NCBI GenBank assembly: GCA_025354165.1
Contig: JANXNI010000052.1
Span: forward strand, 1-64,000
From: Burkholderiales bacterium
Lineage (GTDB): Bacteria; Pseudomonadota; Gammaproteobacteria; Burkholderiales; Casimicrobiaceae
Reading direction: 5' to 3'
Length of the DNA: 64,000 bases
Shown: piece by piece, positions 1 through 64,000 of the stretch
Layout of the letters: each line of letters opens with the position of its first letter
Position numbering within the stretch: the stretch's first letter is position 1
The notes under the pieces: generated by a model
What the model was told of the DNA's origin: nothing
Database searches by the model: none
What the model saw: the letters and a program-made list of their open reading frames with translations, nothing else
Program-made: the position numbers and the translations under genes

Positions 1-54
1 CGCGGCAAGCCGCTCCTACAAGAACCGATGCCCTTGTACGAGCGGCTTGCCGCG
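1..54. repeat. REP-like inverted repeat doublet
   Basis: Two 22-base arms (1-22 and 33-54) are inverted copies with one mismatch, separated by 10 bases. The arms carry the core GTAGGAGCGGCTTGCCGCG typical of repetitive extragenic palindromes. A closely related doublet lies at 27452-27525 and a relative at 25301-25361. It sits just past the 3' end of the MFS gene and could act as a transcript-end hairpin. The element may extend beyond the left edge of the window. Confidence 0.8.
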
Positions 55-67
55 ACCCACGGCGACC

Positions 68-1315
68 CTACGCTGTCTGTATATGCAACGCCAACGGCGC
101 TTCCTTTATCGGCATATGAATTAGCGCAGCACCTAAAGCGAGCGCGATGTCGATGATCCAGATAGTGTCGTAGCTGCCGGTCATCGTGAACACTTTGCCG
201 CCTAGCCATGCGCCGAGGAAGCCGCCGACTTGGTGCGAGAGCATCACGATGCCGAACAGTGTGGCCATGTTGGCGGGGCCGAAGAACTTGGCGACGAGGC
301 CCGCAGTGGGCGGCACGGTGGACAGGAAGGTGAGCCCCATGACTGCTGCGAAAATCAGCATCGCGGTCGCCGTCTTTGGTGACGCGAGGAAGATCATCAC
401 GGCCACGGCGCGTGCTGCGTAGACGAGTGAGAGCAGCGACTTCATGCGCCAGCGGCCAACGGCCCAGCCCATGCCGAGGCTGCCGAAAATGTTGAACAGA
501 CCTAGCAAGCCTAGCGACCACGCGCTGATCGACGGCGGCAGGCCGCACATCGCGACGACATTCGGCAAGTGCGTACCGAGAAATGCAACGTGAAATCCGC
601 ACACGGAAAACCCGGCAGCGAGCAACAGAAAGCTTCGGTCGTTTAGCGCTTGTTTGATTGCTGCGCCGGTGCTCATTCGTGGAGCCGGAACACGAACACC
701 TTCGGCGTTGGGCGCGCCGGTGACGGTCGCCGCCGCGTTCGAATTGCCCTTCAACACCCACGCGGCAGGCAGCGCCAGCAGCACGAGCAGCCCCAGCGTT
801 TGCATCGATCCCATCCAGCCGAGTAGCGCGGTCAAACCCACTGCAACGGGTGCCAGCACAAACTGCCCGAACGAGCCACCCGCGTTGACGATGCCGGTCG
901 CCATGCCGCGCCTTTCCGGTGGGAGCAGCCGTGTTGTTGCCGCCATCAACACTGACGGCCCCGCCATGCCCGCACCGCCCGCAGCGAGCACGCCAATCGC
1001 GAAAATAAGCCCAACGGTGCTCGTCATCATCGGCGTCAACACCGTCCCCAGCGCCACGAGACAAACGCCGATAACGAGCACGCGACCCGCGCCAACGCGA
1101 TCCGCGAATGCACCCGCAAACGGCTGCGTGAGACCCCACCACAACTGCCCGAAAGCGAACGCGAGGCTGATGTCTGCAATGCCGAGCCCGGTCGATTTGC
1201 TCACGTCGGCGAGAAAAAGCCCCATCGTCTGCCGCGTGCCCATCGTGAGCGAAAAGGTTCCGGCGGCGGCTAACAGCACCAGCCACATCGCGTGTTTTTT
1301 TATCGCTTCGCTCAT
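68..1315 (-). CDS. MFS transporter
   Basis: The 415-residue protein is almost entirely hydrophobic, with about 12 predicted membrane segments in two halves separated by a soluble loop near residues 195-215, as in the major facilitator superfamily. The loop between segments 2 and 3 contains GAFADRVGAGRV, a version of the MFS signature GxxxDRxGxR/K. The N-terminal half resembles the oxalate/formate-antiporter-like branch, but the substrate cannot be read from sequence. Its start overlaps the stop of the upstream MarR gene by four bases (ATGA, 1312-1315), so the two are co-transcribed and the regulator probably controls this exporter. Confidence 0.85.
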   Translation of the reverse strand: MSEAIKKHAMWLVLLAAAGTFSLTMGTRQTMGLFLADVSKSTGLGIADISLAFAFGQLWWGLTQPFAGAFADRVGAGRVLVIGVCLVALGTVLTPMMTSTVGLIFAIGVLAAGGAGMAGPSVLMAATTRLLPPERRGMATGIVNAGGSFGQFVLAPVAVGLTALLGWMGSMQTLGLLVLLALPAAWVLKGNSNAAATVTGAPNAEGVRVPAPRMSTGAAIKQALNDRSFLLLAAGFSVCGFHVAFLGTHLPNVVAMCGLPPSISAWSLGLLGLFNIFGSLGMGWAVGRWRMKSLLSLVYAARAVAVMIFLASPKTATAMLIFAAVMGLTFLSTVPPTAGLVAKFFGPANMATLFGIVMLSHQVGGFLGAWLGGKVFTMTGSYDTIWIIDIALALGAALIHMPIKEAPLALHIQTA

Positions 1316-1797
1316 GCGGCTTCTTCCGTCTCAAGTGACAGGGCATCCGTCATGCGATCAATCAAACCATGTAGCGCGATCACATCGTCGAGCCCCACGG
1401 TTTCATTCAACTGAATCTGGGCGCGCTTCCACAAGGCCTGTGCCTCGATGCGCTTTTGCTTGCCGCTGGCCGTCATCGTCAGCGCATGACTGCGCGCGTC
1501 ACTGCCCGCCTGAATCGCAACCCAACCCGCCGTTTGTAGTGGTTTTAGATTGCGCGACAGGGTTGAAGAGTCCATCGCCATCGCTTTGGCCAGCTCGGCC
1601 TGGGTGATGGGCGCCAGCTTTTCGACGTGCGTCAGCAGCGAATATTGCGTCGTTTTCAAGCCGCATTCGGCCATCGCACGGTCATAGACGAGCGAAACGC
1701 GGCGCAACAATTGGCGCAGCTTGAAGTTGGTGCAGCCTCGGGGCGGCGTTTGCGCAGCAGGTTTGGTGTCCATGATCTGAAGTTTGGTTTTGACCAT
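1312..1797 (-). CDS. MarR-family transcriptional regulator
   Basis: A 161-residue protein with a MarR winged-helix domain: ITQAELAKAMAMDSSTLSRN (about residues 85-104) is the recognition-helix region, followed by the wing and RSHALTMTASGK. It would act as a dimeric repressor of its own operon. It is translationally coupled to the MFS gene downstream and divergent from a thioesterase gene, with a 43-bp imperfect palindrome in between. An internal ATG at 1773 (residue 9) is an equally plausible start, as neither start has a convincing ribosome binding site. The ligand is unknown; MarR proteins of this kind usually sense phenolic or lipophilic compounds. Confidence 0.85.
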   Translation of the reverse strand: MVKTKLQIMDTKPAAQTPPRGCTNFKLRQLLRRVSLVYDRAMAECGLKTTQYSLLTHVEKLAPITQAELAKAMAMDSSTLSRNLKPLQTAGWVAIQAGSDARSHALTMTASGKQKRIEAQALWKRAQIQLNETVGLDDVIALHGLIDRMTDALSLETEEAA

Positions 1798-1822
1798 ATT
1801 GCTATACCGGAAATTTGCCTGT

Positions 1823-1865
1823 TATCAATGCATATGCAACAATTGTAGCTGCAATGTAATTGATA
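1823..1865. promoter_or_regulatory. Candidate MarR operator palindrome
   Basis: In the 86-bp gap between the divergent marR-type gene and the thioesterase gene there are two concentric inverted repeats centred on base 1844: TATCAAT (1823-1829) with ATTGATA (1859-1865), and TGCA (1835-1838) with TGCA (1850-1853). This is the expected place and symmetry for the binding site of the adjacent regulator, and occupancy would affect both transcripts. The link to the regulator is inference. Confidence 0.5.
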
Positions 1866-1883
1866 GACAATCAGGAGCACTGA

Positions 1884-2432
1884 ATGACCGTAGAAGAAGC
1901 GCAGGAAACACTAAGAAGCTGGCAAGAGCAAGACCTCGCTACGCGCCAACGCATGGTCGGTGCGCGCGGCGTGGCGTCCCGCGAGCAGTTGGCAGGATTG
2001 ACCGGCCTGCAGCAGATGCAAAAATTGCTCGAAGGCGAGTTTCCCGCCGCGCCCATTTCCGAAACGATGGATTTCGTTTTGATGCACGTCGAATTCGGTC
2101 GCGCGATTTTTCAGGGTAAGCCGTCGGCGAAATTGCTGAACCCGCTCGGCACCGTTCATGGCGGCTGGTATGCCACGCTGCTGGATTCTGCTGTTGGCTG
2201 CGCCGTGCACACCGCCATGCCCGTGGGCCGCGCTTACACCACGCTGGAACTCAAGCTCAATATTGTGCGCAGCCTTTCACTCAAGGTGCCGCTGGTGCGC
2301 GCAGAGGGTTACACGGTGCATGTGGGCAAGCAGGTAGCGACCGCCGAAGGCCGCCTGATGGGCCATGACGGTACGCTGTATGCGCATGCGTCAACGACGT
2401 GCCTGGTGTTTGAGGTGCCTCCCGCGAAGTAG
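1884..2432 (+). CDS. PaaI-type hotdog thioesterase
   Basis: The 182-residue protein carries a single hotdog-fold domain over its C-terminal two thirds. The segment LNPLGTVHGGWYATLLDSAVG (about residues 85-105) is the HGG-containing active-site helix of the PaaI/YbdB acyl-CoA thioesterase family, and LKLNIVRSL follows as the central strand. The first 60 residues are charged and helical and are not part of the catalytic fold. It would hydrolyse an acyl- or aryl-CoA; the substrate is not evident. An AGGAGC ribosome binding site lies 7 bases upstream of the ATG. It is divergent from the MarR gene and may share its operator. Confidence 0.8.
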   Translation: MTVEEAQETLRSWQEQDLATRQRMVGARGVASREQLAGLTGLQQMQKLLEGEFPAAPISETMDFVLMHVEFGRAIFQGKPSAKLLNPLGTVHGGWYATLLDSAVGCAVHTAMPVGRAYTTLELKLNIVRSLSLKVPLVRAEGYTVHVGKQVATAEGRLMGHDGTLYAHASTTCLVFEVPPAK

Positions 2433-2468
2433 CAGCGAGCGCGTAGCCCGCTTCCCCAGCTTCCCCAG

Positions 2469-3047
2469 CTACGCCAGCTTCGCCACCCGCGTCTGCAAGC
2501 GCTGCAAATCGATGCGCAAACGCTGAATATCGGACGCAAACTTCGATACGTCATCGCGTTCAGCGACCAGCTCTGCTTCCGTATGCAAATAGCGTTTCCC
2601 GGCTTCGTGCAAGCTGCTTTGCGCGTTGTCGCCCAGTGCTTTCAGCGCTCTGAAAAAACGAACGGCTTCGTTGGCAAGAATCGGTCCGACGACGCGCTCA
2701 AGCTCGGCTTCCGCAGCGAGTGGCAGCGACGTAAAGGCTTTTGAAATGTCCTGCAACAGCGCGGCTTGCCCCGAGATTTTCGCGCTGCGCAACGCCGCTT
2801 CCTTGCCCTGCGCCATGAGCGGTAGCGAGGATAAAGGGAACTCGACGCTAACCGTTAAATCTTTCTCGGACAGCGAGGATGCGCCCGCTTCAAATGTACC
2901 CTCAACCGTGATTTTTAGCGTTGTCGAAAGCGGCGGCATGCGCACTTGCAACGTCTCTCTGGCGTGCGCAGCAAGCAGCCTGCGAGCAGCGTCGTCGTGC
3001 GAGAGTAAGCGGGAGAGGGCGCGGGCGATGAGACTTGAGGGCAGCAT
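2469..3047 (-). CDS. ubiJ: UbiJ-like SCP2-domain protein
   Basis: The protein (192 residues from the ATG at 3047) has an SCP2-like lipid-binding region in its N-terminal two thirds and a C-terminal helical, probably coiled-coil stretch rich in Arg, Leu and Glu. That is the layout of UbiJ, the accessory factor that holds ubiquinone intermediates in the Ubi complex. Position supports this: it lies downstream of ubiE on the same strand, separated by a Tim44-like gene, an order common in Burkholderiales. A longer frame exists from a TTG at 3107, but that start lies inside the terminator hairpin of the preceding gene, so 3047 is preferred. The assignment rests more on context and fold than on strong motifs. 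Confidence 0.7.
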   Translation of the reverse strand: MLPSSLIARALSRLLSHDDAARRLLAAHARETLQVRMPPLSTTLKITVEGTFEAGASSLSEKDLTVSVEFPLSSLPLMAQGKEAALRSAKISGQAALLQDISKAFTSLPLAAEAELERVVGPILANEAVRFFRALKALGDNAQSSLHEAGKRYLHTEAELVAERDDVSKFASDIQRLRIDLQRLQTRVAKLA

Positions 3048-3091
3048 GCAGATATTTTCGCAGAGGCGGAAGGACTGACAAAACAGGAAAT

Positions 3092-3118
3092 AAAAAAGCC
3101 GACGCAAGGTCGGCTTTT
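3092..3118 (-). terminator. Intrinsic terminator after the Tim44-like gene
   Basis: A 6-bp GCCGAC/GTCGGC stem (3098-3103 with 3109-3114), extended by A-T pairs, closes a 5-base loop and is followed on the minus strand by a run of T. It lies 20 bases after the stop of the Tim44-like gene. The flanking A and T runs mean it could also work for plus-strand transcription. Confidence 0.8.
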
Positions 3119-3134
3119 CCGGAGCAATCAGCGA

Positions 3135-4043
3135 TCAGGCTTGCTGAATACCCGCGACCAGCCAGCCTTTACTGCCGTCGACCGGCTTGATCAGGTTCCA
3201 GACTTCGGTGAAAACGGAACCCATGACCATGCCGTCTTCGCGCATCTTGCCCGTGAATTCGACGCTGGCCCAGTATTGGCCGCGTTCCGTTTCGATTCCG
3301 AGGAGGGTGGCATTCAGCTCATCGACGTGCGTCGCGTCCTTATTGCCACCGATCACGTCTTTGGCGATCTGGTTGTAGAACTCGTCGGTCGAGAAATCAC
3401 GCACCGCGTCAAGGTCGCCCTTGTCGTTGGCGGCTTGCAGGCTCATGAACTGCTTTTTGGCTTGATCTTCGAAGCCCGATTTGTCGAACCCGGCCGGGAT
3501 CCCGAAACCACCGGCCAGACCGCTTGCCATCACTGGCGCGGCCGCTGCTCCGGCGCTGGCTCCTGCGTACTGCATTGGTTCCACACGCGCCGGCGCTTGC
3601 GATCCGCCGAACGGCATGGGCGCAGCACCGGCCGACGCAGCTTGCTGTTTGTTGCGATTCATGAAGCGCATCAGCAGGACGATCCCGCCAATCACCAGCA
3701 CGGCCATCAGGATCATGCCCATAAAGCCACCCGCTCCCATTTTGGAAAACAGGTAGCCGAGGCCAACGCCAGCAGCGATACCGGCCAACGGGCCTGCCAT
3801 GCGCGACATCAGGCTGGGTTTGGCTGCTGCTGCGGCAGCGCCCGCAGTGGGGGCTGCCATCGCGGCATTGGCGGGCGCACTTGTGGGCGCGGCCGACGGC
3901 GAACCGGATCTGGCATCGGACACGGAGCTACGCTGTGCGCCTATGGACTTCCCGCCGCCGAATTTTTTCGCATCAACATTGGTCGCAGTGAGAGTGAGCG
4001 CTAACGCTGCACACATAGCGACCGTAGAAATTAGTTTAATCAT
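3135..4043 (-). CDS. Tim44-like domain membrane protein
   Basis: A 302-residue protein with an N-terminal signal or anchor segment (residues 1-25), a low-complexity Ala/Ser/Pro region, two short hydrophobic segments around residues 83-130 (a glycine-rich PLAGIAAGVGLGYLF and a strongly hydrophobic MGMILMAVLVIGGIVLLM), and a C-terminal Tim44-like domain from about residue 185. Bacterial Tim44-like proteins are membrane-associated and poorly characterised; this one recurs beside ubiE and ubiJ in betaproteobacteria, which suggests a role near quinone synthesis or membrane insertion without proving it. A 203-bp gap separates it from ubiE and an intrinsic terminator follows it, so it is probably a single-gene transcript or the end of one. 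Confidence 0.8.
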   Translation of the reverse strand: MIKLISTVAMCAALALTLTATNVDAKKFGGGKSIGAQRSSVSDARSGSPSAAPTSAPANAAMAAPTAGAAAAAAKPSLMSRMAGPLAGIAAGVGLGYLFSKMGAGGFMGMILMAVLVIGGIVLLMRFMNRNKQQAASAGAAPMPFGGSQAPARVEPMQYAGASAGAAAAPVMASGLAGGFGIPAGFDKSGFEDQAKKQFMSLQAANDKGDLDAVRDFSTDEFYNQIAKDVIGGNKDATHVDELNATLLGIETERGQYWASVEFTGKMREDGMVMGSVFTEVWNLIKPVDGSKGWLVAGIQQA

Positions 4044-4246
4044 GGTTCCGTCCTTTTCAGTATCGGCTAAGTCAGGTATTGGTCAGGTATCGTGTTTATT
4101 GACCGTGCATATGTGTAAGTATGCCGCAACTCTATTGCAGAGCCAAGCAAAGTTCGAGTTGCCCCCGGCGTGAGGTCGAAGGTGGGGCCAGAGTATCAAA
4201 AATCAACGCAAGCAATGGCGCGGTTCCGGCGCAACATCGTCTTGCG

Positions 4247-5005
4247 CTATTTCAGCCGGAACCCGCGATGCACGGCAACAATACCGCCGGTCAAATTGAA
4301 ATATTCCACGCTCTGAAACCCCGCCGTTTCGAACATGGTTTTCAGCTCGGCTTGCGGCGGATGCATGCGAATACTCTCGGCCAGATATTGATAGCTGGAG
4401 GCGTCGCCCGCGATCTTCGCGCCGAGCTTGGGCAGAATATTGAACGAATACCAGTCGTAAGGGCCTTTGAGCAGTGCGTTCGGGCGCGAAAACTCCAGCA
4501 CCAGCGCCCGCCCGCCGACTTTGAGTACGCGGTGCATTTCGGCCAGCGCGCGGTCTTTGTGCGTGACGTTGCGCAGTCCAAACGCGATGGTGACCGCGTC
4601 AAAGCTTTTATCGGCGAACGGCAGCGCTTCGGCGTTGCACTGCGTCGAAGGCGTGACGACGCCATTGTCCAGCAGCGCATTGCGCCCTTCGAGCAGCATC
4701 GCCGAATTGATGTCAGTGTGCAAAACGAGGCCAGTCGGGCCAACGATGGGCTGCATCAGGCGAATAAGATCGCCAGTCCCGCTGGCCAGATCGAGCACAC
4801 GCTCGCCCTTGCGCAATTGCAGCTGATCGACGGCAAAACGCTTCCAGACGCGGTGCAGGCCACCCGACATGGCGTCATTCATGACGTCATATTTCGACGC
4901 GACAGAATCGAAAACCCCGCGAACTTTCCCCTGCTTTTCCTCTTCGCCAACGGTTTGGAAGCCGAAGTGGGTTTTGCCCTTGTCGCTGCTGGTTTGTTCA
5001 GTCAC
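4247..5005 (-). CDS. ubiE: Demethylmenaquinone/ubiquinone C-methyltransferase UbiE
   Basis: The 252-residue protein is a class I SAM-dependent methyltransferase with UbiE signatures: [27 protein letters not shown] near the N-terminus, the SAM-binding loop [12 protein letters not shown] (about residues 68-80), [13 protein letters not shown] in the middle, and the C-terminal [14 protein letters not shown]. It methylates the ring carbon of 2-octaprenyl-6-methoxy-benzoquinol (ubiquinone) or demethylmenaquinol. The start overlaps the end of the DUF971 gene by 8 bases, so the two are translationally coupled. Length and motifs are complete. Confidence 0.95.
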
Positions 5006-5366
5006 GCTGTGCTCCTGCCTTGTCGAGACGCGCCAGATAATCGTCCCAAAGACGGTTTTTTTCGAGGCACAACTTGTTCAGGTAATCCCACGAAAAAATG
5101 CCCGAGTTGTGACCGTCGCTGAACGTCGGCCGCACGGCGTACATGCCAACAGGCTCAAGCTCGGTGATGTCCACGTTTCGCTTTCCGACTTGCAGCACCT
5201 CCTGGCCGGGGCCGTGCCCACGAACTTCGGCCGACGGGGAATGCACTCTCAGAAATTCGAAGCTAAGTTCGTGTACTTTTTCGCCGTAGGCCAACGCCAG
5301 AACGTGACGCTTGCGATCCAGCGTCAGTTCGGTGGGGATGGGGGTGTCGCGTTCGAGTCCGGGCAT
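4998..5366 (-). CDS. DUF971 (gamma-butyrobetaine hydroxylase-like N-terminal domain) protein
   Basis: This 122-residue protein is a stand-alone DUF971 domain: [34 protein letters not shown] is the typical opening, followed by [24 protein letters not shown] near the end. The same domain forms the N-terminus of eukaryotic gamma-butyrobetaine hydroxylases, where it binds zinc. Stand-alone bacterial versions lie next to ubiE, as here with an 8-base overlap, and are thought to have a part in Fe-S or quinone metabolism; no enzymatic activity can be assigned. Confidence 0.85.
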
Positions 5367-5419
5367 AAGTTTCTTCTAAGGCGTTTAAATGCGCCGAACC
5401 AGTATTTTCGCAGAGCGGG

Positions 5420-6295
5420 TTAGGGCTCGCTCGTTGGCCACGTTGCCAACACCACACCCGCGAGCGCAAACGCGAACGCAACGGCATGCACGACGGTGAA
5501 ATTCTCACCCAAAAAAATCACGCCAACCAGTGCTGATGTGATCGGCAGAAACACGGTAAATATCCCCGCCTTTGACGCTGGAACTTTCTTCAGCCCGGTC
5601 ATCCACAGCCACACCGTCCACATGCTCGCCGCGAGCGCGTAGAGCACCAGTCCGCCCCAGATTCCGGCGGATACCGCGTGAAAATCAAACGATAACGCGG
5701 CCCAAATGCCGAGCGGCGTCACCAGCGCGAGACCCCAGACGTTGATGAGCGCGCTGATGCGTTTTGGCGATAGGTTGCCAGTCAATCGCTTGCCAATGAC
5801 CACATAGCTCGCCTCGCAGAACACCGCGCCGACGAGCAGTAGCGTGCCAAATGCGGATGTTGTGCTTTCAGAAGCTTCGCCTCGTGATAGCGCGAGTGCG
5901 GATACGCCTGCGACCGCGAGTGCAATGGCGGCGATCATACGAGCCGACATGCGTTCGTGCAAAAAGATCCGCGACAGCAGCGCCACCGCCGCCGGAATGC
6001 CCGCCATGATGATGCCCGCCGAAATCGCGGTGGCGTGCTTCATGCCGAACAGCATGCAAATCGAAAACAGAAAATTGCCGAGAAAGGATTCGAGAAAGAG
6101 GAGATTCTTCGTTCGGCCATCGAGCGGTGGTTCGTTGATGCCGCGCTTCAGCCAGGTGACCATCGCGACCGCTGCAATGCCAAAGCGCAACCACGCCAGC
6201 AGAAACACCGGGAACACCGCGACCAGCAATTTCGAGAAACCAACGTAAGCACCAACGATCATCATGGCGCTGGCGAGGCACAAATAGGAGAGCAT
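5420..6295 (-). CDS. EamA/DMT-superfamily transporter
   Basis: The 291-residue protein has ten predicted membrane segments formed by two EamA repeats (residues about 5-130 and 145-285), the standard DMT architecture. The second repeat ends with the recognisable TSALVGVIFLGENFTVVHAVAFAFALAGVVLAT. Such transporters move amino acids or other small metabolites; the substrate is not evident. It is 53 bases upstream of the DUF971 gene on the same strand, so it may lead that operon, but the spacing is not diagnostic. Confidence 0.85.
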   Translation of the reverse strand: MLSYLCLASAMMIVGAYVGFSKLLVAVFPVFLLAWLRFGIAAVAMVTWLKRGINEPPLDGRTKNLLFLESFLGNFLFSICMLFGMKHATAISAGIIMAGIPAAVALLSRIFLHERMSARMIAAIALAVAGVSALALSRGEASESTTSAFGTLLLVGAVFCEASYVVIGKRLTGNLSPKRISALINVWGLALVTPLGIWAALSFDFHAVSAGIWGGLVLYALAASMWTVWLWMTGLKKVPASKAGIFTVFLPITSALVGVIFLGENFTVVHAVAFAFALAGVVLATWPTSEP

Positions 6296-6496
6296 TTGTG
6301 AATGCTACGTGGTGCAGAACTGGCAAACATCTTTATCGTGAAAGCACCATCGCATGCGGGATGCAGGGTGTTTTACGGCTAAAGTCGATAAGTGCAGAAA
6401 ACGCGCTTTTCCCCCTATGTAGCGGTCACTTCAATGAAAAGTTTTCGGAGCGGCGACGGTCGCAAACTCAGATTCATCGCTTCTACGGAGCGCACG

Positions 6497-7636
6497 TCAC
6501 TTCATCATGTCCAGATGCTCAAGGCCCGCGAGCATATTGCGGCCTTTCGATTCATGGCCTTCGAGTTTGATCCGCAGGCGCACGTCGTTCACGCTGTCGG
6601 CGTTGCGGAGCGCGTCTTCATAGCTGATGTGCCCCGCCTCGTGCAACTGGAACAACGCCTGATCAAAGGTCTGCATGCCGAGCTCATTGGATTTCTTCAT
6701 GATTTCCTTGATCTCGGTGACTTCGCCTTTGAAGATCATGTCCGCGATCAGCGGCGAGTTCAGCAGCACTTCCACCGCCGGAACACGGCCTTTGCCGTCG
6801 CGTTTCACAATCAGACGTTGTGACACGAAAGAGCGCAGGTTCAAGGACAAATCCATCAAGAGCTGCGCGCGCCGTTCATCGGGGAAGAAGTTGATGATGC
6901 GATCCAGCGCCTGATTGGTGTTGTTTGCGTGCAGCGTGGCAAGGCACAAATGCCCGGTTTCCGCGAAGGCAATCGCGTGATCCATAGCGTCACGATCACG
7001 TATTTCGCCGATGATGATGACGTCCGGCGCTTGTCGCAAACTGTTCCTCAGCGCGACGCCCCAGTTCTCGGTGTCGGTACCGATTTCGCGCTGCGTGATG
7101 ATGCAGTTGCGGTGCTCGTGAACGAACTCAATCGGGTCTTCGATGGAGATGATGTGGCCGCGTGAATTGCGGTTGCGATGATCGATCATCGCGGCCATCG
7201 AGGTTGACTTGCCGCTGCCCGTAGCGCCGACAAAAATCACGAGACCACGCTTCGCCATGACGATATCGCGCAGAATCGGCGGCAACATCAATTCTTCAAA
7301 GCGCGGGATCGTCGTATTGATCGTACGGATCACGATACCTACGCTGTTTTGCTGCATGAAAGCGCTGCAACGGAAGCGCCCGGTGCCCGGCGGATTGATC
7401 GCGAAATTGCATTCGTTCGAGCGTTCGAACTCGGCCGCCTGCTTGTCGTTCATGATCGAACGGGCGAGCGTCAGCGTGTGAATCGGCGTCAGCACCGTTT
7501 TGGAAACGGCGGTGATTTCACCATCAATTTTCAGTGCCGGCGCGAAGCCCGCTGTCAGGAAAAGGTCAGACGCTTTGCGCTGCACCATCATGACGAGCAG
7601 CGAGTTCATGAAGGTGGTGGCTTGTTCGCGTTCCAT
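6497..7636 (-). CDS. pilU: Type IV pilus retraction ATPase accessory PilU
   Basis: A 379-residue GspE/PilT-family ATPase. Visible motifs: Walker A GATGSGKST (about residue 138), the Asp box IEDPIEFVHE, Walker B PDVIIIGEIRDRDAM, and the His box ETGHLCLATLHANN. PilU differs from PilT by its longer C-terminal tail, here ending in KGRNMLAGLEHLDMMK, and by an N-terminus that fits PilU. PilU assists PilT in depolymerising type IV pili. It follows pilT on the same strand with a 27-bp gap, forming a pilTU operon. Confidence 0.93.
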   Translation of the reverse strand: MEREQATTFMNSLLVMMVQRKASDLFLTAGFAPALKIDGEITAVSKTVLTPIHTLTLARSIMNDKQAAEFERSNECNFAINPPGTGRFRCSAFMQQNSVGIVIRTINTTIPRFEELMLPPILRDIVMAKRGLVIFVGATGSGKSTSMAAMIDHRNRNSRGHIISIEDPIEFVHEHRNCIITQREIGTDTENWGVALRNSLRQAPDVIIIGEIRDRDAMDHAIAFAETGHLCLATLHANNTNQALDRIINFFPDERRAQLLMDLSLNLRSFVSQRLIVKRDGKGRVPAVEVLLNSPLIADMIFKGEVTEIKEIMKKSNELGMQTFDQALFQLHEAGHISYEDALRNADSVNDVRLRIKLEGHESKGRNMLAGLEHLDMMK

Positions 7637-7663
7637 GATTTCTTCCTTAATTTTTCTCGCTGA

Positions 7664-8704
7664 TTACGCGAACATTTCGGGCTGACGCGCGGCGAGTCTG
7701 GCCTCGCCCGGGGCGATGAGATTCCGCTTCACGAGCCCTTCCAGACATTGATCGAGCGTCTGCATACCCTGGCCGAGGCTCGTCTGGATCACCGAGTACA
7801 TCTGGGCGATTTTGTTCTCGCGAATCAGGTTCCTGATCGCCGAATTGCCAATCATTATTTCGTGCGCGGCGATACGGCCACTGCCGTCTTTGCGCTTGAG
7901 CAAGGATTGCGAAATTACAGCCACCAGCGACTCAGACAACATTGAACGCGTCATGTCTTTTTCAGCGGCTGGGAACACGTCGACGATGCGGTCAATCGTT
8001 TTTGCGGCGGACGAGGTGTGCAAGGTGCCGAACACCAGGTGGCCCGTTTCGGCAGCGGTCAGCGCCAGACGAATCGTTTCCAGATCGCGCATCTCGCCGA
8101 TCAGAATCACGTCCGGATCTTCGCGCAGGGCGGAGCGCAACGCGTTGGAAAACGACAAGGTTTGTTCGCCCAACTCGCGCTGGTTGATCAGGCACTTTTT
8201 GCTCTCGTGAACGAACTCAATCGGATCCTCAACGGTCAAGATATGGCCCATGATGTTTTCATTGGCGTGATTGACCATCGCGGCCAGCGTCGTTGACTTT
8301 CCGGAACCAGTCGGTCCCGTCACGAGCACGAGGCCGCGCGGCTTTAACGCCAATTCGGCGAAGATTTTCGGCGTTGCTAACTCTTCAAGCGAAAGCACGC
8401 GCGATGGAATGGTCCGGAACACCGCCGCCGCGCCACGTTCCTGATTGAACGCGTTAACGCGAAAACGCGCAAGGTTCGGAATTTCGAACGAAAAATCGAC
8501 CTCCAGATTTTCTTCGAAGATTTTTCGCTGCGCGTCCGACATGATGTCGTATACCAGGCTGTGCACGTCCTTGTGCTCCATTGCCGGGAGGTTGATACGA
8601 CGCACATCGCCGTGTACCCGCAACATTGGCGGCAGACCCGACGACAAATGCAGGTCGGACGCCTGATTTTTGACCGAGAAGGCCAGTAGCTCCGAAATAT
8701 CCAT
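7664..8704 (-). CDS. pilT: Type IV pilus retraction ATPase PilT
   Basis: The 346-residue protein has the full PilT set: N-terminal MDISELLAFSVKNQASDLHLSSGLPPMLRV, Walker A GPTGSGKSTT (about residue 131), Asp box VEDPIEFVHE, Walker B PDVILIGEMRDLET, His box ETGHLVFGTLHTSSAAKT and the C-terminal region around LIREXK-type sequence (LIRENKIAQM) needed for retraction. It powers pilus retraction and twitching motility from the cytoplasmic face. It is the first gene of pilTU and divergent from the yggS-proC operon with a 104-bp gap. Confidence 0.95.
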   Translation of the reverse strand: MDISELLAFSVKNQASDLHLSSGLPPMLRVHGDVRRINLPAMEHKDVHSLVYDIMSDAQRKIFEENLEVDFSFEIPNLARFRVNAFNQERGAAAVFRTIPSRVLSLEELATPKIFAELALKPRGLVLVTGPTGSGKSTTLAAMVNHANENIMGHILTVEDPIEFVHESKKCLINQRELGEQTLSFSNALRSALREDPDVILIGEMRDLETIRLALTAAETGHLVFGTLHTSSAAKTIDRIVDVFPAAEKDMTRSMLSESLVAVISQSLLKRKDGSGRIAAHEIMIGNSAIRNLIRENKIAQMYSVIQTSLGQGMQTLDQCLEGLVKRNLIAPGEARLAARQPEMFA

Positions 8705-8808
8705 CCCTATAATTCCTTCTCAAACCACAAATCGGTTGTGATGATTTGTACACGTCTGCGGTCACCACTGGTGGGCGCGCCCGGGCTTATTCCATTGACA
8801 TTGTCATT

Positions 8809-9519
8809 ATGACCGCAAGCTCAGAGCCTTCGCAAGCAATCGACAAACTCGCCGCCGTGCAAGCGCGGCTTCAGGCAGCCGTGCAACACGCGGGTCGAGG
8901 CGAGCACGATGTTGAACTACTGGCTGTGAGCAAACTGCAGCCCGGTGAGAAAATTCGCGCGCTCTACGCTGCGGGGCAGCGCGCATTTGGTGAAAACTAC
9001 GTGCAAGAGGCTGAAGCCAAAATCGCGCAACTCGCGGACTTGTCCGATATCGAGTGGCATTTGATCGGCCCGCTGCAATCCAACAAAACGCGCGGCGTCG
9101 CGGAAACGGTGCACTGGGTGCATTCGGTGGATCGGCTGAAAATCGCCGAGCGCCTGTCGGCGCAGCGGCCCGAATCGATGCCGCCGCTGAATGTTTGCAT
9201 TCAGGTCAATATCAGCGGCGAGGCATCAAAAAGCGGCTGCGAACCCGATGCGACGCTGGCTTTGATTCAGGCGGCGAGTGCGTTGCCGCGCCTTCGCGTG
9301 CGCGGCGTGATGGGCATGCCGCAGCCGGGCATCGGCGATGCTTCTACACGCGCGCAATTTACGCAGCTAGCCGCCTTGTTTGGGGCAGCGAAAGCGCGGG
9401 TACCAACGCTTGATACGCTGTCGATAGGGATGTCCGACGATCTTGAGATCGCAGTGGAATGCGGCTCGACGATGGTGCGCGTGGGTACGGCGCTGTTTGG
9501 CGTACGACCGGCTCAGTAA
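8809..9519 (+). CDS. yggS: YggS-family pyridoxal phosphate homeostasis protein
   Basis: A PLP-binding alanine-racemase-fold protein of 236 residues. The PLP lysine lies in LLAVSKLQP (about residue 40), followed by FGENYVQEAEAK and WHLIGPLQSNK, both family signatures, and later LSIGMSDDLEIAVECGSTMVRVGTALFG for phosphate binding. It buffers free PLP and lacks racemase activity in characterised relatives. The ATG at 8809 was chosen because homologous sequence begins there; the frame is open to 8746. It leads a yggS-proC-DUF167 operon, an arrangement conserved in proteobacteria. Confidence 0.93.
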   Translation: MTASSEPSQAIDKLAAVQARLQAAVQHAGRGEHDVELLAVSKLQPGEKIRALYAAGQRAFGENYVQEAEAKIAQLADLSDIEWHLIGPLQSNKTRGVAETVHWVHSVDRLKIAERLSAQRPESMPPLNVCIQVNISGEASKSGCEPDATLALIQAASALPRLRVRGVMGMPQPGIGDASTRAQFTQLAALFGAAKARVPTLDTLSIGMSDDLEIAVECGSTMVRVGTALFGVRPAQ

Positions 9520-9533
9520 AACAAAGGGATGTC

Positions 9534-10342
<809 letters not shown>

Positions 10343-10346
<4 letters not shown>

Positions 10347-10651
10347 CGCCGTCGACGCGGCGAACCTGGATTTGTGAGGTCAACGGCGGCGTCGACATTG
10401 CACTTTACGCGCAGCCCGGAGCCAAGGCGACTGAAGTCGCAGGAGAGCATGAAGGTGCGCTGAAATTGCGCGTTCGCGCGCCGCCCGTTGATGGCAAAGC
10501 AAACGCTGCGGTGATCGCATTTTTGGCGTTGAAACTGGGCGTTGCCAAGTCGCAGATTGAGCTGACTTCTGGCGATAAAAATCGGAGGAAACGGCTGCAC
10601 GTTGCGGGCGTTTCAGCTGAGTTTGTCCACGAAAAACTTCTTTCAGCTTAA
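10343..10651 (+). CDS. DUF167/YggU-family protein
   Basis: A 102-residue protein with the small DUF167 fold: VDIALYAQPGAKATEVAGEHEGALKLRVRAPPVDGKANAAVIAFLA is the diagnostic run, followed by SGDKNRRKRLHV. Its biochemical role is unknown; structures of homologues are alpha/beta folds with no clear active site. It starts with a GTG overlapping the proC stop (GTGA). Its own stop codon TAA (10649-10651) is supplied by the left arm of a 116-bp palindromic element, so the last residues may differ from relatives. Confidence 0.88.
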
Positions 10652-10759
10652 GGAAGAAAAGCAGACTGCATTGGGGCTGGGTGCTTAAAAGTGTACAAGT
10701 CGACAAATTGTAATATGGGGATGTAGCCCCAGTGCAGACGTGCTTTAAGGAAAAAGCTG
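10644..10759. repeat. 116-bp intergenic palindromic element, copy 1
   Basis: The element is 35 + 46 + 35 bases. Outer arm ends are CAGCTT (10644-10649) and AAGCTG (10754-10759); inner arm ends are CTGCATTGGGGCT (10666-10678) and AGCCCCAGTGCAG (10725-10737), an inverted pair with one mismatch. The exact centre is TCGA within AAGTCGAC. Copies with identical spacing occur at 23421, 57549 and 61996, and a deleted form at 31396. Here it fills most of the gap between the convergent DUF167 and DUF1841 genes and carries the DUF167 stop codon. It could work as a bidirectional terminator or mRNA-stabilising hairpin, or be a non-autonomous mobile element. Confidence 0.88.
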
Positions 10760-10785
10760 TTTAGTAAAGTGGCACACGCTAACTG

Positions 10786-11223
10786 CTATTGCTGGCTCGG
10801 TAGCCGCTGCCTGAGCAACTGCAAATACAACGCGCCGTCGAGCGCTTGCCCCGTGCGCTGCGACTGCCACAATGTTTCGCCGAGGCATTCCAGAATCTCG
10901 TGTTTGGCCGCGTGTTCGTCGTCGTGCTTCGCGGCCAGTTGCGCATGAATTGCGCGAATCCCGATGGGCTGGTCGATGTCCAGCTGCTCCTGAATCGCGA
11001 GGTGAAATCCGAGATGCAAAAACGGATTGATGTCGCCCGCTTCGGGTCGCCAGTCGGTCGTCACGAATGACTCCGGATTTTGCAACACGCGGTGATATTC
11101 CGGATGCATCGTCAGGATTGCAGCGGTCTTCTCTTCAAGCGGCGACAGCGGATCGCGACGCTGAAATTTCGCCCACGTGTCGATGAAAAATTGTCGCGCC
11201 TGATCGCGTGAGGGATTGAACAT
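10786..11223 (-). CDS. DUF1841 family protein
   Basis: A 145-residue soluble protein opening with MFNPSRDQARQFFIDTWAKF and containing INPFLHLGFHLAIQEQLDIDQP, the hallmarks of DUF1841, a family found mainly in beta- and gammaproteobacteria. The function is unknown; histidines in the HLGFHLAIQEQ and HDDEHAAKHEILECLGETLW segments could bind a metal. It lies 35 bases downstream of nth on the same strand, a pairing conserved in betaproteobacteria, and probably belongs to the rnfB-nth transcript. Confidence 0.85.
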   Translation of the reverse strand: MFNPSRDQARQFFIDTWAKFQRRDPLSPLEEKTAAILTMHPEYHRVLQNPESFVTTDWRPEAGDINPFLHLGFHLAIQEQLDIDQPIGIRAIHAQLAAKHDDEHAAKHEILECLGETLWQSQRTGQALDGALYLQLLRQRLPSQQ

Positions 11224-11258
11224 TGGCTTGAAGACGTGAGAGCTTTGTGGGTGCGGTT

Positions 11259-11945
11259 TTACTGCGAATGTTCGGTGAACGGCGCTTGCGGTAAATCTGC
11301 CAACGCAGCGGCACCCGCACGTTTTCCCGAAAATTCACACTCATCGAACACCACACACTGACCGCACTTCGGAGTGCGCGCAACGCAGGTGTAGCGCCCA
11401 TGCAGGATGAGCAGATGATGCGCGATCCGCAAAAACTCAGGCGGCGTGAATTTCATGAGCTTTCGTTCGACCTCCTCGACGTTCTTTCCGGGCGCGAGCT
11501 TCATGCGATTGGCGACGCGAAAAACATGCGTGTCCACGGCAAACGTGTGCTCGCCAAATGCTTCATTCAACACTACGTTCGCAGTCTTGCGGCCCACGCC
11601 GGGCAAGGCTTCCAGCGCAGCACGATCATGCGGCACTTCGCCGCCGTGCAACTCGATTAGCTGACGCGCCGTAGCGATGGCGTTCTTTGCCTTGTTGCGA
11701 AACAGACCGATGGTTTTGATGTGCTCCATCAGCGTCTCTTCGCCAAGCGCTACCAGATCGGCAGGTGTTTTCACGGTCGGGAAAAAGCGGCGCGTAGCGA
11801 CGTTCACCGCTTTGTCAGTTGTCTGGGCCGAGCAGAGCACCGCAATGACCAACTGAAACGGATTGCCGTATTCAAGCTCGGTCTTCGGATTGGGGTTCGC
11901 CTCGGCCAATTTCGCGAAGATGCGGCGACGTTTTTCGGCGTTCAC
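11259..11945 (-). CDS. nth: Endonuclease III
   Basis: Nth is a base-excision repair DNA glycosylase/AP lyase for oxidised pyrimidines. The 228-residue frame shows the helix-hairpin-helix LPGVGRKTANVVLNEAFG with the catalytic lysine, the catalytic aspartate in FAVDTHVFRVANR, and the four [4Fe-4S] cysteines with C-x6-C-x2-C-x5-C spacing in CVARTPKCGQCVVFDEC. The C-terminus has about 17 residues beyond the usual length. The start overlaps the stop of the RnfB-like gene by 4 bases (ATGA), so the two are translationally coupled. Confidence 0.95.
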   Translation of the reverse strand: MNAEKRRRIFAKLAEANPNPKTELEYGNPFQLVIAVLCSAQTTDKAVNVATRRFFPTVKTPADLVALGEETLMEHIKTIGLFRNKAKNAIATARQLIELHGGEVPHDRAALEALPGVGRKTANVVLNEAFGEHTFAVDTHVFRVANRMKLAPGKNVEEVERKLMKFTPPEFLRIAHHLLILHGRYTCVARTPKCGQCVVFDECEFSGKRAGAAALADLPQAPFTEHSQ

Positions 11946-12559
11946 GACCGGGCCTTGGCTCTAGCCAGAATGTCCGCTAGCAACGTCTTTTTATCGGGCG
12001 ATACTTGAGGTGCATGCGCTTCAGCTTTGGCGTCAGCGCGCTCGGCGAAACGCGCTTTGTGCGCTTGATATTGCTGCCGCAGGATCGTCGCTTGCGGCTC
12101 GCGATCGTCGAGCGTTACGTGCACGCGATTGGCAGTTGTCGCGACCGGTTCAAGTGAGATGCAATCGACGGGGCAGGCAATGATGCAAAGCTCGCAACCT
12201 GTGCAGTCGCTTGCGATGACCGTGTGCATTCGTTTCGAAGCACCCACAATCGCGTCGGTCGGACACACGGGCAGACAAGCTGCGCAGCCGATGCATGCAC
12301 CTTCGTCAATGAACGCAACATGCTCCGGCGCGTAGGCGTCGACGTCCTCCGCGAGCGCAATCACTTTGCGCGCCAGCAGCGCGGCCAACGCAACGCGAGT
12401 CGCATCCCCGCCCGGCGGACAGCGATTGATTTCGGCTTCGCCGACATGCATCGCCTCCGCATAGGCGTGGCAATCGGCATAGCCGCAGCGTTGGCATTGC
12501 GTTTGCGGCAACAGCGTATCAATCGCCGTCACGCTCACTGAAATCGGAACCGTCAACAT
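11942..12559 (-). CDS. rnfB: RnfB-like Fe-S electron transport protein
   Basis: The 205-residue protein has an N-terminal Fe-S domain with the CxxCGxxxC pattern (QTQCQRCGYADCHAYA, then NRCPPGG) and a double [4Fe-4S] ferredoxin domain with CIGCAACLPVCPTDAI and CTGCELCIIACPVDCI. That is the RnfB/RsxB layout, but it lacks the N-terminal membrane helix of true RnfB and no other rnf genes are present, so it is the stand-alone betaproteobacterial form. It is coupled to nth, which itself needs an Fe-S cluster, and could be an electron donor for repair or SoxR-type reduction; that role is inferred. Confidence 0.85.
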   Translation of the reverse strand: MLTVPISVSVTAIDTLLPQTQCQRCGYADCHAYAEAMHVGEAEINRCPPGGDATRVALAALLARKVIALAEDVDAYAPEHVAFIDEGACIGCAACLPVCPTDAIVGASKRMHTVIASDCTGCELCIIACPVDCISLEPVATTANRVHVTLDDREPQATILRQQYQAHKARFAERADAKAEAHAPQVSPDKKTLLADILARAKARS

Positions 12560-12687
12560 CCTTCAAATTATCGTCGAACCGTCAGACGCGGTTCCATTTG
12601 TCACAGCCGTGACGCACACGCCGCGTATCGTTCCATGCTTTAATCGCGCTACAAGATACCGATGTTCGAGACACTTAAGGAGGAGCG

Positions 12688-13821
12688 ATGACGGAACCGG
12701 TCATCAGCATTCGGAACCTGCGCGTGGCGTATGGCGACAACGAAGTGCTGAAGGGCATTGACCTCGCGATTGCGCCCGGCAGCTTTATTGCATTGCTGGG
12801 TGCGTCCGGGTGTGGAAAAACCACGCTACTACGCACACTCGCAGGCTTCAACGAGGCTGCGGGCGGATCGATTCTGGTCGATGGCAAGGACATTCTTGCG
12901 CTCGCGCCGGAGCGGCGCGGCATGGCGATGGTATTTCAGTCGTATGCCCTGTGGTCGCACATGAATGTAGCGCAGAATATTGGCTACGGTTTGAAATTGC
13001 GCGGCATCTCGAAACCAGAAATCGCGGAGCGTGTCACGAAATTGCTGGCGATGCTAGGTCTGCAAGGTTACGAGCAGCGACCGGTCGCCGAGCTCTCCGG
13101 TGGACAGAGGCAGCGCGTTGCGCTTGGGCGCGCGCTCGCTGTTGAGCCAAAAATTTTGCTGCTGGATGAGCCGCTTTCGAACCTTGACGCGCGCATTCGT
13201 TTGCAGATGCGACACGAGATTCGCAGCATCCAGAAGAAGCTCGGACTGACCGCAATTCTCGTCACCCATGATCGTGAAGAGGCGATGGTGATGGCAGATC
13301 AGGTCGTCATTCTCGATCAAGGGCGCATCGCGCAAATCGGCACGCCGGAAGAAGTGTTTCAGAGGCCATCGTCGCCGTTTGTCGCGTCGTTCATGGGTGC
13401 CGAAAACATCGTTGACTGTGTAGCGAAGCGTTCCGAAAAGGGCATCGCGATAAGCGTGCCGAAATCTCAGGCTTCAACGCTCGAATGCTCAACCGACGCA
13501 GCGGCGGACGGCGCGTGCGTAGCTGAAGATGCAATGGGCGAAGCACCGCGACCGGTACAGGTTCACTTCCGCAGTGAGTCCGCATTTTTAAGCCTCACTG
13601 AAACTGCGGTCAGCAACGCCTTGCAGCTGCCTGGGCGCGTCGCGCAGGTGAGCTACCTCGGAAGCGGTTATCGCTGCGAAATCGACACCGATTGCGGCTC
13701 GTTTTTTGTCGATCACCCAACGCGGGTTTCGCCCGATGACGTCGTCACTATTTGTATTCCCGCTGGCGCGCTGCATGTCTTCCGGATGGATCCAGCACGC
13801 ACTGTTGCTGCGCGGCATTAG
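12688..13821 (+). CDS. ABC importer ATP-binding subunit
   Basis: A 377-residue ABC ATPase of the CUT1/spermidine-iron type. Walker A is GASGCGKTTLL (about residue 38), the signature is LSGGQRQRVALGRAL (about residue 135), Walker B is ILLLDEPLSNLDA, and the H-loop is ILVTHDREEAM. A TOBE-type regulatory region follows residue 240, with an unusual acidic and alanine-rich insert near residues 265-290. AAGGAGGAG immediately upstream is a strong ribosome binding site. It leads an operon of ATPase, periplasmic binding protein and two permeases, so it energises import; the substrate is uncertain (see the binding protein). Confidence 0.9.
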   Translation: MTEPVISIRNLRVAYGDNEVLKGIDLAIAPGSFIALLGASGCGKTTLLRTLAGFNEAAGGSILVDGKDILALAPERRGMAMVFQSYALWSHMNVAQNIGYGLKLRGISKPEIAERVTKLLAMLGLQGYEQRPVAELSGGQRQRVALGRALAVEPKILLLDEPLSNLDARIRLQMRHEIRSIQKKLGLTAILVTHDREEAMVMADQVVILDQGRIAQIGTPEEVFQRPSSPFVASFMGAENIVDCVAKRSEKGIAISVPKSQASTLECSTDAAADGACVAEDAMGEAPRPVQVHFRSESAFLSLTETAVSNALQLPGRVAQVSYLGSGYRCEIDTDCGSFFVDHPTRVSPDDVVTICIPAGALHVFRMDPARTVAARH

Positions 13822-13865
13822 TACGCCGCCCTTTTGTCGTCACGTTTTATTTTCAGGAGAGTTAT

Positions 13866-15011
13866 ATGAAAAAAACTTATCGAATGCTGACGCTGTCGCT
13901 GGGCGTTTTGCTCAGTGTTGCGTCTACCGGTGCGCGTTCGCAGGTGACGCTCAACGTCATCTCGGGCGGATCGCAAAACATGGTCGACTACGTCACCGAT
14001 TACCTCGGCCCGCTGTTTGAAAAACAGAATCCGGGTGTGAAAGTCGCTGTCGTCGGCGTTGGGCCGGACGATGCCGGTTCACAAAAAATTCTCGAAAAAC
14101 TGCAAGCTCAAAAAGCACAACCGCAGTGGGACGTGGACGTCATCGTTCCGAATCAGCAGAAGACCGGTGAGATGGCTCAGGCTGGCTTGCTCATGAAATA
14201 TCGCGACTCGATTGCTACCGGGAAATACGCGGTCAGCCAGTCGTCCAAACTTGCGCTGGGTGTCAATGTCGACGGCTATGTGATGCCGATGTTCGAGAGC
14301 CAGACCGCGATGGCGTACAACCCTGATTTGGTGAAATCACCGCCGTCTTCGTATGACGAACTGCGCGTGTGGACGGCAAAAAATCCCAAGCAATTTGGCT
14401 ACAACGGCTTGAAGAACGGCATGTCCGGCGTGGCCTTCGTAGTCGGCTGGATGTATGCGTACAGCGGCAACGCAGCCGCGCTGCAACAAGGCCCGTATGA
14501 CGCCGCCACCAAGGCAGGCTGGTCGAAGGCTTACGCTGATCTGAAAGCATTCAATCAGGGCGTGACCTTCACTCCGGGTAACGCGGGCACGCTCGACATG
14601 CTTAATCGAGGCGAGATCGCGATGGGCCCGGTGTGGGTCGACATGTTCTATACATGGAAAGCGGACGGTCGTTTGTCGCCGAATCTGAAGCTCAAACTGC
14701 TGTCGCCGGGTATGCCCGGTCAGCCGTACTACTATGCGATCCCGGCGAAGGCGAAGAACGCTGAACTCGCCAAGAAATTCATCGCACTGGCGACGAGTCC
14801 CCAGGTGCAGGCTGACGGCATCGTCAAGCGCTTCAACTGGTATCCCGGCATCGATCCCAATGCCGTGAAGTCCTCGCTCGACCCGAAGGCATGGGCTAAT
14901 CTGTTCACCGATATTTCACCCGCTGATCTGGCAAAAAATGCCAAGCCGTTCCCGATCGCGCCGTTCTTTACGGAACTGCGAGAGGGATATGAAAAGCAGG
15001 TCGGCAATTAG
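13866..15011 (+). CDS. ABC importer periplasmic substrate-binding protein
   Basis: The 381-residue protein begins with a signal peptide (MKKTYRMLTLSLGVLLSVAS, cleavage likely after ...GARS) and continues as a type II periplasmic binding protein of the iron/thiamine/spermidine/2-aminoethylphosphonate class. Features include SGGSQNMVDYVTDYLGPLFE at the mature N-terminus and MPGQPYYYAIPAKAKNAELAKKFI near the end. The ligand cannot be read from sequence; candidates include polyamines, thiamine-like compounds and phosphonates. The start at 13866 has AGGAGA at 13855-13860; an upstream in-frame extension from 13752 overlaps the ATPase gene and is rejected. A repeat separates it from the permease genes. 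Confidence 0.88.
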   Translation: MKKTYRMLTLSLGVLLSVASTGARSQVTLNVISGGSQNMVDYVTDYLGPLFEKQNPGVKVAVVGVGPDDAGSQKILEKLQAQKAQPQWDVDVIVPNQQKTGEMAQAGLLMKYRDSIATGKYAVSQSSKLALGVNVDGYVMPMFESQTAMAYNPDLVKSPPSSYDELRVWTAKNPKQFGYNGLKNGMSGVAFVVGWMYAYSGNAAALQQGPYDAATKAGWSKAYADLKAFNQGVTFTPGNAGTLDMLNRGEIAMGPVWVDMFYTWKADGRLSPNLKLKLLSPGMPGQPYYYAIPAKAKNAELAKKFIALATSPQVQADGIVKRFNWYPGIDPNAVKSSLDPKAWANLFTDISPADLAKNAKPFPIAPFFTELREGYEKQVGN

Positions 15012-15025
15012 CCGTTTGCAATAAA

Positions 15026-15134
15026 TTGTCATCCTGAGGGTTCAGCGAGGGATCACGGTGGATGTGACGGGTGTCGCCATTGCCGCGACCATCCCGGTGC
15101 GACGTGAGCCTTAGCTTGTGATTCAGGACGACAA
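15026..15134. repeat. GTCATCCTGAG-type inverted repeat between binding protein and permease
   Basis: TTGTCATCCTGAGG at 15026-15039 and the inverse of TTGTCGTCCTGAAT at 15121-15134 match at 11 of 14 positions, with about 80 bases between. The left arm continues as GGTTCAGCGAGGGATCA, resembling the GTCATCCTGAGCGAAGCGAAGGATC repeats seen in many bacteria. It lies in the 155-182-bp gap between the abundant binding-protein gene and the permease gene, the usual place for a hairpin that protects the upstream mRNA and lowers expression downstream. Confidence 0.6.
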
Positions 15135-15193
15135 CGTGATTCGACGAACCATTCGTCAGCCTTAGTTTGCAGCGCGAATCGGAAGCCCTAACT

Positions 15194-16045
15194 TTGCAAA
15201 AACGTTCCACTACCCTGATGCCAATCGCGCTGTTGTCGCCAGCGCTATTGATGGTTGGTTTGTTGTTTGTCTATCCACTGCTGTTTTCACTCGCCTACGC
15301 GTTTCGCAATGAGGCGACTGGCGCGTGGGGCTTGGTCAATTTCGAGAAAGCGTTCGAACTCTACAGCAACGACATCCTCTACACCGTGTTCATCCTGGTG
15401 CTTGCAACGGTGCTCACAGGTCTGTTCGCAGTCGCGATTGGCGGTTACTTGACGCTCGGTGAAAACCGTCGCACGGTGGCGATTTTGAGGTGGCTTTATC
15501 GCTGGCCGCTATTTATTCCAATGGTGGTTGCCGGTCAGTTGATGCGTACTTTTCTCGCCAAGAACGGCATGCTCAACAACGGTTTGATGTCGCTCGGGTT
15601 GATCGAGCCGATCAACGCAGTCAGCATGCTGGACTGGCGCGGCGTGGTGATTACGTTCGTCTGGAAGCAGTTGCCGTTTGCGGCCTTGCTGATTTCTGGT
15701 GCGATGGCATCGATGGATCGCTCGATGATCGAATCAGCGCGCAACCTCGGTGCCAGCCGCTTTCACGCGCTTGTCGAAATCGTGATTCCGCAGGTCAAAG
15801 CGAGCATTGCTGTCAGCCTGATCCTGTCGTTTGTCACGATGTTGTCGGCGCTGTCAGTGCCGATGATGGTGATCGCTGGATCGCCGACCATGATTACGGT
15901 GGATATGGCGTGGCGCGTTAATTCGTACAGCGATTACGGCGTCGCCAATGCGTTGGGTTTCATCTCATGTGCCATGAGCGGCGTGGTCGCGTGGTTCTAT
16001 TTGCGACAAAGTGTTCGCGAGCAATCGCGCATCGTTGCGAAGTAG
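15194..16045 (+). CDS. ABC importer permease subunit 1
   Basis: An integral membrane protein of about 283 residues with six predicted helices and the BPD transporter EAA loop ESARNLGASRFHALVEIVIPQ (about residues 185-205), which contacts the ATPase. It follows the binding-protein gene and is 5 bases from the second permease gene, so the two form a heterodimeric channel. The start is uncertain: the frame is open to 15167; a TTG at 15194 has GGAAG at 15181-15185 and is used here; an ATG at 15218 would still leave the first helix complete. Confidence 0.85.
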   Translation: MQKRSTTLMPIALLSPALLMVGLLFVYPLLFSLAYAFRNEATGAWGLVNFEKAFELYSNDILYTVFILVLATVLTGLFAVAIGGYLTLGENRRTVAILRWLYRWPLFIPMVVAGQLMRTFLAKNGMLNNGLMSLGLIEPINAVSMLDWRGVVITFVWKQLPFAALLISGAMASMDRSMIESARNLGASRFHALVEIVIPQVKASIAVSLILSFVTMLSALSVPMMVIAGSPTMITVDMAWRVNSYSDYGVANALGFISCAMSGVVAWFYLRQSVREQSRIVAK

Positions 16046-16050
16046 CCGCA

Positions 16051-16890
16051 ATGAATGCCCCAACGATTTCTCTCGCGTCACGCATGCCCAAATGGGTTGG
16101 CGCGCTCGTACGTGGACTGCTCATCGTTTTGCTGGCCGTGGCGATTTTCGGTCCTTTACTCAACATGCTGATCTGGACCGTAGCCGAGGCCTGGTACTTT
16201 CCGAACAAGTTGCCGCTACGTTGGGGTTTCCAATTTTGGGGGCGCGTGTTCCGACCCGAAGCGGGCGCGATGACCGCGCTGTGGACGAGCGTGCTGATCG
16301 CGATGATGACGGTGGTGTTTAGTCTACTGGTGTCGATTCCGGCGGGCTATGCGTTGTCGCGTCGTACCCTGCCGTTGCGCAGCGTTTTCCTGCTGGTATT
16401 TCTGTTGCCACAAGCGTTTCCAGCGATTGCCGTGCACATGAATATCGCGCGCATTTTCTACGGCATTGGTCTTAATGGCACGATCTGGGGCGTGATGCTG
16501 GTGCACGCGATTCAGGGGCTGGTGTTCTCGGTATGGATTGCTTCGGCGTCGTTCGCTGCCGTGAATCAGGAGCAGGTCGAAGCTGCACGCAATTTGGGCG
16601 CGTCGCCGTGGCGTGCCTTCATGAATGTGTCATTGCCGCTGGCTGCGCCGGGGCTGATGGCCAGTGCGATTTTTGTGTTTTTGATTTCTCTCGACGAATT
16701 TTCGGGAACTTTTTTCGTGGGTGTTCCCGATGTGCGAACGCTCCCGCTCACCATGTTGAATGCCGCGCTGGAAGGCAATTATCAGATCGCGTCGATCACA
16801 GCGCTCCTGCTACTCGTTCCGTCTATCGCGTTCATGTTGTTTGTCGAAAAATTCCTGAAAGCGGACGTGCTTGCGAAGGTGGGCACCTAA
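16051..16890 (+). CDS. ABC importer permease subunit 2
   Basis: A 279-residue permease with six membrane helices and the EAA loop VEAARNLGASPWRAFMNVSLPLAAPG (about residues 175-200). It pairs with the preceding permease. The ATG at 16051 begins 5 bases after the stop of the first permease; the longer frame from 15967 overlaps that gene and encodes unrelated residues. The C-terminal FVEKFLKADVLAKVGT is a usual ending for this class. It is followed after 6 bases by the 2H phosphoesterase gene, which is therefore in the same operon. Confidence 0.88.
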   Translation: MNAPTISLASRMPKWVGALVRGLLIVLLAVAIFGPLLNMLIWTVAEAWYFPNKLPLRWGFQFWGRVFRPEAGAMTALWTSVLIAMMTVVFSLLVSIPAGYALSRRTLPLRSVFLLVFLLPQAFPAIAVHMNIARIFYGIGLNGTIWGVMLVHAIQGLVFSVWIASASFAAVNQEQVEAARNLGASPWRAFMNVSLPLAAPGLMASAIFVFLISLDEFSGTFFVGVPDVRTLPLTMLNAALEGNYQIASITALLLLVPSIAFMLFVEKFLKADVLAKVGT

Positions 16891-16896
16891 CGTATC

Positions 16897-17415
16897 GTGG
16901 TGAATGAATACTCAATCTGGCTGTTACCGGAAGCCGCGCAGCTTGCGCAACTGACCGCAATCGTCAATGATCTGGCGGAACAATTTGGTACGCAGAGCTT
17001 CATTCCGCATGTCACCATTCAGGGTGATCTGGCGGTTCCGTTCGACGCACTGGCGGAAGCCTTGCAGGACATCGCAAACGAACACATTTCGCAAAATTGG
17101 CCGATTGCAAGTATCGACGGCAGCGAGCATTTCTTCCGCAGTCTGTACGTCTGCTTCGATGAGCATCCCGCTTATTTATCCATGAAACAGTCGATGCAAC
17201 GAGTCAGCGGCACAACTGAGGGTTTGTCGCTGTTCCCGCATTTAAGCCTCGCCTACGGCTTAACCGACGTACAAAAAAACCTGGCGCTAGTCGCCGAGCT
17301 TCAGCAGTCGCTTTCCGAGCCGCTGCGCTTTGATCGCATCGTCATTGCTCGTTCGTCAAAGAACGTTCCGATTGCGGACTGGCAATGTCTCGCCGAGTTC
17401 GCGTTAGGATTGTGA
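16897..17415 (+). CDS. 2H phosphoesterase (cyclic phosphodiesterase / RNA ligase-like)
   Basis: The 172-residue protein contains the two HxTx/HxSx active-site motifs of the 2H phosphoesterase superfamily: PHVTIQG (about residue 38) and PHLSLAYG (about residue 113). The opening YSIWLLPE and strand pattern resemble plant-type cyclic phosphodiesterases (CPDase). Such enzymes open 2',3'-cyclic or 1'',2''-cyclic nucleotides, and DUF1045 relatives act on cyclic phosphate intermediates of phosphonate use. Start is one of two adjacent GTG codons (16897 or 16900), 6 bases after the permease stop. Its place in an import operon hints that the imported compound is, or becomes, a phosphodiester or cyclic phosphate; this is inference. 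Confidence 0.8.
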   Translation: MVNEYSIWLLPEAAQLAQLTAIVNDLAEQFGTQSFIPHVTIQGDLAVPFDALAEALQDIANEHISQNWPIASIDGSEHFFRSLYVCFDEHPAYLSMKQSMQRVSGTTEGLSLFPHLSLAYGLTDVQKNLALVAELQQSLSEPLRFDRIVIARSSKNVPIADWQCLAEFALGL

Positions 17416-17443
17416 TGCCGTCGCCCGGGTAGCATTCTGTCGA

Positions 17444-18088
17444 ATGAATGAGTTGAAAGTACCCAGATTAGAGATCGCAGCCGGTCTGCGCGCGCCCGGC
17501 ACCTATGGGCCCCTGTCACGCCTCGCGGCATGGATTGTTCGACTGGCTGGCTGGCGCATTGAGGTTGCGGAGCCGATGCCCGAGAAGTGCGTCATCGTGA
17601 TGTATCCGCACACCAGCAATTGGGATTTCGTGTTTGGCCTGCTCACCAAATGGTCTATCGGGCTGACGTTCAAGCGCGACGCATTGTGCTTCGCGGGCAA
17701 GGAGAGCTTGTTCAGGGGGCCGTGGGCTCGGTTCTTCCGCGGGGTCGGTGGCTTTCCGGTCAGTCGCAGCTTGTCATCAGGGTTCGTCGATCAAATGGCA
17801 GCGCGCTTCGCCAACGAGCCGCGCATGCGCTTTGTGATCGCCCCCGAAGGCACGCGAAGTTACGCGCCACATGTGCGCTCCAGTTTCTATTACGTCGCAC
17901 TTGCCGCAAAGGTGCCGATTGCACTTGGTGCGTTTGATTTTTTGCGCAAACGCGTTGTCGTCAATGCATTTCTTTGGGCGAGTGGCGATACCGCCGCTGA
18001 CCTTGCCATGATTAATGCGTATTACCGTGACCTTGGCAATCGAGGTGATGTCCCTGAGCGAGCAGCACCCTGGATCTTTCGCGTGTAA
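17444..18088 (+). CDS. 1-acyl-glycerol-3-phosphate acyltransferase-like protein
   Basis: A 214-residue PlsC-superfamily acyltransferase. The catalytic H-x4-D motif is PHTSNWDF (about residue 56), the acceptor-phosphate motif is IAPEGTRSY (about residue 132), and PWARFFRGVGGFPVSRS lies between. It is short and lacks extra membrane helices, as in the small betaproteobacterial acyltransferases whose acceptor is not always lysophosphatidic acid. It is the last gene of the ABC operon (28-base gap after the 2H phosphoesterase) and converges on ntrC. Confidence 0.82.
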   Translation: MNELKVPRLEIAAGLRAPGTYGPLSRLAAWIVRLAGWRIEVAEPMPEKCVIVMYPHTSNWDFVFGLLTKWSIGLTFKRDALCFAGKESLFRGPWARFFRGVGGFPVSRSLSSGFVDQMAARFANEPRMRFVIAPEGTRSYAPHVRSSFYYVALAAKVPIALGAFDFLRKRVVVNAFLWASGDTAADLAMINAYYRDLGNRGDVPERAAPWIFRV

Positions 18089-18149
18089 TTCCATTGGAAA
18101 ATCAATACGGACTTTGTCGCCATCGCGCTGCGCGACATGGCTCGTTTTG

Positions 18150-19718
18150 CTAGACCTCGCCGTCCATCCCCAGTTCGTGAATCTTCCGTGTCAGGGTGTT
18201 GCGGCCCCAGCCTAGCCATTCGCTAGCTTCGATTCGGCGGCCTTTGGTTTGGGTGAGCGCGGAGCGAATCATGGTTGCTTCGAATTCACGCGTCAAGCGT
18301 TCGCCGGGAGCGTGTTCGCCATGCTGGATGGCCGAAGCTAGCGCGCTGGAGAGCGCGTGTTGCCAGTCGCCGAGCGCCGCGCTGCTGCCGTCACTCGGCG
18401 CTGCTGCGGCGTTGCTGGGAGCCGGGTAGCCATTGGTGACTGGTGCGATGCTGGTGGCTGTTGCGTGAGATGGCATTGCCGCTACGACGGGCGCTGCGTG
18501 GGTTGGAGCGGCGACGCTCACGGACTCGGCGTAACCGGCCAACGCGGCAGCACTTCCAGCGGGGGCGGCGACGCGGACTTCAGGTGGCAAATCATCCACG
18601 TCCACCGACGATCCCGGTGCCATGACGGTGATCCAGTGGCATACGTTTTCAAGCTGCCGTACGTTGCCGGGAAATGCGAAATTTTGCAGCACCTGCATCG
18701 CGGCAGGCGTCAGTGTTTTCACGTCTCCCCCAAGCGTTTGTGCGCTCTTGCTCAAAAAATGTTTCATCAATAAGGGCACGTCATCGCGCCGTTCCCGAAG
18801 TGGCGGTAAGCGCAAACGAACCACGTTCAATCGATGTAGCAAATCCTCGCGAAACATGCCGAGGCGCACGCGCTCGTCGAGGTTTTGATGGGTCGCAGCA
18901 ATGATGCGCACATTCGATTTCATCGGCGCTTGACCGCCGACGCGGTAATACTCGCCGTCCTGCAGCACGCGCAATAGGCGCACTTGCAAGTCGGACGGCA
19001 TGTCGCCAATTTCATCCAGAAACAGCGTGCCGCCTTCGGCTTGCTGAAATCTCCCCTGACGCGTTGACGCCGCGCCGGTGAACGATCCGCGTTCGTGTCC
19101 GAACAGCTCCGATTCGAGCAGATCTTTTGGAATTGCCGCCGTATTGATCGCGATAAAAGGTTTGCCTTTTCGCGGGCTGTGCTCATGCAATGCGCGGGCA
19201 ACGAGTTCTTTTCCAGTGCCCGATTCACCGGTAATAAGTACGGTGACGTGTGACTGCGAGAGACGGCCAATAGCGCGAAAAACATCCTGCATCGCGGCGG
19301 CTTTGCCGAGCATTTCACGCTCACCGGCTTCGGGAGCATCGGATGCTTGGACGGGCTCGGCGACTGCGGCGGCACGACGAATCAGTGCAAGCGCTTGCTC
19401 GACGTCAAACGGCTTGGGCAGGTATTCAAACGCGCCCCCCTGAAACGCTTGCACGGCAGTATCGAGATCAGAAAACGCAGTCATCACGATGACGGGAACT
19501 TGCGGATGCGCCGCCTTGATTTTCTTCAGTAATGACAGTCCGGACTCGCCCGGCATACGCACATCGCTGACCAGTACCGAAGGCGTTTCGTCCTCGATTG
19601 CATCCTGCACATCCCGCGCGTTGTCAAAGCTGCGATACGGGATGCCTTCCCGCGTGAGCGCTTTTTCGAGAACCCAGCGGATGGAGCGATCGTCGTCCAC
19701 GATCCAGACGTTTTTCAT
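18150..19718 (-). CDS. ntrC: Nitrogen regulator NtrC (NR(I))
   Basis: The 522-residue sigma-54 activator has a receiver domain (residues 1-120, phosphoacceptor D52 in VSDVRMP), an AAA+ domain with Walker [12 protein letters not shown], a sigma-54 contact loop GSFTGA (a variant of GAFTGA), Walker [14 protein letters not shown], and a C-terminal Fis-type helix-turn-helix ([21 protein letters not shown]). A long alanine/proline-rich linker of about 70 residues separates the AAA+ and DNA-binding domains. The true start is the ATG at 19718 beginning [10 protein letters not shown]; the frame is open to 19925 inside ntrB. It lies 1 base from the ntrB stop. Confidence 0.95.
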
Positions 19719-19719
19719 A

Positions 19720-20820
19720 CTATTTTTTCTCTGTTGCGTCGGCGTCGGTCGGGTGATCGAACGGCAGAATGACCCGGAACTCGGTGTGTCCCGGCTCGCT
19801 ATCGATTTCAATCGCGCCGTAGTGTTGGGCGACGAACGTTTGTGCAATTGACAGGCCCAGGCCGGATCCGGTGCCATCGTTGCGTGTGGTGAAAAGGGGG
19901 TAAAAAATTCGGTCGCGAATGTCAACCGGGATGCCGTGGCCGTTGTCGATCACAGCGATCTCAAGCGCCATGCGATAACTGCGGCGCGACAGCACGACCT
20001 GACGGGCGACCCGTGAGCGCAACGTGACATGCGGCGAGATCACGGAGTCGGTTGACTGACACGCGTTGCGCGCAATGTTGAGCAGCACTTGTGTGATTTG
20101 TTCGCCATCGCATTCGACTTCGGGCAGGCTCACATCGAAGTCGGCATCCAGCGTATGCGTCGCACCGAACTCGTTTCTGAGCAATTGCAAAACGCGATCC
20201 AGCAGGCGATGAATATCGGTGCGAATGTAGCGCGGTAGCTTGTGCGGCATCAACAGCCGATTGACCAGATTTTGCAGGCGATCCGCCTCGGAGATGATGA
20301 CCTGCGTATATTCGATCAACTGCGGCGATGACAGCTCGCCCTCAAGCAGTTGCGCGGCACCGCGCAGGCCGCCCAACGGGTTTTTGATCTCGTGCGCGAG
20401 GTTCCTGACCAGCTCACGATTGGCCTGATTTTGCTCGGCAATCTTTGCTTCGCGGGCAATTTTTAACTGCTGATCGATGTGCCGAAATTCGACAACCAGA
20501 CGGGCGTCGTCTTCCTGTTCGATTTCGAGGAAAGTAGCGGTGCAATTGACCAGTAGTTTTGAGTGGCTGGAGGTCTTTCCCGCAAGGTGAAGCTCAAGCT
20601 CCTGCTCGGTGTAGCTGGCGCGATAGGTGAGCGCGAGATCAAGCGCGAGGGTCAATCGCTCGCTGTCGCGAATCAGCTCGGCGAGGCGTGCACCCACGAG
20701 CTGGCGGCGCGACTGCGCGAAGAGATTTTCAGCAGCGGGATTGGCGTAACTGATGCGATGGTCACGCCCAAGCAACAGCACCGCTGTTGAGATGAGTTCG
20801 AGGCCGCCGGTTTCTAGCAT
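19720..20820 (-). CDS. ntrB: Nitrogen sensor kinase NtrB (NR(II))
   Basis: A 366-residue cytosolic histidine kinase: an N-terminal PAS domain (about residues 8-115), the H-box RNLAHEIKNPLGGLRGAAQLL with the phosphorylated histidine, an N-box NIARNACQST, and G-boxes VIDNGHGIP and GTGSGLGLSIAQTF. There are no membrane segments, as expected for NtrB, which is controlled by PII. It phosphorylates or dephosphorylates NtrC according to nitrogen status. It is directly upstream of ntrC on the same strand. Confidence 0.95.
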   Translation of the reverse strand: MLETGGLELISTAVLLLGRDHRISYANPAAENLFAQSRRQLVGARLAELIRDSERLTLALDLALTYRASYTEQELELHLAGKTSSHSKLLVNCTATFLEIEQEDDARLVVEFRHIDQQLKIAREAKIAEQNQANRELVRNLAHEIKNPLGGLRGAAQLLEGELSSPQLIEYTQVIISEADRLQNLVNRLLMPHKLPRYIRTDIHRLLDRVLQLLRNEFGATHTLDADFDVSLPEVECDGEQITQVLLNIARNACQSTDSVISPHVTLRSRVARQVVLSRRSYRMALEIAVIDNGHGIPVDIRDRIFYPLFTTRNDGTGSGLGLSIAQTFVAQHYGAIEIDSEPGHTEFRVILPFDHPTDADATEKK

Positions 20821-20955
20821 GTGCCTGTTTTAGCAAGAAGCGGGCCGCATGCGTCGCGTTTGATGACGCAGGGGAAGTCGGAGCGCGATTGACGCTTGGG
20901 GTGTGCACCAAAGTGCCCACCAGGGTCGTAAGGTCAATCGACAGCGAGCGGAACC

Positions 20956-20982
20956 TAGGGTGCGCATTTTGATTGCACCCTA
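20956..20982 (-). terminator. Perfect hairpin downstream of the DUF4124 gene
   Basis: TAGGGTGC (20956-20963) and GCACCCTA (20975-20982) form an 8-bp perfect stem with an 11-base loop, starting 14 bases past the stop of the DUF4124 gene. There is no T run, so it may slow transcription or protect the 3' end rather than be a full intrinsic terminator. Confidence 0.45.
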
Positions 20983-20995
20983 CGTCGTAGCTGAA

Positions 20996-21529
20996 CTACA
21001 GCTTGAGGTTTGCCAATTCCTGCTTGAGGGCCACCACGTTGCGGCCGTGCACGCGCAAGGTTTTTTCGAGTTGCTTGACGCGGTCGATGTATTTCGGTGA
21101 GCCGACGCCTTCGTCAGCCATTGGCAACGGCTTGCCTTCGTTGAAACTGCTGCGCGCTTCGTTGAGCAGTTTTTCTTCGGAGGCGAGTTCGTCGGCCAGT
21201 ACCTGACGTCGGGTGCCGTCACGGGTCTTCTGGGTGCTGGCGTCGACGGAGGCCATCGCGGTGCCCGCGCTTGCGTTGTTGCTGGCGTTGACCGTGCGTC
21301 CGTTGACGATGGCCGTACCCGGAGCGGCTTTGTTCTTTGCCGCCTTGTTGCCGGTACCCATTTCCGAAAGCGTATCGCCGGAGTTCATCCGAATCGCGCC
21401 TTTTTTCGGCTGATTGGTGTATTCCACCGCGCCGGTAGCCGGGTCGACGTACTTGTAAATTTCACCCTGCGCCGCGGCTGCGAACGCAAACGCTGACGAC
21501 ACGAGGGCGATTGAAACGTTGGACTTCAT
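20996..21529 (-). CDS. DUF4124 domain-containing exported protein
   Basis: A 177-residue protein with a signal peptide (MKSNVSIALVSSAFAFAAAAQG) followed by the DUF4124 segment EIYKYVDPATGAVEYTNQPKKG (about residues 23-44), a short beta unit found in many betaproteobacterial envelope proteins. The rest is a low-complexity linker and a helical C-terminus (about residues 105-177) with coiled-coil character. The function is unknown. Such a gene commonly lies between glnA and ntrB in Burkholderiales, as here. Confidence 0.8.
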   Translation of the reverse strand: MKSNVSIALVSSAFAFAAAAQGEIYKYVDPATGAVEYTNQPKKGAIRMNSGDTLSEMGTGNKAAKNKAAPGTAIVNGRTVNASNNASAGTAMASVDASTQKTRDGTRRQVLADELASEEKLLNEARSSFNEGKPLPMADEGVGSPKYIDRVKQLEKTLRVHGRNVVALKQELANLKL

Positions 21530-21573
21530 CGATAAAGTGTATTCAAAACAGAGGGTTACAGCAATACAAAAGT

Positions 21574-21600
21574 AAAAAAGGCAGCCTAAGCTGCCTCTTT
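21574..21600 (-). terminator. Intrinsic terminator of glnA
   Basis: AGGCAG (21579-21584) and CTGCCT (21591-21596) form a 6-bp stem with a 6-base loop; on the minus strand it is followed by a T run (A run at 21574-21579 on plus). It lies 50 bases past the glnA stop and before the DUF4124 gene, so most glnA transcripts should end here. Confidence 0.85.
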
Positions 21601-21649
21601 ATGAGTCATCTCGCGCCGAAAGGTTTCAGCGCGATTGCTCTGAACCTGT

Positions 21650-23062
21650 TTACAGACTGTAGTACATCTCGAATTCAATCGGATGCGTCGTGGCGCGGAA
21701 ACGCGTGACTTCCTCCATTTTGAGTGCGATGTAAGCGTCGATCATGTCGTTGCTGAACACGCCGCCACGGGTCAGAAACTCGCGGTCTTTGTCCAGATAT
21801 TCGAGCGCCTGATCGAGTGACGAGCACACGGTTGGGATCTTGGCATCTTCCTCTGGCGACAAGTCGTAGAGGTTTTTGTCCGACGGCTCGCCAGGATGGA
21901 TTTTGTTCTGGATGCCGTCCATACCGGCCATCAGCATGGCCGAGAAGGCGAGGTAGCTGTTCGCCAACGGATCCGGGAAGCGCACTTCGATACGACGGGC
22001 TTTGTCCGACTGCACGTAGGGAATACGGATCGAAGCCGAACGGTTACGCGCCGAATAAGCCAGTTTGACCGGGGCTTCGAAGTGTGGAACCAGACGCTTG
22101 TAGCTGTTGGTGCCGGGGTTCGTGATCGCGTTCAGGGCGCGTGCGTGCTTGATGATGCCGCCGATGTAGTACAGCGCCATTTCCGACAGGCCAGCGTAGC
22201 CGTTGCCTGCGAAGAGGTTTTTGCCGTCTTTCCAGATTGACTGGTGAACGTGCATACCCGAGCCGTTGTCGCCAACGATGGGCTTCGGCATGAAGGTCGC
22301 CGTTTTGCCGTAAAGCGCGGCGGTGTTCCAAACGGCATACTTCAGGAGCTGCGTCCAGTCAGCACGCTGAACGAGCGAGCTAAAACGGGTGCCGATTTCG
22401 CACTGGCCCGCGTTCGCCACTTCGTGGTGGAACACTTCAACCGGAACGCCCATTTCTTTGGCGGCGAGCACCATCGCGTTACGGATGTCTTGCAACTGGT
22501 CGACCGGCGGTACGGGGAAGTAGCCGCCTTTAACGGTTGGGCGATGGCCCTTGTTGCCACCTTCGTGCTTGGCGTCAGATTCCCACGCGGCTTCTTCCGA
22601 GTAGATTTTTGAGTACGAACCGGACATGTCCGTTTTCCACTCAACTGAGTCGAAAATGAAGAATTCAGGCTCCGGGCCGAAGTACGCCACGTCGCCGATG
22701 CCGCTCGATTTGAGGTATGCCTCGGCGCGCCATGCCAGCGAGCGCGGATCGCGGTCGTAGCCCTTGCCGGTAGCGGGCTCGATCACGTCGCAGGTAATGT
22801 TGAGCGTCGTCTCTTCGATGAACGGATCGATTACGGCCGTGTTCGGATCTGGCATCAGCAGCATGTCGGAGGCTTCAATGCCTTTCCAGCCGGCGATGGA
22901 CGAGCCGTCGAAGGCGTGGCCTTCGGTGAATTTGGCCGCATCGAAATGATCTTCCGGCACTTGAACGTGCTGCTCTTTACCGCGGAAATCGGTGAAGCGG
23001 AGGTCGACGAATTTGATCTCTTCGTCTTTAATTTTCTTGAGTACGTCGGCGCCTGTGGCCAT
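21650..23062 (-). CDS. glnA: Glutamine synthetase type I
   Basis: The 470-residue protein has the full GSI pattern: [16 protein letters not shown], the beta-Grasp [22 protein letters not shown], metal-site EPEFFIFD, the ammonia/ATP region [12 protein letters not shown], and [16 protein letters not shown]. The adenylylation site is Y399 in [10 protein letters not shown], so this is a GSI-beta enzyme regulated by GlnE. It forms glutamine from glutamate and ammonia in the cytoplasm as a dodecamer. Upstream lie a sigma-54 promoter and NtrC-like sites; the downstream ntrBC genes follow on the same strand after a terminator and the DUF4124 gene. Confidence 0.97.
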
Positions 23063-23151
23063 GCAGTGTCTCCTGGTGCTGAAAGGTGGGTTGTCTGTGC
23101 GAATTCGACAATGACCAAATCATGGATTTAGTCGCTGGATGCACCGCAAGA

Positions 23152-23167
23152 TGCAGAAAACATGCCA
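23152..23167 (-). promoter_or_regulatory. Sigma-54 promoter of glnA
   Basis: On the minus strand this reads TGGCATGTTTTCTGCA, matching 14 of 16 positions of TGGCACG-N4-TTGCW and keeping the invariant GG and GC with 10 bases between. It is 90 bases upstream of the glnA ATG. Sigma-54 control of glnA is well known for NtrBC-bearing proteobacteria. Confidence 0.7.
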
Positions 23168-23329
23168 TCAAGCTGGCGCGGCGATAGTAATGGTAATCCT
23201 AGACGCTGACAGGCGATTGCGGGCGTTCGAAAAGCGGCGCACGCGCGGCGTTCGTAAAAAGCCCACGTGGGCTGACGAGGGGCATCAACCAAGCTTTTGA
23301 GTCACGAATTTCTCGTTGCAGCGAATTTA

Positions 23330-23346
23330 TGCTCTTGTTTGGTGCA
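23330..23346 (-). promoter_or_regulatory. NtrC-like binding site, glnA proximal
   Basis: The 17-mer has a half TGCTCTT, three bases, then a perfect half TGGTGCA, matching TGCACYA-N3-TGGTGCA at 12 of 14 positions. It is about 175 bp upstream of the sigma-54 promoter, farther than in enteric glnA but within enhancer range. Confidence 0.55.
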
Positions 23347-23367
23347 AATTGATGCGATGATCTGTGA

Positions 23368-23384
23368 TGCACCAAGAACGTGCG
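23368..23384 (-). promoter_or_regulatory. NtrC-like binding site, glnA distal
   Basis: A perfect half TGCACCA, three bases, then ACGTGCG gives 11 of 14 matches to the NtrC palindrome. Its centre is 38 bp from the proximal site, so two NtrC dimers could lie on one enhancer. The gap 23063-23542 otherwise holds the sigma-54 promoter, this enhancer and the palindromic element at 23421-23536; no gene is visible in it. Confidence 0.5.
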
Positions 23385-23420
23385 TATCGGTCAGCGCCCA
23401 GAATCGGTGCATCCTGAGTT

Positions 23421-23536
23421 CAGCATTTGTCTGAAACGTCCGCTGCATTGGGGCTAAATCGACAAATTGGCTACAGTCGACTTCTCAAATTTTAGCGATT
23501 CAGCCCCAACGCAGTCGTCGATTGGTGCAAAAGCTA
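23421..23536. repeat. 116-bp intergenic palindromic element, copy 2
   Basis: Same 35 + 46 + 35 layout as the copy at 10644. Inner arm ends CTGCATTGGGGCT (23443-23455) and AGCCCCAACGCAG (23502-23514) are inverted with one mismatch; the exact centre is TCGA in GTCGAC. The left arm begins CAGCATTTGTCTGAAAC and the right arm ends GCAAAAGCTA. It ends 7 bases beyond the ccmI stop, between ccmI and the glnA enhancer, where it could act as ccmI's transcript-end hairpin. Confidence 0.88.
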
Positions 23537-23542
23537 CTCTCG

Positions 23543-24826
23543 CTAATTCGCCTGATCAAGCACCAGCGAAACCACTCCAAACGGCAACTTGAGCGTTGCT
23601 TTGCCGCTCTGCCAATCGCCGGGCTGCGCTGCCGGTTGACCGCTGAGCGACAGACGTGCCTGAATCGCCACCTCTGCGCCCGCTTTGAGGCCCGCGCCGC
23701 CGATCATCGCGTCGGCTGCTGTCAACATGACCGGCTGGTCAATTTGCCCGAGCGAAATTTTTTTTGCGGCCAGTGGCGGGCCACGGTCGACCCCCGCGGC
23801 GCGCACGATCAGGAACACCGCTGCGCTGCCCGGATTCGCCGCCGCGGCTTTAAGCGCGTCGGCACCGAGCTGAAACTTGACGATGGCGAGCACGGCATCG
23901 GACGCCGTGGTCGGCGCGGCTACGGCAACGGCCCTGGTGTCGGTGGTAACGGCGGCAGCGGCTGCCATAGACGGCGCTCCGCCCTGACGCGTCTTGATGT
24001 CGGCCAACGCGTTATCGGCGATCTGTGCGAACCCGGACTTCGGGTCAACCTCTGATTTCGCCAGCGAGAAGGTTTTTTCGGCGGCAACCAGATCGTTTTT
24101 CTGCATTTCGTAAGTGCCGCGCAGTAGTAACGCTTTGGCGTTTTTGCCATCGAGCGCCAGCGCTTTGTTGATGTATTCGAGCGGCTTGCCCTCCATCTTG
24201 CCCTGCGATTTTCCAGCTGCTGCGTCGGCGAAATCGGACCACAGTTCGCTGTCGTCCGGCGTCAGCGCTACGGCTTTTTCATAGTCGTGCATCGCGCCGT
24301 CAAACATACCTACCGAGGCCTTTGCGCGTGCCAGCAAAATCCAGCCTTTAACGTCATTCGGCTCTTTGTTCAGACGCTCTTCCGCGAGTTTGAACAACTC
24401 AGTCATCTGCGAGTCTTGCGCGGTGGCCGCCTGTGGCGGACGCACGGCTTCCGGCACGACGGCGACCGGCATGCCAATCGCTGCGTACCCCACGACGGCG
24501 AGCACTGGCAGCAACACGCCCAAAGCAATCGCCGTGCGTTTATAGCGCGGCGCCGTCGTGTTCATCGCCGCCGAAGGTTGCGCCGATTCCGACAGCACGC
24601 GTGCTTCAAGTTCACGTTCGGCTTCGACGAGACCTGCGTCCGATAGCAGGCCCAGTTTTCGGTCGCGCCGCGCCTCAGAGAGCTCAACGCGTATTGCCTG
24701 AACGTTGGTGTCGACGGTCGCCGCTTTCATTTCCACGCGACGCTTAAGCAGCGGCCGCAAAACGATCCACACGACAACGGCAGTCATGACGGCGAGCAGC
24801 GCGATAAAAACGAGGGAAGGATTCAT
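23543..24826 (-). CDS. ccmI: Cytochrome c maturation protein CcmI
   Basis: The 427-residue protein starts with a membrane helix (FIALLAVMTAVVVWIVLRPLL), then the CcmI N-terminal domain with ELSEARRDRKLGLLSDAGLVEAERELEARVL, a second helix (ALGVLLPVLAVVGYAAIGMP, about residue 97), and a periplasmic part with tetratricopeptide repeats (NKEPNDVKGWILLARAKASVGMFDGAMHDYEKAVAL and following). The C-terminal 100 residues form the extra domain of proteobacterial CcmI. It holds apocytochrome c for haem ligation. The start overlaps the ccmH stop. Confidence 0.88.
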   Translation of the reverse strand: MNPSLVFIALLAVMTAVVVWIVLRPLLKRRVEMKAATVDTNVQAIRVELSEARRDRKLGLLSDAGLVEAERELEARVLSESAQPSAAMNTTAPRYKRTAIALGVLLPVLAVVGYAAIGMPVAVVPEAVRPPQAATAQDSQMTELFKLAEERLNKEPNDVKGWILLARAKASVGMFDGAMHDYEKAVALTPDDSELWSDFADAAAGKSQGKMEGKPLEYINKALALDGKNAKALLLRGTYEMQKNDLVAAEKTFSLAKSEVDPKSGFAQIADNALADIKTRQGGAPSMAAAAAVTTDTRAVAVAAPTTASDAVLAIVKFQLGADALKAAAANPGSAAVFLIVRAAGVDRGPPLAAKKISLGQIDQPVMLTAADAMIGGAGLKAGAEVAIQARLSLSGQPAAQPGDWQSGKATLKLPFGVVSLVLDQAN

Positions 24827-25287
24827 TAATTCGATAAGTCTTTGCTATTCAACATGGCCCGCGCGCGATCACGCTCTTCGTCGCTCAGGACGGCGGGTGC
24901 GTGAGTCACTGATGATTTTCGCAAGCGGCGAATCAGCAGAAAACTGGCCAACAAAAGCGCAGCAAACGGCCCCGCCCACAACACCACGGTCTTCGCCTTG
25001 AACGGCGGGTTGTACAGCACAAAATCGCCAAAGCGATCGGTCATGTAGGTCTTCACCTCGGCCTCGCTCTTGCCTGCGGCCAACTGCGTGCGCACCTGTT
25101 CGCGCATGTCGCGGGCGACGCCGGAATCACTGTCGGCGACCGTCTGGTTCTGGCAGACGAGGCAGCGTAGTTCCGACGAGAGCGCTTTGACACGCGCATC
25201 GAGTGCGGCGTCAGAGGCTGTTTGTGCAAATGCTAAGGATGAGGTGACAAAAAAGCACAGAACCGCTATCCGGGCCAACGTGCCCAT
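24826..25287 (-). CDS. ccmH: Cytochrome c maturation protein CcmH
   Basis: CcmH reduces the apocytochrome haem-binding cysteines. The 153-residue frame from the ATG at 25287 gives a signal peptide (MGTLARIAVLCFFVTSSLAF), then the redox motif LRCLVCQNQTVADS (CxxC), DMREQVRTQLAAGKS, and a membrane anchor VVLWAGPFAALLLASFLLIRRL. An in-frame extension to 25410 would pass through a REP-like repeat and is unlikely to be translated. No ccmG gene separates it from ccmF, which departs from the common ccmF-ccmG-ccmH order. Confidence 0.88.
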   Translation of the reverse strand: MGTLARIAVLCFFVTSSLAFAQTASDAALDARVKALSSELRCLVCQNQTVADSDSGVARDMREQVRTQLAAGKSEAEVKTYMTDRFGDFVLYNPPFKAKTVVLWAGPFAALLLASFLLIRRLRKSSVTHAPAVLSDEERDRARAMLNSKDLSN

Positions 25288-25300
25288 CGCGCGCGCGCGC

Positions 25301-25361
25301 GTGGGAGCGGTTGCACCGCGATGGTTCTGGTTACCCTCCATCGCGGTAGAACTGCTCCCAC
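25301..25361. repeat. REP-like inverted repeat doublet between ccmF and ccmH
   Basis: Two 24-base arms (25301-25324 and 25338-25361) are inverted copies matching at 21 of 24 positions, with a 13-base spacer. The arm contains GTGGGAGCGGTTGCACCGCG, related to but distinct from the repeats at 1 and 27452. A CG-alternating run (25288-25300) adjoins it. It occupies the ccmF-ccmH gap where ccmG is usually found. Confidence 0.8.
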
Positions 25362-25406
25362 AAAGAAGCGTCCGGTGATGCGAAAGCGCTTGATGATTCG
25401 GTACTT

Positions 25407-27392
25407 TCATTCAGCCGCCGGAACCGATGACGAAGCCGCAAGCGTCGCGGCTTTCCGCGCTCGACGATACCTCGGATCAAGTGCACCCAGCAAACCGCCA
25501 AACGCCATGATCACACAGCCCAACCAGATCCAGTTGACGAGCGGTTTGTAGTGCACCCGCACAGTCCATGGACCATTGCTAAGCTCCTCGCCCAGCGATA
25601 CATAAACGTCACGCTTCAGGCTGCGATCAATCGCGGCTTCGGTCATCGGCGTCGCGCGCTGCGACACATACGAGCGACGTTCAGGGGACAGGGTTTGAAT
25701 GACTACACCGTCTTTGATGAGTTCAAAGCGGCCCTGTTTTGCGTTGTAATTCGGGCCCGCCAAATCGGTCACACCCAAAAATTTCACTTCGTAGCCCGCG
25801 ATGGGTTTCGACGCGCCCACCGCGAGCGCAACGTCAAATTCCTGCTCAAACGCCTTTACCGCAGTCACCCCCAGGATGAATGCGACCACGCCCAAATGCG
25901 CCACCTGCATGCCGTGATAAGCGATGGGGATTTGTTTCCACTTTGACGCGGTGCTGGCCATGCCCGACGCGTGACGCAAGCGGTCACGATAGCCGTTCAC
26001 GATGCCACATGCGAGCCACGCAGCGAACGCAAAACCCAAGCACGCTAACGGCGAAAATCGCGGAGCCAAAGTGGCGCAAAGCACAAACGCAAGCAGCGCA
26101 ATGATGGCGGGCACGAGCATGCGTTGCAGCACCAGCTTGCCCACATCATCCTTCCATCTTGCCAGCGGCCCAACGCCCATCAGGAAGACTAACGGCAGCA
26201 TGAGCGGCACAAACACAATCTCAAAATAGGGCGGCCCGACGCTGACCTTTCCCATTGCGAACGCATCCGCGAACAACGGATAAAGTGTGCCGAGCAATAC
26301 CGCACCGGCCGCCACCACGAGCAACAAATTGTTGCCGAGCAAAAACGATTCGCGCGACAGCAAGCCGAAGCGTCCGCCGTCATTGACCTTCGGCGCGCGA
26401 AACGCATAGAGGGTCAATGAGCCGCCAATGATCGCGACAAGAAACGCCAGGATAAAGACCCCACGTTTCGGGTCAGTCGCAAACGCATGCACGCTCGTAA
26501 GCACTCCCGAGCGCACGAGAAAAGTCCCCAGCAGTGACAACGAAAACGCCGTGATTGCAAGCAATACGGTCCACGCCTTGAAGGCGCCGCGCTTCTCGGT
26601 CACTGCGAGTGAATGAATGAGCGCCGTACCAACCAACCACGGCATGAACGACGCGTTCTCCACCGGATCCCAGAACCACCAGCCGCCCCAGCCCAATTCG
26701 TAATACGCCCAGAAGCTGCCGAGCGCGATGCCGCAGGTGAGAAAGATCCATGCCGCAATCGTCCACGGGCGGCTCCAGCGCGCCCAGGTTGAATCCAGCC
26801 GTCCGCCCCACAACGCAGCTATCGCAAAAGCAAACACCACCGACATGCCGACATAGCCCATGTACAACAGTGGTGGATGAAAAATCATGCCGGGGTCTTG
26901 CAACAAGGGGTTCAAGTCACTGCCTTCCGGCGCGGCGGGGATCAATCGCTCAAACGGGTTTGACGTGAGCAGCGTGAACGCCAAAAAAACGGCAGTGATC
27001 GCCGCCAAAACAATCAGCACGCGCGTGATCAGAACATCCGGCAACTGCTTTGAGAAAACCGCGACCGCGGCGCTCCATCCCGTAAGCATCAACACCCACA
27101 GCAGCATCGAGCCCTCGTGCGAGCCCCACGTCGCGGAGATGCGATATTGCATCGGCAACAACGAGTTGGAATTGGTTGCGACGTTCAGCACACTGAAGTC
27201 ACCCTGCGTGAACGAAATCATCAGACAGATGAATGCGAACAGCACGAGACCGAAGAGGGCGAGCGTTGCGCTACGCGTGAACTCCGCCATCGCCACACCG
27301 CGCCGCAAATTGGCGGTGGTCGCCACGCCGACGCTAGCCAGCGACACAAAAAACGCAAGCACGAGAGCAAAGTGACCAAGTTCTGGAATCAT
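25407..27392 (-). CDS. ccmF: Haem lyase CcmF
   Basis: The 661-residue membrane protein has about 15 helices and the tryptophan-rich haem-binding signature GWGGWWFWDPVENASFMPWL (about residues 225-245), plus ATWGSHEGSMLLWVLML (about residue 90) with a conserved histidine. CcmF ligates haem to apocytochromes together with CcmH and CcmI. The ATG at 27392 gives the usual MIPELGHFALVLAF opening; the frame is open to 27485 through a repeat and those residues are not conserved. The neighbours ccmE and ccmG are absent on either side. Confidence 0.94.
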   Translation of the reverse strand: MIPELGHFALVLAFFVSLASVGVATTANLRRGVAMAEFTRSATLALFGLVLFAFICLMISFTQGDFSVLNVATNSNSLLPMQYRISATWGSHEGSMLLWVLMLTGWSAAVAVFSKQLPDVLITRVLIVLAAITAVFLAFTLLTSNPFERLIPAAPEGSDLNPLLQDPGMIFHPPLLYMGYVGMSVVFAFAIAALWGGRLDSTWARWSRPWTIAAWIFLTCGIALGSFWAYYELGWGGWWFWDPVENASFMPWLVGTALIHSLAVTEKRGAFKAWTVLLAITAFSLSLLGTFLVRSGVLTSVHAFATDPKRGVFILAFLVAIIGGSLTLYAFRAPKVNDGGRFGLLSRESFLLGNNLLLVVAAGAVLLGTLYPLFADAFAMGKVSVGPPYFEIVFVPLMLPLVFLMGVGPLARWKDDVGKLVLQRMLVPAIIALLAFVLCATLAPRFSPLACLGFAFAAWLACGIVNGYRDRLRHASGMASTASKWKQIPIAYHGMQVAHLGVVAFILGVTAVKAFEQEFDVALAVGASKPIAGYEVKFLGVTDLAGPNYNAKQGRFELIKDGVVIQTLSPERRSYVSQRATPMTEAAIDRSLKRDVYVSLGEELSNGPWTVRVHYKPLVNWIWLGCVIMAFGGLLGALDPRYRRARKAATLAASSSVPAAE

Positions 27393-27451
27393 GGGGAACC
27401 GAAAAGAGCGCTTACTGCGATGAAGTGATTTTAGGCTGTGGGCGCTTGGGC

Positions 27452-27525
27452 CTTGTAGGAGTGGCTTGACGCGACCCGCCTTCACTGCATATTCACGTTG
27501 GGTCGCGGCAAGCCGCTCCTACAAG
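27452..27525. repeat. REP-like inverted repeat doublet upstream of ccmF
   Basis: Arms at 27452-27477 and 27500-27525 are inverted 26-mers with 24 matches and a 22-base spacer. The core GTAGGAGCGGCTTGCCGCGA is the same as in the doublet at 1-54. It lies in the 161-bp divergent gap between ccmF and the DHA2 exporter, so it must be close to both promoters. Confidence 0.82.
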
Positions 27526-27553
27526 AACCGCCACTCCCGATAAACTCGAGGCC

Positions 27554-29056
27554 ATGAACGACAATGGCACCCTTCTGGCCTTGCAGACCCGATATGGCCA
27601 CCGTCACCGCTGGTACCTGCTACTGGCGGTGATGGTCGGCACGATGGCCTCGATCATGTCGTCGACCATCGTCAACGTGGCGATCCCGGACATGAGCCAT
27701 CATTTCGCGCTGGGGCAAGAGCGCGCTCAGTGGGTGAGTTCGGGGTTCATGGTGGCGATGACGGTGTCGATGCTGACCACACCTTGGCTGCTGATGCGCT
27801 ATGGATATCGAACCACCTATCTGGGCTGTATGTGGATGCTGATGATCGGTGGCGTCCTGGGCGGGCTGTCGAATCAATACGGACTGGTGCTGTCGGCGCG
27901 CGTCATGGAAGGACTCGCGGCCGGCGTCGTACAGCCGATTCCAGCGATCATTATTTTGCGGGCGTTTGAGCCCACCGAACAGGGTCGGGCCAGTGGTTTT
28001 TTCGGCATGGGCGTGGTGCTCGCCCCCGCTATCGGGCCGAGTATCGGCGGAGTGCTGGTTGACTTGTGGGGCTGGCGATCCATTTTTTTTATGGTGATAC
28101 CGTTTTGTCTGGTGTCGATGTGGATGGCGTACAAGTTTGTCCCCACCACTGCGCCAGGTGGTCTGACCGCTAATCGCGACGGCGCGCCGATTGACTGGCG
28201 CGGGCTGCTGCTGGCCAGCGTTGGCACCTTGTGTTTGCTCAACGGGCTGGTTGAGCTACATAGCGGCACGGTTGTCGTTGCGACGGCGCTGCTGTTAACG
28301 GCGTTCGCCGCGGTCATTGCTTTTGTCGCATGGGAGCGCCGTGTCGCCCGACAGCTTTTGCAGAAACTTGCTAAGGGCGCGACGCGCATCACTGCGCCGC
28401 TCATGAGCTTTGACCTGTTTCGCTATCGGCAGTTTGCAGTAGGCAGCATCGTTGCGTTCATTTACGGCACGGCGCTGTTTGGATCGACTTATCTGTTGCC
28501 TGTTTTTATGCAGCGTGGGCTCGGTTTGTCGGCGTCGTACGTGGGCACAATACTCCTGCCTGCGGGGTTAGTGTTGGCGGTGACCATCGCGGTGGTCGGC
28601 AGGCTCGCTGACCGGCAGCCGACGCATCGTCTGGTGAGCATTGGGCTGCTGCTGCTGGCATCTTCATTCGCGCTGATGGTGGCGGTGAACCTGGGTACGG
28701 CGCTGGTGTGGCTCGTGGTGTGGGCCATCGTCGGTCGCGTGGGGCTTGGTTTCATTCTCCCGTCGCTCAATATCGGATCGATGCGCGGTGTCGATACCGC
28801 GCTGATTCCGCAAGGCTCTAGCGTGATTAACTTCGTGCGAATGCTGGGGGGCGCAACCGGCGTGAGCTTGTGCGGCATCATGCTCGAATGGCGGCTCGCG
28901 GCGCATGGCGACTCGCTGACGACCGTTGCGACGAGCGCGGCACGACTCGATGCGTTTGATGATGTGTTCTTGATGCTGGCCGTCGTGTGCTCAGCGGCGA
29001 TTGTCGCGGCCTGGCAGTTGCGCGTACCGCCCGCTGCGACAGAAATTACCCGGTAA
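27554..29056 (+). CDS. DHA2-family MFS multidrug exporter
   Basis: A 500-residue MFS protein with 14 predicted membrane helices, as in EmrB/QacA drug:proton antiporters. Helix 1 contains IMSSTIVNVAIPDM, the family's D1-like motif (usually LDxTIVNVALP), and motif C appears as GVVLAPAIGPSIGGVLVD (about residues 152-169). No membrane-fusion partner is adjacent, so it probably acts alone in the inner membrane; the substrate is unknown. It ends directly against the convergent hydrolase gene with no spacer. Confidence 0.88.
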   Translation: MNDNGTLLALQTRYGHRHRWYLLLAVMVGTMASIMSSTIVNVAIPDMSHHFALGQERAQWVSSGFMVAMTVSMLTTPWLLMRYGYRTTYLGCMWMLMIGGVLGGLSNQYGLVLSARVMEGLAAGVVQPIPAIIILRAFEPTEQGRASGFFGMGVVLAPAIGPSIGGVLVDLWGWRSIFFMVIPFCLVSMWMAYKFVPTTAPGGLTANRDGAPIDWRGLLLASVGTLCLLNGLVELHSGTVVVATALLLTAFAAVIAFVAWERRVARQLLQKLAKGATRITAPLMSFDLFRYRQFAVGSIVAFIYGTALFGSTYLLPVFMQRGLGLSASYVGTILLPAGLVLAVTIAVVGRLADRQPTHRLVSIGLLLLASSFALMVAVNLGTALVWLVVWAIVGRVGLGFILPSLNIGSMRGVDTALIPQGSSVINFVRMLGGATGVSLCGIMLEWRLAAHGDSLTTVATSAARLDAFDDVFLMLAVVCSAAIVAAWQLRVPPAATEITR

Positions 29057-29866
29057 TCAACGATCCAGCGCGCGAATCACCGCATCCGCACAGGCCTGCG
29101 GCACTTCCATCGGGATCAAGTGACCGTGAGGCATGCGCTGAAACCTCCGGCCAAACAGGCGTTCGTTAGACGCCATGCCCGCCATGCGCAACTCGTTGGA
29201 ATGCTCGCCAGCGATGAAGCTCACGCGTACGTTCCGCTTTCGCAAGTGACGCACGGCTGCCAGCGCTTTGCGGTGCACGATGTTGGCGTAAATGTCGCGC
29301 TCGGTGTCGCGCGGGATGCGCAACTGAACGCCACCATTGTCCACGTCAACCAGTGCATGATCGATAAAGTCACTCAGAACGCCTGGTGCCCAGCGTTGAA
29401 CAAAGGCTTTACCGGCGAAGAATTCGTGAGCAGCGTTTCGTGAGGGCCAGGTGTCGCGGCGGCGTGCCGCGACGGGCGCAGGCCCGCCCTTGTACGCTAG
29501 CCCGGTCGCTTGCGCAAAGCTCAATACCGCCGATTGCCAGCCCGTAGGAATCGGGGACTCGATCAGCACGACCTGACTGATGCCCTCAGGGTGCTTTGCC
29601 GCCGCTTGCAACGCCAGATAACCTCCCATCGAGTGACCCACCAGCACGCGTTGCTGACGTGGCTCCTGGGACGAGGTTTGGATCGACGCAATCGCATGAT
29701 CCAGCATCAGCGGCCAACGCTGGCTGGCAGCGGAATCCGGCGCGGTTTCGAGGATCGTGGGTGCGTCTACGGTCGCATGCGCTGTGAGCGCAGCGAGAAA
29801 CTGCCGATACACGCCGGTCGGATAGCCATTGGCGTGCAGAAAGGTAATGTGAAGCGGGTGACGCAT
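29057..29866 (-). CDS. Alpha/beta hydrolase
   Basis: A 269-residue alpha/beta-hydrolase-fold protein. The oxyanion strand region is ITFLHANGYPTGVYR, the nucleophile elbow is VGHSMGGYLAL (about residue 99), the acid is likely in the region after FIAGEHS, and the catalytic histidine in MPHGHLIPMEVP near the end. The ATG at 29866 is preferred, since the longer frame (to 29905) begins inside the rplI terminator. The substrate is not evident. Confidence 0.85.
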   Translation of the reverse strand: MRHPLHITFLHANGYPTGVYRQFLAALTAHATVDAPTILETAPDSAASQRWPLMLDHAIASIQTSSQEPRQQRVLVGHSMGGYLALQAAAKHPEGISQVVLIESPIPTGWQSAVLSFAQATGLAYKGGPAPVAARRRDTWPSRNAAHEFFAGKAFVQRWAPGVLSDFIDHALVDVDNGGVQLRIPRDTERDIYANIVHRKALAAVRHLRKRNVRVSFIAGEHSNELRMAGMASNERLFGRRFQRMPHGHLIPMEVPQACADAVIRALDR

Positions 29867-29893
29867 ACTGCTATAGGTGAGGCTGAAAAAATA

Positions 29894-29925
29894 AAAACCC
29901 GCCAAAGTTGCCCGTGGCGGGTTTT
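29894..29925 (-). terminator. Intrinsic terminator after rplI
   Basis: AAAACCCGCCA (29894-29904) pairs with TGGCGGGTTTT (29915-29925), an 11-bp perfect stem with a 10-base loop and flanking A/T runs. It lies about 20 bases past the rplI stop and ends the rpsF-rpsR-rplI transcript. Confidence 0.9.
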
Positions 29926-29944
29926 GTCGTACTACCGGGAAAGA

Positions 29945-30397
29945 TTAATCTTTCTCGGCGATGATCACGACTTTGATCTCAGAGGTCACATCGGTGTGCA
30001 ACTGAAGCTTGACTGCTGACTCGCCGATGGCTTTGATCGGGCCGGTGGGCATTTGCACCATCGCCTTGGTGATCTCGTAGCCTTGAGCGCGCAGTGCTTC
30101 GGCGATATCGATGTTCGATACGGAGCCGAACAAACGACCGTCAACGCCGGCTTTCTGAGCCATTTTGAGTTCGACGCCATTGAGTTTTTCGCCCAGTGCA
30201 GCTTGCACGGCGAGTTTGTCATTAGCGGCTTTTTCTAGCTCGGCACGACGACCGGCGAGGTCGGCAATGTTCTTCTCGGTCGCGCGCTTGGCTTTGCCCT
30301 GCGGGATCAAAAAGTTGCGTGCGTAGCCGTCTTTGACTTTAACGATGTCGCCCAGGACGCCAACGTTAACGACTTTTTCCAGAAGGATGATTTGCAT
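29945..30397 (-). CDS. rplI: 50S ribosomal protein L9
   Basis: The 150-residue protein has the standard L9 opening [36 protein letters not shown], a central helix, and the C-terminal RNA-binding domain ending in [14 protein letters not shown]9 binds 23S rRNA at the base of the L1 stalk. The ATG at 30397 gives the canonical N-terminus; upstream in-frame sequence is not conserved. Third gene of rpsF-rpsR-rplI. Confidence 0.97.
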
Positions 30398-30420
30398 TTT
30401 TAAGATTTCCTTCCTTGCGA

Positions 30421-30696
30421 CTATTCGTGCTGATCGCAATACGGCACGAGCGCCAGAAAGCGCGCGCGATTGATCGCGGTGGTGAGCTGGCGCTGGTAAC
30501 GGGCTTTGGTCCCGGTAACGCGGCCCGGCATGATCTTGCCGTTCTCTTGAATGAAGTCTTTCAGCGTATCGATGTCTTTGTAATCGATCTCTTTAACGCC
30601 TGCTGCGGTGAAGCGGCAGAATTTTTTGCGTTTGAAGAGGCTGGGTTGACGATCACGCTTTGGGCGTGCGCCGAATTTGGGTTTGCCGAATGCCAT
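30421..30696 (-). CDS. rpsR: 30S ribosomal protein S18
   Basis: A 91-residue basic protein with the S18 core [66 protein letters not shown]. The N-terminal 20 residues are an extension typical of betaproteobacterial S18. S18 binds S6 in the small-subunit platform. It follows rpsF with only a 21-bp gap; the priB gene that often lies between them is absent. Confidence 0.97.
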
Positions 30697-30717
30697 ATTT
30701 GTGCTCCCTTATTCTGA

Positions 30718-31089
30718 CTACGCGGCCACAGGCGCGTCAGCACCTTCGGACATGTTGAGGTTCTTGGCTTTTTCGCCCGTCATCATCGGCGACGGAGCGA
30801 CTTCTGCGCCGTCTTTCTTGACGGTCAGGTGACGCAGCACGGCATCGTTGAATTTGAATGCGGTTTCGAGTTCAACCAGCGTATCGCGGTCGATTTCGAT
30901 GTTCATGCAAACGTAGTGCGCTTTGTAGATTTTGTTGATTGGGTAAGCCAGTTGACGGCGGCCCCAATCCTCTAAGCGATGAATCTTTCCGCCTTTGCCA
31001 GTGACGAGGGAGCGATAACGCTCAACCATCGTAGGCACTTGCTCGCTTTGGTCCGGATGGACGATAAAAACGATCTCGTAATGACGCAT
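30718..31089 (-). CDS. rpsF: 30S ribosomal protein S6
   Basis: A 123-residue S6: [43 protein letters not shown] and [18 protein letters not shown] are diagnostic. The C-terminal tail ([10 protein letters not shown]) is acidic and variable, as expected. It is the first gene of the operon; its promoter must lie in the 452-bp gap 31090-31541 shared with ssrA. That gap also holds the short palindromic element at 31396 and no visible gene. Confidence 0.97.
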
Positions 31090-31395
31090 GTCATTTCCTT
31101 TATGTGATCTGTGGACAGTGGATGGTTTTTGTCACCGTAACCGATGAAAAAACCGTTCAAACTGACCCCCGACGTTTGTTGTTTGCGCTTCGTTGTCGGT
31201 CCGATGAATGTTCATTGGGCCGGGCGCGAAGCGTACGTGTCGTGGAGCAGAGCCAGAGATTATAGCCCGTGCAGTAGACGCTGTATATGTTCGGGAAGGC
31301 AACCCGATGATCGTCTAGCGATTGGCATTAGTAACTTTTCTGCCAAACGTCCATTTTATAAGGGTTAAACGCCTGAATTAATAAAAGTCGAGATA

Positions 31396-31447
31396 CAGCT
31401 TTTTGTCACTATAGGCCCTGATCAAAGGCGATTTCAGACAAAAGCTG
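31396..31447. repeat. 52-bp deletion derivative of the 116-bp palindromic element
   Basis: Outer ends are CAGCTTTTTGTC (31396-31407) and GACAAAAGCTG (31437-31447). The inverse of its right arm (CAGCTTTTGTCTGAAATCGCC) matches the left arm of the copy at 61996 at 18 of 21 positions, so it is the same family with its interior lost. It is the only copy not beside a gene's 3' end, lying between the rpsF and ssrA promoters. Confidence 0.7.
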
Positions 31448-31476
31448 ATATATCGTCTTTTAACTTCGATTCTGCC

Positions 31477-31503
31477 TTGATAAATCGCACCAAGCCGTAA
31501 AAT
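31477..31503 (+). promoter_or_regulatory. Probable sigma-70 promoter of ssrA
   Basis: TTGATA (31477-31482) and TAAAAT (31498-31503) form a plausible -35/-10 pair with a 15-base spacer (16 if the -35 is read as CTTGAT). Transcription would begin near 31510, giving a leader of about 30 bases before the mature tmRNA 5' end at 31542. Confidence 0.5.
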
Positions 31504-31541
31504 AGTAAATACTGAACGCGACAAAGCATTCACCAGTTACC

Positions 31542-31932
31542 GGGCCCGACCTGGTTTCGACGGGAGTTCTGAGGTGCGCTTGGGGCATGTCGAGGGGTAG
31601 CTCCTCGTAAATCCGCTGCAACGCAATCTAATTGCAAACGATAGCTTCTACGGCGAAAGCCGTCTCGCAGCCTAATTAAACACTAGGTCACGAGTGTTGC
31701 AGCAGGGGACGTGGATCCTGCGCCGAGCCGGGCAACTGGTAGAGCAGCAACATCATTTTCCCACGGGTAGGATGCGCGAATGTCTGCGGCGCACATCCGA
31801 AATCTAGCGGGCTGGTTAGCTGCAAGGGTGTTCATGCTCGTGTGGCTGGCAAGATCAAATCACTGAACTAAACATGTAGTCCTGACCATTGATGACTTTC
31901 GGACGCGGGTTCAATTCCCGCCGGGTCCACCA
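31542..31932 (+). ncRNA. ssrA: Transfer-messenger RNA
   Basis: tmRNA rescues stalled ribosomes. The 5' end GGGCCCGACCTGGTTTCGACG pairs with the 3' acceptor GGGTCC before ACCA, and the 3' domain has the T-arm TTTCGGACGCGGGTTCAATT. This is a one-piece tmRNA of about 391 bases in standard order. The tag frame runs 31634-31672 with stop TAA at 31673, encoding ANDSFYGESRLAA, 13 residues rather than the usual 10 or so. Inside it, ACGGC-GAAA-GCCGT (31650-31663) forms a perfect hairpin with a GNRA loop, an unusual feature. Confidence 0.95.
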
Positions 31933-31938
31933 CTACCC

Positions 31939-31972
31939 AAAATCCCAACCTTTATCGGTCGGGATTTTTTTT
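31939..31972 (+). terminator. Intrinsic terminator of ssrA
   Basis: AATCCCAACC (31941-31950) pairs with GGTCGGGATT (31957-31966) with one mismatch and is followed by nine or more T. It begins 8 bases after the CCA end of tmRNA. Confidence 0.9.
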
Positions 31973-32512
31973 TGCCGATACATTGGTGTTGGCGCGGTTT
32001 CGGTCGTTGCCACGCAAACGTCAGTCTGCGCAACGACCTTCGCCCTCGGGCCAAATCCTGACTCGATTAGCGTCCGCTGCCCGGTATCGTGCATGCGGTA
32101 TTTCCGTCACGCCGGGGTTTGCTACCGGCGGTGCGTGTACTGATTGATTTTTTTGTGACCGAATTCTCCACGCAGAGCCCGGCAACAACCCACCACCTGA
32201 GCACTGAAATTCAAAGCACTTGCCGGTAGGGCTTGGAATCTTTCGATGTTGCTTTTGGCGCCTCGATTTTGCCTTGTGTGCGCGCCCGCGCCGCCGTGGA
32301 CCCATCAGCCCCAAACGCGCCTTTTTAACAGATGAAACATGACCAACAGTGCCAAGCAACAAGTCGTCGAGTTGTTGAAGAGCATCGAATCTGGCGCTTC
32401 ACCGCCGTTCGGCTCGTTGCATTGAACGCCATTTTCCATTTGGACAACACTGCGTGCCGTCCCATCGCTGACGGGATGCAACGTAGCGAACTCAGACGCG
32501 GCGAAGTCGTAC
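31973..32512. other. 540-bp gap with no intact gene; possible SnoaL-like remnant
   Basis: No complete gene is visible here. A 29-codon frame on the plus strand (32339-32428, MTNSAKQQVVELLKSIESG...) resembles the start of small NTF2/SnoaL-like proteins but stops after SLH, and no continuation is clear in other frames. It may mark the junction between the conserved ssrA region and the accessory block that follows. The remnant call is weak. Confidence 0.3.
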
Positions 32513-33910
32513 TCAAGCTTGTACGCGGCGCCTGCGTCGGGCCCATAGGCCGATCACAACGACGATCAGCAGCACTGCGGCGACCATCGCCGCCCGGGCC
32601 AACAGCACCAGATTCGAGGACGCGCCGCCGCTCCGCAGCATGGCGACCTGCCCCGCCGTCACCTGCGCGTTCGGGTTGCCATAGCGCTGCGTCAGGTATG
32701 AGCCCAGCGTCGCGATCTGCCGGTCGGATAAGTCTTTAGCGAAACCCGGCATCAGGATGTCGGGGTGACGATGCAGGCCTTCCAGCATCACCATCACGAG
32801 GTTGTTCGTGTTCACCCGCCCCAGTGCGGTGTTGTTGAACAGCGAAGGCAGGCCGCCATCGAAGCTGCCCTGTCCCTGCGCCTGATGACAGGTGGCGCAA
32901 TGGGCGTCGAAGAGTTGCGGCCCGGTCATCTCGTTCAAATCTTTCGGCAAAGCCACGCCACGGATGCTCGCAAGATCGTCGCCCGCCGCCCCCCACGAAA
33001 ACACCGGCCGCGTATCGGCCGCATCGCGCAGCGGCGGCACGCTGTGAAGGTAAGTCGCCATCGCGCGAAGATCGCTCTCGTCAAGATGACGGAGGCTGGC
33101 ATCAATGGCCTCGGCCATCGGTCCGGCGGCCTGGCTCTTGCCAGCGGCATGGCCGTCACGCAGGTAACCGACCAGCTCGGTCACGCTCCAGCCGCCAACA
33201 CCACTGTTCGCATCCGAGGTGATGTTGGGCGCGTGCCAGACCCCGACATCGCCGCCGCCCAGCGCGCGCGCGCCGTCCTCGGCCATCAGCAAGTTGCGCG
33301 GCGTGTGGCAGGTGCTGCAGTGCGCGAGACCGTTGACGAGATAGGCGCCCCGGTTCCATTCAGCACTTTGTTTCGGGTCGCTCTGGAAGGGCTTCGTGTC
33401 GAGGAACAGTGCGTTCCAGACGATCATCGACGCACGCACATTAAACGGAAACGGCAGTGCCGTTGGCGGCGGGGACGTGTCGACAGGCTTCACCACCTGC
33501 ATGAAGTACGCGTACAGCGCAGCCGTGTCGTCGTCGGTGACCTTGCTGTACGACGTATAGGGCATCGCAGGATACAAATGCGCACCATCGGCACGAACGC
33601 CGCGCCGCAAAGCGTCGCTGAACTGCGCCAGCGAGTAGTTGCCGATGCCGTGAGTTTTCGAGGGCGTGATGTTGGTGGCCACGATCGGCCCCAGCGGGGT
33701 TGGCAGCAGAAGGCCACCGGCAAACGTCTGGCCCTTTGGCGCGGTGTGACAGGCGACGCAATCGCCAGCCTTCGCCAGGTACTCGCCGCGCTGCACGAGC
33801 GCGGCATCGGGCATGTCCGCAGCGGCATTCGCGCCAACGGCGACAAGCAGCAACAGCAACGCCGCACTAACGGTGGCAATCCGCGGCACTGAGAGCAGGA
33901 TGCGTCGCAT
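32513..33910 (-). CDS. Triheme cytochrome c subunit of a membrane flavoprotein dehydrogenase
   Basis: A 465-residue protein with a signal peptide (MRRILLSVPRIATVSAALLLLLVAVGANA), three class I cytochrome c domains each with CxxCH (CVACH at residues 51-55, then CSTCH, then CATCH), and a C-terminal membrane anchor (AAMVAAVLLIVVVIGLWARRRRR). This is the architecture of the cytochrome subunit of gluconate, fructose and sorbitol dehydrogenases, which passes electrons to ubiquinone. It lies 5 bases downstream of the GMC subunit gene. The ATG at 33910 fits the signal peptide; a longer frame overlaps the GMC gene. Confidence 0.9.
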   Translation of the reverse strand: MRRILLSVPRIATVSAALLLLLVAVGANAAADMPDAALVQRGEYLAKAGDCVACHTAPKGQTFAGGLLLPTPLGPIVATNITPSKTHGIGNYSLAQFSDALRRGVRADGAHLYPAMPYTSYSKVTDDDTAALYAYFMQVVKPVDTSPPPTALPFPFNVRASMIVWNALFLDTKPFQSDPKQSAEWNRGAYLVNGLAHCSTCHTPRNLLMAEDGARALGGGDVGVWHAPNITSDANSGVGGWSVTELVGYLRDGHAAGKSQAAGPMAEAIDASLRHLDESDLRAMATYLHSVPPLRDAADTRPVFSWGAAGDDLASIRGVALPKDLNEMTGPQLFDAHCATCHQAQGQGSFDGGLPSLFNNTALGRVNTNNLVMVMLEGLHRHPDILMPGFAKDLSDRQIATLGSYLTQRYGNPNAQVTAGQVAMLRSGGASSNLVLLARAAMVAAVLLIVVVIGLWARRRRRVQA

Positions 33911-33915
33911 GATCG

Positions 33916-35553
33916 TTACCGCCCCGGGGCGCTGGTGGCGGCAGGCGTCGGCGTGCTGGTCTGCGCGGACAGGATGTGCTGCGCGGTTCGCAGCGCCACG
34001 GCGAGTCCGTTCAGGGTCGAATTGCAGGTGGCCGAGGTCGGCAAAACACCGGTGCTTGCCAGAAACAGGTTTTCGTGATCGTGCGCACGGCCCCAACCGT
34101 CACAGACGGAGGTGGCGGGGTCCTTGCCCATGCTGAGCGTGCCGCAAATGTGCTGGTTGTTCGCGAAGTCACCGTCTTTGCTGAAGCGCAGGTTAGTCCC
34201 ACCCATCAGCTCCGCAATGCGTTTGAAGTCGGCTTGCGAACGCTCATGGCCCCTGCGGGTGTAATCGTCGATCGAATAGTGCGCCTGCGGTTTTGGAATG
34301 CCCATCGCATCTTTCTGGTCGCTGAGCGCGATGCGGTGTTCTGGCAGTGGCAACACCTCGAGTACGTTCTTGACGTTGAGCTCATGCGCCACGCTGTGCC
34401 GCAGCCGTTTTTCAAGCTCTGGCCCGTAAACGCCCGCAGCGACCAACGATTTGCTGGTGCCGTCGACGCGCGAAATGTTGGTGAAATCGAGCCGGTACGG
34501 CGCATGCTCTGACCGAAAAGCGCCGTCCCGCATCGTGTTGATCGAGCTAGGGCTTTGCGGCCCACGTCCGAGCCAGAGCGCCTCTTCGGCGTCGAAGGTC
34601 AGCGACGTGCTTGGATGGTCCATCAGATGACGGCCCACCATGTCACGACTGTTCGCCAGCCCCTGCGGAAACTTGTCGCTGGTGGATAGCAGCAGCAACC
34701 GAGGGCTCTCGATGCCGTTGGCCGCGACAATGAAGGTCTTGCCGGTGACGCGATGAGACGCCTTGTCCGGGTCGTAATACAGCGCTGCAGTGACGCGCCC
34801 CTGAGCATCGTGCTCGAGCTGGTAGACGTTCGCATCCGGAATGAGTCGTGCACCGGCGGCGACGGCGGCATCGGCCGACAAGCCGCCGTGGTATTGCGCA
34901 TCGATGGGGCAGATCGGCTGGCAGCTGTTGTTGCCGCAACAGGCCGGACGTCCGTCGTAGCTGCGGCTATTGCGTGCTGTGGTGTTGCTGACAACCGGGT
35001 AGGCTGGCTCAAGGCGTTCGCGAATCCGGCGCATCGCGTATGGTTCCGTCACCGGCTGCATTGGGAAGGGCTTGGTGCGCGGCGAGCCGGTGTTGGGGGC
35101 ACCGGACACACCCATGATTTCTTCGGCTTCCTGATAGAAGGGTTCGAGGTCTTCGTACGTAATCGGCCAGTCGACCCCGACGCCATACAGGCTGCGGATC
35201 TTGAAGTCGTTGGGAACGTTGCGCCATGCATGTGCCGCCCAGTGCCACGTCGTGCCGCCCACCTGCCTGATGTACTCGGCCGGATAGGGATAGGGGCCAG
35301 CCTGAACGAGGTAGCCGTTGTCCTTCGGCTGGTACACAGGATGCGGTGCCCAGGCTGCAGGAGGATACGGCGACATCCAGTCACTGCGACGCGGTGAGTT
35401 GCGGAACCGCGCAACTAATTCGCCCCGGGTAACGCGCGGGCCAGCCTCAAGGATCAGCACGGATGCACCCGCCAGAGCGAGCTTGCGCGCGGTCAATGAG
35501 CCAATGATGCCCGAGCCAATAACAACGAAGTCGGCTGATAAGGTGTCGGCCAT
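33916..35553 (-). CDS. GMC-family flavoprotein dehydrogenase large subunit
   Basis: A 545-residue FAD enzyme. The N-terminal dinucleotide fold is VIGSGIIGSLTARKLALAG, followed by ILEAGP; the GMC C-terminal part has DFANNQHICGTLSMGKD and SATCNSTLNGLAVALRTA. It fits the catalytic subunit of membrane-bound gluconate 2-dehydrogenase or sorbitol/fructose dehydrogenases, which oxidise sugars or sugar acids at the periplasmic face. There is no signal peptide of its own; export likely relies on the small subunit's twin-arginine signal. The exact sugar is unknown. Confidence 0.88.
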   Translation of the reverse strand: MADTLSADFVVIGSGIIGSLTARKLALAGASVLILEAGPRVTRGELVARFRNSPRRSDWMSPYPPAAWAPHPVYQPKDNGYLVQAGPYPYPAEYIRQVGGTTWHWAAHAWRNVPNDFKIRSLYGVGVDWPITYEDLEPFYQEAEEIMGVSGAPNTGSPRTKPFPMQPVTEPYAMRRIRERLEPAYPVVSNTTARNSRSYDGRPACCGNNSCQPICPIDAQYHGGLSADAAVAAGARLIPDANVYQLEHDAQGRVTAALYYDPDKASHRVTGKTFIVAANGIESPRLLLLSTSDKFPQGLANSRDMVGRHLMDHPSTSLTFDAEEALWLGRGPQSPSSINTMRDGAFRSEHAPYRLDFTNISRVDGTSKSLVAAGVYGPELEKRLRHSVAHELNVKNVLEVLPLPEHRIALSDQKDAMGIPKPQAHYSIDDYTRRGHERSQADFKRIAELMGGTNLRFSKDGDFANNQHICGTLSMGKDPATSVCDGWGRAHDHENLFLASTGVLPTSATCNSTLNGLAVALRTAQHILSAQTSTPTPAATSAPGR

Positions 35554-35609
35554 CTGGCGCTCCTTCGTAGAGTGGTTGAGTTGGGCTACCGCTACTGCGG
35601 TCGTTGCGC

Positions 35610-36023
35610 TTACTGCGGCAGCCAGCGTGCGCCGAGGCTGGCAGGGCCGGAACCCAGCGCCGCGATGATCAGTAGGCCGCCGGCGACGGCGCTGTTCTTG
35701 ATGAACAGCAGCTGCGTAACGCAGCGCTCATTCGCCGGTGCCGTCCAGTAGCGGTGAAAAAGCACGCTGGCTGCCAGCGTGAAGCCAGCCAGCAGCAGTG
35801 CCGCCCAGCGCGCCTCCAGGCCGAGCACTATGGCCAGCCCACCCAAAAATTCGAGCAGACCGGTGAACACCGCCAGCGCCGGGAGGGCCGGTAGTCCGCT
35901 GCTGGCGATGTAGGCGGTGGTGGCTTTGATGTGGGTCAGCTTCGAAAAGCCGGACTGCACAAACATTGCGCCGATCAGCAGGCGGCCCATAACGACCAGT
36001 GGCATTTGAAATGAGTCAAGCAT
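35610..36023 (-). CDS. DoxX-family membrane protein (within dehydrogenase operon)
   Basis: A 137-residue protein with four membrane helices and the DoxX pattern: RLLIGAMFVQSGFSKLTH near the N-terminus, GLLEFLGGLAIVLGLEARWAALLLAGF in the middle, and LLFIKNSAVAGGLLIIAALG near the end. It closely resembles the paralogue at 36697 and lies between the small and large dehydrogenase subunits, so the two are probably one transcription unit. DoxX proteins are linked to redox and thiol stress; a quinone-related role beside this dehydrogenase is inference. Confidence 0.85.
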   Translation of the reverse strand: MLDSFQMPLVVMGRLLIGAMFVQSGFSKLTHIKATTAYIASSGLPALPALAVFTGLLEFLGGLAIVLGLEARWAALLLAGFTLAASVLFHRYWTAPANERCVTQLLFIKNSAVAGGLLIIAALGSGPASLGARWLPQ

Positions 36024-36133
36024 GCTGTCTCCCGGGATGGGTAGCCAACAAGGAGGCTGGATCGAGTGTTGTCGCCAGCCCGTCGAGGTTCGCCGCGAAG
36101 CGAGTGAGCCAAGGCTTTTGCATTAGCTGTGTT

Positions 36134-36655
36134 TCAGCCGGGTTTTCCGGCCCAGCTACCGTAGGTGCCGTAGGCGTAGGTCGGTGGCTTCAGAACGTCC
36201 GCAACCATCACCGCATTGAGGGCGGTCTCGAAGGCGAGGCAGCGTGCCCGTTCGCCGCTGCCCACGATGCCGAGTAGCCAAGCCGAGACGATCACGCGCG
36301 GGATCGCGGCCAACGGCGACTTCTCGTCGTCCAGTAACTGCTGCAGTTGAAGCGGGTCGATCTTTCGTTCGTTGATCAAGTTCAGCAGCGTCCGCGTGGA
36401 AGCACTGAAACTGGCGTCGTTGGCGAGCAGCGCATCATAAAGACGTTTGGTCGCTGCCGCATCAAGTGCAGAGCGCCCCACAAGGATCGCGGATACGGCG
36501 AGGAACGCACCCTGATCACTATCTGCGACGGGTTGCGCCAACGCCCACGGAATCAACGACGCGGCATAGGCACCCAGCAGGCCAGCCAGCACACCGCGTC
36601 GTACGGGGTTGGGAGCAACTAAGTTGTCGACGGAAGCGCTGTGCGAGGTACTCAC
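36134..36655 (-). CDS. Sugar dehydrogenase small subunit
   Basis: A 173-residue protein with a twin-arginine-like signal (NPVRRGVLAGLLGAYAASLIPWALA, about residues 16-40), followed by the helical region AVSAILVGRSALDAAATKRLYDALLANDASF, LDDEKSPLAAIPRVIVSAWLLGIVG and a C-terminal YAYGTYGSWAGKPG. This is the small subunit of FAD-dependent sorbitol/fructose dehydrogenases, required for maturation and export of the large subunit. It is the first dehydrogenase gene in the operon. Confidence 0.85.
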   Translation of the reverse strand: MSTSHSASVDNLVAPNPVRRGVLAGLLGAYAASLIPWALAQPVADSDQGAFLAVSAILVGRSALDAAATKRLYDALLANDASFSASTRTLLNLINERKIDPLQLQQLLDDEKSPLAAIPRVIVSAWLLGIVGSGERARCLAFETALNAVMVADVLKPPTYAYGTYGSWAGKPG

Positions 36656-36696
36656 TACAAGCTCCTTCTGGCGTTAACTCAGGTTCGACGCGGCAG

Positions 36697-37101
36697 TCAC
36701 GACTTCGACCCCATGCTGGCTGGGCCCGGCCCTAGCGCGGCAAGGATAAACATGCCGCCGACTACAGAGATGTTCTTCATGAAAAGAAGTTGCGTGACCA
36801 TCTGTTGATCTGCTGGCACCGACCAATAGGGGTGGAAGAGCACGCTCGCCACCAACGTGAAGAATCCCAATGCCAATGCAGCCCAACGCGCCCAGAAGCC
36901 CGTCATGATGGCCAGTCCACCGATAAGTTCCAGTAACCCGGAAAGTACCGTCAGAACCGCTGGCATTGGCAACCCGACGCTCGCGATATAGCCAGCAGTG
37001 GCCGACACGTGTATCAGTTTGTCGAAGCCCGACAGCACGAACATCAGCGCGAGCATGATGCGACCGACCAGGACGAGTGGAGATTTGAATGAGTCCAGCA
37101 C
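36697..37101 (-). CDS. DoxX-family membrane protein
   Basis: A 134-residue, four-helix DoxX protein (RIMLALMFVLSGFDKLIH; GLLELIGGLAIMTGFWARWAALALGFF; LLFMKNISVVGGMFILAALGPGP). It is a near relative of the copy at 35610, with the same motif order, suggesting a tandem duplication that captured the small-subunit gene in between. It lies 41 bases upstream of that gene and probably heads the operon. The upstream gap 37102-37370 contains no visible gene. Confidence 0.85.
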   Translation of the reverse strand: MLDSFKSPLVLVGRIMLALMFVLSGFDKLIHVSATAGYIASVGLPMPAVLTVLSGLLELIGGLAIMTGFWARWAALALGFFTLVASVLFHPYWSVPADQQMVTQLLFMKNISVVGGMFILAALGPGPASMGSKS

Positions 37102-37370
37102 TAGTGTTCCCCCTTTATATCGACGCAGCTTTGCGCGGTGATTGATTTGTCATTGAAGTAGCAGCTTTTTGCGCTCGCAAAGCCTACATATTAAATCGAG
37201 CGTCACCAGACTTCGAAGCAGAGCAAAAGATGCAGCCACCCGTGTTGATCATCATATTCCGATGCGGTACCACGGTCAACTGCGTGATGGTGACAAGCGC
37301 TTCGTCGCCGCGTAGGAGCTTCACTTGACACAGCAAGTCGAACGCAGTGTTCCTCGGTCGCGTCTGCGCT

Positions 37371-38464
37371 TCAGGATCGCAATCGCTTCGGCACGGCCCG
37401 ACGCAGCCAACCGCTCACCACAGTTCGGAAACGCGGGCTGTGCAAGCACACCGCACCCATCAGGCCGACGACACAGCCGAGCACGGTGTCAAAGAAACGG
37501 GTGCCGATCAGAGAGCTCGCCGAACCGTGACCGAGCGTCGCGGCCTCAGCCAGCAGAATCGTCAGCGGCGTGATGAAGACGGTGGCAAAGCCGTAATGAC
37601 GGACTACCGTCATCTCGATAACAATCGTAAGCGCCATCATCGTCAGCGCTATGCTCCACGGCGTCAAGGGCAGCAACAGCAGCCCCCAAGATAGCAGCAG
37701 GCCGACTCCCGTACCGAGAATGCGCTGCGCCTGCCGGTTCCAGACTGCGCGTAGCGACGCGCCCTGAATCACGGCAAGACAGCTCACTGGCACCCAGTAG
37801 GGTCGCTCCAGATGCAGCACCTGCGCGAGGGCGATAGACAAGCCCACGAAGAGACCGATCACGACGGCATCGAGAACTACGAAGTCGAACGTGGCCGCTG
37901 GCAAGGGCACAACAGGATCGGGCGCGCGCAGGCGCAGTACCAGGACGCTGTAGCAGAACGCGATGATGCAGCCCAGCACAGAACCCATCGCGAACAGGCC
38001 GACCATCGTCGGCACTTGCAGCACCTCCACCGGTGAATACGCACCGATTGCGGCCGCCATGATGAAGAAGATTCCTCCCGGCGGTCCGACCACGTAAAAG
38101 CGACAGATCATCGTCACCAGTATCGCCATTACGGTCAGAGCTGGCACCAGCATCGCCGCCAGGAAGTGGCTCATGATGCCCAGCGTGTAGCAGGCAGTCA
38201 TGCCGAAAGCGCAGGCCATGACCCAGACCATGCGATGTTGCAACGGTGTGCTGCGGAGGTACAGGAAGGTCAGTCCGCCAATCGACGACACCAGCCCATA
38301 GTTGAGGTGACCGAATAGGCACCGACCAGCAACGGCAGGCCGCTGGCCAGCGCCGCCGCGACAGGCATCTGCCACAAGCGATCGGTCTTGTTGATGGCCG
38401 GGAGTTGTCGCAGTTCGGCTCGCACCGCCTGCACCAGTTCGTTCCACCTGTTTGAAATACTCAT
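37371..38464 (-). pseudogene. Frameshifted FUSC-family transporter
   Basis: The protein would start at the ATG at 38464 (MSISNRWNELVQAVRAELRQ) and read to LPLLVGAY, where the frame is lost; it resumes one frame over as FGHLNYGLVSSIGGLTFLYLR and runs to the stop at 37371. Restoring one T at 38314/38315 (TATTTCGG from TATTCGG) rejoins them into a protein of about 364 residues. The shape, an inner-membrane FUSC/aromatic acid exporter with two helical blocks and a C-terminal HY-containing region, is clear. It could be a recent inactivation or a sequencing error at a homopolymer. It is divergent from the CDGSH gene. Confidence 0.75.
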
Positions 38465-38583
38465 GTCTGTATGATGCTACCGCCGCTACATCCGGTACAC
38501 AGGATTTCAACCACCACGATTGCTCGCTTTGTGACAAGGTCACCCGGGCTGCCGTGGAGTCGCAGTTACATCAGGAGCTACAC

Positions 38584-39237
38584 ATGACGCTTGAAGTTGT
38601 CGCCGGCAAGGATGCCACCATCCACTTCGATGCATCCCGCTGCATCCATTCTCGCGGCTGCGTGCTGTCGCACCCGGACGTGTTCGTGCCCAATGTGCAA
38701 GGTGCGTGGATCCATCCCGATGCACAGCCGGTGGAGGAGTTGCTGCACATAGCCAAGAACTGCCCGTCGGGCGCTATCCGCGTGCTGCGCAATGCGCCGA
38801 CGGCGGGCCAAGTGCCGAACGCCGAAGCGGCACCATTGGTGAACACCGTGCGTGTGCGCGAAAGCGGCCCGTTGGCCATCGAAGCGGAACTGCAGATCAA
38901 CGGAGTCGCGCAACCTTCGCCGCGGGCCACGCTGTGCCGCTGTGGTCACTCCGTCAACAAGCCGTATTGCGACGGCAGCCACGCTGCCGCTGGTTTTTCC
39001 GCCACCGGCGAACCGGTGACGGCGGTGTTCGAGGCGCTCGCCGCGCGCGCCGGTGTGCTCGACGTGCAACCTGTCCGCAACGGTCCGCTGCGGCTGGTGG
39101 GCAATCTGGAAGTGGTGAGCGGCACCGGCCGCACCTGCAACAAGCTGACCGAGGCCTATCTGTGCCGCTGCGGCCATTCCCGAAACAAGCCTTATTGCGA
39201 CGGCAGTCACACTGCTGCTGGTTTTACGGCCGATTGA
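38584..39237 (+). CDS. Iron-sulfur protein with two CDGSH domains
   Basis: The 217-residue protein has an N-terminal divergent ferredoxin-like domain (IHFDASRCIHSRGCVLSHPDVFV ... CPSGAIRVL) and two CDGSH [2Fe-2S] domains, CRCGHSVNKPYCDGSH (about residues 119-134) and CRCGHSRNKPYCDGSH near the end. Each has the three-Cys/one-His ligand set typical of mitoNEET-like proteins. It probably senses or transfers electrons or clusters. The ATG at 38584 has AGGAGCT 5 bases upstream; the frame is open to 38452, overlapping the divergent FUSC start. Base composition is high in GC like its neighbours. Confidence 0.88.
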   Translation: MTLEVVAGKDATIHFDASRCIHSRGCVLSHPDVFVPNVQGAWIHPDAQPVEELLHIAKNCPSGAIRVLRNAPTAGQVPNAEAAPLVNTVRVRESGPLAIEAELQINGVAQPSPRATLCRCGHSVNKPYCDGSHAAAGFSATGEPVTAVFEALAARAGVLDVQPVRNGPLRLVGNLEVVSGTGRTCNKLTEAYLCRCGHSRNKPYCDGSHTAAGFTAD

Positions 39238-39267
39238 CCGCCGCTGGGCGACGTTAGCGCGACCGAA

Positions 39268-39609
39268 TCAAGCGGTCTTTGCGGTGAAGGCGTCCATGAC
39301 ACGTGCCGAATACACCAGCGCTGCACCAGCATTGACAGCAATGGCGACACCGAGCGCCTCGGTAATCTCCTCTTTGCTCGCGCCAGCCTTGATGGCCGCG
39401 CTGGTATGGGTGGTGATGCAGCCGTCGCAGCGCAGGCTCACAGCGACCGCCAGCGCGATCAACTCCCGCGTCTTTGTGTCGAGTCGACCGGTCTTGGTAC
39501 CGGCCTGACCCAACGTTGCGTACCCTCTGACGGTGTCGGGGCTCAGCGTAGCGATCTCACCGATCGTGGCGAGCAATTGTTTTTGGTAGTCGTTCCATTC
39601 AAGCATCAT
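39268..39609 (-). CDS. Carboxymuconolactone decarboxylase/AhpD-like protein
   Basis: A 113-residue CMD-fold protein with the CxxC-H centre LRCDGCITTHTSAAIKAGASKEEITEALG (about residues 58-86) that in AhpD-like members carries thiol peroxidase or disulfide reductase activity. The upstream ELIALAVAVS helix is family-typical. It lies 40 bases downstream of a DoxX gene on the same strand, a common CMD-DoxX pairing in thiol/electrophile stress operons. Confidence 0.87.
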   Translation of the reverse strand: MMLEWNDYQKQLLATIGEIATLSPDTVRGYATLGQAGTKTGRLDTKTRELIALAVAVSLRCDGCITTHTSAAIKAGASKEEITEALGVAIAVNAGAALVYSARVMDAFTAKTA

Positions 39610-39649
39610 GGTGGAAGTCTCCGTCTAAAGTGATGACAGCAACAAAGGA

Positions 39650-40066
39650 TCAATGCAGTGGGCCAAACGGCGGCGACGCAAGCAGCGTCGCAGCACCGTC
39701 ACCGAGCAGGAACACAGCCAGCAGCGCCGCTGCCCAAAATGCCGGATATTCCCAGCCGCCGTCCTTGTTGCTGAAAAGCCACCCGTTCTTGCCGTGCACC
39801 TTGACGACGGTGCCCACCATCAGCGGCACCAGAAGCAACGCGACGTAGCGCGGATAGATGCCGAGAATCAGGCAGGCAGCACCGCCCAATTCGGCCGCGA
39901 TAGTGACGTAGGCAAACCACCCCGGTAGGCCTAATGACTTGAAAAAAGCGATGGTTCCGGGGATCGTGAAGACTCGCCACTTGAGCAGGGCATGGGCAAT
40001 GAACATTGCGCCGAGACACCAGCGCAGCAGGAGCACCGCATAGGGAGCAGTCATGAGATCAATCAT
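39650..40066 (-). CDS. DoxX-family membrane protein (paired with CMD gene)
   Basis: A 138-residue DoxX protein with four helices (LLRWCLGAMFIAHALLKWRVF; WFAYVTIAAELGGAACLILGIYPRYVALLLVPLMVGTVVKVHG; AALLAVFLLGDGAATLL). The HGKNGWLFSNKDGGWEYPAFW stretch is a hallmark of this DoxX subgroup and sets it apart from the copies at 35610 and 36697. It precedes the CMD gene in a two-gene unit; upstream on the same strand lies an FMN reductase remnant. Confidence 0.87.
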   Translation of the reverse strand: MIDLMTAPYAVLLLRWCLGAMFIAHALLKWRVFTIPGTIAFFKSLGLPGWFAYVTIAAELGGAACLILGIYPRYVALLLVPLMVGTVVKVHGKNGWLFSNKDGGWEYPAFWAAALLAVFLLGDGAATLLASPPFGPLH

Positions 40067-40079
40067 GGGTCACCTCGTG

Positions 40080-40110
40080 AAGTTGTCGCATCCGTAAGTT
40101 GTCGCATCCG
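40080..40110. repeat. Two direct 15-base repeats upstream of a DoxX gene
   Basis: AAGTTGTCGCATCCG occurs at 40080-40094 and again at 40096-40110, one base apart. It begins 14 bases upstream of the DoxX start (40066), so it could be a regulator's double half-site or a small slippage duplication. Confidence 0.6.
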
Positions 40111-40280
40111 AAGTATGCACGAACGCCCGGTAGTCATCGATGCATTTGGAGCCGACGACACGATCAATATTGCACGCGAACGTCGCCATCATCACCAACA
40201 CGAATTTCCGCAGCATTCTCGATGCTGGTCGCCTAGTTCGCCCATGTCACGCTACCGGATGACACGCATGTTCCTCCGCC

Positions 40281-40418
40281 TCAGATGTTGCGCGGCATTG
40301 CAGGCAGCACACATACGATGAAGGCGTGCAATTCCGTCATGTAGTTCTGAAGGATCTGCTTTGAGCCCTCGTCGGCGACTTCGCAATCGGTGGAAATGAG
40401 TTCCGGTTTGAACTGCAT
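40281..40418 (-). pseudogene. C-terminal fragment of an NAD(P)H-dependent FMN reductase
   Basis: The last 45 codons (MQFKPELISTDCEVADEGSK then QILQNYMTELHAFIVCVLPA) match the C-terminus of the intact reductase encoded at 51508-52080 at about three residues in four, including LQNYMTELHAFI and the MPRN ending. No other part of the gene is present upstream. It is a remnant left by deletion or recombination in the CMD-DoxX unit. The gap 40067-40470 holds this fragment, the 15-base repeats and the mrp promoter region, and no intact gene. Confidence 0.75.
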
Positions 40419-40470
40419 GGAGGACTGACCCCCGCACCGGTCACCTGGACCTCCGCCATAGAATCGACCC

Positions 40471-43377
40471 ATGTCCTTGCTCCTCATTCTGTCGCTACCT
40501 TTCGTCGGTAGTTTGATCGCCGCCCTGCTGCCGACCCGCGCACGCAATCTGGAGTCGGTGTGGGCGGCGGCGGTCGCGCTCGCTGTGGTGCTCCCGCTGG
40601 CGATGCTCTATCCGCAAATTGCGGCTGGCGAGGTGGTGAGTGAGCGGCTGAGCTGGTTGCCGAGTCTTGGCATCGATATAGTCGTGCGACTGGATGGCTT
40701 TGCGTGGATGTTCGCCATGCTGGTCAGCGGCATGGGCCTATTGGTTGTGGTCTACGCCCGCTACTACCTTTCGCCGGACGACCCTGCGGCGCGCTTTTAT
40801 TCGCTGCTGCTGGGGTTCATGGGTGCCATGCTGGGTGTCGTCGTCTCCGGCAACCTGGTACAGCTAGTGCTGTTCTGGGAGCTGACCAGCGTCTTCTCGT
40901 TTCTGCTGATCGGCTACTGGACGCACCGCAAGGACGCGCGCCGCGGCGCGCGTATGGCCTTCACCGTCACCGCCACCGGCGGCCTGGCCCTGCTGGCCGG
41001 TGTACTGCTGTTGGGGCACATCGTCGGCAGTTACGAGGTTGACGTGGTGTTGAAGGCCGGCGATCTGGTGCGCGCGCACCCGCTCTACCCGTTGACGCTC
41101 GGACTTGTGCTGCTGGGCGCGCTGACCAAGAGTGCGCAGTTCCCGTTCCACTTCTGGTTGCCGCACGCGATGGCCGCACCGACGCCGGTGTCGGCGTACC
41201 TGCACTCGGCGACGATGGTCAAGGCCGGTGTGTTCCTGCTGGCGCGCCTGTGGCCGGTGCTATCGGGCACCGACGAGTGGTTCTGGATCGTTGGCGGCGT
41301 CGGTCTGGTCACTCTGCTGCTGGGGGCTTATGCGGCAATGTTCCAGAACGACCTCAAAGGGCTGCTCGCCTACTCCACCATCAGCCACCTCGGCCTGATC
41401 ACGTTGCTGCTAGGCCTTAACAGCCCCCTAGCTGCCGTGGCGGCGGTGTTTCACATGATGAATCACGCAACCTTCAAGGCGTCGTTGTTTATGTCGGTGG
41501 GCATCATCGACCACGAGAGCGGGACGCGAGACATGCGCCGGCTCGACGGACTTTTCCGTTACATGCCGATTACGGGCACTCTGGCCATCGTGGCGTGCGC
41601 GGCGATGGCCGGCGTGCCGCTGCTCAACGGCTTCCTGTCCAAAGAGATGTTCTTTGCCGAGACCGTGTTCGTCAGCGCGAGCCCGCTCTTCGAATTCGTT
41701 CTTCCCGCCGCCGCCACTGTGGCCGGCGTGTTCGCGGTGGTCTATTCGCTGCGCTTCGGCCACGACGTGTTCTTCGGCCCGCCGCCCACTGACTGCCCGC
41801 GCCAGCCGCACGAGCCAGTCCACTGGATGCGCGTGCCGGTGGAACTGCTGGTGCTGGCCTGTGTACTGGTGGGCACGCTCCCGGCCTGGTCTATCGGGCC
41901 TGTTCTGGCTGTTGCGGCCCAGCCGGTCGTCGGCGGCACCCTCCCAGCCTACAGCCTGGCGGTCTGGCACGGCTTCACGACGCCCTTCGTGATGAGCCTC
42001 GTTGCGATGGGTGGTGGTGCGTTGATCTACCTGCTGTTTGCCAAACGGTTCAAACAACGCCGCGGCTCAGGTGCGCCGCTGTTGCAGCATGTGGATGGCA
42101 AGCAGCTCTTCCACAGCGCGCTCGCATTTTTTACCGGTCTCGCACGCTGGCTGTTGCGCCGCCTCAGCACGAAGCGGCTGCAACCTCAGGTGTTTGCGAT
42201 GCTGGTGACGGCTGGCCTGGCGGGCGTCGCTTCGGCGCTCATCGTGCCGTTGACCTGGGGCGACCGGACACGTGTGCCCGCCACGCCGGAGTTCGTGTTG
42301 ATCTGGATCGTGGCCTGCGCCTGCGCCATCGGTGCGGCGTGGCAGTCCAAGTTCCACCGCCTGGCGGCGCTGACCATGCTGAGCGTCGTGGGCCTGGTGC
42401 TGTGCATCACCTTCGCGTGGTTCTCGGCACCCGACTTGGCGCTCACCCAACTCGCGGTCGAGGTGGTGACCACCATTCTTTTCCTGCTCGGCCTGCGCTG
42501 GATGCCCAAGCCGGTGACGCAGAGCGACCCGCGCACGGCCGTGCGCGTCTGGTGGCGTCGCCGCCGCGATGTCGTGCTCGCTGTCTCGATCGGCGTGGGC
42601 TTGTCGGCGCTGTCGTACGCGCTGCTTACGCGCAACGCGCCGCTGTCGATCTCGCCCTTCTTCATCGACAAGGCGCTATCCGAAGGCGGCGGCAGCAACG
42701 TCGTCAACGTGATGCTGGTCGATTTCCGCGCCTTCGACACCTTGGGCGAGATCACGGTGCTGGGCATCGTCGGCATCACTGTGTACGCGCTGTTGAGGCG
42801 CTTCCGTCCGCCGCTGGAAGTCATCGAGCAGCCGGCGCAGCAACACGTGGTGCCCCTCGGTGCCGTGAGCGACCTGCAGCCGCGTCAGCAGGCGGGTGAC
42901 GCCGCGCAGCGCTACCTCGATGTGCCGGCCGTGCTGGTGCGCCTGCTGCTGCCGATCGCCGGCGTCTTCGCCTTCCATCTCTTCATGCGCGGCCACAACC
43001 AGCCCGGTGGCGGTTTTGTCGCCGGACTGGTGGTCGCCATCGCCTTCACGGCGCAGTACATGGTGAGCGGCACGCGCTGGGTCGAAGGCCGCATGCGGCT
43101 CGTGCCGCCACGCTGGATCGCCGTGGGGCTGCTGCTGGCGCTGGCCACGGGCCTGGGCTCGATGGTGCTGGGTTTCCCTTTCCTCACCACTCATACCGCG
43201 CATGTTTCGTGGCCGCTGGTCGGTGCGGTGCACCTGCCCAGCGCGACCCTGTTCGACCTGGGCGTCTTCGCGGTGGTCGTGGGCTCTACGCTGCTGCTGC
43301 TGACCGCCATCTCGCACCAGTCGCTACGCGCACGCCGCCGCAGCGCGCCGACGGCCAACGAAGTAAAGGTACCCTGA
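40471..43377 (+). CDS. mrpA: Mrp antiporter subunit A (MrpA/MnhA with fused MrpB domain)
   Basis: A 968-residue membrane protein, the largest subunit of the multisubunit Na+(K+)/H+ antiporter. The first part is an NADH-dehydrogenase-5-like domain (LVSGMGLLVVVYARYYLS, FWLPHAMAAPTPVSAYLHSATMVKAGVFLLARLWP); the C-terminal 170 residues contain an MnhB-like domain (LLLPIAGVFAFHLFMRGHNQPGGGFVAGL). Because A and B are fused, this is a group 2, six-gene mrp operon. It uses proton motive force to expel cations and helps with alkali, salt and redox stress. The stop overlaps the start of mrpC. Confidence 0.93.
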   Translation: MSLLLILSLPFVGSLIAALLPTRARNLESVWAAAVALAVVLPLAMLYPQIAAGEVVSERLSWLPSLGIDIVVRLDGFAWMFAMLVSGMGLLVVVYARYYLSPDDPAARFYSLLLGFMGAMLGVVVSGNLVQLVLFWELTSVFSFLLIGYWTHRKDARRGARMAFTVTATGGLALLAGVLLLGHIVGSYEVDVVLKAGDLVRAHPLYPLTLGLVLLGALTKSAQFPFHFWLPHAMAAPTPVSAYLHSATMVKAGVFLLARLWPVLSGTDEWFWIVGGVGLVTLLLGAYAAMFQNDLKGLLAYSTISHLGLITLLLGLNSPLAAVAAVFHMMNHATFKASLFMSVGIIDHESGTRDMRRLDGLFRYMPITGTLAIVACAAMAGVPLLNGFLSKEMFFAETVFVSASPLFEFVLPAAATVAGVFAVVYSLRFGHDVFFGPPPTDCPRQPHEPVHWMRVPVELLVLACVLVGTLPAWSIGPVLAVAAQPVVGGTLPAYSLAVWHGFTTPFVMSLVAMGGGALIYLLFAKRFKQRRGSGAPLLQHVDGKQLFHSALAFFTGLARWLLRRLSTKRLQPQVFAMLVTAGLAGVASALIVPLTWGDRTRVPATPEFVLIWIVACACAIGAAWQSKFHRLAALTMLSVVGLVLCITFAWFSAPDLALTQLAVEVVTTILFLLGLRWMPKPVTQSDPRTAVRVWWRRRRDVVLAVSIGVGLSALSYALLTRNAPLSISPFFIDKALSEGGGSNVVNVMLVDFRAFDTLGEITVLGIVGITVYALLRRFRPPLEVIEQPAQQHVVPLGAVSDLQPRQQAGDAAQRYLDVPAVLVRLLLPIAGVFAFHLFMRGHNQPGGGFVAGLVVAIAFTAQYMVSGTRWVEGRMRLVPPRWIAVGLLLALATGLGSMVLGFPFLTTHTAHVSWPLVGAVHLPSATLFDLGVFAVVVGSTLLLLTAISHQSLRARRRSAPTANEVKVP

Positions 43378-43721
43378 TGGAAATCGTCATCTCGGTGTCC
43401 ATCGGCGTGCTGGCCAGCGCCGGTGTCTGGCTGGTGCTGCGCCCGCGAACATTTCAGGTGCTGATCGGCCTGTCGCTGCTGTCGTATGCGGTCAATCTCT
43501 TCATCTTCACCGTCGGCAGTCTCGCCATCGCTGCGGAGCCGATCGTCAAGCCGGGTCTGGCGGCCAACCTAACCAACTACAGCGATCCGCTGCCGCAGTC
43601 GCTGGTGCTCACGGCCATCGTGATCGGCTTCGCGACTACCGCGCTCTTCCTGGTGGTGCTGCTGGCCCTGCGTGGCCTCAGTGGCGGCGACCATGTCGAT
43701 GGCCAAGAGGAGCAGCCGTGA
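43377..43721 (+). CDS. mrpC: Mrp antiporter subunit C
   Basis: A 114-residue NuoK/MnhC-like protein with three membrane helices; VSIGVLASAGVWLVLRPRTFQVLIGLSLLSYAVNLFIF and the LTAIVIGFATTALFLVVLLAL helix are typical. The ATG at 43377 overlaps the mrpA stop (TGATG), and its end overlaps mrpD by 4 bases. A longer in-frame reading upstream overlaps mrpA and is not conserved. Confidence 0.92.
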   Translation: MEIVISVSIGVLASAGVWLVLRPRTFQVLIGLSLLSYAVNLFIFTVGSLAIAAEPIVKPGLAANLTNYSDPLPQSLVLTAIVIGFATTALFLVVLLALRGLSGGDHVDGQEEQP

Positions 43722-45355
43722 CGCCCAATCACCTCATCGTGGCACCGGTGCTGCTGCCGCTGGCCACGGCGGCGCTGATGCTGTTGCTGGGCGAAGGCCG
43801 CCGCTCGATGAAGGCTGTTGTCAACGTTGGCTCGGCCGTTGTCGGCCTGGGGATCGCGATCGCGCTGCTGACGTCGGTTGACGCACAGCAGGCACCGGCC
43901 GCCTTCGGCATCTACCTGCCGGGCAACTGGCCGGTTCCATTCGGTATCGTGCTGGTGGCCGACCGGCTGTCGGCGCTGATGTGCGTGCTGGCTGGAAGCG
44001 TCGGCCTGGCCTCTCTGGTCTACGCGCTCGCGCGCTGGCAGCATGCAGGCGTGTACTTCCACGTGCTGTTCCAGTTGCAACTGATGGGTCTGTACGGGGC
44101 CTTCCTCACGGCCGATCTGTTCAACCTGTTCGTCTTCTTCGAGGTGCTGCTCGCGGCCAGCTACGGCCTGCTGCTGCACGGCGGCGGTCTGCAGCGTGTT
44201 AAGGCGGGTCTGCACTACATCGCGATCAATCTGCTGGCCTCGCTGCTGTTCCTGATTGGCGTGGCCGTGCTTTACGGCGTGACCGGCACGCTCAACATGG
44301 CTGACATCGCCGTCAAATTGCCCCACGTGCCCGCGAGCGACCGCGGGCTGCTGCATGCAGGCGCGGCCATCCTCGCGATGGCCTTCCTCGCGAAGGCCGC
44401 CATCTGGCCGCTGAGCTCGTGGTTGCCCCCGGCGTACACAGCTGCGAGCGCGCCTACGGCCGCCGTCTTCGCCATCCTGACCAAGGTTGGTGCCTACGCC
44501 GTGCTGCGCCTGTGGACGCTGTGCTTCCCTGCCAGCGCCGGTGCGTCGGCGTGGTTCGGTGGCGAGGTGCTGGTCTGGGGCGGCCTGGTCACGCTGGCCT
44601 TCGGCTCAGTCGGCATGCTGGCATCGCAGCAGGTGGCGCGGCTGGCCAGCTTCAGCATCATCGCTTCTTCGGGCACGCTGATGGCTGCCATTGGCTTCGG
44701 CGTGCCAGCGCTGGTTAGCGGAGCTCTGGTGTACCTCGCCTCATCGACGCTGGCCGGTTGCGCTCTGTTCCTGCTGGTCGAACTGCTCGAGCGCAGTCGG
44801 CAGGTCGAGGTCGGGCCGCAACAGATGGACGATGGCAATGTCGCGCTTCGGGGTTTCCTTGACGCCGAACCGCCAGCCAGCACGAACCTCGACGACGACG
44901 AGGAAGCGCTGGTGGGCCGGGCGATTCCGGCCGCACTGGCCTTTCTTGGCCTGTCGTTCACCGCGTGCGCCCTGGTCGTGGCCGGGTTGCCGCCGCTGGC
45001 TGGTTTCGTCGCCAAGCTGGCGATGCTGACTGCGCTGCTGGATATCCGCAGCACCGCCGCCTGGGCGCTGTTTGCCGGGCTGATCCTGTCAGGCCTGTTC
45101 GCCGCAACGGCGCTGGTGCGCGTTGGCATCCGACACTTCTGGACCACGCACGACCATCCGGCACCGCGGCTGCGTGTCGTCGAGTCGCTGCCGATCGCGG
45201 CGCTGCTGGCGGCAACGTTCATGATCGTGGTGCAGGGCGACGCTCTGCTGGGCTACGCACGCGCGACCGCCGACGCCCTGCATGACCCGCAGCGCTACAT
45301 CGAGGCGGTGACGAACGCTCGCCCGCAGCCCCTCGCGACGATCGGTACACCATGA
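43718..45355 (+). CDS. mrpD: Mrp antiporter subunit D
   Basis: A 545-residue NuoN-like antiporter subunit with about 14 helices. FLTADLFNLFVFFEVLLAASYGLLLHG holds the conserved glutamate of helix 5, and KAAIWPLSSWLPPAYTAASAPTAAVFAILTKVGAYAVLR is the central proton-pathway block with lysine residues. It is the second large ion-translocating subunit alongside MrpA. It overlaps mrpC and mrpE by 4 bases each. Confidence 0.93.
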   Translation: MTPNHLIVAPVLLPLATAALMLLLGEGRRSMKAVVNVGSAVVGLGIAIALLTSVDAQQAPAAFGIYLPGNWPVPFGIVLVADRLSALMCVLAGSVGLASLVYALARWQHAGVYFHVLFQLQLMGLYGAFLTADLFNLFVFFEVLLAASYGLLLHGGGLQRVKAGLHYIAINLLASLLFLIGVAVLYGVTGTLNMADIAVKLPHVPASDRGLLHAGAAILAMAFLAKAAIWPLSSWLPPAYTAASAPTAAVFAILTKVGAYAVLRLWTLCFPASAGASAWFGGEVLVWGGLVTLAFGSVGMLASQQVARLASFSIIASSGTLMAAIGFGVPALVSGALVYLASSTLAGCALFLLVELLERSRQVEVGPQQMDDGNVALRGFLDAEPPASTNLDDDEEALVGRAIPAALAFLGLSFTACALVVAGLPPLAGFVAKLAMLTALLDIRSTAAWALFAGLILSGLFAATALVRVGIRHFWTTHDHPAPRLRVVESLPIAALLAATFMIVVQGDALLGYARATADALHDPQRYIEAVTNARPQPLATIGTP

Positions 45356-45840
45356 AGCGCTGGCTGCCTTCCCCTTGGCTATCGCTGGGCATCTTCTTCG
45401 GCTGGCTGCTGCTGAACAACAGCTTGAGTCCGGGCCAGATGCTGCTCGGACTGGCAGTTGCGATTGTCATTCCGCTGCTGATGGCACCGCTGCGCCCGAC
45501 TCCGGGCCCGTTGCGGCACTGGCGAAAATTAACGATACTGATCCTGCGCGTCGGGCGCGACGTGCTGCGCTCGGCTTTCGATGTGGCGTGCGGCGTAGCG
45601 CGAACCGGCACGCGGCCACCACGAGGCGCATTCGTCGTCGTGCCGCTAGAGCTTCGCGACACCCACGCCCTGGCCGCGCTGGCGATGATCACCACTGTCG
45701 TGCCCGGCACTGTGTGGTCCGAGCTGGCACCCGACCGCAGCGCCCTCATGCTGCACGTCTTTGACCTTGACGACGAAGCCGCCTTCATCGCCCACTTCAA
45801 GAACGACTACGAACGACCTCTGAAGGAGATTTTTGAATGA
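45352..45840 (+). CDS. mrpE: Mrp antiporter subunit E
   Basis: A 162-residue MnhE-type protein with N-terminal helices (PWLSLGIFFGWLLLNNSLSPGQMLLGLAVAIVIPLLMAP) and a soluble domain containing ALAMITTVVPGTVWSELAPDRSALMLHVFDLDDE, the family signature. It is needed for full Mrp activity. Overlaps of 4 bases on both sides show tight coupling. Confidence 0.9.
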   Translation: MKRWLPSPWLSLGIFFGWLLLNNSLSPGQMLLGLAVAIVIPLLMAPLRPTPGPLRHWRKLTILILRVGRDVLRSAFDVACGVARTGTRPPRGAFVVVPLELRDTHALAALAMITTVVPGTVWSELAPDRSALMLHVFDLDDEAAFIAHFKNDYERPLKEIFE

Positions 45841-46115
45841 GCCTGGTCCTGTCGGTCGCCATCACCGTGACGCTCGTGCTCTATGCGTTGGCCATGGTCA
45901 TCGGGCTGCTGCGCATCGTGCGCGGCCCGAGCGCGCAAGACCGCGTGCTCGCGCTCGATTTTCTCTACATCGTGGGCATGCTCGTAATGCTGGTGCTGGC
46001 AATCCGCTACGACAGCGAGATGTATCTCGATGCTGCGCTGGTGATGGTGCTGTTCGGTTTCGTCAGCTCAACGGCATTCGCCAAGTTCCTGCTACGCGGG
46101 GAGGTGATCGAATGA
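45837..46115 (+). CDS. mrpF: Mrp antiporter subunit F
   Basis: A 92-residue MnhF-like protein with three helices; IVRGPSAQDRVLALDFLYIVGMLVMLVLAIRYDSEMYLDAALVMVLFGFVSSTAFAKFL is the standard core, including the RxxxGPxxxDRV pattern. It overlaps mrpE and mrpG by 4 bases. Confidence 0.9.
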   Translation: MSLVLSVAITVTLVLYALAMVIGLLRIVRGPSAQDRVLALDFLYIVGMLVMLVLAIRYDSEMYLDAALVMVLFGFVSSTAFAKFLLRGEVIE

Positions 46116-46450
46116 TGCCGCCGCTCGGTGAACTGGTGGTGGCCGCGCTGCTGCTGGGTAGCGGGATCGTCGTGCTGTTGGCCGCAACAGGCCTGTGGCG
46201 GCTTCGGGACTTCTTCTCGCGTATGCACGCACCAGCGCTGGCATCCACGCTGGCGGCCTGGATTGTCACGCTGGCATCCATCGTGCACTTCAGCACCCGC
46301 AGCGGTGGGCTGTCGCTGCACGTTTGGCTGATCATCATCGTGCTGTCGATCACCGCGCCCATCACCACCATCGTGCTGGCACGGGCAGCACTCTTCCGTC
46401 GGCGCCAGGCTGGCGACGAGCTGCCTGCGCCGCTGGGTGACGGGTGCTAG
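46112..46450 (+). CDS. mrpG: Mrp antiporter subunit G
   Basis: A 112-residue MnhG-like protein with three helices and the signature GLWRLRDFFSRMHAPALASTLAAW. It is the last gene of the operon. A second ATG follows immediately (46115). The frame is open far upstream within mrpE/F, but those residues are not part of the family. Confidence 0.9.
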   Translation: MMPPLGELVVAALLLGSGIVVLLAATGLWRLRDFFSRMHAPALASTLAAWIVTLASIVHFSTRSGGLSLHVWLIIIVLSITAPITTIVLARAALFRRRQAGDELPAPLGDGC

Positions 46451-49188
<2,738 letters not shown>

Positions 49189-49270
49189 GCCGAATAACGG
49201 ATCGAGTCAGGCACTCAGGCGCGGTCCACGTTACCGGCTCGCGCATTTGTAACGCTGTGAAGGAGACTGT

Positions 49271-50548
49271 GTGGATACAACTCAGGTAAATTCATCTGAC
49301 CCAGAATCGGGCAAGCTCGATGCCCTGCTTGTTGATCTGGAGGCTCTGTACAAGGATGTGCACTCCCATCCAGAACTCTCAATGCAGGAGACGCGTACCG
49401 CAGGTTTGGCGGCCGAGCGCCTTCTTGCAGCTGGCTTCGAGGTCACGACTGGTGTCGGCAAGACCGGCGTCGTTGGCCTGCTCCGTAACGGCGAAGGGCC
49501 GACGGTCATGCTGCGAGCCGACATGGACGCGTTGCCGGTTGAAGAAGCGACGGGTCTGCCCTACGCCAGCAAAGCAACCGCGACCGATCAGGACGGCCAC
49601 ACGGTGCCGGTTTCGCACATGTGCGGTCACGACTTGCATGTGACTTGGCTTTGCGGTGCCGTTCAGTTGTTGGCCGACACACGGTCGACCTGGCGCGGCA
49701 CAGTGATGGCAGTCTTCCAGCCCGGAGAAGAAACGGCGGAAGGCGCGCAGGCGATGATCGATGATGGCCTGTTAACCCGCTTCCCGAAACCCGACGTCGT
49801 GTTCGGCCAGCACGTCATGGTGGGACCATCGGGTACAGTAGCCGCACGAGCCGGTGCCATCACCTCCGCAGCCGATAGCCTGCAGATCCGCATGTTTGGT
49901 CGCGGTGCGCACGGATCCATGCCGCAGGCCAGCTGCGATCCCGTGGTCATGGCCGCAGCCACTGTGATGCGCCTGCAAACCATCGTCTCGCGCGAAGTGG
50001 CGGCCGCAGAAGCCGCAGTCGTCACCGTTGGCGCATTGCTCGCAGGCAGCAAGGAGAACGTAATTCCCGACGAGGCCATCATCAAGCTCAACGTGCGGAC
50101 CTTCGACGCAGGTGTGCGCACGCGCGTACTTGCAGCGATCGAGAGGATCGTCAACGCGGAGGCCGAGGCGTCGGGTGCGCCTCGCAAACCGGAAATTACG
50201 ACGCTGGATCACTACCCGCTTAACGTCAACAATCGCGATGCCAGCAAGCGTGTCGCGGACGCTTTTCGAGTGCACTTTGGCACCGAGCGCGTTCGTGAGA
50301 CGGGCCCTGCGCCGGCGAGCGAGGATTTCGGATCGTTTGGAACACAGTGGCATGCACCATCAGTTTTCTGGTTTGTTGGCGGCACCGACCCGGATGACTA
50401 TGCGAGGGCAAAAGCGGCTAATCGACTCAATGAACTTCCGGTGAATCACAGCCCAAAATTCGCACCGGTGCTTCATCCCACACTGAAGATGGGCGTCGAG
50501 ACCCTGGCGGTGGCGGCGAAGGCGTGGCTCTCAACGTCTAATGAGTGA
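49271..50548 (+). CDS. M20-family amidohydrolase
   Basis: A 425-residue zinc peptidase/amidohydrolase of the hippurate/IAA-amino-acid hydrolase type. Metal and catalytic motifs: RADMDALPVEEATGLPY, HMCGHDLHVTWLCGA, FQPGEETAEGAQAMIDDGL, and VMVGPSGTVAARAG; the dimerisation domain spans about residues 195-310. It would cleave an N-acyl amino acid or similar amide. The GTG start has AGGAGA 4 bases upstream. It is 82 bases from katG and could share its transcript. Confidence 0.9.
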   Translation: MDTTQVNSSDPESGKLDALLVDLEALYKDVHSHPELSMQETRTAGLAAERLLAAGFEVTTGVGKTGVVGLLRNGEGPTVMLRADMDALPVEEATGLPYASKATATDQDGHTVPVSHMCGHDLHVTWLCGAVQLLADTRSTWRGTVMAVFQPGEETAEGAQAMIDDGLLTRFPKPDVVFGQHVMVGPSGTVAARAGAITSAADSLQIRMFGRGAHGSMPQASCDPVVMAAATVMRLQTIVSREVAAAEAAVVTVGALLAGSKENVIPDEAIIKLNVRTFDAGVRTRVLAAIERIVNAEAEASGAPRKPEITTLDHYPLNVNNRDASKRVADAFRVHFGTERVRETGPAPASEDFGSFGTQWHAPSVFWFVGGTDPDDYARAKAANRLNELPVNHSPKFAPVLHPTLKMGVETLAVAAKAWLSTSNE

Positions 50549-50645
50549 GATGTAAACCAGAATCGATAACGCCACCGCGCCCTATGCGGTGCTCCCGGCC
50601 CAAATCTGAGGGTCAAATGGATTACATGAAAGAACCACCCGTACA

Positions 50646-51293
50646 ATGAACCGAGAAGCCATCTTGATGCAGTCGCTGCCGCATGTGCTCGATCTTCTTG
50701 GCACGTTTGTCTTCGCGCTCAGCGGCGGGATGGCAGGCGTCAAGCGCAGGCTGGATCTGTTTGGTGTGATCGTGCTGTCTTTCGCCGCAGCGACCGCGGG
50801 CGGCATCGCGCGAGACGTCCTGATTGGTGCCATCCCACCGGAGGGACTCAACAATTGGCGCTACGTTGCGGTCTCGCTGGGGGCCGGACTCGTCACCTTC
50901 TTCTTCCCAGCCAGGGTCACGCGGCGATGGAATCCGGTGCTGCTGTTAGATGCTGCAGGCCTAGCGCTCTTCGCGGTGACGGGCGCACACAAAGCGCTGC
51001 TCTACGGAGTGAACCCGGTCACGGCAACTCTACTCGGCATGTTGACAGCAATCGGCGGCGGTATGGTGCGAGATATTCTGTTGGCACAAACCCCGACCGT
51101 GTTGCAAGCAGAGCTGTATGCGGTGGCAGCCCTGCTGGGTGCAGGGGTCGTGGTGATCGGAAATATTCTGCAACTTCCGTCCAACGCAACCACGCTCGTG
51201 GGCGCGGGTTTGTGCTTCAGTCTGCGTATCGTCGCCATCAGGCGCAACTGGCGACTTCCGATTGCGCGAGCAGACGATCCGCCAGACAAGTGA
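50646..51293 (+). CDS. TRIC-type cation channel (UPF0126) protein
   Basis: A 215-residue membrane protein of two repeats, each beginning with a GGxxRD-type motif: FAAATAGGIARDVLIGAIPP (about residues 45-65) and GMLTAIGGGMVRDILLAQTP (about residues 130-150). This is the pattern of bacterial trimeric intracellular cation channel homologues. It has seven predicted helices. It may use an internal ATG at residue 8 (50667). The function in bacteria is potassium permeability in characterised cases. Confidence 0.88.
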   Translation: MNREAILMQSLPHVLDLLGTFVFALSGGMAGVKRRLDLFGVIVLSFAAATAGGIARDVLIGAIPPEGLNNWRYVAVSLGAGLVTFFFPARVTRRWNPVLLLDAAGLALFAVTGAHKALLYGVNPVTATLLGMLTAIGGGMVRDILLAQTPTVLQAELYAVAALLGAGVVVIGNILQLPSNATTLVGAGLCFSLRIVAIRRNWRLPIARADDPPDK

Positions 51294-51507
51294 AATGGCA
51301 ACGCGCGAAGAAAACGCACTGCCGTGACGGTCGACGCGGGGAAAGCAGACGATGACGTCGCAACTCGCGTCTACGCAGAGCGGAGCAGGATTTTTTCTGC
51401 GGAATCACCGCGTCGAGCTACAGGCTCCGCGGTGATTGAGAGGCATGCGCCACATCGGGCTCTTGATCAGCGTCGCGGCGTGCAGGCCTCGTCGAACCCT
51501 ACTCGGT

Positions 51508-52080
51508 TCAGGTGTTGCGCGGCATCACGGTCAGCACGCGCGCGATGAAGGCATGCAGTTCCGTCATGTAGTTCTGCAGGAACTGCTTCGTACCCTCGTC
51601 GGTGACATCGCCGTCTGCGGTGATGAGCCCCGGTTTGAACTGGATATAAGCCTCGACCGTGTTCATCAGCGGTGAGTTGCAGAAGCACAGCACGCCCCGC
51701 AGGCTCTGCTGCGCCACCGCCGTGCCGATCGCGCCGGGCGAAGTGCCGATCACGCCCGACGGTTTGCGCGCAAAGGAATTCTTGCCCCACGGTCGGCTGG
51801 CCCAGTCGATGGCGTTCTTCAGTCCTCCGGGGATCGAGCGGTTGTATTCGGGCGTCACGAAGAGCACGGCGTCGACGTCAGCTATCGCCTGCTTCAGGGC
51901 GCGCGCCACGGGCGGGTAGTCGGCGTCGTGGTCCGAGCTGTACAGCGGCAAATCTTTGATGGGAATTTCGCTCAGCACCAACTCGGGCGGAGCGAGTCGA
52001 ACCAGGGCCTTGGCAAGCTGGCGGTTGATTGACGTCGAGGCGAGGCTGCCGACGAAATATCCGACTTTGTACGTGGTCAT
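51508..52080 (-). CDS. NAD(P)H-dependent FMN reductase
   Basis: A 190-residue flavodoxin-fold reductase. VGYFVGSLASTSINRQLAKAL is the FMN-phosphate loop, VDAVLFVTPEYNRSIPGGLKNAIDWASRP is the family signature, and KPSGVIGTSPGAIGTAVAQQSLRGVL follows. It could reduce quinones, azo compounds or FMN. Its C-terminal 45 residues are duplicated as a remnant at 40281-40418. It is the last gene of a minus-strand cluster with a Ppx-like protein, an esterase, a dioxygenase and a DoxX protein. The plus-strand gap before it (51294-51507) shows no gene. Confidence 0.9.
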   Translation of the reverse strand: MTTYKVGYFVGSLASTSINRQLAKALVRLAPPELVLSEIPIKDLPLYSSDHDADYPPVARALKQAIADVDAVLFVTPEYNRSIPGGLKNAIDWASRPWGKNSFARKPSGVIGTSPGAIGTAVAQQSLRGVLCFCNSPLMNTVEAYIQFKPGLITADGDVTDEGTKQFLQNYMTELHAFIARVLTVMPRNT

Positions 52081-52127
52081 TAAAGTCTCCTTAAAAGTTG
52101 GTGGGAAAAATGTTTATACGCCACTGC

Positions 52128-52691
52128 TTACTGTTCGACAAGGCGCTGCGGTTGGTCAGGTTCAATCGAAACGATAGACGCATAGCCCAGATGGTGCATG
52201 AATTCGCGCAGGATGAGAAGCGTCGCTGCCGATTCGCGACCCGCAGGCAGGCCCCGCATCGCTCCCGGCCGACCGAGCGAGGTCGAAGCCAGTCGCTGGA
52301 ACCATTGCTCGATCCGCTCGACTGGCATCGTCCTGCCTGCGACAGCGCCCCATTCCCGAATCCCTGCATCTGTGCTCACGAGCGTGGCATTGCTGCTGGC
52401 CGCCCGAGGCAGTTTCATGACTTCATCCTCAACGCTATCAATCGCACGCTCAATCTCGTGAGCCGTCGGCGGGTCGTGATGGAAGAAGTCTCTGGCGATA
52501 CGCGCCGCACCGAGGTTGAGTTGGCGTACGATCTCGGGGGCTTCACCATGACCGCTCAGAATGACAGTGTATTCGGCACCGATATGCAGTAGCGTCGTCA
52601 GCGCGGTCGTAGGCGATCCGCGCAGAACAGCGGCGTGAGCTACAGCGCTGAAGTCGGACTTCAGTTCGGTAAGCGTTCGGTCGTTGAACAT
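52128..52691 (-). CDS. Ppx/GppA-like protein of unknown function
   Basis: A 187-residue protein. The segment HHDPPTAHEIERAIDSVEDEV and the C-terminal VERIEQWFQRLASTSLGRPGAMRGLPAGRESAATLLILREFMHHLG resemble the second half of exopolyphosphatase/GppA-type phosphatases (helices around the PGxxPxRADVIxAG motif), but residues that would bind polyphosphate are not evident and the N-terminal actin-like lobe is shortened or missing. The resemblance is by eye only. It lies 47 bases from the FMN reductase and 24 bases from the esterase, in one minus-strand unit. Confidence 0.45.
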   Translation of the reverse strand: MFNDRTLTELKSDFSAVAHAAVLRGSPTTALTTLLHIGAEYTVILSGHGEAPEIVRQLNLGAARIARDFFHHDPPTAHEIERAIDSVEDEVMKLPRAASSNATLVSTDAGIREWGAVAGRTMPVERIEQWFQRLASTSLGRPGAMRGLPAGRESAATLLILREFMHHLGYASIVSIEPDQPQRLVEQ

Positions 52692-52715
52692 GGTGGTGAT
52701 GCTAGTGTCCAGTCT

Positions 52716-53351
52716 TTACCGTCCGGAAGCTGGTAACGCATCTTCCAGCCTGTGGACGATGGCATCGACCACTCGCGCGTCGATGCCGTGACCCAAGCCA
52801 GCAAAATGGTCGAGCGTCACCTGCGCCCCCAAAGCTTGCAATTGTGCTGACGCCTCCACCGCGAGCCGGACCGGTATCACCGCATCGGTGTCGCCATGAA
52901 TCAGGTGTACTCGCGTCGACGCGAGCGCGACGCGCGGCGCTTGCGCGAAGCGACCCGACAGTGCAATTACACGGGCCGCGGGCGGGTTCCCGATCTGAGT
53001 GGATTCGAGCGACATGATGGCACCCTGCGAAAAGCCGATCAGCGTCGTTTGTGCGGCTGACACTCCGCACGTCTGTTGCCACTGGTTCACGGCGTCAACG
53101 AATCCGGGCGTGGCAGCGGCGACCCGCGCCGGGCGATTCGCCTCGGTAATGCCACCGACCGAAAACCATTGCCAGCCCGGACCCGAAGCGTCCGGTGCCT
53201 GCACGCTGACGATCAATGCCTCGGGTAGATGCGGTGCCAACGCCTCCGCGAGCGGCACCAGGTGGCGCGCGGTGGAACCGACACCGTGGAACAGCAGCAC
53301 GAGCTGGCTTGGTGTAGCAGGCTGCTGGATGATCACGTCTTGGTTGTTCAT
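52716..53351 (-). CDS. Carboxylesterase (YpfH/phospholipase-carboxylesterase type)
   Basis: A 211-residue alpha/beta hydrolase with LVLLFHGVGSTARHLVPLAEALAPHLPEA at the N-terminus, the nucleophile elbow IGFSQGAIMSLES (about residue 108), VHLIHGDTDAVIPV with the acid, and FAGLGHGIDARVV with the catalytic histidine. It belongs to the small carboxylesterase family that includes YpfH and MhqD. The ATG at 53351 has GAGG 6 bases upstream; the longer frame overlaps the dioxygenase gene. Confidence 0.87.
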   Translation of the reverse strand: MNNQDVIIQQPATPSQLVLLFHGVGSTARHLVPLAEALAPHLPEALIVSVQAPDASGPGWQWFSVGGITEANRPARVAAATPGFVDAVNQWQQTCGVSAAQTTLIGFSQGAIMSLESTQIGNPPAARVIALSGRFAQAPRVALASTRVHLIHGDTDAVIPVRLAVEASAQLQALGAQVTLDHFAGLGHGIDARVVDAIVHRLEDALPASGR

Positions 53352-53358
53352 AGGATCC

Positions 53359-54171
53359 TCATCGATCAGTTCGCTTTGCGTCAATTTGTGCGGTCGTGCC
53401 GAACAGGAAGCTGTCCATCGACAACACGCCGTGCGTGATGCCGCCTTCAATTATGGTCGTCGGCAGCGATGAAGCGGCAGCTCCTGCAGTGACCAGCAGC
53501 GGCCAGAAGTGCTCCGCAGTCGGATGCGCACGGCGGGCATGCGGTGCCAGCTCCAGCGTCCGGCGCAAGCGGTCGCTGTCGCCTTGAACGACGGCTTCAC
53601 GCACCCACAAAGCGAACTCAGCGGCGTAGGCCTCGTCTCTGCCCGCAGATGAACGGAACTCGCCCAGATTGTGGGTGAGACTTCCGGAACCCACGATCAG
53701 CACGCCTTCGTCAGCCATTGGCGCGAGCGCCTGTCCAAACGCCCAGGCTGCATCGGCGTCAAGCCGCGACGGCAGCGACACCTGAAACACCGGTACGTCG
53801 GCTTCGGGATAGAGATATTTCAGCGGCACCCAGGCACCATGATCGAGGCCACGGCGCTCGTCCGTCTGCGCCTCCCAACCCGCTTTTTTCAACTGGTCGG
53901 CAGTGCGCTGCGCCAGTTGCGCATGACCCGGTGCCGGATAGTTCACCTCATACAGCGCGGAGTCAAAGCCGCCGAAGTCGTGAATCGTTACCGGTTGCGC
54001 GGCGGTGCTCACGCGAGGCGTGAGCGTCATCCAGTGCGGCGACACCACCAGTACCGCTTTCGGGCGCGGTAATGCGCGGCCCAGCGCGGTCAAACGCGGC
54101 CCGGCAACGCCGGGTTCGAGCGCAAAGGTGGGCGCGCCATGCGAGATGAACAGACTGGGCAGGCGAAGCAT
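53359..54171 (-). CDS. DODA-type extradiol dioxygenase
   Basis: A 270-residue class III (LigB-like) extradiol dioxygenase of the 4,5-DOPA dioxygenase/YgiD group. Metal and catalytic histidines lie in PSLFISHGAPTFALEPG, VVSPHWMTLTPRVS, RGLDHGAWVPLKYLYP and a C-terminal SMDSFLFG segment. It would open the ring of a catechol or hydroquinone. Its ATG overlaps the DoxX stop (TAATG), so the two are translationally coupled. Confidence 0.88.
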   Translation of the reverse strand: MLRLPSLFISHGAPTFALEPGVAGPRLTALGRALPRPKAVLVVSPHWMTLTPRVSTAAQPVTIHDFGGFDSALYEVNYPAPGHAQLAQRTADQLKKAGWEAQTDERRGLDHGAWVPLKYLYPEADVPVFQVSLPSRLDADAAWAFGQALAPMADEGVLIVGSGSLTHNLGEFRSSAGRDEAYAAEFALWVREAVVQGDSDRLRRTLELAPHARRAHPTAEHFWPLLVTAGAAASSLPTTIIEGGITHGVLSMDSFLFGTTAQIDAKRTDR

Positions 54172-54614
54172 TATCTGTCTCCGGTAATCAAGCGGTCGAC
54201 CGAGAACCGGCCTGCGCCACTAAACAGCAGCGATAGCGACGCCGCGAACAGGGCCAGCGCATATTCGTAGCCGCCTTTGTCGAGGAAGAGACCTTTGCTG
54301 ATATGCACGGAGAAGATCGCGATCAACATGGTGAACGCGAGTGCGGCGGCGGCGGGACGCACCAATAACCCAAAGACGAGTGCCAGTCCCCCGAAGAACT
54401 CCGCCGATCCAGCCAGCAGGGCCATCAGATAACCCGGGTTCAGGCCCATCGAGCTAAAGAATTGCCCGGTGCCTTCGAGACCATAGCCTCCGAACAAGCC
54501 AAACAGTTTCTGCGCACCATGCGCCGCGAAGATGATGCCCACAGGGACGCGTAGTGCCAGAGCGGCGGTGCCGTTGTCGGTGGCCAGCAGACGGTTAAAA
54601 AACGAGTTGTTCAT
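54171..54614 (-). CDS. DoxX-family membrane protein (paired with DODA dioxygenase)
   Basis: A 147-residue DoxX protein with four helices: TAALALRVPVGIIFAAHGAQKLFGLFGGYGLEGTGQFFSSMGL at the N-terminus (AHGAQKLFG is the family hallmark), then LLAGSAEFFGGLALVFGLLVRPAAAALAFTMLIAIF and LALFAASLSLLFSGAGRFSVD. It is the first gene of the minus-strand detoxification cluster and divergent from the LysR gene by 120 bp. The ATG at 54614 was chosen because the longer frame continues into the LysR gene's antisense. Confidence 0.9.
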   Translation of the reverse strand: MNNSFFNRLLATDNGTAALALRVPVGIIFAAHGAQKLFGLFGGYGLEGTGQFFSSMGLNPGYLMALLAGSAEFFGGLALVFGLLVRPAAAALAFTMLIAIFSVHISKGLFLDKGGYEYALALFAASLSLLFSGAGRFSVDRLITGDR

Positions 54615-54707
54615 GAGATTGATCCAGTTGTGTGCAGCGAACCGCTGCGATGGAGAGGACTTTAACAATCGCGAATGGATTGATAAATAGGGCGCAGAAG
54701 TACTAAC

Positions 54708-54726
54708 TATCCTGAAAATCGGGATA
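54708..54726. promoter_or_regulatory. Candidate LysR binding palindrome
   Basis: TATCC (54708-54712) and GGATA (54722-54726) are inverted with a 9-base AT-rich centre, matching the T-N11-A form of LysR sites. It lies 9 bases upstream of the lysR ATG and about 95 bp upstream of the divergent DoxX start, suited to autorepression and control of the cluster. Confidence 0.5.
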
Positions 54727-54734
54727 ATGACGAT

Positions 54735-55634
54735 ATGGACAAGTTTCACGAGATGCGCGCTTTCGTCACTGTGGTGGACACCGGCAGCTTTGTGCGTGCG
54801 GCGGATGCGTTGAATCTGTCGACAACGGCGATGTCGCGGCTGGTCGGTGATCTGGAGTCCCGGCTTGGCACACGACTCTTGCATCGAACCACCCGCAAGC
54901 TCTCTCTGACGCAGGAGGGCGAAGTCTTCTACGAACGTTGCAAGCGGTTGCTGGATGGCGTGGAGGAGGCCGAAGCGGAGCTGACCGCGCACTCCGGCGA
55001 GGCCATCGGACAGCTGCGGATCAACGTGCCGGTGACCTTCGGGTTGTTGCATCTGGCACCGCTGTGGCCCGCGTTTATGACGCTGCATCCGAAGGTGGTG
55101 CTCGACATCACGCTGGCCGACCGGCTGGTCGATCTGGTCGACGAAGGCTATGACCTTGCGGTGCGCATCGCGCGTTTGCAGGCGTCGTCGCTGGTCAGCC
55201 GTCGACTCATTTCAACGCGCCTGATCCTGTGCGCTTCCCCAGAGTACCTGCGCCGGGCCGGAACGCCGCAGCATCCATCAGAGCTTGCGCAGCATTCGGT
55301 GATCGCGTATGCGCTGCTGTCGACGGGCGATCAGTGGGATTTCGAAGGCCCGCAGGGTCCGGTCAGCGTGAAGGTGTCGCCACGCATGCGCACCAACAGC
55401 GGCGACACCTGTTGCGCTGCAGCCGTGCAGCATCAGGGCGTCGTGCTGCAGCCGTCGTTTTTGGTCGGCACCCATCTGGCCTCCGGCGCGCTGGTGGAGG
55501 TGCTGCCGCAATACCGGTCGATTGAGCTCGGCGTCTACGTGGTGTACCCGACCCGCAAGCACCTGACGCCCAAGGTGCGCGCGTTGATCGATTTTCTGGT
55601 GGACGCTTTTCGCATGCGGGCGTGGCCTGCCTGA
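54735..55634 (+). CDS. LysR-family transcriptional regulator
   Basis: A 299-residue LysR-type protein: the N-terminal winged helix is [57 protein letters not shown], and an effector-binding domain of two lobes follows from about residue 90 ([54 protein letters not shown]). It belongs to the branch that often controls adjacent DoxX or quinone-oxidoreductase genes. It is divergent from the DoxX-dioxygenase-esterase-reductase cluster. Confidence 0.93.
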
Positions 55635-55795
55635 CGAGGCCTCCCAGGTTTTGCCCGCACGTCGTGAAAGCGTGTGTCGACGTTCGCAGGCTCGCTAAAG
55701 TGGTCAAGGTCGGAAGGCTGTTTTATTGTGTCGATTTTTTTTGCGAAAAAACAAACGCCACTCATTGCGATGCGAAAAACGCCAGAATTCAGTCC

Positions 55796-55972
55796 ATGCA
55801 ATCAGACTTTAAAGGCAACAAGCAGCACTTGCCGAGCAAACCCTGCGCGGTGTGCGGTCGCACGATGACGTGGCGTAAGGCGTGGGCAAAAAACTGGGAC
55901 GACGTGCGTTATTGCTCGGACGCCTGCCGCACCCGGAAGAACACGCATCCCGGAACGACGCATGGCATCTGA
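55796..55972 (+). CDS. DUF2256 zinc-ribbon-like small protein
   Basis: A 58-residue protein with the DUF2256 pattern [37 protein letters not shown], two CxxC-type cysteine pairs that probably bind zinc. It overlaps the start of the photolyase gene by 11 bases, and DUF2256 genes are regularly next to this photolyase/cryptochrome family. Its role is unknown. The upstream frame to 55622 is not conserved. Confidence 0.88.
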
Positions 55973-57551
55973 GTCGACGCCACGCGTCGGCGTGCGCAAT
56001 CTCGTGATCGTGTTGGGCGATCAGCTTGACCAGCAGTCATCCGCGTTCGACGGTTTCGACCCAGCGCTTGACGCCGTGTGGATGGCCGAAGTCGATGAGG
56101 AGTCCACGCACGTCTGGTCGGCGAAGCAGCGCATTGCGGTGTTTCTGAGCGCCATGCGGCACTTTGCGGCGCACGTGAGGGCACGTGGTTTCACCGTGCG
56201 TTACACGCGGCTGGAAACGCAGCAGGAAACCGCGACTGCTGGTTCAACGCTCGCCGGGGAGCTTGCCCGCAGCATCAATCACCTCAAACCGTCCGCTCTG
56301 GTGATAACCGCGCCGGGCGACTGGCGCGTTCTGCAGGCGTTGCGTGCGGTGGCGCAGCGCGAAGGTTTGCCGTTTGATCTGCGCGATGATCGCCACTTTT
56401 TCAGCACCGTGCGCGACTTCGCGGTGCACGCAAAAGGCCGCAAGCAACTGCGGCTTGAATACTGGTATCGCGAATTGAGGATGAAGTACGCGATCCTGCT
56501 GGAGGACGACGGCAAAACGCCGCTTGGTGGGCGCTGGAATTTTGATGCGGACAATCGCGAGTCTTTCGGAAAACAGGGCCCGACGGACGTTCCGGCACCA
56601 ACGCGCATGCCGCCGGACGAAATCACCACCGAGGTCATGCAACTCGTCAATACGCGATTCGTCGATCATCCGGGGCAGCTTGAGTCGTTCGGCTGGCCGG
56701 TTACGCGCGAAGAGGCGCTGCTCTCGCTGAACGATTTCGTCCGAGAACGGCTGCCGCTATTCGGGCAGTTTGAAGACGCCATGTGGGCGGGCGAAGTCTG
56801 GCTTTATCACTCGCATTTGAGCGCCGCGCTCAATCTTAAGCTGCTCAATCCTCGAGAGGTGGTGTGTGCCGCTGAATTGGCCTATCGCGAAGGCCGCGCT
56901 CCGCTCGCCGCAGTCGAAGGTTTTGTGCGGCAAATTCTCGGCTGGCGCGAGTATGTGCGTGGCATTTACTGGACGCAGATGCCCGACTATCTCGAAGGCA
57001 ACGCGCTCAACGCGCAGGCCGATCTGCCCGCGTTTTACTGGACTGGCAACACCGACATGGCCTGCCTGAAGGACGCGATCAGCCAGACGCTCAAGCACGG
57101 CTACGCGCATCACATTCAGCGGCTCATGGTGACGGGTCTTTACGCGCTGCTGCTCGGGGTGCGCCCGCAGGCCGTGCACGAGTGGTATCTGAGCGTGTAT
57201 GTCGACGCCGTGGAATGGGTTGAGCTGCCGAATACGCTCGGCATGAGCCAGTACGGCGACGGCGGACTTATGGCCAGCAAGCCTTATGTGGCGAGTGGCA
57301 GATACATCCAGCGCATGAGCAATTACTGTCAGGGTTGTCGCTACGATCCCGCCGTGTCGACCGGCCCCAAAGCCTGCCCATACACCACGCTGTACTGGGA
57401 CTTTCTGATTCGTCACGAGCCGAAGCTCAAGAAAAATCCGCGTATGGGCATGCAGCTGAAAAACCTTGCGCGACTCGACACCGCCGCGCGCGACGCCATC
57501 ACCACCCAGGCAGGTCAGCATCGTGCGGCAGTGACTTCTGCAGTCTTATAG
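55962..57551 (+). CDS. Fe-S photolyase/cryptochrome family protein
   Basis: A 529-residue member of the (6-4) photolyase-like PhrB/CryB family: the N-terminal Rossmann domain opens [22 protein letters not shown], the FAD-binding helical domain contains [22 protein letters not shown] and [17 protein letters not shown], and [28 protein letters not shown] near residues 455-485 provides [4Fe-4S] cysteines. Such proteins repair UV-induced (6-4) lesions or sense blue light. The stop codon TAG is the first three bases of a 116-bp palindromic element. Confidence 0.92.
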
Positions 57552-57664
57552 CTTTTCTTTGAAAACCTTGCTGCATGGGGGCTAGAAGAGTATTTGTGTG
57601 TTGGTCGAGTATTTGCCAATTACGAGCTTAGCCCCTATTCAGTGGTCGTTACAGATAAAAGCTG
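57549..57664. repeat. 116-bp intergenic palindromic element, copy 3
   Basis: Same 35 + 46 + 35 layout. Outer ends TAGCTTTT (57549-57556) and AAAAGCTG (57657-57664); inner ends CTGCATGGGGGCT (57571-57583) and AGCCCCTATTCAG (57630-57642); exact centre TCGA. The first three bases are the photolyase stop codon. The remainder of the gap to 57859 (195 bp) shows no gene or clear signal apart from the promoter region of the aminotransferase. Confidence 0.88.
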
Positions 57665-57859
57665 ATGTGGTCTCTAGGTGCTTTCAACGCTCTTGGTGTC
57701 GCGGCAGGGAGCGATGGATTTGCGGCGGCCTTTGATCGAGGCTGACGCGGGTCGAATAAATCGGTGGAGCCAAGTCCGGGCACTACGTACTGAAGAACGT
57801 ATGAGCGAGGCGGATCGCGAGCGTTCGAGCATCTACCTCCGTTGCCATAGACTGCCCGC

Positions 57860-59017
57860 ATGCGCGAACACTTCCTTTTAGATCCCGCCACAATTTTTCT
57901 GAACCACGGCAGTTTTGGTGCTTGCCCACGCGAAGTCTTCGAGACCCAGCACATGTGGCAGCTGGAAATGGAAAAGAACCCAGTCGCCTTTCTCGGTCGC
58001 CGCTCTGCGGAATTGCTGCGCCACGCACGCGAACGTCTGGGTGAAACCATTGGAGCCTGCGCCGATGATCTGGTGTTCATGCCCAACGCGACGACGGGCG
58101 TCAACACTGTCGCGCAGTCGCTGACGCTGCAGCCGGGTGATGAGGTGCTGACGACCGACCTCGAGTACGGTGCCTGCGACGCCACATGGAAGCGTGTATG
58201 CGAACGGGCGGGCGCGACGTACAAACGCGTCGAAATCCCGTTGCCGTATCGTCGCGACGAGGTGGTTGCCCGCGTGATGGCCGGTGTGACGGATCACACG
58301 CGCCTGATCTTCGTCAGCCACATCACCTCGACCACTGCTCTGATCCTGCCGGTGGCGGAACTCTGTGCGGCGGCACGCGCGCGCGGCGTTTTGACGCTGA
58401 TCGACGGCGCGCATGCGCCGGGGCAAATCCCGCTCGATCTTGCGGCGGTCGATGCTGATTTCTACGTCGGCAATTGTCACAAGTGGCTGTGCGCGCCCAA
58501 GGGCTCGGGCTTTCTGCATGCACGACCGGAGCATCACGCGCTGCTCGATGCGCCGGTGACCAGTTGGGGCTATGCCTCCGGTACCGGAGGTCATTCAGGT
58601 TTCGACGCCTACCTCGGCACCACCACGCTCGAACGGCGCATGCAGTGGCAGGGCACGCGCGATATCGCCTCCTGGCTCTCGGTCCCGGCAGCGATTGAGT
58701 TTCAGGCGCGGCACGATTGGCCTGCAGTGCGCGCACATTCGCACGCGCTAGCGCGTCATGCGCACGACACGCTCACGCAGCGCTACGGTCTGGCACCGGT
58801 CGCGCAAGACGAAGACTGGGCGCAAATGGTCGTGATCCCGGTGCCGACGCAGGACGCCGACGCGCTGCGTCGACGCCTGTACGACGAAAGCCGCATCGAA
58901 GTGCCCGTCACCACGCATGCGGGCCAGGTGTTTGTGCGCGTCTCGGTGCAGGGCTACAACACGGAGGATGACATCGACGCGCTGCTCAACGCACCGGCGC
59001 TCGCGCGCGCTGCCTAA
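57860..59017 (+). CDS. Class V aminotransferase (isopenicillin N epimerase-like)
   Basis: A 385-residue PLP enzyme of fold type I. The N-terminus FLNHGSFGACPREVF is typical of the isopenicillin N epimerase/cysteine desulfurase-like branch; LIDGAHAPGQIPLDL carries the PLP-ring aspartate; the Schiff-base lysine lies in GNCHKWLCAPKGSGFL (about residues 208-223). It could be an epimerase, desulfurase-like enzyme or a transaminase; the substrate is unknown. It stands alone before the hsd locus. Confidence 0.88.
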   Translation: MREHFLLDPATIFLNHGSFGACPREVFETQHMWQLEMEKNPVAFLGRRSAELLRHARERLGETIGACADDLVFMPNATTGVNTVAQSLTLQPGDEVLTTDLEYGACDATWKRVCERAGATYKRVEIPLPYRRDEVVARVMAGVTDHTRLIFVSHITSTTALILPVAELCAAARARGVLTLIDGAHAPGQIPLDLAAVDADFYVGNCHKWLCAPKGSGFLHARPEHHALLDAPVTSWGYASGTGGHSGFDAYLGTTTLERRMQWQGTRDIASWLSVPAAIEFQARHDWPAVRAHSHALARHAHDTLTQRYGLAPVAQDEDWAQMVVIPVPTQDADALRRRLYDESRIEVPVTTHAGQVFVRVSVQGYNTEDDIDALLNAPALARAA

Positions 59018-59089
59018 GTCCGCAGCCACTCCGGTCGCGCCCGGACATAATGCTCCGACTTCACGAATCGATCCCCCTATCAGCTCTCA

Positions 59090-60541
59090 ATGTTCGAACA
59101 AGCCTTCAAAAATATCGACGACGTTCTCTGGAAAGAAGCAGGCTGCACCACCGAGCTGGATTACACCGAGCAAACTTCCTGGCTCCTCTTCCTCAAATAT
59201 CTTGACGGGCTGGAGCAGGACAAGGCGACCGAGGCGGAGCTTGAGGGTAAGAAGTACACGCACATCATCGCTGCACCGTATCGCTGGGATGTGTGGGCTG
59301 CGCCGAAGGGCGCGGACGGCAAGCTCGATCACAACAAAGCGCTCACTGGCGACGACCTGCGCGAATTCGTCGACCGCACGCTCTTCCCTTTCCTGCAAGG
59401 TTTCAAGCAAAAAGCCAGCGGCCCGAACACGCTTGAATACAAAATCGGCGAAATCTTCGGCGAGATCAAAAACAAGATCGTCAGCGGCTACAACCTGCGC
59501 GAAATCATCGACCATATCGACGCGTTGCGCTTTCGCTCACAGACCGAAAAGCACGAGCTCTCGCACCTGTACGAAGCCAAAATCAAGAACATGGGCAACG
59601 CGGGCAGGAACGGCGGCGAGTACTACACGCCGCGCCCGCTGATCCGCGCGATGGTGCAGGTCACCGCGCCAACAATCGGCGAAACGATTTACGACGGCGC
59701 CTGCGGTTCGGCGGGCTTTTTGTGCGAATCGTATGATTACCTGCGCCCGCATGCGACCAAGGCCGCCGACCTGAAAACCCTGCAAGAACGCACGTTTTAC
59801 GGCAAAGAGAAAAAGTCCCTCGCCTACGTCATCGCGATCATGAACATGATCCTGCACGGCATCGAAGCACCGAATATTACGCACACCAACACGCTCGCCG
59901 AAAACCTGGCCGACGTGCAGGAAAAAGACCGCTTCGACGTCATCCTCGCGAACCCGCCGTTCGGTGGCAAAGAGCGGAAGGAAGTGCAGCAAAACTTCAA
60001 CATCAAGACGGCAGAAACCGCGTTTCTGTTCATGCAGCACTTCATCAAAATGCTGCGCGCCGGGGGCCGCGCAGCAGTGGTGATCAAGAACACCTTCCTC
60101 TCGAACACCGACAACGCCTCGGTCAGCTTGCGCAAGCTTTTGCTCGAAAGCTGCAACCTGCACACCGTGCTCGACTGCCCCGGCGGCACCTTCCTCGGCG
60201 CGGGCGTCAAAACCGTCGTGCTCTTTTTCGAGAAAGGCGCACCGACCCGAAAGGTTTGGTACTACCAGCTCGAACCCGGCCGCAACATGGGCAAAACCAA
60301 CCCGCTCAACGACGCCGACCTCGCCCAATTCATCACGCTGCAAAAGACGTTTGCTGATTCCGGCAAAAGCTGGAGCGTGGACGCAACGAACATCGACGCC
60401 ACCACGTTCGATCTGTCAGTCAAGAACCCCGACGGCGGTGAAATCATCACCCACCGCAGCCCGCAAGACATCATGGACGAAATCGCCGCGCTGGATGCGG
60501 AGAGTGCTGAGGTTTTGAAATCCATTGCGGAGATGCTTTGA
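59090..60541 (+). CDS. hsdM: Type I restriction-modification methyltransferase HsdM
   Basis: A 483-residue N6-adenine methyltransferase. The N-terminal HsdM_N helical region (residues 1-130, with SWLLFLKYLDGLEQDK) is followed by the catalytic domain with SAM motif YDGACGSAGFLCESY and the catalytic NPPF in ILANPPFGGKERKE, then KNTFLSNTDNASVSLRKLLLES. It methylates adenine at the site chosen by HsdS. It overlaps hsdS by 4 bases (TTGA). Confidence 0.95.
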   Translation: MFEQAFKNIDDVLWKEAGCTTELDYTEQTSWLLFLKYLDGLEQDKATEAELEGKKYTHIIAAPYRWDVWAAPKGADGKLDHNKALTGDDLREFVDRTLFPFLQGFKQKASGPNTLEYKIGEIFGEIKNKIVSGYNLREIIDHIDALRFRSQTEKHELSHLYEAKIKNMGNAGRNGGEYYTPRPLIRAMVQVTAPTIGETIYDGACGSAGFLCESYDYLRPHATKAADLKTLQERTFYGKEKKSLAYVIAIMNMILHGIEAPNITHTNTLAENLADVQEKDRFDVILANPPFGGKERKEVQQNFNIKTAETAFLFMQHFIKMLRAGGRAAVVIKNTFLSNTDNASVSLRKLLLESCNLHTVLDCPGGTFLGAGVKTVVLFFEKGAPTRKVWYYQLEPGRNMGKTNPLNDADLAQFITLQKTFADSGKSWSVDATNIDATTFDLSVKNPDGGEIITHRSPQDIMDEIAALDAESAEVLKSIAEML

Positions 60542-61902
60542 AGTCGACTTGGGGCGTGAAGACGCTCAGTGAAGTCGCGAAAATCGGTTACGGCTACACG
60601 GAAAGCGCGTCAAGCGAAGCTATCGGTCCGCGCTTCCTTCGAATTACAGACATCCAGAATGATTCGGTCGATTGGGAGCGTGTTCCCTATTGCAAGATAG
60701 TTGCTTCGGAGATTTCGCGTTTTCGATTGCAGAGCGGAGATATTGTCTTTGCGCGCACCGGTGCGACTACGGGAAAGAGCTTCCTCGTGCGCGATCCGCC
60801 CGATGCGGTTTTCGCATCCTATCTTATTCGGCTACGAATACTTGAGAACACGCTGACTCCGGAATTCCTTGCGCTTTTTTTTCAAACCGCCGAATACTGG
60901 GACTCGATAGAAGCGGGTTCAACGGGTAGCGCCCAAGGCGGAGTCAATGCGACCAAACTCGGCGCTTTGTCAGTTCCAATACCGCCGATGTTCGAACAGC
61001 AGCGAATCGTCGGCATCCTCGACGAAGCGTTTGACGGCATCGCCACCGCCAAAGCCAACGCCGAAAAGAACCTCCAAAACGCCCGCGCCCTGTTCGAAAG
61101 CCACCTGCAAGCCGTTTTCACGCAAAGCGGCGAGATAGTCACACCGAGGCGCAAAACTGGGAGTCAGCCAGTACGATTTGCCACAACCGATGAAGCGGAC
61201 CGCGTGAATGCCGGACGAGCGACGAAAACCGGGGGCCGAGACGCTTCTCTTCGCCATATTCCCGGCGAACGGTCACTTTGTGTCGGTATGCCGTCCACTG
61301 GAACTCGCGCTGGCTGGCACTGGGAGGCGTTGTCGGATATTGCCAGACTGGAATCAGGACACACCCCTAGCCGTCGGCACCCGGAGTACTGGGGCGGGAC
61401 AGTTCCGTGGATTGGCATACAAGACGCTAGGGCACATCATGGCGACGTCATCGACGAAACCATGCAGACGACGAACGAGCTTGGCATTAGTAATTCGTCT
61501 GCGAGAGTGCTCCCGATCAACACCGTTTGCCTGTCTAGAACGGCCTCGGTTGGTTATGTCGTCGTTATGGGACGCCCAATGGCGACAAGTCAGGACTTCG
61601 TGAACTGGGTTTGCAGCGACGCTTTGCTACCGGAATTCCTAAAGTATGTGTTTCTTGCCGAAGGGCGCCAAGGCTTGCTGCGCTACGCAAGCGGTTCGGT
61701 GCATCAAACCATTTACTTTCCCGAAGCGAAGGGTTTTCATGTGTGTCTTCCCGACGCGAAAGAGCAGCGCCGAATCGTTGAGCAATGCGACGCGCTACGC
61801 ACCGAAACCCAACGCCTCGAATCCCTCTACCAGCAAAAACTCACCGCGCTCGACGCGCTGAAAAAGTCGTTGTTGCATCAGGCGTTCAGCGGCGCGCTGT
61901 GA
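60538..61902 (+). CDS. hsdS: Type I specificity subunit HsdS
   Basis: A 454-residue protein with two target-recognition domains (about residues 1-155 and 255-405) separated by and followed by conserved helical spacers, EQQRIVGILDEAFDGIATAKANAEKNLQNARALFESHLQAVF and EQRRIVEQCDALRTETQRLESLYQQKLTALDALKKSLLHQAF. The spacers set the distance between the two half-sites of the DNA target, which cannot be read from sequence. The TTG start overlaps hsdM. The first recognition domain is visibly AT-richer than its surroundings, as in exchangeable hsdS domains. Confidence 0.93.
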   Translation: MKSTWGVKTLSEVAKIGYGYTESASSEAIGPRFLRITDIQNDSVDWERVPYCKIVASEISRFRLQSGDIVFARTGATTGKSFLVRDPPDAVFASYLIRLRILENTLTPEFLALFFQTAEYWDSIEAGSTGSAQGGVNATKLGALSVPIPPMFEQQRIVGILDEAFDGIATAKANAEKNLQNARALFESHLQAVFTQSGEIVTPRRKTGSQPVRFATTDEADRVNAGRATKTGGRDASLRHIPGERSLCVGMPSTGTRAGWHWEALSDIARLESGHTPSRRHPEYWGGTVPWIGIQDARAHHGDVIDETMQTTNELGISNSSARVLPINTVCLSRTASVGYVVVMGRPMATSQDFVNWVCSDALLPEFLKYVFLAEGRQGLLRYASGSVHQTIYFPEAKGFHVCLPDAKEQRRIVEQCDALRTETQRLESLYQQKLTALDALKKSLLHQAFSGAL

Positions 61903-61995
61903 TCTCGCCGCTGGCCCCGTGCCTCTCCGTAGAGGAGGGTTGGGTGGCGGTTTGAGCGAATGCTGCGAGCGACTCTGTCGAGTCTTTCCGAATAT

Positions 61996-62111
61996 CAGCT
62001 TTTGCCTGAAATCGTTATTGTTGTTGGGCTAGTGCGACGTTTAGGCGATTATCGGTAATTGCACTTTTTTGAATCTAGCCCAACTCGAATGGGGTTTTCA
62101 GTAAAAAGCTG
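61996..62111. repeat. 116-bp intergenic palindromic element, copy 4
   Basis: Same 35 + 46 + 35 layout. Outer ends CAGCTTTT (61996-62003) and AAAAGCTG (62104-62111); inner ends TTGGGCT (62024-62030) and AGCCCAA (62077-62083). The centre is TCGG rather than TCGA. The arms match at about 25 of 35 positions. It lies 93 bases after the hsdS stop, between hsdS and fic; the rest of the gap holds the fic operators. Confidence 0.85.
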
Positions 62112-62147
62112 CCTATGTCAGGCGCGTGTACACAGTCTCGCGTTTGT

Positions 62148-62173
62148 CTATACATGAGACTCCATACGTGTTA
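62148..62173 (+). promoter_or_regulatory. Fic operator-like repeat, site 1
   Basis: This 26-mer begins CTATACA and ends ACGTGTTA. It matches site 2 at 17 of 26 positions in the same orientation, 41 bases (about four helix turns) upstream of it. It is probably a second, weaker site for the same regulator. Confidence 0.5.
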
Positions 62174-62188
62174 ACGAATCGCCAATTT

Positions 62189-62214
62189 CTATACACGTGA
62201 AACTTCACGTGATA
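62189..62214 (+). promoter_or_regulatory. Fic operator-like palindrome, site 2
   Basis: Within CTATACACGTGAAACTTCAC...ATA lies a perfect 18-bp palindrome, CACGTGAA (62194-62201), two bases, TTCACGTG (62204-62211). It lies 52 bases before the fic ATG. The Fic protein has a C-terminal winged helix, so autoregulation is a plausible reading; it is inferred, not shown. Confidence 0.6.
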
Positions 62215-62265
62215 AGCTAAACGCTGTTTTCTTATCACTTGGCAGCCGATTTTTCGGATCAGACA

Positions 62266-63348
62266 ATGAACGCGCTGGACATTCCCACGAGCGAGCAGCT
62301 TGACGTAAAGCCGGTTTGGCAGGCACTGGCCGAGGCACATCGTCATCTGGCGGAGCTGAAAGGTTTGTGCGAGTCGCTGCCGAACAGCGCGTTGTTGATC
62401 GATACGCTTTCGCTTCAAGAAGCCAAAGACAGCTCGGAAATTGAAAACATCATCACCACGCATGATGAGCTGTACGCGTACGAGCCCGAGAGCGCGTCCG
62501 CGTCTGGCAGCGCCGCAAAAGAAGTGCAAAACTATGTCGCCGCGCTGCGCGTGGGGTTTGCCGATGTGCAAGAGAGCGGGCTGATTCGGTTGTCCACGAT
62601 TTTGGCGGTGCAGGAAGCCGTTGAATTAAACGACGCGGGGTTACGCAAGGTGCCGGGCACGGTGCTGCGCAATCAGAGCACGAACGAGGTGGTGTACGAG
62701 CCACCGCAGGATGCGGTGTTGATCGAACAGTTGATGTCGGCGCTGGTGAATTTCATCCATGCCGATCCCGACTTTGACGGGCTTGATCCGCTGCTGCGCA
62801 TGGCGATCACGCATCATCAGTTCGAGTCCATTCATCCGTTCTACGACGGTAACGGGCGAACGGGGCGGATTCTCAATTTGCTGATGTTGCAACGCGATGG
62901 GTTGCTCAATATGCCTGTGCTGTATTTAAGCCGCTACATCACGCAGACCAAGGCGCAGTATTACCAGCTGCTGCAATCTACGCGCGTCTCGGGCGACTGG
63001 GTGCCGTGGTGTGTGTACGTGCTCAGGGGCGTGGCGGCGACGGCAAAAAGCGAGATCGGGCTGATCAAAAACATGCGCGATTTGATGCAGCAGACGAAGC
63101 ACACACTACGTGACACGCTGCCCAAAATCTATAGTCAGGAGCTGATGAACAATCTGTTCCGCTATCCGTATACCAAGATCGAATTTGTAGAAAGGGAGCT
63201 AGGCGTCTCGCGAATTACAGCCGCTAAATATCTGGACGCACTGACCGAACACGGATTCGTTGAGAAACAAAAAAAGGGGCGCACCAACTTTTATATCAAT
63301 CGACCGTTGTTCAATTTACTGACGCAAATTCGCCTTGACAATGAATGA
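62266..63348 (+). CDS. Fic-domain protein with winged-helix C-terminus
   Basis: A 360-residue Fic AMP-transferase-family protein. The active motif is HPFYDGNGRTGR (H190), matching HxFxxGNGRxxR. The N-terminal inhibitory helix contains the class II motif SxxxEN (S56-E60-N61 in DSSEIEN), so it is self-inhibited. A C-terminal winged helix (KIEFVERELGVSRITAAKYLDALTEHGFVEKQKKGRTNF) follows from about residue 304. It probably AMPylates a protein, and the winged helix may bind the palindromes upstream. It sits between hsdS and hsdR, a known Fic location in type I loci; the 3' end overlaps hsdR by 8 bases. A TTG at 62239 is an alternative start. Confidence 0.92.
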   Translation: MNALDIPTSEQLDVKPVWQALAEAHRHLAELKGLCESLPNSALLIDTLSLQEAKDSSEIENIITTHDELYAYEPESASASGSAAKEVQNYVAALRVGFADVQESGLIRLSTILAVQEAVELNDAGLRKVPGTVLRNQSTNEVVYEPPQDAVLIEQLMSALVNFIHADPDFDGLDPLLRMAITHHQFESIHPFYDGNGRTGRILNLLMLQRDGLLNMPVLYLSRYITQTKAQYYQLLQSTRVSGDWVPWCVYVLRGVAATAKSEIGLIKNMRDLMQQTKHTLRDTLPKIYSQELMNNLFRYPYTKIEFVERELGVSRITAAKYLDALTEHGFVEKQKKGRTNFYINRPLFNLLTQIRLDNE

Positions 63349-64000
63349 AGCTGAAACCCGCGCCGAGCACATTGACCTCGCGCTAGCCGCAGCAGGCTGG
63401 GGCGTGGTCGAGGGCAGCCGCATCCGGCGCGAATATCAAATCACTGCGGGGCGCATTGAAGGGCGCGGCAAACGCGGGGTCGCGCTGACGGCGGACTACG
63501 TGCTGGAATATCGCAATGTGAAGCTTGCTGTGGTCGAGGCCAAACCTTGGGATGCGCCGCTGACGGAGGGCGTGGGTCAAGCGAAAAATTACGCTCACAA
63601 ATTGGCGATTCGATTCACGTATTCGACGAACGGTCAGGGCGTTTACGGCATCGACATGGAAACCGGCCAAGAGGGCCAGCAGCCGGGTTTTCCAACGCCA
63701 GACGAGCTCTGGAATTTGACCTTTGCCGAGGCGAACGCGTGGCGTGATCGGTTTGCGGCGGTGCCGTTTCCGGACAAGAGCGGAACGTGGACGATTCGCT
63801 TCTATCAGGAGCTGGCGGTCAATCGCGTCCTTGATGCCATCAGCGAGGGGCGTGATCGCGTGTTGCTGACGTTAGCGACGGGAACGGGCAAGACGTCGAT
63901 TGCGTTTCAGATTGCGTGGAAGCTGTTTCAGGCGCGCTGGAATCTGGCGGATTGGCGCGCGAACGCGGAGCCGTCGCGACGGCCCCGGATTTTGTTTTTG
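63341..64000 (+). CDS. hsdR: Type I restriction subunit HsdR (N-terminal part)
   Basis: The window ends inside this gene after 220 codons. Present are the N-terminal PD-(D/E)xK-like nuclease region (RREYQITAGRIEGRGKRGVALTADYVLEYRNVKLAVVEAKPW, where the D and ExK residues fit the catalytic core) and the start of the translocase with Walker A LATGTGKTSIAFQI (about residue 180). HsdR cuts DNA after ATP-driven translocation, together with HsdM and HsdS. The ATG at 63341 overlaps the fic stop, so fic and hsdR are translationally coupled. Confidence 0.93.
   Translation, partial: MNEAETRAEHIDLALAAAGWGVVEGSRIRREYQITAGRIEGRGKRGVALTADYVLEYRNVKLAVVEAKPWDAPLTEGVGQAKNYAHKLAIRFTYSTNGQGVYGIDMETGQEGQQPGFPTPDELWNLTFAEANAWRDRFAAVPFPDKSGTWTIRFYQELAVNRVLDAISEGRDRVLLTLATGTGKTSIAFQIAWKLFQARWNLADWRANAEPSRRPRILFL

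Follow-up and report, generated by a model that had tools for sequence, protein, structure and literature searches.

Nucleosome positioning sequences carry a helically phased alternation of A+T and G+C about a dyad, and Correia-type elements are units of about 100-170 bp with inverted-repeat ends and many intergenic copies, a build also ascribed to the bacterial MITEs known as RU. A study of Escherichia coli gyrase describes a motif of 130 bp that is symmetric about a 4-bp stagger and has a G+C period of 10.75 bp; it suggests indirect readout, sees no rise of motif scores behind genes, and cites BIME-2 as reported to bind gyrase (PMC6379681). With Mu DNA, according to PMC11626157, a 156-bp wrapped loop was seen with gyrase, and both sources liken gyrase sites to nucleosome positioning sequences. 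REP sequences and REPINs are described as repeats of 20-40 bp tagged GTAG or CGTC (PMC3733652). The element described here shares with the strong gyrase sites (phage Mu SGS, pSC101, pBR322) a similar length, two-fold symmetry about a 4-bp centre, an alternation of A+T and G+C about every turn, and a position behind a gene (in the Mu sequence record, cutting occurs 20 bp past gene G). Unlike them, it is far more conserved, is present in many copies per genome, has outer ends CAGCTTTT, and has periodic flanks extending beyond 66 bp; we regard it as a candidate gyrase target. No description of it was found in the literature on repeat families, periodicity, and gyrase, which was searched without the genus name.

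The window analyzed here is a stretch of DNA of 64 kb from a genome labelled G000; G001, G005, G012, and similar labels denote sister species. The preliminary description had reported four 116-bp palindromic copies in it, and these align gap-free across 116 columns with the ends that it gave; the inner GGGGCT/AGCCC-like blocks and the TCGA centre, which is TCGG in the fourth copy, are likewise seen in the alignment. Copy 1 (10644-10759, 116 bp; TCGA at 10700-10703) precedes the stop of a minus-strand DUF1841 gene (10786-11223), the open reading frame to its left (10343-10651, plus strand) being a weak gene call, and its ortholog in G001 measures 118 bp. Copy 2 (23421-23536, 116 bp; TCGA at 23477-23480) lies 6 bp past the stop of a CcmH/CycH-like cytochrome c biogenesis gene (23543-24826, minus strand) and has a 116-bp ortholog in G001. 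A photolyase-related gene (55962-57551, plus strand) runs into the first three bases of copy 3 (57549-57664, 116 bp; TCGA at 57605-57608); at the matching place in the G005, G012, and G002 stretches, which share the right-hand gene alone, the arm model finds no copy. A non-coding stretch after copy 3 (57696-57804) shows 76% identity to a G001 stretch (L219:2662-2769) at a different location, near the ortholog of copy 4. Copy 4 (61996-62111, 116 bp; TCGG at 62052-62055) sits between an hsdS-like gene (60538-61902, plus strand) and a Fic-domain gene (62239-63348, plus strand), and the same gene as at copy 4 precedes copies in G005 (L218:6059-6176) and G001 (L219:1493-1608). The hsdS-like gene, whose neighbours are an hsdM-like gene and the Fic-domain gene, contains short stretches 98% and 95% identical in DNA to G005 and G001, the rest being unmatched.

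A fifth copy, absent from the preliminary description, was found at 31332-31447 (116 bp; TCGA at 31388-31391), 94 bp upstream of the tmRNA gene (31542-31932, plus strand); in G012, too, a copy lies about 120 bp upstream of the tmRNA. A weak sixth copy, decayed or diverged, occupies 6328-6444 (117 bp by best fit), 52 bp past the stop of a minus-strand gene (6497-7636). When the window was scanned with a matrix built from the four copies, these scored 113-122 bits themselves, the fifth copy scored 58.6 bits on the plus and 64.2 bits on the minus strand, and the sixth place (matched at 6329-6444) 14.8; the next independent place had -3.9, and all remaining positive positions overlap copies. With leave-one-out matrices the four copies ranked 4, 4, 4, and 5 on the plus strand, the higher places presumably being other copies. 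A two-arm model found six places in the window versus none in a 400-kb control of reversed (uncomplemented) G005 sequence. Palindrome strength by itself is not distinctive: two other 116-bp stretches of the window reach 33 of 58 complementary positions, and copy 1 has 30 of 58. A strong palindromic stretch at 27431-27546 (33 of 58) overlaps a repeat at 27454-27479, which we take to resemble the REP sequences of other bacteria.

The anatomy of the element was derived from 85 copies of G000, all ungapped matches above 60 bits, three lower scorers being left out. Their consensus forms an almost complete palindrome around TCGA; reading inward, it presents the outer CAGCTTTT, then TGAAA, a CC/TTGCAT region, and GGGGCT. 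The ends are CAGCTTTT and AAAAGCTG, with A/T outside. The total information amounts to about 100 bits, and the mean pairwise identity is 57%, with some columns near random. The preliminary description held the middle to be less conserved than the arms, which is the case, but the middle does not drift freely: its TCGA is near-invariant and A/T tracts recur about 11-15 and 3-6 bp from the dyad, the near-random columns lying between them. The strict 116-bp length that it proposed largely applies to the window's own genome, in which a covariance model with paired arms recognized no fewer than 110 separate places, 106 of these 110 having exactly the full length of the model; this count is a lower bound, derived from scoring 150 of 1131 first-look candidates. 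Four places of G000 have a different spacer, so that the 85-copy set understates length variation, and across the genus the length ranges from 115 to 118 bp; the spacer between 40-bp arms is 36-38 in 21 G005 copies and 36 in 75 of 89 G001 copies. Copies in sister species mostly keep the ends, A-tracts, and centre, whereas the inner arm motif changes with the species (GGGGCT, GGGCT, GGCGGTCGTT-like, ATGACAGGCTT). A second arm type, with GGCGGTC/GACGG-like motifs, was noted in G008, G003, and G013 (L037, L049, L039, L051, L052); its ends are unchanged, its centre is similar, and local inverted repeats are visible by eye inside each arm.

The many further places that the covariance model finds in the genome bear out the preliminary description, which had named a lack of further copies as grounds for refutation. 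Matches at E<=1e-4 were obtained in 15 of 40 genomes, including the window's own, and all 15 belong to the window's genus, of which 17 members were searched. In a survey of 399 genomes of the order, with stricter filters than the 40-genome search, five matched at E<=1e-6, all from the same genus, one of 158 genera sampled. Within the genus, G014 has 84 matches, G009 three, and G010 none at E<=1e-4. Among the named relatives retrieved with a protein encoded nearby, betaproteobacteria come first.

None of the 85 copies lies inside a called gene, although the end of a gene reaches as much as 28 bp into some of them. Genes were called by a simple codon-usage script, and 120 of the 136 background gaps came from G005; on this basis, 26 of 81 copies occupy convergent gaps compared with 11 of 136 background gaps (p=1e-5), and the deficit in divergent gaps (12 of 81 copies versus 32 of 136) is non-significant. 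Gene boundaries within 30 bp of a copy are found on the stop side in 62 of 95 cases and on the start side in 14 of 67, the median distance being 21 bp to a stop and 92 bp to a start. Where the neighbouring genes run in tandem, the preference for the stop side is only slight (28 of 43, p=0.049). The gyrA locus was noticed through copies in G000, G001, and G006, the other species being fetched regardless of copies. In 7 of 14 genomes (G000, G001, G004, G005, G006, G012, G013), a clear element lies +19 to +107 from the gyrA stop; that of G000, directly 3' of gyrA, is at G000:C79:25233-25352 (L167/L327). The G013 copy is of the other arm type, and those of the remaining six genomes are of the usual one. 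In G008 a copy is found at +576, G002, G007, and G011 give weak matches, and no element was seen at the gyrA locus of G003, G009, and G010.

Persistence was assessed with 26 copies of G000 that have a counterpart at the corresponding site of G001, the G001 set consisting mostly of full-length matches plus 20 places of other length. Both sides of these pairs were fetched for holding a copy, so they give no occupancy rate. In 19 of the 26, the place of the G001 copy deviates by at most 2 bp from that predicted by the flanks, and 23 of the 26 are 116/116 bp while 1032 of 2668 bases differ (39%). In low-information columns orthologs are 0.38 identical, as compared with 0.28 for unrelated pairs (20 pairs); six G000-G005 orthologs are alike no more than random pairs. 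The element is real, abundant in its genus, old, and kept in place.

The preliminary description allowed for a common mobile ancestor, and it might be imagined that the copies are what is left of a transposon family, MITE or REPIN-like, that spread anciently and now drifts. Like MITEs and like REP, BIME, and REPIN sequences, the element is a dispersed extragenic palindrome with inverted-repeat ends and more than 100 intergenic copies, and Y1 transposase domains are present in 14 of 15 genomes of the genus. By eye, a copy was unseen in other species at L026, L138, L139, L140, L170, L176, and window position 57549, all of them places where one flanking gene is shared and synteny is broken or orthology unsure. 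One copy (L328:8842-8958) resides on a contig of 12.5 kb that is labelled viral and has matches to repressor and primosomal proteins, and phages or prophages may carry the element. However, the 85 copies show no target duplication of 4-12 bp (match 0.22-0.28), and the excess match at 2-3 bp outside the ends follows the flanking A/T pair. Unlike MITEs, the element has old orthologs in place, the 26 in G001, and covariation of the neighbour type (see below); unlike REP, BIME, and REPIN sequences, it has a near-fixed length of 116 bp and strongly diverged copies, with some columns near random. At the foot of the 85 copies, the GTAG or CGTC tag as defined in PMC3733652 is absent. The number of Y1 domains is unlinked to that of elements, G010 having three domains and no element match at E<=1e-4 and G009 no domain and three matches. 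Drift by itself also fails to explain the held length or the phased flanks. We consider a transposon remnant improbable: a mobile ancestor is conceivable, but the element is not evidently mobile now.

Palindromes outside genes tend to be classed as hairpins or as defunct transposons; a half-swap test separates symmetry from pairing. A hairpin or cruciform predicts matched changes in both halves of a copy, and the test reveals none, which disfavours RNA pairing: the 85 G000 copies have 2774 complementary positions versus 2748 +/- 26 after swapping (p=0.16), and 65 G001 copies have 2087 versus 2068 +/- 24 (p=0.23), even though the copies were found by a model that rewards pairing. The covariation in arm pairs that the preliminary description proposed to look for is therefore missing, and with it the selection on RNA shape that it had considered. 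Instead, mutual information among 170 half-elements, given as raw values to which the genome's own dinucleotide bias may contribute, is concentrated in adjacent columns, to which seven of the eight strongest pairs and 22 of the strongest 40 belong. At columns 45-46, in the A-tract, complementary steps (AT/TA) occur at 0.22 where 0.50 would be expected, and the two bases tend to be both A or both T. No dyad-symmetric pair is among the top 40 of the full-length list; some distant column pairs stand out too, lower in the lists. Such neighbour-type covariation suggests the trace expected of a protein that reads DNA shape.

The same data bear on the idea that the element serves at gene ends as an RNA hairpin, or a transcription terminator, working in both directions. 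The location at 3' ends would suit it, each strand of the four window copies has a better predicted fold than shuffled sequence (z -3.0 to -5.8), and by eye the matching stretch behind gyrA in G007 and G011 resembles hairpins followed by T-runs. Against this stand the missing left-right covariation in 85 and 65 copies, the overall length that is mostly held, the absence of a conserved T-run outside either end of the 85 copies, and an Rfam search of the whole window at the gathering threshold, in which the tmRNA was the only hit and the element copies matched no family. We consider such a hairpin or terminator quite unlikely. A structured RNA was rejected, since the folding energies are good but the covariation is absent, and so were hairpins within each arm, which are visible by eye in G005, G006, G008, and other copies but do not stand out in the G000 mutual information. 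Several copies of G014, G011, G008, and G006 have long complementary arms, most of them picked by the pairing-rewarding model, and a site acting as double-stranded DNA leaves these unexplained.

The DNA on both sides of the element, genes included, bears a helical phase locked to it. In G000, where bases outside the element and its A/T pair are hardly conserved, G+C content at 61-120 bp from the dyad follows a wave with a period of 11.00 and an amplitude of 0.083, attained by 0 of 500 jitter nulls; of 400 pseudo-dyad sets none reached 0.085, the mean being 0.016. G001 gives the same period, 11.00, and an amplitude of 0.078 (0 of 300 nulls), and 177 flanks of all its copies give 11.25 and 0.081, some loci of the two species being orthologous, which makes the tests partly dependent. 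A similar wave is seen whether one takes the 78 flanks that have a gene boundary no more than 30 bp away or the 70 that are non-coding. It is fainter at 99-158 bp (0 of 500 nulls in G000, 0 of 300 in G001) and, in G000, weaker still farther out (15 of 500 nulls at 121-180 bp, 2 of 500 at 181-240 bp). At 61-120 bp it is non-significant in G005 (matched or exceeded by 169 of 300 nulls), in the set of other species (42 of 300), and in the pooled set (49 of 300). The core has a period of 10.0 and the flanks one of 11.0-11.3; in the arms (14-48 bp), the best-fitting G+C period is 7.1, with 10.0 and 10.75 equal to each other in fit.

Symmetry without pairing, constraint of the neighbour type, flank phase in two species, preference for 3' ends, and persistence are all observed, and they led us to conclude that the element is very probably a nucleoprotein site in double-stranded DNA. 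Selection on DNA shape, one of the possibilities raised in the preliminary description, gains support from the covariation of neighbouring bases, the phased flanks, and a length mostly held despite sequence drift. In the mechanism that we infer, a C2-symmetric protein complex would bend or wrap the element, centred on TCGA, with A-tracts and G+C blocks alternating about every helical turn and the alternation continuing in the flanks (about 11 bp) for at least 60 bp on each side. The element, kept mostly just downstream of genes, would then manage or pin supercoils at the ends of transcription units; given a nucleoprotein site, such a role appears somewhat favoured. The helical phasing could be kept by selection or by the bound complex biasing mutation. 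For the complete picture, i.e. a two-fold-symmetric site in double-stranded DNA that a protein bends or wraps, that probably handles supercoils at gene ends, and for which gyrase is the leading candidate, we see the chances as about even, judged from sequence comparison.

The most likely candidate binder would be DNA gyrase, which is A2B2, makes a 4-bp staggered cut, and wraps about 130 bp, or the element may be a gyrase-loading site. Gyrase is favoured because the four-base symmetry, the size, the phased A+T and G+C, and the gene-end location fit. It is doubted because (i) about 100 bits of conservation far exceed the published degenerate preference of gyrase, (ii) the element is confined to one genus while gyrase is universal, (iii) the number of GyrA repeats is ordinary and the core match to the Mu SGS failed, and (iv) the flank period of 11.0-11.3 and the core period of 10.0 differ from 10.75. 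The assignment to gyrase is accordingly a tentative one, if a serious one. The Mu SGS was rejected as a yardstick, the core profile being unmatched, with the best position near the cut ranking 411 of 10181; a flank-only profile at the expected Mu dyad gives z=2.37, and phases near the cut are similar (2.43 at -8, 2.01 at +12). An unusual GyrA was discarded as an explanation too, as G000 has six C-terminal repeats and matching genomes of other genera have 6-8 (compared by number, not by sequence). G014 yields no GyrA repeat match despite its 84 element matches, GyrA perhaps missing from the assembly.

Strong conservation, one-genus range, ordinary GyrA, and the failed Mu match make a dedicated architectural protein nearly as likely. 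Such a genus-specific protein, nucleoid-associated or a domesticated transposase, might wrap the element while the arms co-evolve with its specificity; this would agree with an inner arm motif that varies among species between ends and around a centre that do not change, and with the fact that G013 has the other arm type at the gyrA locus where six genomes have the usual one. No candidate emerged from the proteins searched, which comprised GyrA repeats and Y1 transposase domains only, and the two-fold 4-bp centre and the 3'-end location are equally expected from gyrase. We regard this protein as possible, though on the doubtful side. Whichever protein binds, the supposed wrapping invites comparison with nucleosome positioning sequences, whose phased alternation the element shares; it differs in being bacterial and in having sequence-specific ends and a sequence-specific centre. 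It might, as a speculative extension, be a positioning element of that sort, its many gene-end sites fixing the place of a DNA-wrapping particle with a footprint of at least 240 bp that extends into ordinary flanks, both coding and non-coding. If a wrapping complex does occupy these addresses, they would offer a route to how bacteria position supercoil-handling machinery at gene ends.

Apart from the element, the window contains two 138-nt stretches, at 40281-40418 and 51508-51645, that are 80% identical to each other.
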